This document shows, piece by piece, positions 1 to 64,000 of a stretch of 64,000 nt of DNA. A program made the position numbers and the translations under genes. The DNA is taken from positions 15,248,410-15,312,409 of the forward strand of contig NC_135212.1 of NCBI RefSeq assembly GCF_052324685.1, in the 5' to 3' direction. The notes under the pieces are model-generated. The model ran no database searches, was not told the DNA's origin, and was given only the letters and a program-made list of their open reading frames with translations. This DNA comes from Brachyhypopomus gauderio (taxonomy: Eukaryota > Chordata > Actinopteri > Gymnotiformes > Hypopomidae). Each line of letters opens with the position of its first letter. Within the stretch, counting starts at the first letter, position 1.

Positions 1-927
1 ACACAATAAAAGAAGTGATTCATTAGATGACAATGTGCAATTTGCATATTTTCCTTTATGACCTCAGTCATGACTAATGCACTGTATTGGGTGGCGGAGT
101 TTACACACACATACACTCATTAAGCCAAACAACACCAACTGAAACCTGAGACCTCAGTCTGCTGAGTGCTGCTTTCACACCATTACATTTTCAACATTAC
201 TTCACTGCCATCATCTCTTCCTCTAACAAAAAACATGCATGATTGCAGTGTCTCTCTCACACACACATACACACATACAGCTGCATGAAGGTCTATGTGC
301 ATTGTTGTATAAGGAGGTCGGAGGTGAAATCAGTAGGTCAGTGAAACCCAGCCTTGTCCAGACAACCTGCCCCCACAGAGACGAGGGTCAGGACTATTAA
401 CAACACCTAACAACGTCATACTCCTGCAGCGTTCTCACAAAGTGTAAAAGGAGACCCACTCTGGAGCTCACGAGAAGATGTCATCACTTGTCTAGTCTTC
501 AGACTTCGAATCTAAGAGGAATATTTCATGGAATATCCACAGCCAAACCAAGTTCTGATGGACAGTGATCACCCATTCCCCATGCTTCTTCAAGTCATGT
601 TCACTTACTGTATTTTAACCCTAGAAATTACTGATGGACACAGTCTCTGGTGGTCTGATGGGACAGTGGCAGGACACTGATGGACAGTGACAGGACACTG
701 ATGGACATAGTCTCTGGTGGTCTGTAAACATATGTTTCTACATTATGAGGTTTTGCTATGTCCATAGTACCCAACTATGCGGGTCTCTTCCTAACATCAG
801 TCTGTGCTATTTGCACACCTGTGTGTTGTATACTCAAGGTGTATATGCTCAGCAAAACAGAGAAGGGTGTATTTCTCTGTAGATGAGTGTATGTACACTC
901 GGGCATGTGTGTGTGTGTGGCACTCAC
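1..927. other. chrna9-like intron/flank, no exon seen
   Basis: I see no further exon of the receptor gene here; the next exon expected after the one at 928 must lie left of the window. The stretch holds short CA runs near 100-115 and 258-280, an imperfect internal repeat around 630-725 (a 'gatggacagtgacaggacac' type unit), and one copy of a 63-bp sequence (568-630) that recurs at 5023-5085. Confidence 0.5.
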
Positions 928-1073
928 CATGTCTTTTATCTGAGACAGCGTAATCTGCAGGGTGACGTTGAGGGTTGCATCTGTGTCATCCACAGGGCGC
1001 AAGGCATTCGAGTAATTCTCCATAAGATCGTTGAGTAGCTGCTGAGCATAGTAACCCTGGGCACAGTGGGCTA
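928..1073 (-). CDS. chrna9: nicotinic acetylcholine receptor alpha-9-like, single exon (partial gene)
   Basis: One exon of a Cys-loop ligand-gated cation channel subunit. The minus strand encodes the start of the mature extracellular ligand-binding domain: a [20 protein letters not shown] stretch followed by a [20 protein letters not shown] stretch. This region closely resembles vertebrate alpha-9 and less so alpha-10. The exon ends with a consensus donor (ATG|GTGAGT, intron from 927 downward). The acceptor is uncertain: AG at 1074-1075 opens the exon at 1073, while a second AG would open it at 1056. The signal-peptide exon (higher coordinates) was not found, and all later exons lie left of the window. 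Alpha-9 forms calcium-permeable receptors, alone or with alpha-10, at efferent synapses on hair cells. Its position beside ube2k agrees with human 4p14. Alpha-10 is the alternative. Confidence 0.82.
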
Positions 1074-3011
1074 CTGTAGTCCACAACACACACACGTATG
1101 CACACACACACACACAGACACACTTACGTATACATACACATATACATAATACTATTGTTCAACTTATTTGTTCAGGCAAGTATTAAATACAATCTGTTCA
1201 TGGAATTTTGTTGGAGAGCAGGCATAATCTGTGTCTGTAACAAAGAAGACTGTTGTGGCAATATTACTGAAGATAAATCGAGTGACTGACTATAATTAGC
1301 TCAAATACTCTAACTCAAAAAGTATGAGTTACGTAGTTGTCACATAGCAGTTTTATAAACACATGCGTTCAGATCCCTAATGAGCAAGCCAGGGCCAACA
1401 GAGGCAAGCAGAAACTGCCTGGGTGGGAATTAGGAAAAACCTTTTCCTGAGTACTGAGTACTCATGACAACAGCAAGCATACATACATAGAAGAGAAAAC
1501 ATGCTTTGAACACCTACCCTCCAAAAACAGTATCGCAAAGCACACAAATGATGTCATCCTGTGCATGTCACAAAGAAAGTTTCAAATCGATGCAAAAATT
1601 CAAATCGATGTTAAGCGGCGCGTTCAGAAAGTGGAGAGGCCTAATGTTCGACTATGCAAGCTAACATAACAATCTAAAACCCAACTACACCCTGTACAGT
1701 GCGTGCATCTGCTGCCTTACACCTGCTCTGTGGTCTCTGCCGCATCTCAAACCATTCCATTAAATGTTTTTGAAAGAGGCGTTACCGCTCGCTCTGGTTC
1801 AGACACGGAACAGGACCCCGGGCTATCACATAGCGAGCCAGAGGACACAGGACGAAACCAGATGCGCTCCGTCCACATCGCCTCATCGAGCAATGCAGCT
1901 ATTCAGCTGTCAATCAGCCACGTGGCAGGTGGGCGAGCAAGCAGGTAATGGAGATGATGAGATGGTACTGATAAGAACCCGGCATCTCATCAGCAGGGAC
2001 CACAATGCTCACTCTGTAAATCGAGCGACCCAATATACATGTTGCTGCTGGGGAAGACTTTAATGGGGTCATTTAGCAATGTATCAAACATGCTGCTCAT
2101 CTGTAGTTTTACGACATAAAAATACGTAAAGTATGAGCTATCAGGCTAAGCCAAACAATGAATTTGCAAAATATCTGTCTGTCTGTCTATCTATCTGTCT
2201 GTACGTACTGTGGTTGAAAACAGTCTGCAGTGTGATAAACCTCCAAAACTGCAGGTAAATGAAATAAAATATATTTTAATTGGGCCCTAAAAAGGTTGGT
2301 CTATTAATTCATGCTCATTAAAGACAAGAATATTTTCCACAAATGCTGACATGTTGAGAAAAATATTGAGTTGCCTTCGATTTTCATTTGTTGCAGAGGC
2401 ACCGCGCGCAGTGATAAGTATCTCCAAAAGAGAGCGCTACAAAACGGACTTTTGTCACGACTGGTGTCTGTGTGAAACCAAAGCTTAAGCTGACTCGAAG
2501 GCGATAACAGGTGTTCATTCAGCATGGGGTAAGTGTTACAACACACACTCACACATACATACACACACACACAACAGGACACCATGAGGACCACACAGAC
2601 TTCTATTAGAATCTTTGGTCTCTCTCGTTCATGCACACACAATTGACAGAGCAAATATATCCAATAAATCATTATTGCAAATTGTGACTGTGTTGTGCTT
2701 TTCTGAAATCTAAGCACCCTAGTCTGCCGGCTCCCTTCTGGGGGGCTGTATGCACGGACATACCTCATCGCGTGAGTGCAGAGCCCGTCCGTCTCAGCAT
2801 GCGCTTGATGAGCCATCTGTCCGTTTCCTGTTACTGTATATACACAGCCCTGACTGGCTAACTGCTTTTTGTATAGACCCCTCACCTTGTGCACATGAAA
2901 GAAAATCACTTATATTCACGTCTACATTTGAGACGTCCTTAACTTTAGAAGAACCAAATCCTGTTTATTCCATAAGTCACCAAAACATTTTTTAAGTCTA
3001 TATTTTATTTA
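1074..3011. other. non-coding stretch 5' of the chrna9-like exon
   Basis: CA/TA microsatellite at about 1085-1150, a CTGT/CTAT tetranucleotide run near 2177-2205, and CA runs near 2540-2572. No exon, tRNA or conserved peptide is evident. The missing first exon of the receptor gene could lie here but shows no recognisable signal peptide with a donor site. Confidence 0.4.
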
Positions 3012-4894
3012 GGTGTATTCGCTCACCTTCCCTGACTCACATATGAGCCTAATCCATAGGGTTCACTATGATGTTGGTCCACCCTTTGCAGCTAGAACAG
3101 CTTCAACTCTTCTGGCAAGGTTGTCCACAAGGGGATTTTTGACCTTTCTTCCAGAAGCACATTTGTGAGGACACATACAGCCGCTCGACCATCCATTCCA
3201 TCCGTTGTCCTCCGCTTATGTGGGTCCAGGTCACGGGGGCAGTAGCCTAAGCAGAGGCCCAGGTTTCTCTCTCTCCGGCCACCTCTTCTAGCTCTTCTGG
3301 GGGGATACCGAGGTGTTCCCAGGACAGCTGAGAGATATAATGTCTCCAGCATGTCCTGGGGTCTCACCAGGAAGGCACCCAGGTGGCATCCTAACCAGAA
3401 GACTGAGCCACCTTAACTGGCTCCTCTCTACATAGAGGAGCAGCGACTCTACTCCGAGCCTCTCCCGGATGACCATACTCTCTAAGGGACAGCCCGGATA
3501 CCTTGCAGAGAAAACTCATTTCAGCTGCTTGTATTTGCGATCTTATCTTCAGCCACTATCCAGAGCTCGTGACCATAGGTAAGAGTCGGAACGTAGATTG
3601 AACAGTAAATTGAGACCTTTGTCTTTTGGCTCAGCTCTCTTCATCACAATGGTCCGGTACGTCTGCAACACTGCAGACGCCACACAGATTCGCCTGACCA
3701 TTGTTCCTCTAACAGAGATTCAACTATCGACCGAACACTCTTCTCCAGTACCCCTGCATATGTGATCCCCTGATAGTTGGAGCACACCCTCCGGTCCCCT
3801 TTCTTAAAAAGGGGAACCACCACTCCGATTTGCCGTTCCAGAGGCACTGCCCACGATGTACATGTGTGTCAGCCAGGACAGTCTCACAACATCCAGATCC
3901 TTAAGGAACTCAGGGCGGATCTCATCACCCCCTGGAGTCTTGCCGCCAAGGAGTTTCACAACTACCCTGGTCACCTCGAACAAGTGATGAACAAACCCCC
4001 ATCTGAGGCCTCCAGTTGTGCTTCCTCTGCGGAAGACGTGATGGTGGGATTGAGAAGATCCTCGAAGTATTCCTTCCACTGCCTAATGACATCCCTAGTT
4101 GAGGTCAACAGATATCCAGCCTCAATGTTTATAGTGTAAACTCCCCTCTGGAGTTGCCTGACGGTTTGCCAGAAACTTCTCAGAGCAAATCGAAAGTCAC
4201 TTTCCAAGTTTTTGCCTTTGCAACAGTCAAAGCTACGATCCGCTTGGCCCCCCCTTTACCTGCCTGCTGCCTCCAGAGACCCACAAGCCAACCAGGCCTG
4301 ATAGGACTTTTTCTTCAACATGACAGCCTTCCTTATCCGAGGTGTCCACCATCGGGTTTGGGGATTGCCGCCGCGACAGGCACCGACAACCTTGCGGCCA
4401 CAGCTCTGGTCCGCCCACACAAGGCCCACTTGTACTCAATGTCTCCCGGTCTCCCTCTGGATGCGGTCAAAGCTCTGCTGGATGTGGGATCTTTCAAACA
4501 AGTTCCTCTGCCAGATGTTCCAAACAAACCCTCACGATACGTTTGAGTCTGCCAGGTCTGTCCGGCATCCTCACCCGCCATCTGATCCAAATCACCACCA
4601 CGTGGTGATCGGTTGATAGCTCAGCTTGTGCTCAACCATGGAAACCCATTCCATGAAGTTCTCTGCACACTGTTCTTGAACTAATCTGAAGGCCACATGA
4701 CAGTTTGGATGTCTGTGGTGATCGATTCTGCAGAAAGTTGGTGTTTGCAGAAAGTGGTGTTCGATTCTGCAGACAGTTTGGATGTCTGTGGTGATCGATT
4801 CTGCAGAAAGTATACACCCGTGGCCATGGAAGTAACTGGAACACCTGATTATGAGAATTTGGATGGATGAGTGAAAACCTTTGGCAATATAGTG
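3012..4894 (-). mobile_element. Tc1/mariner-like element, interrupted
   Basis: The left part (about 3012-3175) and right part (about 4617-4894) are the two ends of one Tc1-like transposon in minus orientation. The right end finishes in a terminal motif 'ttggcaatatagtg', and the same family appears in plus orientation at 20435-21130. Both copies share the 'atggaaacccattccatgaa' segment. The middle is replaced by a LINE relic. The right part also carries an internal tandem duplication of a ~50-bp block ('gtgatcgattctgcagaaag') at about 4706-4810. No open transposase remains. Confidence 0.7.
3180..4612 (-). mobile_element. LINE (non-LTR retrotransposon) relic with reverse-transcriptase fragments
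   Basis: Read on the minus strand, fragments in several frames match a fish non-LTR retrotransposon. In order they are: a pre-RT linker (KEYFEDLLNP with TSTRDVIRQW before it), the first RT blocks (PGGDEIRPEFLKDLDV, VVVPLFKKGDRRVCSNYQGI), then after a deletion the C-terminal part (RSQLRWLSLLVRMPPG). The 3' end near 3183 carries the 'atggatgg' tail typical of such elements. The catalytic FADD block of the RT is missing and several frameshifts separate the fragments, so it is inactive. It sits inside the Tc1-like element at 3012-4894 and must be younger than it. Confidence 0.75.
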
Positions 4895-6047
4895 TAAGTG
4901 GACAGAGTGCCCACACTTTATCTGCTCTTCGTTATTATGCTTGCTCCAGTCTGGCTTTTGAGGTTCAGTTGCAAGAGGACTTCTGCTTCTTGCTGTACTG
5001 GCTCTCTATAATGCCATCGATTATCACCCACTCCCCATGCTTCTTCAAGTCATGTTCACTTACTGTATTTTAACCCTAGAAATTATGCTCCTGAACCTCT
5101 GAACACATCCTGTTTGGTTTGAAAAGTGAAATGTGATCAAATTAAGGTTCTAAGTTAAGCTGTTATAAAACAGTACTGTGTGCATTTATACAAGTGCTGG
5201 GCTATTCAAGTCTAAGGCCCTGAACAGTTTAACTTTTCCACTTCCAGGAAACCTGATTCAGCAAAGAAACCAGGTGATAGGTGGAGTTTTCACTTCATCT
5301 GTTTCTTAAAGCAGCCTGGATAGGAACCAGAGGTCCCAGCACGACCCGATGTTGCTCCTATGAATGTCTGCTGAAGTCAGTGGTCCTCATACAGGACAAG
5401 ATTTTAAACTAAGGTCAACTGTGGAATGACATAATTAGCTTGTATTTAAATCTGATATCTTCAAGACATTCAAAAGAAATGTTTAATTTCCTGAAACCCC
5501 CTGATTAGATTTCACTCATGCCATACCAGTTTAATTAATTCATGTTAATTGGTTTGCTACAGCAGGCCACATTTCAGAATAAAAGGCCTCTATGGAAAAG
5601 AAACACATCACATATTCCACAATGAAATTGCTTAATTAGCCACGAAAAATGGATTTGTTTATTTTACCATTTCTTTAAAACAATAATAAATAAAAGCATT
5701 ACCACATTGCTGTAATTTATACAGGCTTTAATAGCTTTATTTACAGATGAAATCTTTTTTTCCTGTTTCCACACCAGTCGTTTTGTTCATTTGGTGTGGT
5801 TTTGATGGGTTTTCTTTTCCTTTAATTCATATTCCAGTCTTGATTAGAACTGCGCTGTGTGTATTATCCACTTTATTTCTGTTTGTCTGACTTACTGTCA
5901 CTGTAAAAATGTAATTCCACATAAAAGGGCTCAGGTGATTGTGCAAAATGTTAGAGGAGTCTGGGACAGTCCAGCATCAGGGTACGAGTCACATGACAAG
6001 TCCAAGGGCGTGGAGGAGGATGATGGTGATGAACATAAGGAAGGAAC
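4895..6047. other. intergenic, chrna9-like to ube2k
   Basis: AT-rich sequence with the second copy of the 63-bp repeat (5023-5085). I recognise no gene or complete mobile element. The two flanking genes are both on the minus strand. Confidence 0.4.
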
Positions 6048-6053
6048 TTTATT
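6048..6053 (-). terminator. candidate polyadenylation signal of ube2k
   Basis: AATAAA on the minus strand about 300 bp past the ube2k stop. It is the first canonical hexamer downstream of the stop, but ube2k mRNAs often have long 3' UTRs, so the site used is not certain. Confidence 0.4.
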
Positions 6054-6356
6054 GAAAAAGGACCAAAGGAAAGGCACGTTTAACCCAAAAGGATGAAAGC
6101 AAAATTAAAGGGAGACAGGTGTGTGCGAGATGCAGACAAACGGTCAAAAAAAGTGAAGAATAGAATAGGTGTGCAAATGGGGGCTGAGAGAGAGGGAGGA
6201 GAAGGGCAATAGAGGGAAAGTCAGTAAGATGGTAAAGACATTGCTGCTTGAGGGTGCAGAGGTGCACATTGTCCATGTAGGGAGTCCGGTGTGAGGTGGA
6301 ATCAGAGGCTGAAAATTGGTAATGAGGGAATTGGTGGTTGTGGTCTCAGGCTGGAT

Positions 6357-17909
<11,553 letters not shown>

Positions 17910-18299
17910 AGTGCGACCGTGTCTCCGCCGTCCGGGGCAATCGCGACCTACCTGGGCGTCGGGCCTTGTGCGGCGACTGCTACCAACCCTCCTGCTGGAT
18001 GTATCTCTAGATAGCTGCCCCTCTCTCTTTCACTTTTTAACACTAAAGTGGCAATAATAATACACTCTCGGTGTACGCTCCTGAGTCAAAACCGGCTACG
18101 GAGTACTTATCAATGCCGTAAATACCACAGATGAGCTCTCCGTGCACGCAGTGTAATGTTGTCGTTGAGATGAGGGGGAACCTCCGGCACATTTTACCAC
18201 CGACTCCGGTGTCAAAATACGGGTCACGTGACGCGCCTGCGGGGCCTGCTGCTGTCGCCAGCCGCCGCACACATTACAGCCGCATTATAAAATAGATTC

Positions 18300-18930
18300 T
18301 GATACTCCAGTTGTAACCTTTCTATCTACTGAACGCCTGTATTTAAAAAATGACTAAACATGACTAAAATAGTAATAAAGAGAACAATAGCGTCACACCG
18401 GTTTGACACAAATATGCCAACTTATGAATATGTAATTATTGGGTTCCCGTCAAGGTGAACGAACATGATCACGTACAGCAGCACACTACGGTGCGGACAA
18501 ATTAAATTTGAACATTTTCATCTCTGTATATCTGATATTATACTTTCAGCACTGAAAATGATTTTTTAATTTGTATTTTTTAAATAAGACGCAAGCTTAA
18601 AATAGATGCAGACTCAGCAGCAGACAATTCTTCTGTTTTTAAGTACATTTTAATTGTACTTCTGTATTTATTGTTGTGCGATTTAAACATCAACATAGTA
18701 AACCAAAAATCTTTAAAAAAATAATTCTTGAAATAAAATTTGAGCTTACACCAGAGAGTGTGATGACCATACATATTACTTTACCAAATAGAATAGAATA
18801 TAGAAAAAAAATAGAATTTGTTTCTTTGCTTAGGAAGGTGTGGAAAATTTTTCAAAGTAAGAATTCTTTCAGAAATAGGAACCTTGATAGCTTGTTTTAG
18901 TCAATTAACAATGTAAAGTGAATGAACATG
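18300..18930. other. AT-rich non-coding stretch
   Basis: I see no gene, structured RNA or recognisable repeat here. Confidence 0.4.
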
Positions 18931-19085
18931 AGAGAAATCTAAATCAAATTGATATTTGGTGTGACCAAGCCTCAAAACATAATTTCTTATTTGGTACACT
19001 TGCATGGTTTTGAAAGGAATTTGGCAAGGAGGTTGTTCCAAACATCTTGGAAAAGATGGGCCAAGATGGGCGAGGAGTGCAAAAA

Positions 19086-19232
19086 AAAAGGAAGTGATCA
19101 CGCCAGTCTCAGGGAAAAGCAGGATTTAATGGATAAAGTGCACAACACAAAACCCATGAAGTAATCCAAATGAAGGATACAATATCCAGCAGTCACCTGG
19201 TACAGACAAGACATATATAGACAGACAAACGA
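19086..19232 (-). mobile_element. LTR fragment, same family as 25038-25334
   Basis: Matches the start-to-middle of the 297-bp LTR family: 'gaagtgatcacgccagtctc', the 'tacagacaagacatatatag' block and 'acagacaaacgacc'. It lacks both LTR ends and is more diverged than the two full copies. Confidence 0.75.
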
Positions 19233-19448
19233 CCCCCACAATGCTCCACTGTTGAACCTCCACCACGCTTCACTGTTGAACCTCCACCACGCTTCAGTGT
19301 TGCCTGCAGACATTCATTATTGCAGAGCATCTGCTGCCAGTCACCTGCCGTTGTTTCCATGGTGAAGGTATGGCTTTTTGGCTGCAATTCTTCCATGAAG
19401 GCCCTGCAGCTCAGACATATTTGAAGAGTAGATGATGTGCTGGGTTCC

Positions 19449-19918
19449 ACTGGGTTGAATGAATGAATGTTCGATTTATATAGCGCCTTTCCAGATTCCC
19501 AAGGCGCTTTACAATTAACACAGGTACAAGTCACAGACAATCACACACACACCAGCGAGAAGCGGCAGCCAATTGCGCACAGCGTACTCTCTACCGGAAG
19601 CCACAGCCCCCTGGGGGACTGAATGGGGTGCAGGAAGGGGAGAGAGGACAGACCCTAGTGGCAAAGCACCATCCACCACTGGGCATACAAGCACACACAC
19701 GCACAAAGACACACACTCAGGGAGAATTTTTTGTTGACTGCCAATTTACCTAACCTCCATGTTTTTGGACTGTGGGAGGAAACCGGAGATCCCGGAGGAA
19801 ACCCACGCAAACACAGGGAGAACATGGAAACTCCACTCAGATAGGGACTTGAACCCAAGACCCCAGTGTTGAGAGGCAAACGTGCTAACCACCAAGCCAC
19901 CGTGTTGCCCAAAGGGTT
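19449..19918 (-). mobile_element. tRNA-derived SINE-like element
   Basis: On the minus strand the head reads 'cacggtggcttggtggttag' (A-box-like) and 'gggttcaagtccc' (B box), followed by the 'gtttcctcccacagtccaaa' body common in fish genomes. The distal end carries 'tatatagcgcctttcc' and a GAATGAATGAATG tail, so the polarity fits retroposition on the minus strand. Confidence 0.65.
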
Positions 19919-20117
19919 CTTGGTTCTGAGCTGATGACACTGCTGGACATCTGATTTTCAAAGGAAGCGTGTTTTCATCTGTTGCACATCTGTGTCCTTG
20001 GCTGATCATTGTGTCTGTGGTCCACAATATTGACTTTTTTTTTTACTATTTCTTTGTGCTTCTTCAAAGGAGCTTGTACAGCACATCTTGAAACCCCAGC
20101 GTGCTAAGTAAAAAAAT

Positions 20118-20417
20118 GAAATGTGAAATGAAATGTGCCATATTTTGTCAATTGTGATTTTTACACCCCAATCGAAATTTGTCCTCCGCTTTTAACCCAT
20201 CTGTGCAGTCAGAACACACACACACACACTAGTGATTACTAGGGGGCTGTGGATCAAACGTACCCAGAGCGGTGGGCAGCCCTAGCCCGGCACCCGGGGA
20301 GCAGTTGGGGTTAGGTGCCTTGCTCAAGGGCACCTCAGTCATGGCCTGTCTGGGAATCGAACCCACGACCCTCCGGTCACAAGACCAGTTCCCTAACCGC
20401 CAGGCCATGACTGCCCG
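20118..20417 (-). mobile_element. tRNA-derived SINE, near full length
   Basis: Minus-strand copy with an A box ('catggcctggcggttagg'), a B box ('gggttcgattccc'), a body, an internal CA/TG run and the 3' 'acaattgacaaaatatggca' end. Same family as 8328-8436/10107-10222, 29911-30018 and 50582-50848. Confidence 0.85.
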
Positions 20418-20434
20418 TACCGTATACACACACA

Positions 20435-21130
20435 CACTATATTGCCAAACGTATTCACTCACCCATCGAAATGATCTGAATCAGGTGTTCCAATCACTTC
20501 CATGGCCACCGGTGTATAAAATGAAGCACCTAGGCATGCAGACTGTTTTTACAAACATTTGTCAAACAGTTGCTCTCAGGGGCTCAGTGAATTCCAGTGT
20601 AGAACTGTGATAGGATGCCACCTGTGCAACAAATCCAGTCGTGAAACTTCCTCATTCCTATACATTCCACAGTCAACTGTTAGCTGTATTATAAGAAAAT
20701 AGAAGAGTTTGGGAATGACAGCAACTCAGCCATGATGTAGTCGGCCATGTAAACTGATGGAGCAGGTCAGCGGATGCAGAAGCACATAGTGTGAAGAGGT
20801 TGACAACTTTCTGCAGTCCATCACTACAGACAGCCAAACTTCAAGATTAGCTCAAGAACAGTGCAGGGAGCTTCATGGAATGGGTTTCCATGGTCGAGGA
20901 GCTGCATCCAAGCCATACATCACCAAGTGCAATGCAAAGCGTCAGATGCAGTGGTGTAAAGCACGCTGACACTGGACTCTAGAGTAGTGAAAGCACGTTC
21001 TCTGGAGTGACGAATCACGCTTCTCCATCTGACAATCTGATGGATGAGTCTGGGATTGGTGGTTGCCAGGAGAACGGTACTTGTCTGACTGCACTGTGCC
21101 AAGTGTAAAGTTTGGTGGAGGAATACAGTG
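20435..21130 (+). mobile_element. Tc1-like element, 3'-truncated
   Basis: Begins with the terminal motif 'cactatattgccaaacgtat' and continues through 'aatcaggtgttccaatcact' into decayed transposase sequence ending near 'gccaagtgtaaagtttggtg'. Stops and frameshifts throughout. Same family as 3012-4894. Confidence 0.75.
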
Positions 21131-21675
21131 TTATATTTTGTAATAGCAGTATTGAACAGATATTCAGATAATGAATTCCAGATATAATGTGCAGATCAAA
21201 CCTGAACTGACATGAATACGAAAGCATTTGTATATAACAACATATATCATCTACAAAGTTGTTATACCTTTACTGATGCCTGAATGAAATTCATGTTGAA
21301 GTTGAAGTTGTAATTCTGTGATAAAGTCACTAGATGGCATAGTTGTTCAACATTTGCTATTCTTCAAACAACCAACTGAAGAAATGTTTAATTATGCATT
21401 ATGTAATAATTTTATTACACTTTAATCACAAAATGTACATTTAAACAGTATATACAAGAACAAGCCAGGTATATTTATTAACATATCAAACATGCAAACA
21501 GAAAAAAACCTTTGAAACCAACTTTGATATACAAACATGAATTTAAACAATTAAATAAAACACAGACAGTGTTATGTATAAGCTTAAAATTACACCTGTT
21601 TTCATGAACACATTTGTAATCAGCTAAAATACATTTTGGCAATCAAAGTTTGACATATGATAAAAATAAATCTGA

Positions 21676-21716
21676 TATTTATTGATTTATTCGTATATTT
21701 ATTTATTCATTTATTT
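21676..21716 (-). terminator. cluster of polyadenylation signals for klb
   Basis: Several AATAAA hexamers on the minus strand (TTTATT on the plus strand), 130-170 bp past the klb stop codon. Confidence 0.55.
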
Positions 21717-21847
21717 CATACATAATACCTGAAAAAGATTTAAAAAGAGGATAGAATGGAGTGTTTTAGTGAAAAAAGCCAATATGAAATACAGAATGTG
21801 TTTAACATCGCTTCACTTCTTCTGTCACTATGGGACGACTTCAGACA

Positions 21848-24800
21848 TCAGACTCTGCATTCCATCCTTTGCATGGCAAATACCTGCTGTCGGCGTGGCA
21901 ACGGTGCCACAGCTTGGACCATCTTCCTCTTGCTCCTCCTCTTCCTCTTCCTCCTGATCGCCATGGCCACGATGGCACCAGCAAGCACAAGCACGCAGGC
22001 AGTCAGGCACACGCAGGAGAAGACCAGGGGGTTGTTCTCAGCCATCCTGGCACACAGCCAGCAACCCGCCTGCCTGTCACTCCGCTCGCACAGCGCAGGG
22101 TTGACACCGGGGGCCAGGAAGCCACGGTGTAACACCAGGTCCCGGTACACAGAGACAGACAGCTTGGCTCGGGCGCGGTGGTGGGAGGAGGTGAAGAAAC
22201 CAAACTCAGGAGCATGACGGTCCTGGAGCTTCCAGACGTAAAACCCACGTAGATCGATGCCATCTAGCTCACGTGCTGCAGAGAGGGATAGAGAGAGAGA
22301 GAGAGAGATAGATAGAGAGAATGAATAGAAAAGAGCATTAAACCAGGAGAGAAAGAACTCGTGTGTAAGTGGATTCAAACCCTCTCCATGTGCTCATTTA
22401 ATGCAAGGAAACTGCTCTACACATTATGTACAATCACCAGTTAGCATGAAAAGTCACTGGACAAAAGGTCACTCAAAAGGTCACTCAAAAGCCACATCAA
22501 TCCATTCTAATCTAAAACCGTTAATCAATAATCAATCATTCCAAAATCAATTGCTACTGTAATATATACTGGAAGGTCATATTGGGCCATCTGGACCTTG
22601 ACCACCACTTATTACAAATGTACTAATGTAGAACATTAAAAGTCAATATGTACAATCATTTGCTTTAGTAATAACTGGGTTAGCCAACAACCATTCACCA
22701 TCTTGAACCTTTTAATATTGTTATTGCTATGTATGTACAATTGTTGGAATATCTATAGGTTCCTTCACCTCCAAACCTTGAATCCAAAATCCAGTCCAGG
22801 GTTTTGACATGGCTAATATTCGATTTACATCATACAATATATAGGCAGTGTACATTCAAACATAGGTGGATATTCATAAAAGCAGACCTTCACATGAGTT
22901 ACTATTGTCTGCTTTCTTTTAGGATCACAAGATGTGTAGCTATAATACAGGTCCTTCAAAAAAAAATTAGCATATTGTGATAAAGTTCATTATTTTCCAT
23001 AATGTAATGATAAAAATTAAACTTTCATATATTTTAGATTCATTGCACGTGTTGGTGCACCAACTGAAATATTTCAGGTCTTTTATTGTTTTAATACTGA
23101 TGGTTTTGTCATACAGCTAATGAAAACCCAAAGTTCCATATCATGAAAAGGTTCTCTAAACGAGCTATTAACCTAATCATCTGAATCAACAAATTAACTC
23201 TAAACAACTGCAAAAATTTCTGAGACTTTTAAAAACTCCCAGCCTGGTTCATTACTTAAAACTGCAATCATGGGTAAGACTGCCGACCTGACTGCTGTCC
23301 AGAAGGCCATCATTGACACCCTCAAGCAAGAGGGTAAGACACAGAAAAAAAATCTGAATGAATAGCCTGTTCCCAGAGTGCTGTATCAAGGCAACTCAGT
23401 GGGAAGGAAAAAGTGTGGCAGAAAATGCTGGACAACGAGAAGAGGTGAGCGGACCCTGAGGAAGATTGTGGAGAAGGGCTGATTCCAGACCTTGGGGGAC
23501 CTGCGGAGTCTGGAGTAGAAACATCCCGAGCCACCGTGCACAGGCGTGTGCAGTAAATGGGCTACAGGTGCTGCATTCCCCAGGTCAAGCCACTTTTGAA
23601 CCAGAAACAGCAGCAGAAGCGCCTGACCTGGACTACAGAGAAGCAGCACTGGACTGTTGCTCAGTGGTTCAAAGTACTTTTTTCAGATGAAAGCTAATTT
23701 TGCATGTCGTTCGGAAATCAAGGTGCCAGCCAGAGTCTGGAGGGAGACTGGGGAGAAGGAAATGCCAAAATGCCTGAAGTCCAGTGTCAAGTACCCACAG
23801 TCAGTGATGGTCTGGGGTGCCATGTCAGCTGCTGGTGTTGGTCCACTGTGTTTTATCAAGGGCAGGGTAAATGCAGCTAGCTATCAGGAGATTTTGGAGC
23901 ACTTCATACTTCTATCTACTGAAAAGCTTTATGGAGATTTTTCAGCATGACCTGGCACCTGTTCACAGTGCCAAAACCACTGGTAAATGGTTTACCATGG
24001 TATTACTGTGCTCAATTGGCCTGCCAACTCTGCTTACCTGAACCGCATAGAGAATCTGTGGGATATTGTGAATAGAAAGTTGAGATTTTTTATTGAGATA
24101 ATTGAGTTGAGATAATTATTTGAAGGTTGAAGTTTTTTGTATTAAAAACACTTTTCTATTATTGGTCAGATGAAATATGCGAATTTTTTTAGAAGGACCT
24201 ATACAGTTTAAGTGACCACACTGAGACCATTGTGAAGAGACTGAAGACATATTGAGACCATTTTGAAGAGACTGAAGAGACACTGAGACCATTTTGAAGA
24301 GACTAAAGACATTGAGAACACAAATCCGTTTACACGAAAACACAAAAAAGTAAACCAACCTGAATAAGTGTCAATCTATTAATGCCATTCAAAAACATTA
24401 CATCACAAAATAACTTAGATTGCACTGAAAGAGTGTTTGCTCCTTGGGAATCAAACCCATGATCAGAGTGAGCTAAAGGTACGTTGGGCAGTAAATCATC
24501 AAAAGGTGTAGTACAGCAACAGTGTAATGGTAACATAAGGCTTGATGGATGAGCCAGAGCAAGAGTAGAGTGGAGCATCCATGAAACACAAATAACACAA
24601 ATACATTTACCACGCTGAGACACAGATAACACAAATACATTTACCACATTGAGACACAGATAAAACAAATACATTTACCACTCTGAGACACAGATAACAC
24701 AAATACATTTACCACTCTGAGACACAAATAACACAGATACATTTACCACTCTGAGACACAGATAACACAAATACATTTACCACTCTGAGACACAAATAAC

Positions 24801-27800
24801 ACAGATCAATACATTTACCAATCTGAGACACAAATAACACAGATACATTTACCACTCTGAGACACAGATAACACAAATACATTTACCATTCTGAGACACA
24901 GATAACACAAATACATTTACCGCTCTGAGACACAAATAACACAGATCAATACATTTACCAATCTGAGACACAAATAACACAAATACATTTACCAATCTGA
25001 GACACAAATAACACAGATACATTTACCACTCTGAGACTGTGACGGGCAGGGTGTGCGAACCAAAAGGAAGCGATCACGCCAAGTCTCAGGGAAAAAGGAT
25101 GGTTTAATATAAAGTGTGCAAACCTAAAACCCGTGCAATAGATCCAAATTAAGGATATAATGACCAGCGGTCAACTGGTACAAAGACAAGACATATATAG
25201 ACAGACAAACGACCATCAGGTGGGAACGGATCACGGGCTCCGCCCACCTGAGGGGCGTACACGACGTCACAAAACAACAACAACACAGCCGCTGTGGACA
25301 GAGGCGGCCGGTAGGGGGCCGCCTCACCGTGACAGAGACACAGATAACGCAAACGAATACATTTACCACTCTGAGACACAAATAACACAGATGAATACAT
25401 TTACCACTCTGAGACACAGATAACGCAAACGAATACATTTACCACTCTGAGACACAAATAACACAGATACATTTACCACTCTGAGACACAGATAACACAA
25501 ACGAATACATTTACCACTCTGAGACACAAATAACACAAATACATTTACCACTCTGAGACACAAATAACACAAATACATTTACCACTCTGAGACACAGATA
25601 ACACAAATACATTTACCACGCTGAGACACAGATAACACAAATACATTTACCACTCTGAGACACAAATAACACAGATACATTTACCACTCTGAGACACAAA
25701 TAACACAAATACATTTACCACTCTGAGACACAGATAAAAAATTAGTCCTGTTTTACATTTACATTTACATTTATGGCATTTAGCAGACGCTCTCATCCAG
25801 AGTGCACGAAGTACACGAAGTGCTTTGCATCTGATCACAATTTTAGTCCTGCCTCAACATGTTAGTCCTGCTTTTACGTGTTAGTCCTGCCTCTACTTGT
25901 TAGTCTTGCCTCTACGTGTTAGTCCTGCCTCATGCAGCATTCCACCTTTCTCCATCCCAGAATTTTCTGCATGAAATCTCACGAAAATTTTAAAAAATTG
26001 ATATTCAATTTGAAATTCAATTACAATTCATTCAATTCAATTCAATTCATTTGAAATGAAATTCAATTACAAATAAAACCACTATATCAAAAAAGGCCAT
26101 TCCAATTCTACCATATAATCAGCACATATAAAAGTATATAACAGAACAAAAAAATTGAAAAAATAAATATAGGTATTTTGGGAATCAGTGTCCAAACAAG
26201 GGTACCGTACGTGTGAAATCGGATATTTGACAGCAAATTGTGCAAAAACTGCACCACATACAGGCAACTTAATTATTACTTCAACATTGCCACTGGAAGT
26301 ACTTTGAAACATAAAACATAGATCAGCCTTCTTCTACTCCATCCATGAGATAATGACAGGTGAAAATGACTCTTAGTTGATTTTTTTCTAACTTTGGGAA
26401 TTTTTCTTGACACAACACAACTTACAGCACCAGAAAGTACATAAATCACAAGTATACAACTTTCTAAACATACAAAAAAATTCAGCCTTCTAACTGTAAT
26501 AGTTTTAGAGATATTCACATTCAAATATTGCTATTTAGCCACTTTCGCAAAAGATGCGTCTGATGGTGGGGTTACAAAAACGGCTGTATGTTACGGAACA
26601 GCTCCGGACCCTTCCCTGTGGGCGTGCCGCTACGTTGTCTGCGTGTCGTTTTGTCCATGTTTGTACTTCCGTGGGTGTGGGTTGTTTGTGAGCATGTTCG
26701 TTTGTTACACCTGTGCCTTGTCTCGAGGTCACGTGAGTCTGTGTAATTCACCTATTTAATGTGCGTTCGCGTGGGGTCTAGTGCTCGTCTTTGTCTAAAG
26801 TTTCGTGTCAGCGTGAGTGTGTCTGTTGGGCTTGCGCTCCGCACGGAGCTTTCACGTCAAGAAGTGTTTAATAAACGTCTTGTGTTGCACCATTCTCGCT
26901 CGTCGTGCCTCCTCCATCGAGCGTGACACTGTAACTCTTGAAATATTGAACATGGAACAGAAATACTTTTTTCCATGAAACATATCTGCCTACAAATGGG
27001 GAAAGTTTGAAGGGATTCTGAGATGGTCAGGTGGGGACCATTGGTTGAGTTTATATGGAATGACCTACAAGTCTTTATTTCTTTCTAACTTTAATAATAG
27101 TATAATAAAACTGTTAACAGTGCCTGTGTTCTCATCCTCATTAGGCCATACACATGGACACACACAGACACACACGGATACACACAGACACACACAGACA
27201 CACACGGACACACACAGACTCACACGGACACACACAGACTCACACAGACACACACAGACACACACAGACTCACAGACACACACGGATACACACAGACTCA
27301 CACAGACTCACACAGACACACACAGACACACACGGACACACACAGACTCACACAGACACACACTCACACAGAGCATCAACCTCCTCCTAGATCTGTTGAG
27401 GAATGTGTGTTAGTTGCCCTCCATAAACACCAGCTCTAAAACCTACATGAGCTGATAAGGAATGTTGTGTCCTGCAACCTTTAAACTTTGACTTTGCTGA
27501 AAGTAAAAGATTGTACGCACAAGAGATAGTAGATACTGTAGATAGTAGCAAAACAACATGTTCATCAGAATATACTTGACGCTTAGAAGCAAATTTGCAA
27601 ATGTAGTAATTGGGAGCCATTCCTCTCTAGTGCACGCTCTCTAGTGCACGCTCTCTAGTGCATTCTCTCTAGTGCACTCTCTCTAGTGCACTCTCTAGTG
27701 CACGCTCTCTAGTGCACTCTATCTAGTTCACTCTCTCTAGTGCACTCTCTAGCGCACGCTCTCTAGTTCATGCTCTCTAGTGCACTGTCTAGTGCATACT

Positions 27801-29850
27801 CTCTTGTGCACTTTCTCTAGTGCACTCTCTCTAGTGCACGCTCTCTCTAGTGGATGCTCTCTAGTGCACTCTCTCTATTGGACTCTCTAGTGCATTCTCT
27901 TTAGTGCACACTCTCTAGTGTACTCTCTCTTGTGTGTTCTCTCTAGTGCACGCTTTCTAGTGCACTCTCTTGTGCACTCTCTCTAGTGCATGCTCTCTAG
28001 TGCACGCTCTCTAGTGGACGTTCTCTAGTGCATGCTCTCTAGTGCACTCTCTCTAGTGCACACTCTGTAGTGCACACTCTCTAGTGGACTCTCTCTAGTG
28101 CACTCTCTAGGGCACGCTCTCTAGTGCACTCTCTTTAGTGCACTCTCTAGTGCACACTCTCTAGTGCACTCTCTAGTGCAGGGGTACTCAACTGGCGAAC
28201 CGCGGTCCGGATCCGGACCCGAACGCAGTCCTGTCCGGACCCAATCTCATTCCTGATTAACTGGATACGGACCAAAAAAAAAACTGGAGCATTTATTTCA
28301 GGGCTGTTGAAAAAACACTCGTCACGAGTGTTACGTTGGCCACCCCCGCTCAACAACTTACGTTCGCCACCCCCCCTCCCCTTCAACAACTTACGTTCGC
28401 CACCCCCGCCGCACCGGACCTCAGGTCACAGGTATCTGCCAAAATTGGACCGCGGACAAATTTAGTTGAGTACCCCTGCTCTAGTGCACTTTCTAATGCA
28501 TGCTCTCTTGTGCACTTTCTTTAGTGCACGCTCTCTAGTGGACGCTCTCTAGTGCACTCTCTCTAGTGGACTCTCTCTAGTGCACTCTCTTTAGTGCACT
28601 CTCTAGTGTACGCTCTCTAGTGCACGCTTTCTAGTGCACTCTCTCTTGTGTGTTCTCTCTAGTGCACGCTCTCTAGTGCACACTCTCTAGTGCACTCTCT
28701 CGTGCACTCTCTCGTGCATGCTCTCTAGTGCACGCTCTAGTGCACACTCTCTAGTGCACTCTCTCTAGTGCACGCTCTCTAGTGCACGCTCAAGTGCACA
28801 CTCTATAGTGCACACTCTCTAGTGCACTCTCTCTAGTGCACGCTCTCTAGTGCACGCTCTAGTGCACACTCTATAGTGCACACTCTCTAGTGCACTCTCT
28901 CTAGTGCACGCTCTCTAGTGCACTGTCACGTAGGGCTACGCCCCCCTCTCCTAGCTGTCACTCCAGTTTCCCTGCTCCTCGTGTCTGTGTTGTTCGTTGC
29001 TCGTTGATTCCACCTTGTTGTCTGTTTCTATGGTTTCCTCCCCAACTGCCACGCCCGTGTCGTCAGTGTCTCCAGCTGTATCTGGTTCAGTCCTGTGTGT
29101 TTATATCCCTGTGTTTCCCTAGCCTGTTGTCGGTTGTTTTGTGGATTTGTGTTTTTCATCGCTGCTCCTGGTATTTACTATCTCCGTTGTTCTCTCTCTG
29201 TTCTTGTTACCCTGCCTGGTTTTGTTATTGTTCTGTGTCCGTCATGCCCATGTATTTGTCTAACCTGGATGTCTCTCCTGTTATGACTCCTTATTAAATC
29301 TCTCTCTCCTCAGCGTTTGTGTCTGCCTCCTTGCTCCACAGCTCTAGCTGCGTTACATGCACTCTAGTTAAAAAGAATTAGTATGAAAAACCTGGAAGTC
29401 AAAGTTGAAATTAGAACAATATTTTTTGGATTGGTTCTCACTAATGATCAGTCACTTGGTTCTTTATCCATTTTCATATATTGCATTATTAATTTCTTAA
29501 CAAAATGTTTTTATTTGCTTATTGTAATAACGCAATTATATATATAAATTTTGTGTTGTGTCATTTCCTCATCCAGTGTTGATCAGAAGAGAATGGACTC
29601 TGCCCATCGGAGTCTGGTGTTGACACAGCGCTGACACATTTAATCAGATCAGCTGTGTTTCATGTACATGTAGACCTAGACTGAACATATTTTCTGTGTA
29701 ATTAAGCCAAATGAAGTCTAATGAAATCTAATGAAGTCAAACTAAGTTTAATCTGCCATAAACCAAAGGCCATGTTAAAGGAACTGTTGTGCTCTGATAT
29801 AAATATTAATGTTGAGTTTTGTCATGGTTTGAGCACTCTGCAAATGTGCA

Positions 29851-29911
<61 letters not shown>

Positions 29912-32900
29912 ACCACAGCCCCTTAGTAATCACTTGTGTGTTGATGGTTTAATGTGGACAAAATGTTTTGATTAGGGTTAAAATCACAGTTGACAAATAT
30001 GGCACATTTACATTTTTACCTTTATGTTTATATAACTGCGTATACTGCTAGATGAAAGTATGGACAGGAAACACAATAGGAATTAACTGATTTGAAATGA
30101 CTTGCTTACATGGGTCATTTTTTTAAATGGTTGGATGGTTTTATGGTTTAAACTATTCCTCATGACCTGATTTTAGGCTAAATGTAAACCCAACTATTGT
30201 TCTAAAATGTGGGAGAAAACCTACAAATACAAATTTTTACTCCAATAAATGTGCACTGGGCTTGAGGCCAGTCTAAGTCTTAGTCTTAGTCTCAGTCGTA
30301 GTCTTAGTCTTAGACTTGGGATGAGTCAGTATTGTTTGGTTCATTCACAAATCTGCAACTGGACATTAAATATTTAAAATCTTAAATTGTTTCACTGTTA
30401 TTCAATGTGCTGTGAGCTGATGGTAATACCAGTGTACATACACATAGAGCTTTAGAGTTTTCTAAATTTCTAGATTTTTAACGTCATTCGTTTGAGCTTA
30501 CCCTTCAGCGCCTCCTGCAGGTAACTCCTTATGTAGGTCTGTCTCAGCTGATCATCATGGGCTGCCTGGTCATCAATACCCGTCGCTGTGACAACAATAG
30601 AACGAGTGTCTCCGTAACGATTCTTTACCCAGACGAGGACCCTGCGGAGGCCCCAGGGGGTGAGAGTCTGGCCCTTATTTGAAGCAGGCCATGTGGGGTC
30701 AGCCATGAAGGAGCAGCCGTGCTCATGGGCAGGAGCCTGGGGCCCTTGCCGTACGTCTGGCCGCCTTGGGTAAACCAGCCGTGTTGTGAAATGATTAAGG
30801 GCGATAAAATCTAGAGCCCCTCGGAGTTCTCGTCTCTCCTCCTCAGAGAAGTAAGGCAAGTGTAAGGGGCCTGTTTCCAAATATTCATAGCAGGTATTTT
30901 GTCGGTTTTTGTCGGGGCAGGCCAGGTCCCTCAGGAAAGGATCGAGGAAACGTCCAAGTTCAAACAGCAGGAAGTGTTGAACAGTGCTTGCATGCGATTT
31001 CAGGAACGGATTTGCAGGTTCCACCCAGTCGGCATGCACTGCAAAGCTGACTTGCCCCCCCTGCTGGCGGAAGTGCGTGTGGTAAACCTTCCATGCGCGT
31101 GCGTGAGCCAACAGCAGGTGGCGCTCCACCGCCCGCCCGCTCCCACTGTACACTTCTGTTAGCCGGTTGGGCTCGTTAATGGTAATCCAGACTGACACTA
31201 AGGCCCCGAACTCCCGATAACAAAATGTGGAGTAGTGGGCAAAAGCCTCCACGATGCTCGTGTTCATCCAGCCATCTTGGGCGTGCAGCGGCGTGGGCAA
31301 GCCCAGGGTGGGAGAGGTGAAGCTGGGGTGGTAGAGGGTGGCGGCTGCCTGGATGCCTCTCTTCCGGAGCTCCGTCAGCATGCAGCGGTAAAAGCGCACC
31401 ACTTCCTCGTCCGCGCTGGAGGCGTCGCCCTGGGGGAGGAGCTGGGCCCAGTCCAGGGCGAAGCGGTAATGTGATGACCCCGTGACCTCCAGCAGGTGCA
31501 TGTGACGTTGAATAGCCAGGAAGTCAGTGCATTGTGAGGCTCGTGTCTGAAGCGTCACCCCAGCAACAGGGTGGAGGGCGCCGTCACCTGAGAAATTCCA
31601 GCGGTACACGTGAGGATCGGTGAACTGGGGGGAGGTAGGCTGGTGTTGAACCTGTGAAAAATACAAACACTTCCTTCAGCATGTGACATACAGAAAACAT
31701 CTCCCTCTTTACTGTGATTCTCTCCATCTTCTTACCCATACTCACCTGCTGGATGAAGTCAGCCACACCAAAATGGAAGTCACATGGGAAATGTCCCCTG
31801 ATATTCTGATCTGTCTCATTGTTTGTGAAACCGTTGTCTTTAACGATCTGCCTGTAGTATTGTGCAGATGTCTTTGGGATCCTGACACGTTGAGGCAGGT
31901 CAAAGTCTATGTAGAAGAGTCCCCTTCTTATGGTGTAACCGCTGGTCCACTCAATGCCGTCCACCAGGGACCAAGCAGTGTAGCCAAACACCTTCACGTT
32001 CTCCACAACCATAGCTGAGACACACGTGCCAAGAATATAATTAAAGATGCGAACAGGTCTTGGCATCAAAATCATGTATTACAGGAAGAGTATCTGCACC
32101 TCATGAATACACTCCTACACGCACTCTTACCTTGAAGCACCTGATTAATTAACTTTTTCATGACATAAATAGTGATTGTGTCCTCCACTCCTACAGAGGC
32201 ATTGGAGAACCAGCCACTCTCTGCCACCAGCACCTGTGGGTCCCCGTACTCCTGTTGAACCCAGCCCAGCACCTTCCTCAGGTCCAGCACCCCCATCTGG
32301 CCAAAGCGGACCTGGCCTCGCATTGCCTGCACAGTGTCTGGTCCAAAACTCAAGGAGAAGAAGTCAGCAGTTCCGTGAACCCAGAGCTTCTCCTCTGGGG
32401 TGAACTTGGGGATGAGACCCTGGTGTGTGGCCTGCAGGGATCTTGGGTAATCCCCACTTCCATGTATAGGCTCTGCAAACCAGCCAATCACAGCCTCCAT
32501 AGACTTCTGACACAATTCAACATTGGCTGGTGTGGCCTGTCGTTTAAATGGCTCCACCCAGTGGGAGCCGAGCGTGATGGAGATGAGGCCACGCTGGTGG
32601 GGGCGGTACTCATCATTGTACACATGCCACGTTCGTGCATGAGCCTGTCAGTTTAGAAAAAGGAAGAAAAAGTGAGAGTTCATGTTGAGGTCAGCAGGTC
32701 ATCATCTGAACACTCAGGTGAGTCTTGTGACTCCACACAGAAACCTCATGCACTTTATGCCTCTTACCTAACAAAAAATCTCTAAAAGCTCCTGTAATAA
32801 TCTGTGATCCATGCAGTGCAAAGACACCTGAAGAACTTTTGCATCTCCTCCAGCCTTCAACGTCTCTCTCAGTCAAAATCATTACAACTTATTGTCCATC

Positions 32901-33972
32901 AGATAAATGTGGTTTATAATATATATATACATTATTGGCAGTTTCATGTTGATTGCATACATTTTGATTGTATGTAACTAATGGCAAACAGACATAGTGG
33001 ACTCTGGTGAGGTAATAACGCGTAAAGTTCAAAGTTCACAGCCAAACAGAATATCCCTCAAGCATTCTTATCCTACAAAGACACATCAATGAAAATCAGT
33101 ATGAGTAGAGAAAGCCACTATTATTCTGCATCAGCTCCTCCAAACCTATGATCGAGAAAAATGAACCCCAGCATTGACCTTTGACCTTGTGACCTTGCAC
33201 TCACCCTGATGAGGTTGTGTGCAACGATGAAGGGGACAGCAGGGTTCCTGGGTTCCCCTGGAGCGTGGGCCCCTGTGCCGTACCCCAGAGCTGCGATGAG
33301 GAGTGGGTTATGCATCGTCATCCAGTATCGCACCTCTTGGCCGAATGTTCTGAAACAAAACTGGGCGTAGTCAGTAAAGATCTGCACCATGGCTGGGTTT
33401 GTCCAGCCGTCCAACTGCTCCTGAAGTCTCTGGGGCAGATCCCAGTGGAACAGGGTCACCACGGGCTCCACACCCATCCCCCTCAGCCTGCCGATCAGGC
33501 GGCTGTAGTGCTCCACCGCGGCGTGGTTGGGTCGTCCCGTGGCATTACCATCCGGGAACAGGCGTGGCCATGAGAGGGAGAAAGCATAAAACTTCACTCC
33601 AAGGTACTGAATTGCCTCTAGATCCTTCTCCCAAAGGGCATAACTATCACTGGCCATGTCGTCCATCACCATACCAACGCTGCTCCCCGTTCTGGGATGG
33701 CCTTTTTGGAGTTGGTGGGAGAAGTGGTCCCATATAGACGGCCCTTTCCCGTCCTGATCCCAGGATCCTTCCGTTGAGAATGCAGATGTTCCGACACCCC
33801 AGAGGAACCCTGTGGGAAACGTAGCAGACAGGAAATCGTGCTTGTTTGGTGGCTGCTGCCACAGGCTCCTGCCATCTCCTGATGCGCTCTGCACGCCGAC
33901 AACCGGACACATTAGGATGAGGAGGGACAGATGAAGAGACAGGGGAGAAGAAAACGAAAGGGCGCAGGTCAT
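21848..33972 (-). CDS. klb: beta-klotho, complete, 5 exons
   Basis: Single-pass membrane co-receptor for endocrine FGF19/FGF21-type hormones with FGF receptors. CDS exons: 33205-33972, 32131-32644, 31746-32014, 30502-31651, 21848-22275; phases and GT-AG sites agree, giving 1042 aa (human 1044). A signal peptide (about 1-28) precedes two glycosidase-family-1 domains, KL1 (about 50-480) and KL2 (about 520-930). KL1 has Asn222 (TMHNP) where the acid/base Glu belongs but keeps a Glu398 nucleophile position (VAESGW). KL2 keeps Glu677 (TINEP) but has Ala873 (VTATG) at the nucleophile. This complementary loss is the beta-klotho signature and marks a pseudoenzyme. The transmembrane helix is about 983-1007, followed by a basic tail ([11 protein letters not shown]). 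Intron 4 is 8.2 kb of repeats. The gene is head to head with the TLR gene. Alpha-klotho is less likely given the tail, the residues and synteny. Confidence 0.97.
22279..22320. repeat. (GA)n microsatellite beside klb exon 5
   Basis: A GA/GATA run abuts the exon 5 acceptor; on the coding strand it forms the CT-rich tract upstream of the splice site. Confidence 0.85.
22948..24201 (+). mobile_element. Tc1-like element, defective
   Basis: About 1.25 kb. Inverted termini: left 'aggtccttcaaaaaaaaatt', right the complement of 'aatttttttagaaggacct', each next to TA. Transposase remnants begin with a start at 23272 ([20 protein letters not shown]) that hits a stop after about 30 codons. A later frame (23657-23950) keeps [20 protein letters not shown], and decayed 'agcatgacctggcacctgtt' and 'accgcatagagaatctgtgg' mark the last two catalytic regions. 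Inactive. Confidence 0.85.
24575..25738. repeat. 34-bp minisatellite in klb intron 4
   Basis: Around 25 copies of a 34-bp unit ('atacatttaccactctgaga' plus 'cacagataacacaa'), some with a small 'tcaat' or 'cgaa' insertion. A solo LTR at 25038-25334 has inserted into one unit. Confidence 0.95.
25038..25334 (-). mobile_element. solo LTR, family A (297 bp)
   Basis: Starts TGTGACGGGC and ends CACCGTGACA, flanked by a perfect 5-bp target duplication GAGAC (25033-25037 and 25335-25339) made from one minisatellite unit. The minus orientation is favoured: read that way, a TATATA box and a later ATTAAA signal fall in LTR order. The second full copy (63021-63317) has exactly the same length. No internal retroelement sequence adjoins it. 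Confidence 0.85.
25752..25830 (+). repeat. dispersed fish repeat fragment
   Basis: Contains 'tatggcatttagcagacgct' and 'ctcatccagagtg', a widespread fish interspersed motif. A second fragment is at 49301-49350. Confidence 0.55.
26589..26928 (+). mobile_element. solo LTR, family B (340 bp)
   Basis: Begins TGTTACGGAACAGC and ends GAGCGTGACA. Flanked by a perfect 5-bp duplication CTGTA (26584-26588 and 26929-26933). It contains a TATTTAA-like box near 26753 and AATAAA at about 26870, in the order expected of an LTR on the plus strand. Confidence 0.85.
27152..27376. repeat. CACACAGACACACGGA-type microsatellite
   Basis: Tandem ACACAGACAC units with interspersed CGGA and CTCA variants. The apparent reading frames (HTDTHRHT) are repeat artefacts. 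Confidence 0.9.
27628..28923. repeat. CTCTCTAGTGCACG minisatellite (about 14 bp) in klb intron 4
   Basis: Roughly 1 kb of degenerate repeats built on 'ctctctagtgcac', interrupted by a hAT-type MITE (28179-28478) and bounded on the right by a solo LTR that inserted into the array's last units. Confidence 0.95.
28179..28478. mobile_element. 300-bp hAT-type MITE
   Basis: Termini CAGGGGTACTCAACT and its complement AGTTGAGTACCCCTG, flanked by a perfect 8-bp duplication CTCTAGTG (28171-28178 and 28479-28486). The body holds two tandem copies of 'caacaacttacgttcgccac' followed by C runs. Non-coding. Confidence 0.9.
28924..29357 (+). mobile_element. solo LTR, family C (434 bp)
   Basis: Starts TGTCACGTAGGGC and ends GCTGCGTTACA, flanked by a perfect 5-bp duplication TGCAC (28919-28923 and 29358-29362). 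ATTAAA near 29292 fits the poly(A) signal of a plus-strand LTR. No internal region adjoins it. Confidence 0.85.
29853..29911. repeat. (TG)n microsatellite
   Basis: Uninterrupted TG run of close to 30 repeats, just before a SINE 3' fragment. Confidence 0.95.
29911..30018 (+). mobile_element. SINE 3' fragment
   Basis: Contains 'caccacagccccttagtaat' and 'gttgacaaatatggcacatt', the body and 3' end of the tRNA-derived SINE family, preceded by its TG run. The tRNA head is missing. Confidence 0.65.
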
Positions 33973-34882
33973 CTTAAAAGAAGCCGCTGAGAAATATCTT
34001 GAGAGACGTCGCCGACTGGGTGGCAGGGGACGCTTGCTTGGAACGAAGACTCATGCTAAACCTCAAACAGGACAACTTCAGGTGACTGTACCCGAGAACC
34101 AAAATCTGGGAGCAGGAGAAGACGTCTGACTGCTTTACCTGCCTGAAGTGTCTTTGACTCTGTCCCTGCCTCTGTGTTGTCAACCACGAGACACACACAC
34201 ACATTCAAAAGCTCTTGGACAGCAGGAAGGAGGCCCACTGATCAATGATTAACATGTACTCTAATCCTCAAGCAGGACTATCTGTCCTCTCTTCCTCTCT
34301 CTCCCTCCCCCCTTCCTCTGATAGGGAGAGAGTGATGGTGGGAGGGAGGAATAGTGAGCAGGAGATGAATAAAGGGCAGAGAGAAAGAAAAAAAATGTTC
34401 TGTTTACCACTCTGTTGTTTGTTATTATTTATTATATAATGTATTAAACAAGGCTATTCATGAAGCAGCTGTTTCAGATATCAGTAATTGAGACTTTAAC
34501 AAACGAATAGATAAAATCCAACACTGAGAACATCCCAAATTAGTTTTTTTACATTCAGCCCTGGAAACTATTGGACAAACTGGTCCATGTTGAACATCAA
34601 ATCAAATTTTAAAAAATGTCACACCATATACCATTGAATCAACCATGGTGATTAGATCAAGCTGAGGATGATCTGATCTCTGAGCCAGAGATGGTGCAGG
34701 TATCGAATCATTTGTGACCCTGAATTAGATGATGATGATGCCATGATGCAGCCAAGCAGCAGAACCAGAAGATCAGATTACACAACACAGAAAAACAAAA
34801 CAACAAACACGCAAAGGCTGGGAAATAAAAACCATTTAGTCAAGAGTGTGTGTGTGTTTATGAGAGAGACAGAGAGCGAGAG

Positions 34883-34917
<35 letters not shown>

Positions 34918-35446
34918 TCAAATTTCTGTTAAGTACTCCACATTTTAACATTGCTCAGTTACAGCTCAGTGAACACAAACACAGAGTAATGAAAAGAGAG
35001 AATGTATGTGTATGTATTAGAGAGAGAGAGACCTCAAATCTCTACTAAGTGCTCTACATTGTAACATTGCTCAGTTAGAGTTTAGCAAACACAAGATCGC
35101 TCTATTAGTGAGTTTGAGGTCTGGAAGATGATTTGTGATGATTTTAATGAAGAACTGAGAGTTTCATTTCGTCATTTGCCTGATCATTGCCCTTTAGAAA
35201 AGGAAACCTGGCTAGAGTGTGAGGTTATTAAGTTAACACATCACAGCCATTACATGCATCTGCGCCATTGTCTGTGCATTAGTGTATTTGCATTAACACA
35301 AAGTCCATTAAACACATTGTGTTTTTGTGGTTGTGTCTATTTGCTTATTTCTCAAAGGTTTATATTAATTTCCATTTTCCACCATGCTGCTTGTACTGTT
35401 CACTAAAAGTAGAACACTCTTGTGTGTATGTGACACATGCACCCCC

Positions 35447-35477
<31 letters not shown>

Positions 35478-36572
35478 AAGTACATTTGGAGCCCATTTTT
35501 CTAAATTTCCACGTAAAGGCCCATCCAGTTCGCAGATGAATAGTACTGAATCCAGTTATCAAGTCTCAGCATGTACATCTTATTAAGATGGTGTCACACA
35601 GTGTTTGTGGTGTCTCACAACCAAGGGTCTCAGATTTATTTTAGCGAGGACACGAGAAGGCGCTGACATGGACATCTCTGTCCACGTGATGCACAGCAGG
35701 ATGTGGAATCTGTTTTTAAAGAAGTGTCTTCAAATCAGAAAAGCAGAAGTTGGTCTAATTTGAATAATGTGCTTTCACATTAGTTTTGGTTTTTGGCTTT
35801 GACTAAATGATCAAGTTCCTCTGCACTGCTGTCCTGGGGAAGTCATCGTGGCCTGAGATTCACAGGCACAAGGACTTTCTTCAATAAACCGGTATGTAAA
35901 ATGTCAATACAAGTTTCTAGTTCTAATTCATTTTTAAAAGAAGCATAAGGGAAGATGTTGAATGCATGCCAATGTTAACAAACCGTACAGTAAACCTATA
36001 TAATATTAGCAAAAAAGTTCTGTAAATACATTAAGGAAAACCTGATTTTATTTGCATCATTGCCCTAAACAAACAAAATTAATTTTTTATTGAATAACTA
36101 CTGAATTCAAATGGGTTTAGCAACCATTTAAAAATATATATATTTTAAAGTGCGTTAGTGAGTGAGTGAGGTCCCAGTGAACATTATGACAGCATCCTGA
36201 TTTGCCCTTGTCTGTGTTAAATTTGCAAGGTTTAAAGACTTGAAACCCATCTTTTATTGTAAAAAAGCATTCACAATCCTTGTATTAATATACTAATATC
36301 CTATATTTAACACTTAAAAAAGTAAAAAATTTATGAAATGACCAAAGTAGCAAAACTGAAAAGCCTAGTAAAGGTGTAAATGCAAGTTATGTGACTATCC
36401 ATAAACAACTATCCATTGTTCTTCAAACAAATTCTTTTTTCTTTTAGTTTTTTATCCTGTCATGTGGACATTTTAATGTCCTGTCCTGTCATTTTAATTT
36501 AATAATTGATATAACACTATCCAAATCCAGAAACTAAAATCCAGACAGAAACCAGGCACTACTATCCAACTA
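33973..36572. other. klb-TLR divergent intergenic region (left part)
   Basis: A shared upstream region of about 3 kb lies between two genes transcribed apart. It holds a (GA)n run at 34880-34914, a 70-bp imperfect duplication (34912-34982 and 35026-35094), and a C run of about 20 followed by CA at 35441-35478. A possible non-coding first exon of the TLR gene ends near 35890, where CCG|GTATGT looks like a donor; this is a guess. No other gene seen. Confidence 0.4.
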
Positions 36573-36608
36573 CTAGGGTTAGGGTTAGTTAGGGTTAGGG
36601 TAAGGGTT
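36573..36608. repeat. short interstitial telomere-like repeat
   Basis: 'tagggttagggttagttagg' followed by 'gttagggtaagggtta': six near-perfect TTAGGG-type units about 440 bp upstream of the TLR start codon. Confidence 0.7.
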
Positions 36609-37049
36609 ACTCTACTATCCGATTCAACTGTTGTAAGATATTGAAGTGAGCTGTGATATGAGTGCAATAAATATCTTGGCTTGTGTCTTATGGATGAAAG
36701 CATGGAGACAGAGTCTGTGTGTAGTTATTATGGACCTACAGGCAGAGGCAGTAGCACGAGCCTGTGGAATTTAAATGTAGCAATTATAATTAATACACTC
36801 AACTTTGCCAATAATGAGACACAGGTTTGATTGAACAGATATATGAAATCTAATTGTACTGATTTGTTCATATGAAATTTGCATTAATATTAATCAAATA
36901 AGGTCTACCTACACAGACAAATCTAAATGTAACATTTTTAAAATCACATAGCAAATTCTGGAAATTGTATAGTTTTTATTATTGATCATTATCCAACCAA
37001 ATCTACAACTGTGTTGCTTATATCATCTTATTTTGTGCCCTCTGCAGTA

Positions 37050-39473
37050 ATGAGGGCTCTCGGGAACTTCACATGGATGCTGGCTGTATTCCTGATGTCC
37101 TTCCCAACATCCTTCCTGATGGTTTGGGAGACAGTTGTCCTTGACTACTCTTGCAGAAACCTCTCCCATGTTCCTTCTGATATTCCATCATCAGCTGTGA
37201 GCGTGGATCTGTCTCAAAATCAGATTCAGACCCTAAAAAAACAAGATTTCAGTGGCACTCCAAGCATTCAGTTCCTTAATCTGTCTTGGAACATACTGGT
37301 GGATATACACCCAGAAACCTTCATCTCAACCCCTTTCCTAGGAGAACTGGATCTGTCCCACAACAGGCTCCAAAACTTGTCCAACCAGAAATACCTCTTA
37401 AAGACACAGAATCTACATAATTTGAACCTGTGCTCCAACATGTTTGGTGTTATGGTATTGGGTAGTGAGTTCTCCAAACTGACAAATCTAAAGTGGCTTG
37501 GTCTGAGTGCAGACCACATTCAAGAAGGAGACTTTAACAGCATCTCCGCACTCTTACTCCAGACTCTCTTCATCCAAGCACAGGACCTGAAAGCCTATGA
37601 AGCAGGAAGCCTCAAACACGCAAAGGCAATTCAGATTTCTATTGTGGTGTCAAACAACGAAAATGTTGATAATCCAATGATTGTTGATGCTTTAACATCT
37701 TTTAAGGAAGTAGAGCTCAGCAGCTTATATTATCCCAAAGACTTCCTCAGAGACCTTGTATTGCAGCAAGCAGAAATTCAAACAGTCAATTTGCATTTAT
37801 CTGCTATTCAGACCACCTGGAACGTTATTACAGCCCTTTTCAATAGCATCTTAATGTCCTCTATTGAACAGCTGAGTGTCTTCAATCTTACCATGACACA
37901 AATGTCATTTGTCAGTACTAGAAATCATAGCAGAGTCATTGACTCCCTTAGTGTCAGGCAGTCATCAGTGACTGTGTTCATATTTCCTCAGGAGATTATC
38001 TATGACTTCTTCATCAACATTCCCGCAAAGAACCTAACATTTGCAGAGTGTCCAATAGTCCACATGACCTGCCCAAAGTACATTAGTCCCATACAAGTAC
38101 TTGACTTGTCTGATTGCATCCTGTCTGAAAATGTCTTCTCCAAAGGTCCACATCAGGAATGTGATACTTTTACAAATCTGGAGATGCTAGTTCTAAGGGG
38201 CAATAATCTTAGAAACTTGATCCAACTGACTTTGCGAGTTCAGCTTATGAGCTCGCTGAGACATGTAGACTTCAGTCAGAACTTACTGTCCTATGAGGAG
38301 ACTCAGGGCAGTTGCGTTTGGCCCTCTAAAATTACTCATGTGGATTTATCTTCAAATGCATTAGACCAGACGGTGTTCAAGTGCTTACCCACTAATGTGA
38401 CCATCCTGAACCTCCAAAACAATCAGATCATTGCAATTCCTGCTAATATTTCTGGTCTGGACTCTCTCAGAATTTTAGATCTTTCAGCAAATCGCCTGCT
38501 GGATCTTCCAGACTGTCTAAGCTATCCAAACCTGGAGAAACTTGTGTTACACGGGAACTCCCTCCATTCACCGTCACCAGGTGCTCTAGAAACATGTCCA
38601 CACCTGACTGTTCTGGACACCAGTCGAAACCCGTACATCTGCACCTGTACTTTGCGGGAATTCACAAACCTCATAGATGACAAAGGCAACCTGGCTGGGT
38701 CAAAAGTTTGGAAAGACCGCAGAATCACTCTGGGTCAGTGGCCACAAGGGTATCGATGCAGTTACCCAGAACACTGGAGCAACAGAATGCTTCAAAACTT
38801 CACCCTGCCTGAGATCACCTGCAGAGCTGAACTACTGGCAGCCAGCATCTTGGTCCCAGCTATCATTGTGCTCACCACCATGCTATTCATTTGCTATCAG
38901 CTAGATGTTCCATGGTACTTGAGAATGATCTTGAAATGGACCCGTGCCAAACACCGTGCAAGAGCTGCTCAACAGCAAGCTGGTGAGCTGCAAGGCGTGC
39001 ACTACCACGCTTTTGTATCCTACAGCCAGCGTAACGCTGACTGGGTTAAAGGGCAACTCCTACCAAAGTTGGAAGGTGAGGACCCAGCTGCAATCCGAAA
39101 GGGTCTCAGAGTATGTCATCATGAGCGAGACTTCATCCCGGGTAAAACCATCATGCAGAACATCCTGCGTTGTATAGAGCAGAGCAGATGCTGTGTCTTC
39201 GTTCTGTCTTCCCACTTTGTCCAGAGCGAATGGTGTCATTACGAGTTGTACTTCGCCAGCCACCACAGGGTCACGCGAGGCCTCGACAGCATTCTGCTCA
39301 TTGTCTTAGAGCCACTGCCCCCTTACCTCATTCCTTCAAAGTACCATCAGCTGAAGGCCATGCTGGCCAGACGCACCTACCTGGAATGGCCGCAGGACAA
39401 GACCAAACAAAGGATGTTCTGGGCCCACCTGCAGGCTGCCCTACAGGCTGATCTACCCAGCCCGCTAGACTGA
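37050..39473 (+). CDS. Toll-like receptor, TLR1 subfamily, single coding exon, complete
   Basis: Innate immune receptor; TLR1-group members usually pair with TLR2 to sense lipopeptides at the cell surface or in endosomes. 807 aa from the ATG at 37050 (MRALGNFTW). The frame is open further up, but 'ctctgcag' just before the ATG looks like the acceptor of a 5'-UTR intron, and no earlier in-frame ATG exists. Order: signal peptide (about 1-30), leucine-rich repeats to about 520, LRR C-terminal cap with the CTCTLREF cysteines, transmembrane helix about 593-617, TIR domain about 650-795. TIR boxes are YHAFVSYSQRNADWV, RDFIPGK (BB-loop proline present) and FW near the end. Between the first and second boxes it has about seven more residues (within GEDPAAIRKG) than mammalian TLR1. 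Could be tlr1, tlr18 or tlr25; I cannot decide. No damage seen. Confidence 0.95.
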   Translation: MRALGNFTWMLAVFLMSFPTSFLMVWETVVLDYSCRNLSHVPSDIPSSAVSVDLSQNQIQTLKKQDFSGTPSIQFLNLSWNILVDIHPETFISTPFLGELDLSHNRLQNLSNQKYLLKTQNLHNLNLCSNMFGVMVLGSEFSKLTNLKWLGLSADHIQEGDFNSISALLLQTLFIQAQDLKAYEAGSLKHAKAIQISIVVSNNENVDNPMIVDALTSFKEVELSSLYYPKDFLRDLVLQQAEIQTVNLHLSAIQTTWNVITALFNSILMSSIEQLSVFNLTMTQMSFVSTRNHSRVIDSLSVRQSSVTVFIFPQEIIYDFFINIPAKNLTFAECPIVHMTCPKYISPIQVLDLSDCILSENVFSKGPHQECDTFTNLEMLVLRGNNLRNLIQLTLRVQLMSSLRHVDFSQNLLSYEETQGSCVWPSKITHVDLSSNALDQTVFKCLPTNVTILNLQNNQIIAIPANISGLDSLRILDLSANRLLDLPDCLSYPNLEKLVLHGNSLHSPSPGALETCPHLTVLDTSRNPYICTCTLREFTNLIDDKGNLAGSKVWKDRRITLGQWPQGYRCSYPEHWSNRMLQNFTLPEITCRAELLAASILVPAIIVLTTMLFICYQLDVPWYLRMILKWTRAKHRARAAQQQAGELQGVHYHAFVSYSQRNADWVKGQLLPKLEGEDPAAIRKGLRVCHHERDFIPGKTIMQNILRCIEQSRCCVFVLSSHFVQSEWCHYELYFASHHRVTRGLDSILLIVLEPLPPYLIPSKYHQLKAMLARRTYLEWPQDKTKQRMFWAHLQAALQADLPSPLD

Positions 39474-40477
39474 CCACCAGGCCTGAGAAAAACCAGCAGA
39501 TGGTGGGAGAAGACATGACGAGTGAAGACATCTAAAGGCAGAAGACTACTGAGAAGAATGTTGTTTTAAACACAGCATACAGAGCAGTACCACCAGTCAA
39601 CATGTTCCCTTAAATGTAGAGGGATTTTTTTTATTAATGTATGTGGACAAATTTAAATTTTCCAAAAAATGAGGTAACCAACAATGTGAATTATAATTTC
39701 TAATGCATCAAAGTCATGCTAAGACAAATCTTTGTATGTTATTGGTTTCTTGAAATAAATGTTTATGCAATGTTAATCATCATTTATTATGTCCGTAATC
39801 TGGAAAAATCTACTTATTATTGAGTACTGATATAGTTTTTTGAGATTTTTACCATAACTTATGTAACTAACAAATATTGTTGAATAAAACATTTCAGTTA
39901 ACAAAATCAAAATATGGTATGTAGAAAGCTTTGAAATTGTCACATTCAAGTTTTCTTAACTAAACCACACATTTGTACTCAAATAAGCTTTGCACTCATG
40001 GAGGAGACCACTCACGGAGGAGACCACTCAAGGAGGAGACCACTCGTGGTGTCAGCAGTGGCAGCTGCAGAGAGCTGAAGAATATCCTTGACGTTCAGTT
40101 CAGTTTGATGCCTCAGTCACAGAGACCCACTCCAACAACCAGCACACACAGAGACACGCAGGGCAACGCCGCAGGGGCGTGACCAGGCAGGTTTCACCGC
40201 ACGTCACATGTGGTACGTGCAGCTGACGTGAGGAGCAAACCGGACGCTCTTTAGGAGAACACAGCACAACGTGATCCTCCACTACAACCACACCACATCT
40301 AAAACACTTAACAGGAAACATGGAGTTGAAAAGCAGACACTACATACAAAACATGGCGTGGCACTTTTGGGATGTAGCACATAGTTGTACAAAAGTCATT
40401 TGCTGGTATGATGGGCACCGTTACATAGAGGGAGGAAGCAGTCCTACTAAAAGGACACAGAGTTCATGGGTTAAAGG
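39474..40477. other. convergent intergenic region, TLR to ints10
   Basis: 3' flanks of two genes meeting tail to tail. Contains a triplicate 'gaggagaccactca' unit at 40002-40048. No other feature seen. Confidence 0.5.
39754..39759 (+). terminator. candidate polyadenylation signal of the TLR gene
   Basis: AATAAA about 280 bp past the stop; another follows at about 39882. ints10 converges from the other side. Confidence 0.55.
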
Positions 40478-43400
40478 TCAAGGTAAGGACTGTATAAGGA
40501 TAATCTTCTCATTTATGCAGAAGCGATGCAACACGCTGAGCAGGTTTTCTCCACAGCGAGACACCTGGCGTTCCATCGCCAGACGGAAATCTTCCTTCAC
40601 ACCTTTGGTGATGCCACGGGTCACAGTATGATGTCTGAAAGAGCAAAGATGTGCTTTAGTCAAGAGGACCCCTTTAAAACCCCAAGACCAGGACCATAGT
40701 GTAAAAAAAGAAAAAGATTATCGATGTCTACGATATTGACAATTAGAACAAATTAGAACAAAGTTGTTTTCTTTTCAGCAGAAAACACCATTGGACACAA
40801 TCTGAAACAAATTTGGTAACATTACCGCTCACCTTTAAATAAACACACAAACAAACGTGGAGACACACACAAACGTGGAGAACACAAACGGACATACACC
40901 CTCTGATCCTCATATCTCACAACTGCATTAAGCTAAAGTTGTGTACATTGATCATCACAGAAAACTCTACACAGATGTAACAAACCTTTGCACAGTGAAT
41001 ACTAGATACACGGACAATGATAAACAAAAGCATTTTTGCTTCAGAACAAAACATGACAAACATATGCAAATGATGCCATGTATGAAAACCAAAACTGGAC
41101 AAAAACATATACAACTGATGCATGTATGAAAACCAAAACACTTGTGAAATGAAAACTAAAGAAGACCTGAAAAAAAGAAACTAAGAAAGTATTAGGGAGG
41201 GTAGTCAGACTACAGAGGGAACGTAACGGCGTATGATCAGGCTGGGGGAGGGGCTTGGGGATGGGAGGAGCCAGGAGCGAGGTTGGTTGGATGATGGGGA
41301 TAGGGTACCTGTCAGCCTTCTGAGCCCCTGGAAGCAGCAGGGTATTTAACTCCACCCCCAGGGCGGGGCTGGGGTTCCTACGAACATCAAACACCATTTC
41401 ATCAACACCCTAAGAGCAGGGATGCATTCAAGACCTTGAGCGCACTCCGTACTGTGAGTGCACAAAGAATCCAAACATCGTACTTCAAATACCGTACTTC
41501 AAAAACTGTACTTCAAATAAACACACAGAGGTCAAATAAAAGAAATATGAAACACAACTGCACAGCTGTTTCTAAAGGTTCAATCATTTTCAAAAGCAAA
41601 ATTATAATTTATTATCTTTTATTACAAAGCATAATGACTGCTACACAAGATACGTCATGTTGATACTATAGCTCTGAATGACACTAAAAAAGAAAACTAT
41701 AGGGATTTTTAATGTAATTTAAATTATTGTTAATATAAACCCCGTAATTGGTATTAGCATTCAGAAGTTTAAGAGACCTACATAATTTGTTCCACTTCCC
41801 ATTTGTACTCGAAATACATAATTAAGAACGATGTTTAGAATGTCTTGAATGCACCCCAGGTGTGAGTTCTATAAAAGAGGTCAGAGGTCATTAGATACTA
41901 AATCTGCCAATCATGGAGCAGGTCAGAAGTCACAAGAAGCTAAGCCAGCTAAGAAACGTGGGGCAGAAAGGAAGGACGAAAGAAAGAACGAACTGTAAAA
42001 GTTTTGCTGTTCCTGTCAGAAGCATTTAAAGCAGCTACAGACGTTTTTATGTCCGAAATAAAATCAAAAGGGGAAAAAAAGGTAAAAAAAAGAAAATACT
42101 GTAAATGATCCCTTGTTCTTATTCTCAACACATCCTGTTCATCACAGCAGATGTAAAGGGGCGGACCTACTTAATCAACATCCCCTGATTAGGCAACAGT
42201 TCCAGTTGGACACGCCCCCCTTCTGTGGTACGCAGATATGCAAACTCTTCTAACATGTCAATGTCTGGGTCAGAGGTCAAGGAGACTCAAGATATAACAG
42301 CAGTCTAACAACGAGCCATGTAATCTTACATATAACACACACACCTTACATATATCGACAATAGGAGCTTGTCAAGCTGCAAAACAAAGTATGCATACAA
42401 GACCACACACACACACACCCACACACACTCACACAGACGACACACACTGCATCATCCGGAAGACAAGAGCGGATGCAGTACACAGATGAATGCAGAGGTA
42501 GATATCAAGGTGACATCCCACTGCTAAAGACTGGGGCCAACAGGTCAGGACACAGGACACGTTCAAGGATACTTGTGACGTAGTTAAAGAAGTTCTCATA
42601 CTGAAAACTCCCATGGTCACAAATCTTGTCCACTGCCTTCAGGAAGAGGGCCTCTCCCAGCGGCCAATCATGCTGCAGGAGCACGATCACATGACCCAGA
42701 GCCAGGTCATCTCTGCTACCATCTGCAAAGGCCCGCAACTGAAATAAAGATAAAGGAGCAGATTAAGATGGAGAAATATGGAGAGAGAGAGAGAGAGAGA
42801 TAAAGATGCTTCTGTTCCCATCATAAAATGTCATAGACAACTGTGTGTGACAGGTGACCCTAACATATAACCCTACATATTACCATATAACCCTACATAT
42901 TAACTGGAGACAGCTATGATCAAAACAATCAACATGGGAAGCGAAGGTAGTTTTAAAGGAGGATGATGATGATGATTTGGTGCTTTGTTTTAATTTTTTA
43001 CCAAATGGCGATTGTGTCCCATCACATCCCCCCTCCCGTCCCCTGGAGCCCTGAACACGGACATGTGCAGTGTGATGGTGTGTGGAGGTTGTGGTGGTGT
43101 TGGTGGTGGTGTTAGTGGTGGTGTTGGTGTTAGTGGTGGTGGTGTGTGGTGATTGTGGTGTTAGTGGTGGTGTGGTGTTGTGTTAGTGATGGTGGTGGTG
43201 TTGGTGTTGTTGGTGGTGGAGGTGGTGGTGTGGTGTTAGTGATGGTGGTGGTGGAGGTGGTGGTGTGGTGTTAGTGATGGTGGTGGTGATGTTAGTGGTG
43301 GTGTGGTGATGGTGGTGGGGTGGTGTTAGTGATGGTGGTGGTGTTAGTGGTAGTGTGGTGTTAGTGATGGTGTTAGTGGTAGTGTGGCAGTGGTGTTAGT

Positions 43401-44080
43401 GTGTGGTGATGGTGTGGTGGTGTTAGTGGTAGTGTGGTGGTGATGGTGTGGTGTTAGTGATGGTGGTGGTGTTAGTGGTAGTGTGGCGGTGGTGTTAGTG
43501 TGTGGTGATGGTGTGGTGGTGTTAGTGGTAGTGTGTGGTGGTGGTGTGTAGTGGTGGTGTGTGGTGATGGTGGTGGTGTTAGTGGTAGTATGGTGGTGGT
43601 GTTAGTGGTAGTATGGTGGTGGTGTTAGTGGTGGCATTAGTGTTAGTGGTGGTGTGGTGTTAGTGTTAGTGCTGGTGTGGTGTTAGTGCTGGTGTTAGTG
43701 TGGTGGTGGTTAGTGGTGGTGTGGTGTTAGTGGTGGCGTTAATGGTGGTATTAGTGGTAGTGTGACGGTGGTGTTAGTGGTGGTGTGGTGTTAGTGGTAG
43801 TGTGGTGTTGGGGTGGTGTGGTGTTAGTGGTGGTGTGTGGTGATGATAGTGGTGGTAGTGGTAGTGTGGTGTTAGTGGTAGTATGGTTGTGGTGTGGTAT
43901 TAGTGATGGTGGTGTTAGTGGTAGTGTGGTGGTGGTGTTAGTGGTGTTAATGGTAGTGTTAGTGTGTGAGACAGGTGACCCTAACATATAACCCTACATA
44001 TTAACATATAACCCTACATGTTAACTGGAGACAGCTATGATCAAAACAATCAACATGGGAAGCGAAGGTAGTTTTAAAGG

Positions 44081-44120
<40 letters not shown>

Positions 44121-47100
44121 GGTGCTTTGTTTGAATTTTTTACCAAATGGCGATTGTGTCCCATCACATCCCCCCTCCCGTCCCCTGGAGCCCTGAACAC
44201 GGACATGTGCAGTGTGATGGTGTGTGGAGGTTGTGGTGGTGTTGGTGGTGGTGTTAGTGGTGGTGGTGTGTGGTGATTGTGGTGTTAGTGGTGGTGTGGT
44301 GTTGTGTTAGTGATGGTGGTGGTGTTGGTGTTGTTGGTGGTGGAGGTGGTGGTGTGGTGTTAGTGATGGTGGTGGTGATGTTAGTGGTGGTGTGGTGATG
44401 GTGGTGGTGTGGTGTTAGTGGTGGTGTTAGTGATGGTGGTGGTGTTGGTGGTGGTGTTAGTGGTAGTGTGGTGGTGGTGTGGTGTTAGTGGTAGTGTGGC
44501 AGTGGTGTTAGTGTGTGGTGATGGTGTGGTGGTGTTAGTGGTAGTGTGGTGGTGATGGTGTGGTGTTAGTGATGGTGGTGGTGTTAGTGGTAGTGTGGCG
44601 GTGGTGTTAAGTGTGTGGTGATGGTGTGGTGGTGTTAGTGGTAGTGTGGTGGTGGTGTGTGGTGATGGTGTGTGGTGATGGTGGTGGTGTTAGTGGTAGT
44701 GTGGCGGTGGTGTTAGTGTGTGGTGATGGTGTGGTGGTGTTAGTGGTAGTGTGGTGGTGGTGTGTGGTGATGGTGTGTGGTGATGGTGGTGGTGTTAGTG
44801 GTAGTATGGTGGTGGTGTTAGTGGTGTTAATGGTAGTGTTAGTGGCATTAGTGTTAGTGGTGGTGTGGTGTTAGTGTTAGTGCTGGTGTGGTGTTAGTGC
44901 TGGTGTGGTGTTAGTGGTGGCGTTAATGGTGGTATTAGTGGTAGTGTGGCGGTGGTGTTAGTGGTGGTGTGGTGTTAGTGGTAGTGTTAGTGGTAGTGTG
45001 GTGTTGGGGTGGTGTGGTGTTAGTGGTGGTGTGTGGTGATGATAGTGGTGGTAGTGGTAGTGTGGTGTTAGTGGTGGTGTGGTGTTAGTGGTAGTATGGT
45101 TGTGGTGTGGTATTAGTGATGGTGGTGTTAGTGGTAGTGTGGTGGTGGTGTTAGTGGTGTTAATGGTAGTGTTAGTGGTGGCATTAGTGTTAGTGTTAGT
45201 GGTGGTGTGGTGTTAGTGTTAGTGCTGATGTGGTGTTAGTGTTAGTGCTGGTGTGGCGTTAGTGTTAGTGCTGGTGTGGTGTTAGTGTTAGTGCTGGTGT
45301 AGTGGTGGTGTGGTGTTAGTGGTAGTGTTAGTGGTGGTATTAGTGGTAGTGTGGCGGTGGTGTTAGTGGTAGTGGTGGCGTTAGTGGTAGTGTTAGTGGT
45401 GGTGTGGTGTCAGTGGTGGTGTTAGTGGTAGTGTGGTGGTGGTGGTGTTAGTGGTGGTGTTATTAGTGGTAATGTGGTGGTGGTGTTAGTGGTAGTGTGG
45501 TGGTGGTGTTAGTGGTGGTGTGGTGTTATTAGTGGTAGTGTGGTGGTGGTGTTAGTGGTAGTGTGGTGGTGGTGTTAGTGGTAGTGTGGTGGTGGTGTGG
45601 TGTTATTAGTGGTAGTGTGGTGGTGGTGTTAGTGGTGGTGTGGTGTTATTAGTGGTAGTGTGGTGGTGTTGTTAGTGGTAGTGTGGTGGTGGTGTTAGTG
45701 GTAGTGTGGTGTTATTAGTGGTAGTGTGGTGGTGGTGTTAGTGGTGGTGTGGGCACCTTGAAGCACGCTAGGATGAGCTGCAGACAGAAGGGCAGAACGT
45801 CTCTGCTGGTGCACGGAACTAGCCTCAGGTCGTTGCCTAGGAAATGGTAAAGAAACTCTTATAACAATGCTGATCATTAAAGACCCAGTATAGCATGTCA
45901 GAGGGGGCTGGTGTTATAAAAACTAGATTATTAGTAAAAACAAACAAACAAACAAACAAACAAACAAACAAACAGACAGACAGACAGACAGACCTTTATT
46001 GATGCCTTTGGGATTTTATTAAGAAATAAATAAATAATAAATTCATTTTTTAAAATGTCAAACTCCTCAGATCTGGATGGAATCAGACAGGGACTTCTCT
46101 CTTGTGTTCGAGCTCTAATGGACACACCTTTTCTGGATTTGCCTCGTCCACGGTTCGGTTCTTCACTGAACTTCACCGGTTCGTGATTCTGAGGCACCAG
46201 GCCACTGACGACCTCCAAGACCTTCTCACATGCAAGCTAGAAAAAAAGCACAGAAATGTGCACACATCAGGTGTTTACACACATCAGCAGGTGTTTACAC
46301 ACATTTTGGTCAACTGCTCTGGTGAACAACTAGGGCAGGGGTGCTCATTACGTCGATCGCGAAGTGTCGGTCGATCGCGAAGGAATGTGCGTAGATCGCG
46401 TCACATAAAATAGTAGTAGATGAATCGCACATCTGCTCTGACGGTTGTATTTTGATTGACATTCACGGTAGCCAATCTGCAATCCACTCAACAAATTACG
46501 TTCGCCACCCCCCCCCCCCCCCCCCCCCCCCTCAACAAATTACGTTCGCCGCCACCCCCGGTAGATCTTTCTGACTTGGTCATCTTATAAGTAGCTCGCA
46601 AGCTGAAAACTGTGAGCACCCCTGAACTAGGGCGTAGCGTTTGAAGATGCATGCTGTGTGTGTGTGTGTGTTACCCTGTGCTCCCCCAGGGCGTAGTGAC
46701 AGGATGCCTGCTGTATCACAGCTCTGTGTGTCTCCAGGTTGGCTGCTGTGAGTGACTCCGTCACTCTGCTATGACTTTGCTGGGGCAGAAGAGATGACAT
46801 CTGCACCAGACTGGAAAGAGCTGTCCTGTACTGACCCTGAAACACACGCACACGCGCACATACCGCATGCACGCGCACACACGCATGCACGCACACACAT
46901 GCGCGCACACACGCACGCACACATACACACACGCGCACGCACAAACATGCACACACGCACACACACACACACACGTGCACGCACACACATGCACACAAAC
47001 ACAGGCACACACATCCATTAACACACATGTATGCAAAGTTGTAAAACGAACTCGTTCAAATCACACACACATACCTTACTGTGTTGTCATTTTCTGATTA

Positions 47101-48154
47101 CTGGTTTAGAACTATGTGCAAAGAATAAAATATTAAATGATTCACACCTGGTATATAATATGAGATAATTCCCACCTGGTATATAATACGAGACAATTCA
47201 CACCTGGTATATAATACGAGATAATTCATACCTGGTATATAATGTGAAATAATTCACACCTGGTATATAATATGAGATCATTCAAACCTGGTATATAATA
47301 TGAAATAATTCACACATGTTATATTATATGAGATAATTCATACCTGTATATAATATGAAATAATTCACACCTGGTATATAATATGAAATAATTCACACCT
47401 GTTATATAATATGAGATAATTCATGCCTGGTATATAATATGAAATAATTCACACCTGGTATATAATATGAGTTAATTCATACCTGGTATATAATATGAGT
47501 TAATTCATACTTGGTATATAATATGAGATAATTCATACCTGGTATATAATCATGTCGGTGAGGAATATTCGGAACCACAGCCAATTCTCTGTCTTCCATG
47601 CCATGCATATCTTACTGAACTCTGCAAGAAATGAGTCTGGGTAAGCAATAACTGAAGAAATAGAAAACTTTAATGCTGCTTTGACATCATGATATGCAGA
47701 CCAGTCATCCACTGACAAAATGAAAGCAAACCCCCATTAACTCATTCTGAAGGTATTCCAATGGTGAGAAACTCAGAATTTCAGAATACCGTGAGTCCCA
47801 TTCATAAAACCTACCACCAGATGTAACGTGATGTTAACAGTAAACATCTCCACAGTAGCATGTTTCCTTATTAATGAATGTGGACTTTTGATATCGGGTA
47901 CTACCACATTTTGTCTTTATAACAGAACACACTGCCAAAACCACCACGTGAACCTGTCCGATGGTAAACGTTCCAGTAAAAAGCCCATGTGAATTACTGC
48001 TGACAAGACAAATATATAGATTGAGGAGATAAACAGTTTTGCCATCATTTAGAAGAAAAGCTGAAGTTTGAACTATCCTGTGAAAGTTACACACATTAAA
48101 TTTTTTTTTATTGGCCCTCACACACACTCACACTCACACACACATTCACAAACT

Positions 48155-48233
<79 letters not shown>

Positions 48234-49352
48234 TACCTGATTCCAGAGTGTCATGTGAATGCAGGAGGTCCCAACTCTCTCTCGCAGTGCGGAAATGTTC
48301 CAAAGTCTCTGTCCACCCCGTCATTTCGGTTTTATTCACCAGAATGTGTCTTCCTCGTCCCATCCCGAGAGCATCTTCATCATCGGAGCTCTACAAGCAC
48401 ACACACAATCGAGGTCAGAAAACCCTGGACACATTTAAATGGTCATTATCTCTTTAGGCCCAACCCTTGACCTCTGACCTGGGTAGTCCTCACCACGGTT
48501 TTCTCTCTTCCATCTGCAAGCTTGCGTTTCTTGTGTGCGTGTTTCCCACTTGATCTCTCCACCTCCACGTCGTTAAACACGCCTGACAGATCCTCCAGCA
48601 GAACCCATGGAGTTGAGCCCAGAGAGTTATGACCTGTCTCACACACACAGTTATGACCTGTCTCACACACACAGTTATGACCTGTCTCACACACAGAGTT
48701 ATGACCTGTCTTACACACAGAAATTAAGCACTGGTTCAATTCTAAAACATCTGTAACAGATACTGTTGTCCATGAGTTTAATAAGACAAGTACAAACAAG
48801 CATGTTTACGACATTCAATTTCCTGTTAACATCTGAAAAAGCTTCTGATTTACAGAATCAAACTGTGTTCTGTGCATTAAAGATTAAGACTTGAATGATG
48901 CTAGTTGAAAAGAACCAACGCCCACACACACACACACACACACGCACATGCACATGCACATGCGTGCACACACACACACGCGCACACACAAACACACACA
49001 CACCCACACACAAACATGCCCACACACACACATATGCGCGCACACACACATATGCGCACACACACACACGCGCGCGCACACACACGCACACACACACACA
49101 CACTGACCCTGAAAGAGCGAGGGCTGCACAGCGGACACATAGAGGTAGGAACAGCGGAACAGCACGAGAGTTGAGCAGGTAACAATCTGACTACAGCAGC
49201 GGCACAATGTGTCTCCCTCCAGACTGGGCAGGTAAGGACACACCTCCTTCACCCTCTGGAGGAGCTCCGTGTAGGTCCTACAGAACACACACACACAAAT
49301 TTACGTTATGGCATTTAGCAGACGCTCTTATCCAGAGCGACTTACTTACTAC

Positions 49353-49407
<55 letters not shown>

Positions 49408-49450
49408 CCTTCACCCTCTGGAGGAGCCCCGTTTATGTCCTATAGAGCAA

Positions 49451-49524
<74 letters not shown>

Positions 49525-52500
49525 ACCTGCTCCCTTTCTCTCCCTGCCATTCACACCGTGTTCCAACCACTCCCACTATCTCAAGCAGTCTCTCCCACGG
49601 CTCTGCCACCACTGATGACTTTTCTGACAGGCCGTCAATCACGTAGCGCTGGCCACGCCCCAATCCCGGAGACTTAAGCCCAGCCACTTCCTGTGACGCT
49701 GAGTGAGAGAGAGAGGGAGAGAGAGAGAGAGGCATGAAAAACAAGTCCTTCTGAGAAAATCTTGTGATGAAAATTCTGTCCTTTTTTTAAAATGCAAAGC
49801 AGCACATCAAACTAGATGTGACTGAACACGTGTGCTCACTGGGCCACGGTCTCTTGCAGAATGAGAGAAAATAAGTGTTCATGATCATTCATCTGTACTG
49901 TAAGAGAAGACCATGTTACTAACCCCATTTCTGTGTGTTTAATGTAGAGGGGAACTATTATTGACCCAATAACAGTGTACATAATAGGAAAGGGTCATGT
50001 AACTTATTCATGTTACTCTGTGTTCACATAGGAAGAGTGTTACAGTTACTGACCCTGTAACAGTTCATAAGAGTTATGAGCAGATGAATGTAACTAATCC
50101 AGTGTCACTTGGTTACAAGAGGAGTGTAACTGTTACGGACACTGTAACCTCTTATGAGAGTATGAGAGTGAACCTCTTACTGACCCTGTAACTGTATTTG
50201 TGTAAGGGGGAAGTGTGACTGTATTTGTATAAGAGGGAAGTGTGACTGTTTCACCTTGAAACTATGTGGAACTGTTTTATTAGTTTAATGCACACACGTT
50301 CATTAAATTAAAAAGTTTCAATTTTACTATCACTCACTTTTGTTTTAAACATGTACAGGAATTTTGTTGCAATAAATATTAGTCCTGTGAGATATGTGTA
50401 TATTTGAGATATTTCATACCATCATATGGTTAAAAGAGGCATGATCTTCACTTTCAAATGTGAAAAAATTTATACTTTAATATGAGTTGTATAATTGAAA
50501 AGTATGAAAAACACCTTTTGGGTCAGTGCAGTAAAAACACCTTTATTTGTTTTTACTGTGCATGCAAATATATAATTGTAAATTTAATTTGTAAATGTGC
50601 CATATTTGTCAATTGTGATTTTCACCCCACTCGAAATTTGTCCTCTGCATTTACCCATCTGTGTAGTGATAAGACACACACACACACACACTAGTGATTA
50701 CTAGGGGGCTGTGGTGCACGCATGCCCAGAGCGGTGGGCAGCCCTTGCCCGACGCCCAGGGAGCAGTTTGGGTTAGGTGCCTTGCTCAAGGGTACATCAG
50801 TCATGACCTCAAGACCAGTTCCCTACCACCGGACCATGACTGCCCAATATAGTATATGATATACACTCACCGGCCACTTTATTAAGTACACCTTGCTAAT
50901 ACTGGGTTGGACCACATTTTGCCTTCAGAACTGCCTTAATCCTTTGTGGCAGATTCAACTATGTACTGGGAACATTCCTCAGAGAGTCTGGTCCATATTG
51001 ACATGATAGCATCACGCAGTTGCTGCAGATTTGTCAGCTCCACATCCATGATGCGAATCTCCCTTTCCACCACATCCCAAAGGTGCTCTATTGGATTGAG
51101 ATCTGGGGATTGTGGAGGCCATTTGAGTACAATGAACTCATTATCGTGATCAAGAAATACTGATGCTCGGTTTGAACTGCAGCAGATCGACTCTACATGC
51201 CTAAATGCATTGAGTTGCTGCCATGTGATTGGCTGATTCGACGTTTGCGTTAAAGAGCAGTTGGACAGGTGTACCTAATAAAGTGGCCAGTGAGTGTATA
51301 TGTGAGTCTCATCGATGTTTCAAGATGGTGACGCACATGGTTTCCTTGGTCCTGCACTCTAATACTTTTTGTTTTTGTTTATATCCTTGTGTTCAGATAT
51401 TCCAATGTGATTTCCTACACCAAGGACATGATTATTCATACGCCTGGAAAATTTTTGAGAAACTTATTTTCTTTCAACCAGAAATTTCCCAGAAAAAGAA
51501 AAAGAACATTTGACACTTGAACAATAAGTGGCATGTCCAACATTATTCATACCCATAGCGAACTGTCAGTCTATGGGAAATCCCAAAGCTCACTTCTAAA
51601 GCACCTATGACCCTGACTCACTGGCGACGCTGTTTTAATCAGCTCAACAATGAGCAATCAGCAGCTCTCTGCAGTTTGAGGACAGTCACGGCTAAGCCAG
51701 AAGAGCCACCTAAGCAGCCGCTACACGCAGTCACAGACAGGAAAGGGCTACAAGGCCAAATCTAAATGTTCTCAAGTTCCAGTGGCTACAGTGCAAAGTA
51801 TTATTAGAAACACAATATGTTCAGCACTGTGGAACATCTCAGAGGTGGAAAAGAAGCCAAGGATCACCACCAAGGCCATCCTGGTGAATCTGGGCTCTGC
51901 TGGTGCCAACGTCTCAAGGCCGACAGCCCAAAGGATACGAACACATGAGTTCCATGTATGCAGACCAAAGAGGACGACACTTCTCCAAAAAAAAAAAAGC
52001 CAGCCAGTAAAAAAAGTAAAAAAAAAAAATCTGCTTGGGCTTTGCAAATGCTCATCTGGACAAAGAAGAAGACTTCTGGTTTTCTGTTTTATGGGCAGAT
52101 GAAACAAAAATGTAATTGTTTGGCCACAATGTATCCTTCATTTGGCGTAAAAACGGAGAAGCCGTCAACCCCAAAAACACCATTCGCACTGTCAAACATG
52201 GTGGTGGGAACCTAATGATTGGGGTGTTTTTCAGCCAGTGGTCCAGGGAACCTAATCACAGTACACGGCAGGATAAAATTAGAGCAATACATCAAGATTC
52301 TCAACAACATCATTCAGTCTGCAGAGAAACTTGGCCTTGGGCTCCAGTGGACATTTCAGCACGACAACGACCCAAAACACACAAGAAATGGTCAGTGGAC
52401 AAAAACATTAACGTTTTGCAGTGAGCAGAGTCAGAGTCAGAGTCAAGGTCAGGGTCAGAGTCAGAGTCAGGGTCCTGCCTTGAATACAATTGAGAATCTG

Positions 52501-54523
52501 TGGAGATCAGTGTGACGGCAAGAAGACCCTCCAATCTCCAAGAATTGGAGCTCATTGCTAAAATACCAGTGGAGATGTGCAAAAAGCCAGTCAGCAATTA
52601 TAGGAAACGTTTGATTGCTGTAATAGCCAATAAAGGCTTTTCTATTAATTACTGGGAAGGGTATGAATAATTTTGGACATGCCACATTTTGTTCAAATGT
52701 AAATAAAAGATGAGACATTTTGTTCCACAATGAGGTCATCTTATTATCTTCTTCTGTGAAATTGCTGGTTGAATGAAAATACATTTGTTAAAATTTGTGC
52801 CAGAATCAGGTGTTCCAATCACGTCCATGGCCACAGAGTGAACACAGAGTTCACAAACCTTCAAGCTGCATTATATATACAGTTGTGCTCAAAAGTTTAC
52901 ATACCCCGGCAGAATTTTAGCTTTCTTGGCATTTTCTCAGAGAATATTAATGATAACACACAAACCTTTTTTCCACTCATGGTTAGTGGTTGGGTGAAGC
53001 CATTTATTGTCCAACCACTGTGTTTTCTCTTTTTAAATTATAATGACAACCAAAAACATCCAAATGACCCTGATCAAAAGTTTACATACCCCAGTTCTTA
53101 ATACATGTATTGCCCCCTCTAATGTCAATGACAGCTTGAAGTCTTTTGTGGTAGTTGTGGATAAGGCTTTATTTTCTCAGATGGTAAAGCTGCCCATTCT
53201 TCTTGGGCAAAAAGCCTCCAGTTCCTGTAAATTCCTGGGCTGTCTTGCATGAACTGCATGCTTGAGATCTCCCCAGAGTGACTCAATGATGTTGAGGTCA
53301 GGAGACTGAGATGGCCACTCCAGAACCTTCACTTTGTTCTGCTGTAGCCAATGACGCGTCAACTTGGCCTTGTGTTTTGGATCGTTGTCATGTTGGAGCG
53401 TCCAAGTGTGTCCCATGCGCAGCTTCCGGGTTGATGAATGCAAATTTGCTTCCAGTATTTGCTGGTAACGTGCTGCATTCATCTTTCCTTCAACTTTGAC
53501 CAAGTTTCCTGTGCCTTTGTAGCTCACACATCTCCAAAACATCAGCGATCCACCTCCATACTTTACAGTAGGAATGGCGTTCCTTTCATCATAAGCCTTG
53601 TTGACACCTCTCCAAATGTAACGTTTATGGTTGTGGCCAAAAAGTTCAATTTTGGTCTCATCACTCCAAATTACATTGTTCCAGAAGTTTTGGGGCTTGT
53701 CTCTGTGTTGTTTGGCGTATTGTAGACAAGATGCTTTGTGGCATTTGCGCAGTAATGGCTTTCTTCTGGCCACTCGACCATGCAGCGCATTTTTCTTCAG
53801 GTGCCTCCTTACTGTGCATCTTGAAACAGCCACACCGCTAGTTTTCAGAGAGTCCTGGATTTCAGCTGATGTTATTTGTGGGTTTTTCTTTGCATCCCGA
53901 AAAAACTTCCTGGCAGTTGTGGCCGAAATTTTTGTTGGTCTATCTGACCGTGGTTTGGTTTTTACAGAGCCCCTGATTTTCCATTTGTTTATCACAGTTT
54001 GAACACTGCTGACTGGCATTATCAATTCCTTGGATATCTTTTTGTATCCCTTTCCTATTTTATACAGTTCAACTACCTTTTCCCGTAGATCCATTGACAA
54101 TTCTTTTGCTTTCCCCATGACTCACAATCCAGAACTGTCAGTGGCTGGATGAAAGATGCAAGAGTCTCTCTGGATCCCAGAAACTCACTCAGCTTTTATG
54201 CACACACACTGATTACAAGCAAACAGGTCACAGGTGAGGATATTACCTTTAGTAGCCATTCAAACCAATTTGTGTCACCTTCTGTGCATGTTATAGGCCA
54301 AAATCACCAGGGTATGTAAACCTTTGATCAGGGTCATTTGGATGTTTTTGGTTGTCATTATAATTTAAAAAGAGAAAATACAGTGGTTGGACATTAAATG
54401 GCTTCACCCAACCACTAACCATGAGTGGAAAAAAGGTTTGTGTGTTATCATTAATATTCTCTGAGAAAAGGCCAAGAAAGCTAAAATTCTGCCAGGGTAT
54501 GTAAACTTTTGAGCACAACTGTG

Positions 54524-54567
<44 letters not shown>

Positions 54568-56417
54568 GCTAATATATATACATATTAGTATATATTAGCA
54601 TTATAGTTATACACACAAACACACAGCAATCTGATTTATTAGCTATACTAGTGAGTGGAAAGACAGGGTTCCCACACCTTGGTTAACATCAAATTCAAGG
54701 ACCTTTCAATGACTTTCCAGGACCAACTTCCTCAAATTCAAGGACTGCACCTGGCACCATTTACCTACTCTTACCCCTGAATATGTTGTCAAAAAACGCT
54801 GTTAATTCAATGCAAATTCAAAAGACCAAATGCCAATTCAAGACATGCATCCTGAAATGTTCTGTGCATGACATTAAGCGCTGATTAAACGAAAACTTAA
54901 TTCACACTCAACATGACTGGCAATTTAGCAGTGGACCTGTGAGAAGGTGACATTCACGTAAAGCGGCTACACATACGTTAACTACCTACAGGAAACACTA
55001 GCTTTCGGTGCTGAACAAACAAACAAACAAAGATTTCTCTACAGGAGAATGACCAAACTTTTGCAAAGTAAAAGTCAGCATAGGCCCTGTAGAATCAACA
55101 TAATTTAAAATGAACTTGTGCTGGCAAAATAATGACACGTTGACAGTAGACAAATAATAATATCAATAATACACATATGCATATACACATACAGTACATA
55201 CATAAAACAGAGGAGCAAAGCCATATAATGAGATTAGAACTATAGATCTCTAGAGAAATCTGGTGTGAGATGATTCTAGCATTTTCCAAGTTTTTTAATC
55301 TACTTAATGAAGAGTAATATGAATATAATTCATTCATAAAGAGAAAAAAGGCTTTTAACCACTCCACTTACTGTAGTGAATGTGGTATTTTGCTAAAAGT
55401 ACGACTACATTTATGGCATCAGAGAAATCCGAACTTTAGTTTTCCGCATAAAGTAAAATGGTATCAAAAGAATGTTAAGTTTGAGATTAATCGTGTTTCT
55501 AGTGTCCATGCAAAAACTTTGTGAATGTTGACATGAAAAAACAAATGCTCCTGGAATTCATCTTCTGATTTACAAAAGGTACATGAATCCACATAATGTT
55601 TAAATCTTATCTTATTTATTATTTTGAAATGAGTCTCTTTTACTTTAGAAGATATGGGCCATTTGACAAGCCATTGTGGTTTTATAATTTGTATTAGGAT
55701 GTTTTGTGAAAGAATCTCTATTACATCTTTTGTCTCATACCATCAGTGATAATCTTGTTATTGCACTTGAAGTCAACTAAGTTAGTCATTCACCTTTAAC
55801 GTGGGCATCGAAACAGTCAACTCTGAATATAAAATGACATTTTTGATTAATTGAATTAATGCTAAAGGAATCACTTTGCAGACTTTCTTAAAATCTTTAT
55901 AAAAACTATCATATCATATTTTTCAACAAAGGATGAGAAATTTAAAACATTATGACAATCTTTTTCATAGCAATCTTTTGTAAATATTGACTTCCTACCA
56001 ACTGTGCCCTATTATTCCTTGACTGCGGTCTTCATCCATGTGAAATTTCAAACTCCCCAAAATATTCAAGGACCTTCAAGGACAACTGTCTTTTATGCCT
56101 GTTTTCAAAAACTTTCCAGGGCCTTGAACTTATTTTTTCAGATTCACAAACTTTCAAGGATTTCAAGGACCCGTGGGAACCCTGGAAAGAACACTGTCCA
56201 AGCGGAGTGAGTGTAAGCATCACTTACCCTGTAACTGTGCGTCTGTGCAGGGGCTTTGTGTTACGTAGCCAATGTAAAACTCTGCTGCTTTGTGCATGTA
56301 TTTATACAACAGACTCGCCGGAAGACGCATCTCCACATTATTGACAATCAATGGCAGAACATCACAGACTGAGGAACATGGGGAAAAAACAAAGAAACAA
56401 ACAAATGTATGTGTATG

Positions 56418-56469
<52 letters not shown>

Positions 56470-58194
56470 AAGAAAGAGAAAGAGGAGGAGAGGGAGAAAA
56501 CATTGTATTAATACCCCAAAGCACTGAATACACTGGCAGAGTCAAAGTCATGAGGAAACGTGTAAATGTGAAAAGCGTCGCACCAAACAGCTTCCTGAAA
56601 CAGTTGACAGGTGTGTCCAAGTCCTCTGCAAGCTCCGCCTCCAACAGGGACTCTCCTAAACTGACCTGAAATATCAAGGGGTCACAGTTCAACATAAGGT
56701 TACTGTAAAATCACAAAGACTAAACAATGGACAGTTTGACAGATATGATACTATGAGATCATATGACACTGTGTATCGTATGATCTGCAACAAATTTGTT
56801 AATTTGTAATAGCTAATATGTAATAGGTCTTTTATCCTAAGAGGTTCCGGATGTGTGTGTGTGTGTGTGTGTGAAGGTGGTTCTCACCCCATGTTGAACT
56901 ACAGACTCTGGAAATCTCTTCAGTAACAATAGAAGCATCTCTGCTTTCTCTAGAGTGTTAAAACACTGCTCTGTAGCCTTCAACAACATCTGGCACTGAA
57001 CAGGGCCAGGAAGAGTTTCAAACACACCTGCAACATACAGACACAAACACACACAATGTTATCAACATGAAAACTGACCTCAAAGACTCTCAAACACATC
57101 CAAGCACATCTCTTTATGACATTTGCTATTGGAACCACACAAGACTCCCATGTGCACCATTAAGACACAACACCTTAATTCTGAAAAAAAAAGATCATTG
57201 CTGTGTTTTTTTTTCTTTAAGCTTAGCCACCATAGCTGCAAATGACAAGACCCTTATCAACCCTGTCAAACTCCCCCCAACTCTCTCTCCCTCTCCCTCT
57301 CCCACTCTCAAACACTTCACCTTTGAGGAACAGGGCGTGTTTGTCCTGGCTGTCATTGCGGAGTGCAGCTGTGATCACGGTGATCTCACGCCACACTACT
57401 GGCTGGTCAGGGAAATTGATGAATCTGGTGCAAAGACAGAAAGGATGCAAAATATAACAGAGTGCAAATTATGTGAAGATTATTGTGAATATTGTGAAGA
57501 TTAATTTCAAAGAATCCTCCAACAGAGCATCTTGACACCAACTCCAAACACCAAAGTGGTAGAGGACACATGTATATAAATACACGCAACTGTGAGGATT
57601 ATTCATCAGTCCCTTCACTTCTTTGTTTACGTCTTTCTAATTAGCGTTGTCATGGTGACCGGCCAGAAGAGGACGTGTCCCCCATCCGCAGGTGTTGGAG
57701 TGGTGCTGATAGTGGGACTACTCAGAGTCTCAGCGCTCTTTGAGAGGACGCGCCTACACTCACATGTCGTAGAGCAGTCTGCCGGCGGAGGCCGTCCTTT
57801 CGGCGTTACGCTCAATAATGTACATCTCATACTAGAACAGAGCAGGAGAGAAAGTGTGGAGAAAACAAACTCAAACCAACACGAAGACGGCGCGACTATG
57901 TTAAAACCAAGACGCTACAGGACATGTTAGCATGCACAAGCGACACATTTAAAGCGTGAACACGTCTGCATGTGAGCTGGGTCTGCTGGTTCTACTGGGT
58001 CTGCTGGTCTACTGGTTCTGCGGGGTCTACTGGGTTTACTGGTTCTGCTGGGTCTGTTGGTCTACCTGTATGTTGAAGTCTGTAGGGTAGAGTGTGCGCG
58101 CGGTGATCAGCCACGCTTTGGCGGCCCAGGGGTCTGCTGGCACGAGCTCGCGCGCTCTCTTCACCAAAAACTCGCAGTCGCCTTGCGCCGACAT
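40478..58194 (-). CDS. ints10: Integrator complex subunit 10, complete, 17 exons
   Basis: Subunit of Integrator, the nuclear complex that cuts snRNA 3' ends and attenuates paused RNA polymerase II. CDS exons: 58066-58194, 57764-57831, 57321-57424, 56888-57027, 56584-56665, 56228-56368, 49527-49698, 49108-49277, 48494-48633, 48237-48390, 47539-47621, 46675-46836, 46128-46236, 45757-45836, 42573-42738, 42171-42264, 40478-40634. All junctions are GT-AG with matching phase, giving 716 aa (human 710). Recognition: N-terminus [53 protein letters not shown]-terminus [17 protein letters not shown]. The exon 2/3 junction codes Ile where mammals have Met (YDM). Intron 6 (6.5 kb) is full of DNA transposons. 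Intron 14 is a 2.7-kb GGTGTTA array. Exon 9's acceptor and exon 11's donor are copied in tandem in the adjacent introns, so extra isoforms are possible. Start: first ATG after a CpG-rich, TATA-less leader. Confidence 0.97.
42843..45752. repeat. GGTGTTAGTG minisatellite with a ~1.1-kb tandem duplication (ints10 intron 14)
   Basis: About 2.7 kb of GTGGTGTTAGTGGTAGTG-type repeats. A non-repetitive leader ('agctatgatcaaaacaatca' ... 'ggagccctgaacacggacat') occurs twice, at about 42850-43075 and 43970-44215, so a block of about 1.12 kb has been duplicated head to tail. The array runs to within about 5 bases of the exon 14 donor. Confidence 0.9.
46336..46624. mobile_element. 289-bp hAT-type MITE (ints10 intron 12)
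   Basis: Termini CAGGGGTGCTCA and TGAGCACCCCTG, flanked by a perfect 8-bp duplication AACTAGGG (46328-46335 and 46625-46632). The body has several GATCGCG words and two copies of 'caacaaattacgttcgcc', the first followed by a C run of about 25. It lies 50 bp beyond the exon 12 donor. Confidence 0.9.
46845..47010. repeat. CA/CACG microsatellite
   Basis: Alternating CACACG, CACATG and CACGCA units immediately upstream (in gene orientation) of ints10 exon 12. Long apparent frames here (VCVCVC, HTHTHT) are artefacts. Confidence 0.95.
47135..47553 (-). repeat. 28-bp array copying the ints10 exon 11 donor site
   Basis: On the minus strand each unit reads ATTATATACCAG then GTATGAATTATC. The first 12 bases equal the last 12 bases of exon 11 and the rest equals the intron start. 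About 14 intronic copies follow the true junction (47538/47539); about 12 keep the CAGGT core. Confidence 0.9.
48109..48232. repeat. (CA)n microsatellite beside ints10 exon 10
   Basis: Long CA run ending 5 bp from the exon 10 boundary at 48237, so on the minus strand the intron begins GTAATG and runs at once into TG repeats. Confidence 0.95.
48624..48720 (-). repeat. 24-bp array copying the ints10 exon 9 acceptor site
   Basis: Four copies of 'gagacaggtcataactgtgt' (24-bp period) on the minus strand. Potential acceptors open exons at 48633, 48657, 48681 and 48705. The frame is open through all units. Confidence 0.9.
48924..49103. repeat. CA/CACG microsatellite in ints10 intron 8
   Basis: CA repeats with GC-rich interruptions (CGCGCG, ATGCGC), directly beside the exon 8 donor. 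Confidence 0.95.
49301..49526. repeat. dispersed repeat fragment plus duplicated exon piece and (CA)n runs
   Basis: A 'tatggcatttagcagacgct' fragment (49306-49350) is followed by CA (about 49359-49406). Then 49407-49452 carries 'ccttcaccctctggaggagc', a partial duplicate of ints10 exon 8 (compare 49247-49266). A second CA run (49453-49522) ends at the exon 7 donor. Confidence 0.85.
50582..50848 (-). mobile_element. tRNA-derived SINE (ints10 intron 6)
   Basis: Minus-strand copy with the 3' 'acaattgacaaatatggcac' end, TG run, body and tRNA-like head; a deletion has removed most of the B box region ('catgacctcaagaccagttc'). Confidence 0.8.
50860..51300. mobile_element. 441-bp non-autonomous DNA transposon with inverted ends
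   Basis: Starts TATACACTCACCGGCCACTT and ends with the near-complement AAGTGGCCAGTGAGTGTATA. The internal sequence ('ttgagatctggggattgtgg') looks like a shrunken transposase gene. Superfamily not assigned. Confidence 0.8.
51400..52800 (+). mobile_element. Tc1-like element with long inverted ends, defective
   Basis: Ends of about 200 bp are inverted copies; both hold GTGGCATGTCCA and ATTATTCATACCC words. Transposase remnants in several frames: [20 protein letters not shown] (51782-52102), [16 protein letters not shown] (52219-52515) and NTIENLW. A CAGAGT/CAGGGT repeat (52428-52475) has expanded inside the coding part. Frameshifts make it inactive. Confidence 0.85.
52880..54521 (-). mobile_element. 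Tc1-like transposon with IR/DR ends, nearly intact
   Basis: About 1.64 kb. Inverted ends of about 220 bp each contain two direct repeats: an outer 'tgctcaaaagtttacatacc' and an inner 'tgatcaaaagtttacatacc', the arrangement known from Sleeping Beauty-type elements. The left end follows TA (52878-52879). The transposase gene is on the minus strand. Confidence 0.9.
53177..54118 (-). pseudogene. Tc1-like DD34E transposase with a late frameshift
   Basis: 313 codons from an ATG in good context ([20 protein letters not shown]). The N-terminal paired-like helix-turn-helix regions ([31 protein letters not shown]) and the catalytic domain are present: [12 protein letters not shown] (first Asp), [12 protein letters not shown] (second Asp), [12 protein letters not shown] (Glu). 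Near the end the frame shifts after ELEAFC; one extra C in the TGCCCAAG run (about 53216) would explain it, since the downstream sequence still reads as transposase in the next frame up to about 53100. The loss is confined to roughly the last 35-40 residues. The family normally has about 340 residues. Whether the protein works is unknown. Confidence 0.85.
54526..54566. repeat. (CA)n microsatellite
   Basis: CA run directly beside the right end of the Tc1-like element. Confidence 0.9.
54665..56183. mobile_element. hAT-like element, 1.5 kb, decayed
   Basis: Ends AGGGTTCCCACA and the complementary GTGGGAACCCT, with an imperfect 8-bp target duplication (GGAAAGAC / GGAAAGAA). Subterminal 'ttcaaggac' and 'tttccagg' words repeat in opposite orientation at both ends. 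The interior is AT-rich with no usable frame. It ends 45 bp from ints10 exon 6. Confidence 0.7.
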
Positions 58195-58309
58195 CCCTGC
58201 AGCGAGCGGAGGTTAAAACCGTGATGATTTATATCATAAACACTCAAATAACCAGACCGCCACCGTCGCAGGAACTTCAAAACAGCAACAATACAACGTC
58301 TTTCTTTTG

Positions 58310-58316
58310 CTTCCGG
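58310..58316 (-). promoter_or_regulatory. possible ETS-type promoter site of ints10
   Basis: CCGGAAG on the minus strand about 115 bp upstream of the ints10 start codon, in a TATA-less region. Such sites are common in housekeeping promoters. This is motif evidence only. Confidence 0.3.
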
Positions 58317-58882
58317 GACACAATCCGCTTTCATATGTATATCAAAATAAAAGTCTTACTCTGACAGACGACAAAAATGAAGATGTTCATTCATGTACAC
58401 ATATCCATTCGTTAAGTAACTATCTACGTAACAGAAGTAAATAATAGATTGTTTTGCACATGCTAACAATTAAAAATGTAGTTTATTTTAATATGAACAT
58501 AGCTGCAGAATACTGTATATAGCTGTACATGGCTACAAAACACTGAAATACATAGAAATAGATTAGCTTTAGCTGTGTTGCTTACATCAGACCATTGTCA
58601 GCCTGGCAAGATTTACCCTTCTGTAGATTTTAATCCTAAAGAATCAAACTGATAAGAGTTGTTAATTTGCACTTTAATATTTAAAGTATTTTACTATTTA
58701 AATACTGAGGGGTAAACCGAATGTTTTACTGATCATCGAGAAAATAAACCAGCAGACAGTGCGTGTAGGCCTACTGTAAATAACCTCACTTAATAAGTGA
58801 GCTTATTTACTGTATTTTAACTGTGTTTGGATAAAAACAAATCCAAACAAATTAGCACTTATTTTCGGTGGAATGTTGTGCA

Positions 58883-59155
58883 GGCAGTGATGTGCCCTGA
58901 TGCAGTGTTGGGTCCTGATGCAGTGATGTGCCCTGATGCAGTGTTGGGCCCTGATGCAGTGATGTGCTATGATGCAGTGTTGGGCCCTGATGCAGTGATG
59001 TTTTATTGTTAACCTTGTAAATCCTGTAAAGCGCTTTGTGACAACATGTGTTGTGAAAAGCGCTATATAAATATATTTGATTTGATTTGATTTGATGTGC
59101 CCTGATGCAGTGTTGGGCCCTGATGCAGTGATGGGCCCTGATGCAGTGTTGTATA
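58883..59155. repeat. 18-bp GATGCAGTG array with inserted retroposon tail
   Basis: Units 'ccctgatgcagtgttggg' and 'ccctgatgcagtgatgtg' alternate. A ~95-bp insertion (58999-59093) holds the hairpin 'agcgctttgtgacaac' / 'gttgtgaaaagcgct' and ends in a TTTGA repeat, as seen at the 3' ends of fish retroposons. Confidence 0.8.
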
Positions 59156-60594
59156 GTAGTTTGTAGTGTTATGCAGTTTGACTGCAAACCACCAGGTGTC
59201 AGTGTTTTTGCATCAGTTTTCAATGCTTTGAATCGTTTGCTCATTTGCATCAATCATTTGAATGAGGAAGAATCCCCAAGAGCTTTGTGAAAAGCTCAAA
59301 AAGATCATCTACATGGTAATGTACTGGAATCATATCTTAGTAAATGTAATTCAACATGCACAGTGCTTGCATCAATGTTAGCAAGAAGCTTAGTTCAGTC
59401 TGTGTTCGGTCTGTGTTCGGCCTACTCTATATTACTTGCTTAATGGTTGAGCCCCTAAACAATGTAGCATATGCAATGTACAACCAAAATGTGTTGTTTC
59501 CAGTATGCAAAAGACACTTGAATGCCATACTATTCAGTCCAAATATTCCAGTGCATGACTAGAACTATCTGCAACAGTGGCAGAAGTGTGTGAAACCTTC
59601 ATACATTAACCTGACTCATGTTTTCCATAATACTGTACAATATACTACTATGGGAACCAGTATTCATGACATACAATACAGTATTCAGCATACGGTATGT
59701 AGTGTATGTCAAACATTGCCATGATTGCTTCTGGTTTTGGACTCTATCACCCAGGTAGTTGTTGTTTGTGATGCACATGATGTGACAAATGCAAGGATAC
59801 ATGTGCCCAAAATAACTCCACTGTGGCACCTCGAGTTCTTCACATAGGCACCGCACTGCATGTCATGTTGTGAGGGACAAACTCTGTTTTGTATCTTGTA
59901 TTGCATGTCACTTCAGATTTGCTGCTTCTTCATGGCTGGGACACTGAAACCTGTAGTTTGGGTGAATAGTGTCAGGATGAAAGTGCATTTATAAACGTAT
60001 GTATGTCAGATTCTCTACATTTTCAATAATCCCCCATTAAGTAGAATAAATAGGACAGTCATTACATGTTTGTTATTTACAACATTCACAGATTACAATC
60101 ATTTTAAATCTCAGATAACACTGCATAACCTTGATAAATTTGGTAAAAATGTATTTTATCATTTTTAATTGGAAGCAACTATGGCAGAAACTGCTTAGTC
60201 CTCTCTCAATCTCTCTCTCTCTCTCACTCACTCTCACACTCTCTCACTCTTTCTCACTCTCTCTCACTCTCAATCTCTCTCACTCTCTCATTCTCTCTCA
60301 CACCTCCCTTCCTTCCTTATTATTCTCTAATAGACTTCTTTAGTCTTACATGTATGTCATCATCATAATCACTTCTCCCTCTCGCTCCTCTCTTTCCACC
60401 TCCATGTATTTTATCTCCTTTTCCTCTTCCCTTGAATCAGCGCCGCCCCCCCTCACTTTAAAAGCACACGCTTCCTCTGTGTTCATTAGTAACTTCTCAG
60501 CATCAGAACAGGACGTTCACAGGGGAAGTTTGTTCAGAGAAAGATTACTGCCGTGGATGTTTCTGCTGTACGCGGGTTTCTAGAGTCTCTAGTG

Positions 60595-61548
60595 ATGAAG
60601 CATCTTCTGATCATCCTCTTCCTTACAGAATGTTTGTGGGCTCCCTGTGTGGTGGCAAAGACGCAGGAGTTCTTCATTGCTGCTGTGGAGATAAGCTGGG
60701 ACTACCTGCACACAGACGTCAGTGATCCAGCTGCTAATCAGAGGTACTGCCCTCCCCGAACCGGCATCCACACGCTCTTCACACACAGGGTCAAGGGGCA
60801 AGGCCTTTATTCTAGTTTCTGAACCTAATTTGCTTTTGACTTGATCTGATTTGAACACTGTTTTAAGGTGAAGCATATTAGTGTTATGTGTCATGCCTTT
60901 TACCCAGAATGTTTTTAAAGTAAATCAATATTTCAATGTCTTACAAGACAATGCAAGGTTATTTTGCATATTATTTTGTTTTTGTTGTTGTTTTCGCATG
61001 GGGTTGAGCAATGACTGCATATTTAATCTTTTTTTCCACAGGAGATTTGCATCTGGTGTCCAGAGGTACACAAAGGCGGTCTATGTGGAATTCACAGACT
61101 CCACGTTTAGTGTTCGCAAAACAAAACCTCCATGGGCTGGTCAGTACAGAGCATTACATTTTTAAAATCTTGTCTATCTCATAGTTTATTTGTGCCTGTC
61201 CACTGTTAGCGAGGGGTCACACTCCAGTTTTATACTTCTTCGTGCCAGCTGCCAAAATATACTCCTTCATTGGTTTCACAGGTTGAATTCTTCACTTTTG
61301 AACGAGAGTTTGAACTACAGCATAGGTGTCCAAGTAGTTGAATCACTAGTATATTTGTGCTGAAAGTTGTAAATGTTTAGGACTGTTGGGAATTATTTTT
61401 GTTTCTTTGCTTGTTTATTTTGCAGGAATTCAGGGCCCTACAATCAGGGCAGCAGTCAATGACAGAGTGGTGGTCCACTTTAAGAACTTCGTCTCACAAC
61501 CTCTTAGCATCTCACCAATTGGTGTGCCCTACTGGAAACAGTCTGAAG
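60595..61548 (+). CDS. f8: coagulation factor VIII, first three exons (gene continues beyond the window)
   Basis: Secreted cofactor of factor IXa in the intrinsic clotting pathway. Exons 60595-60743, 61042-61139 and 61426-61548, with GT-AG junctions and matching phase, encode a signal peptide (MKHLLIILFLTECLWAPCVVA) and the start of the first A (cupredoxin-like) domain: TQEFFIAAVEISWDY, VYVEFTDSTF, KPPWAG, GPTIRAAVNDRVVVHFKNF, GVPYWKQSEG. The PPW.G and YWK.SEG words fit factor VIII better than factor V, ceruloplasmin or hephaestin. Exon 3 is 123 nt, the size of human F8 exon 3; exon 2 (98 nt) is shorter than in human. No fourth exon is found up to 64000; intron 3 is at least 2.45 kb and filled with transposons. 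Confidence 0.85.
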
Positions 61549-62029
61549 GTGACACATTCTCCAGTTGAGCTGACCACAATAGAACTGACTACAGATGAGC
61601 TGTCCACAATAGAACTGATCAGAACACTTTGATTACTTCAAACATTCATTTTGTTAGACAGAATGAATGTTTGTATAACTGACATATGCCATTGTTTCTC
61701 AGTTCTTGACCCCTAGTTCATAATTCTACAGTTCTCTTTTATTTTACACTTCCACAAAGATCCTGGCGGTAGTAGTTAAAGGATTAATCATCAGTTTAGT
61801 GGTGCACATTGATGGTATTCATTCTGATGTATGATGACTGTTTGTTTGATGTATGTTAAAATCTTTTATTTTGTATGACTGGACCTACTCCTAGAAACTG
61901 AACCTGAAGCTTTTGGGCTCATGGTGGTTACTCTCACAAGCTTGTGACATAGCACTCTGGGAATGTGATTACACCAGGAGCTTTATGAGCTGAATGTTAT
62001 GAGATCAGTATATGACTTCAGGAGTGATG

Positions 62030-62735
62030 GTTTAGTTACCTTGGAAAAGTAATCCGATTACTGATTACTCCTTCAAAAAGTAACCTAGTTACATTACTGA
62101 TTACTTGATTTTAAAAGTAACTATGTTAGATTACAAGTTACTTTAGTAGTTACATTCAGCAGCAAAATTAGTTTTTCCAATACTCAGTTTATTGGAAGTG
62201 CATTTTTAACAGTAATAATGTATCTCCTGACATTACGTTTGTGTAGCTGTGTGGTATTTGTAAATGTATTTGTAAACGTAATACAAGTGAACTGTTCAGT
62301 CACAGCTATTTGTTGTGAAACAAAATACAATTACAAGTTCAAGCATTTTAAAGTACTTTAGCTAAAATTCCAGCACTTTTCAAACCTGAAACACAATGCA
62401 ACATGAAAATTCGTCAGGTAAATGTTCCTTCCCCTGTTTTTGAGGGGTGTTTCTTTACACTACCACATATCATTACGGAGAACACTGCACAGAATGATGT
62501 GAACGCGCTCGCACTCTCACAGGGTGCATTGAGCGCTACGGTCAGACGTAAAAGTATAACTGAGCCAAGAAGAAAGCAAAAATATATATTTTCACTAAGG
62601 AAAATAAAAATAGTAACACACAGTTACTTGGATAAGTAACTTTAATCTGATTACTGCACTGGAAATAGTAACTCGTTCTATTACTCGTTACTGAAAAAAG
62701 TGGTAAGATTAGAGTAACGCATTACTGACATCACA
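62030..62735. mobile_element. hAT-like element (f8 intron 3)
   Basis: Ends rich in GTAATCNGATTACTG and 'gagtaacgcattactg' words, in opposite orientation at the two sides. Its interior (about 62240-62500) is the reverse complement of a block at about 11880-12150 in the ube2k intron element. Non-coding. Confidence 0.6.
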
Positions 62736-63020
62736 GGACTTCAGTTACATATCATATTCCAGGACCTTAATGAGGAACTGTAATTTGCTGGCTCACTTTT
62801 CAAATGAGAAATGTAACTTAAAAGGCAGAAGCTTATCCCTTTGGAAAAATGAATGGATGACATGGACTTTATCTTTATATACTCTGAATTAGCCGTACTG
62901 TATGGTATCATAATACCAAACCATTTGGTTTGCCAGCAGTAGTAAGAGCATAACTAATGAATAAACAACTATACATTTCCTTTATAAATCATTGGTTGTT
63001 CAGATCAGAAATTTCAGTTA

Positions 63021-63317
63021 TGTGACGGGCAGGGGTGAGCAACTAAAAGGAAGCGATCACGCCAAGTCTCAGGGAAAAAGGATGGTTTAATAGAAAGTGT
63101 GCAAACCTAAAACCCTTGCAATATCTCCAAATTAAGGATATAATGACCAGCGGTCAACTGGTACAAAGACAAGACATATATAGGCAAACAAACGACCCTC
63201 AGGTGAGACGGATCACGGGCTCCGCCCACCTGAGGGACGCACATGACGTCACCAGACAACAACAACAACAGCCGCTGTGGACGGAGGCGGCCGGTAGGGG
63301 GCCGCCTCACCGTGACA
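63021..63317 (-). mobile_element. solo LTR, family A, second full copy (297 bp)
   Basis: Same termini and length as 25038-25334, flanked by a different perfect 5-bp duplication, AGTTA (63016-63020 and 63318-63322). It inserted in f8 intron 3. Confidence 0.88.
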
Positions 63318-63329
63318 AGTTAAATATAT

Positions 63330-64000
63330 CATATAGCAGACAAACACAGTTATATCTGGGAAGTCAAATGAAGTTTATAGGATTTACAGAAAATGCAATA
63401 ATTAATAAAGCAAAATTAGCAGGTGTATAAACTTGGGCACCCCAACAGAAAAATTACATAAAAATTATTAAACTCTCCTTTTGCAGAAATAACAGCCTCA
63501 AAACAGACCATTCTTCTTTACATCTCCAGTTCAGTCTGGTTTGATGGTTTCCGAGCATGGACAGCCCACTTTAATTCACACCACAGACTTTCAATAATAT
63601 TCAGGTCTGGGGACTGAGATGGCCAGTCCAGAACATTGTGCTTGTTCCTCTACATGAATGCCTCAGGAGATGTTGAGCAGTGTTTAGGGTCATGGTCTTG
63701 TTGAAGTATCTAGCCCCGGAGCAACTTCTACTTTGTCACTGATTCTTGAACATTGTTCTCAAGAATCTGATGATATTGACTGTAGTCCATGTGACCTTCA
63801 AATTTAACGAGATTCCCAGTATCTGCACTGCTCTACAGCATGATGGAGCCGCTACGACATTTTACTGTGGGTAGCAAGTGTTTGTCTTGGAATGCTGTGT
63901 TCTTTTTGCATCATGCAAACCACCCCTTGTTATGTTCAAATAACTCACCTTTAGTTTGATCAGTCCACAGCACCTTATTCCAAAATGAACCTGGCGTATC
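63330..64000 (-). mobile_element. Tc1-like element, cut by the window edge
   Basis: The left end contains 'tataaacttgggcacccc', followed by decayed minus-strand transposase sequence ('ggactgagatggccagtcca', 'gatcagtccacagcacctta') with stops. It continues past 64000. Confidence 0.75.

Follow-up and report, generated by a model that had tools for sequence, protein, structure and literature searches.

Tandem copies of the exon 11 splice donor within intron 11 of Brachyhypopomus gauderio ints10, probably a nearly neutral splice-junction mirage

Tandemly duplicated exon-intron boundaries, named "mirages", have been described from amphioxus in the Adh3 gene and in the globin genes BflGb6 and BflGb9 (PMC3087553). 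As outlined in that report, they involve both 5' and 3' boundaries, are unstable in length and, in Adh3, consist of units of 10-72 bp; the data summarised there suggest that regular splicing is undisturbed although many of the copies bear AG/GT, and the BflGb6 array seems to be misassembled in the draft genome (PMC3087553). In human ABCA7, intron 18 carries a 25-bp VNTR which starts at the exon 18 donor and ranges from 12 to about 427 copies (PMC5954066). The portions of that study drawn upon here report that use of the donor in the next unit yields a 25-nt retention isoform, amounting to about 2% of transcripts independently of VNTR length, that stop-containing isoforms increase under cycloheximide, and that skipping of exon 19 climbs with VNTR length (p = 3.24e-13), differing 3.2-fold between allele combinations of greatest and least size (PMC5954066). 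Variable tandem repeats with units of 30 bp on average, some of them situated at an exon-intron boundary, are likewise reported in outline from human segmental duplications, where the boundary repeats have been tied to altered splicing and to proposed new introns (PMC2812944). Tandem duplication of AGGT-containing sequence has also been described as a route of intron gain (PMC4974935; Rogers 1989, as cited in PMC3087553). In the literature surveyed, which was covered mostly in outline (including PMC3045353 and PMC6692358), no junction array from ints10 or from a fish was recognised.

The window analysed here is the whole stretch of 64,000 bases corresponding to C2:15248410-15312409 in the 796.5-Mb assembly, and it contains the ints10 gene on the minus strand, running from about 58.2 down to 40.5 kb. 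Exon-wise, at least 15 matches to the INT10-family profile were recovered among the matches listed, all of them on C2 within the window, and the gene is apparently single-copy in the assembly. The label "exon 11" presumes an unmapped exon 5, which is inferred because the profile matches leave a gap there. The spliced translation of exons 10 to 13 matched human INTS10 (PDB: 8rbx_j) with an E-value of 4.6e-48, and the peptide DMIIYQ/GQYRTA across the exon 11/12 junction (the slash marking the boundary here and below) aligns gap-free with the human protein, which places the end of exon 11 (..DMIIYQ) on a codon boundary, in agreement with an initial annotation of this DNA. Read on the minus strand, the exon ends ...GACATG ATTATATACCAG, with position 47539 as its last base, and the intron opens with GTATGAATTATCTCAT.

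At this junction lies a 28-bp tandem array (47125-47550; 15.2 copies with 88% matches in TRF), the units of which extend from 47550 down to 47132 on the minus strand and number 15, that is, the junction unit itself and 14 intronic ones (Table 1). The array begins at the exon and takes in its donor, the unit spans the exon-intron boundary, and several of the head-to-tail copies on the intron side carry AG/GT signals. GT is retained in 13 of the 14 intronic copies, the exception being unit 4 with GC, and CAG/GT in 11 of them, unit 1 reading CAA/GT and unit 8 CAT/GT. Unit 11 matches the authentic site exactly from -12 to +14 (26 nt), and a 24-base junction string has two occurrences in the window. 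CAGGT is found 11 times in the 702-base intron, as against a mean of 0.45 (maximum 5) over 2000 mononucleotide shuffles. The exon half of the unit codes for part of a conserved protein, and the array therefore derives from the exon and not the reverse. The initial annotation had described an exon 11 donor copied about 14 times into its own intron, in 28-bp units that combine the last 12 exon bases with the start of the intron, and both the TRF count and the unit table bear this out; its figure of about 12 of 14 copies with CAG/GT is corrected to 11, 12 being reached only among all 15 units, with the real donor counted. It had also pointed to the stop that lies beyond the authentic donor: because intron 11 opens with GTA TGA, every later donor would append a valine codon and a premature stop, and exon 11 would grow from 98 nt to between 126 and 489 nt, depending on the intronic copy used.

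Table 1. Features of the ints10 junction arrays and of exon-donor arrays found elsewhere in the assembly; positions are those of the window unless a contig is given
Feature	Position	Strand	Basis and remarks
ints10 exon 11, 98 nt	47539..47636	-	INT10 profile match and spliced translation; acceptor CCAG, donor CAG/GTATGA
ints10 intron 11, 702 nt	46837..47538	-	Array makes up 408 nt, more than half; a TG/CG-rich tract precedes the acceptor
ints10 exon 12, 162 nt (54 codons)	46675..46836	-	Skipping would be in frame
Unit 0, authentic donor, ATTATATACCAG/GTATGAATTATCTCAT	47523..47550	-	Unit table; last 12 exon and first 16 intron bases
Copies of unit 0 within the intron (14)	47132..47522	-	TRF and unit table; period 28, one of 27 (unit 7)
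Exon 9 acceptor array, 24-bp unit	48623..48718	-	TRF and unit table; 13 intron and 11 exon bases
LDL-receptor class A exon (L046)	C1:3149300-3153900	-	PF00057, 1.5e-12; 13 units of 45 bp
Fringe exon (L047)			PF02434, 5.4e-16; 18-bp donor units
CUB exon (L066)			PF00431, 2.5e-8; short degenerate units, only the final CAG common with the exon
Discoidin-like exon (L064), probable	C2:10525200-10526300		36-bp units repeating the last 17 exon bases

That the copy number is a product of misassembly might be argued from the liability of tandem arrays to collapse or expansion, for which amphioxus BflGb6 is, in the published outline, an apparent precedent (PMC3087553). However, the units display 17 variant states among them, and neither a DNA search nor an INT10-profile search of the assembly turned up the flanks a second time. 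These variant states, taken together with the search results for the flanks, make the in-silico copying of a single unit unlikely, and we regard such an artefact as extremely improbable, even if the exact length of the array may be wrong.

The sequence of the copies allows their potential for recognition to be compared with that of the real donor. In terms of duplex energy with the 5' end of U1, 11 of the 14 copies are about equal to the real donor or better and three are weaker, with one intronic copy reaching -10.3 as against -7.2 kcal/mol for the real donor. Such pairing would favour a role, raised in part by the initial annotation, in which the copies recruit U1 snRNP and thereby either sequester it or shield the intron from premature polyadenylation (telescripting). 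The nine U1-pairing columns, however, are not conserved: they vary as the rest of the unit does, holding 12 of the 30 non-consensus cells where 9.6 are expected for 9 of 28 columns over the 15 units, and all 28 cyclic placements of the nine-column frame give between 2 and 15 such cells. The closeness of the count to expectation suggests that the donors have been neither preserved nor purged, although the test is a weak one, comprising a single array of related units from one species. Selective preservation of the alternative donors was accordingly not detected in this weak within-array comparison of columns. The exon-derived ATTATATA columns form the least variable stretch, with 1 non-consensus cell in 120; this speaks against near-neutrality, but is perhaps a matter of chance following the choice of that stretch. 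As a dozen sites per transcript would in addition be unlikely to deplete so abundant an snRNP, the soaking up or recruitment of U1 as the role of the array appears highly improbable.

The setting of the array within the gene was compared with that of minisatellites at large, counted at a period of at least 10 and with at least 2.5 copies. Merged into 33 arrays, these occupy 7865 of the 64000 bases of the window (12.3%); in the flanks of 15 sampled loci the corresponding figure is 6210 of 42000 bases. Two of the 30 mapped ints10 junctions fall inside arrays, as against a mean of 5.8 under rotation (P(>=obs) 0.93, corresponding to 92.5% of placements; P(<=obs) 0.15), while six of the 30 have an array on their intron side at a distance of 10 nt or less, the mean being 6.0 (P(>=obs) 0.56); these values derive from 2558 rotations along ints10, with the exon 6 acceptor one base off, and apply to a single gene chosen for having the array. 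Arrays at ints10 junctions are therefore what chance gives, and some purging of arrays from these junctions is possible. The acceptor of exon 9 has also been copied, in an array of four units, the real one included, with the form gtgtgtgagacag/GTCATAACTCT. Use of an upstream acceptor at this exon would give 8 in-frame codons per unit, stop-free when the frame is followed by eye. That an acceptor has been copied as well favours a general mutational process over a device at exon 11.

Several other repeats were observed along the gene. In the intron after exon 14 (42850-45750), a block in which CATATAACCCTACATAT accompanies a long GTG-rich minisatellite is present as a tandem pair, and the second member of the pair ends 5 bases away from the donor of exon 14. 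A CAGTAGACC-type minisatellite (57964-58065) starts at the first intron base behind exon 1, and by eye its repeat is donor-like minus one G. TG/CA-rich repeats at 48119-48232, 48923-49103 and 49452-49522 start about 5 bases from three donors, the last exon bases of which are 48237, 49108 and 49527.

Outside the gene, a DNA search of the assembly with 47100-47700 recovered, apart from its own locus, a single further place (L002, C39:1261529-1264844; 66%). The latter was rejected as a related array, as it proved by eye to be a different 28-bp array with its own junction uncopied; it occupies most of an intron, reaching the acceptor, in a host gene which by its look we take to be grainyhead-like. 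Across the genome, triples of donor-like sites at short spacing number 22328, compared with 6714 for the reversed pattern (3.3-fold), single donor-like sites 197979 compared with 95079 (2.1-fold), and triples of the stricter CAGGTAAG 1015 compared with 185 (5.5-fold). The excess over the reversed pattern is thus greater for triples than for singles; as the counts are length-weighted, scaling with array length to the extent that one C2 array supplies more than half of the listed CAGGTAAG places, and as reversing the pattern makes for an imperfect control, we draw no conclusion from this excess. Donor-like sequence may nevertheless have some extra tendency toward arrays.

A sample of 26 regions was drawn, 15 from the first listed matches to donor-like triples, with neighbouring clusters at C1:3.083 Mb merged as one region, and 11 from the listed clusters of CAGGTAAG triples. 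In the first set 10 of the 15 were scanned in one frame (L049-L053 unscanned), the piece from L054 stopping short of the donor, and in the second set 6 of the 11 (L058, L059, L061, L062 and L065 unscanned). With 16 of the 26 regions scanned, mostly in one frame, the resulting counts of exon donors are lower bounds. At least three of the 26 begin at a Pfam-supported exon donor (two of the 15 and one of the 11, respectively), and a fourth is probable. The remaining 22 gave no supported exon in these mostly single-frame scans of 16 of the 26 regions, and L056, which was taken separately from single-site matches and lies outside the 26, was set aside by eye as containing no exon array. In the LDL-receptor class A exon the frame is open through the units, and downstream donors would add 15-residue repeats. 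The Fringe and CUB exons run into a stop when read on, in both cases directly beyond the second donor and in the CUB exon after four codons; in both, the nearest decoy would cause a frameshift and not an immediate stop. The fourth exon (L064) has factor VIII as its best PDB match (E 0.0056, a weak value), with Pfam and NCBIfam searches empty even at E 10, and is probably a discoidin-domain exon by sequence resemblance; here too the frame stays open through the donor copies. Given that the frame is open in two of these four arrays, a stop is no common feature of them. Donor-array regions occur at about 1.3 per Mb over the initial 11 Mb of C1; by a rough extrapolation from this one contig end, there might be about a thousand arrays genome-wide, of which a hundred or more would perhaps lie at real donors. 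Real donors are estimated from general donor frequencies to make up about 10-20% of all CAGGTRWG sites, and with so sizeable a share, three or four of 26 regions requires no targeting.

The above observations bear on whether the ints10 array acts as a poison extension that reduces ints10 output, as the initial annotation had suggested. In a selected form of this idea, a regulated share of transcripts would be spliced from intronic donors, acquire GTA TGA and be degraded, and the length of the array would set how far ints10 output falls. Splicing from any intronic donor would indeed bring in a stop at once, with several exon junctions still to follow, and in ABCA7 the first copy is employed at about 2% and stop isoforms rise with cycloheximide (PMC5954066). 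Against this, the donor columns are without preservation, the placement of arrays in ints10 is at chance level, junction arrays elsewhere are only partly stop-producing, and the ABCA7 retention isoform is, in the same account, unaffected by VNTR length (PMC5954066). Hence, a poison extension maintained by selection is distinctly unlikely.

We consider it probable that the ints10 array is instead a nearly neutral mirage, in which the exon-proximal donor is used and the decoys leak into decay-prone mRNA; most likely it has been tolerated as a side effect of the genome's richness in repeats and is not a regulatory device. According to this scenario, a segment across the exon 11/intron 11 boundary would have been duplicated in tandem to give two donors, after which slippage or unequal exchange would have lengthened the array, with the exon half held by the conserved protein such that copying would have proceeded from the exon junction toward the intron. 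The sequence shows the anatomy of the array, its origin from the junction, the stop, the missing conservation signal among the units and the chance-level placement in ints10; the donor in use would most likely be the exon-proximal one, and the copies would be close to neutral. An occasional slip to a copy would produce the Val-stop extension and open the transcript to nonsense-mediated decay. By analogy with ABCA7 the leak would be in the range of a few per cent, and low-level decoy use combined with decay may thus occur here, the corresponding value in ABCA7 being about 2% in the part of that report considered (PMC5954066). Exon definition, through the 98-nt exon and its exonic enhancers, together with the advantage of being transcribed first, would keep the exon-proximal donor in use, and while this first donor remained in use further copies would have been tolerated and the array could have grown, as we propose. 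Because intronic unit 11 is identical over 26 nt, the exon-proximal donor would not be chosen for a better sequence of its own. The strongest point against this explanation comes from classical work on duplicated donors: in minigenes with duplicated 5' splice sites, the donor lying closest to the 3' splice site can be favoured when several bind U1 well, and such a preference would predict substantial decoy use at ints10.

An effect of array length comparable to that in ABCA7 would take a different form: a long array would weaken recognition of the next exon, and longer alleles would skip exon 12 and yield a protein shorter by 54 residues. The 162 nt of exon 12 would be lost in frame, and skipping of ABCA7 exon 19 follows VNTR length; ABCA7 alleles, however, reach several kilobases, as opposed to the approximately 0.4 kb of the ints10 array (PMC5954066). 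We regard such skipping as very unlikely at ints10.

As a device specific to ints10 the array is probably ordinary. It does, however, represent a natural experiment, with the spliceosome choosing one donor among near-identical copies spaced 28 bases apart; since the true donor recurs unchanged over 26 bases in one of them, local sequence cannot decide the choice. If many junction arrays exist, their length alleles would allow tests of exon definition, of proximity rules and of models of intron gain. A wider proposition, which we deem rather unlikely, is that mirages constitute a genome-wide class affecting perhaps a hundred donors or more and forming a hypervariable layer of splice-site choice. 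Were this so, allelic differences in array length, in ints10 as in other genes, would adjust the leak into decay, and open-frame arrays, such as the LDL-receptor class A array and the discoidin-like one, would add repeats to proteins.

The pseudo-5' splice sites of P-element IVS3 and the poison exons of AS-NMD are decoy or alternative sites which are conserved or regulated. The ints10 array has in common with them decoys able to affect output, but shows no sign of conservation or regulation. Intron gain through duplicated AGGT, as outlined in its sources (PMC4974935; PMC3087553), resembles the present case in that splice signals have been copied by tandem duplication, and differs from it in that the ints10 array lengthens an existing intron and creates none; intron 11 is presumably old relative to the array. 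The repeats of segmental duplications were, in the outline of that work, studied as differences between recent paralogues (PMC2812944), whereas ints10 is apparently single-copy. In comparison with ABCA7, the ints10 unit is of similar size and includes the exon donor, and use of the next-unit donor would likewise lead to a premature stop; the ABCA7 unit is described as GT-initial and its VNTR has a measured effect on splicing (PMC5954066), while the ints10 unit also copies 12 exon bases. The amphioxus mirages offer the closest likeness in that the ints10 array, too, consists of minisatellite-like boundary copies, many of them with AG/GT; they differ, in the published outline, in their support by RNA evidence and in the globin units of 150-160 bp (PMC3087553), the host of the ints10 array being a vertebrate gene. 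The class to which the array belongs is thus already described, with vertebrate cases in print, and the ints10 array adds a vertebrate case to it.
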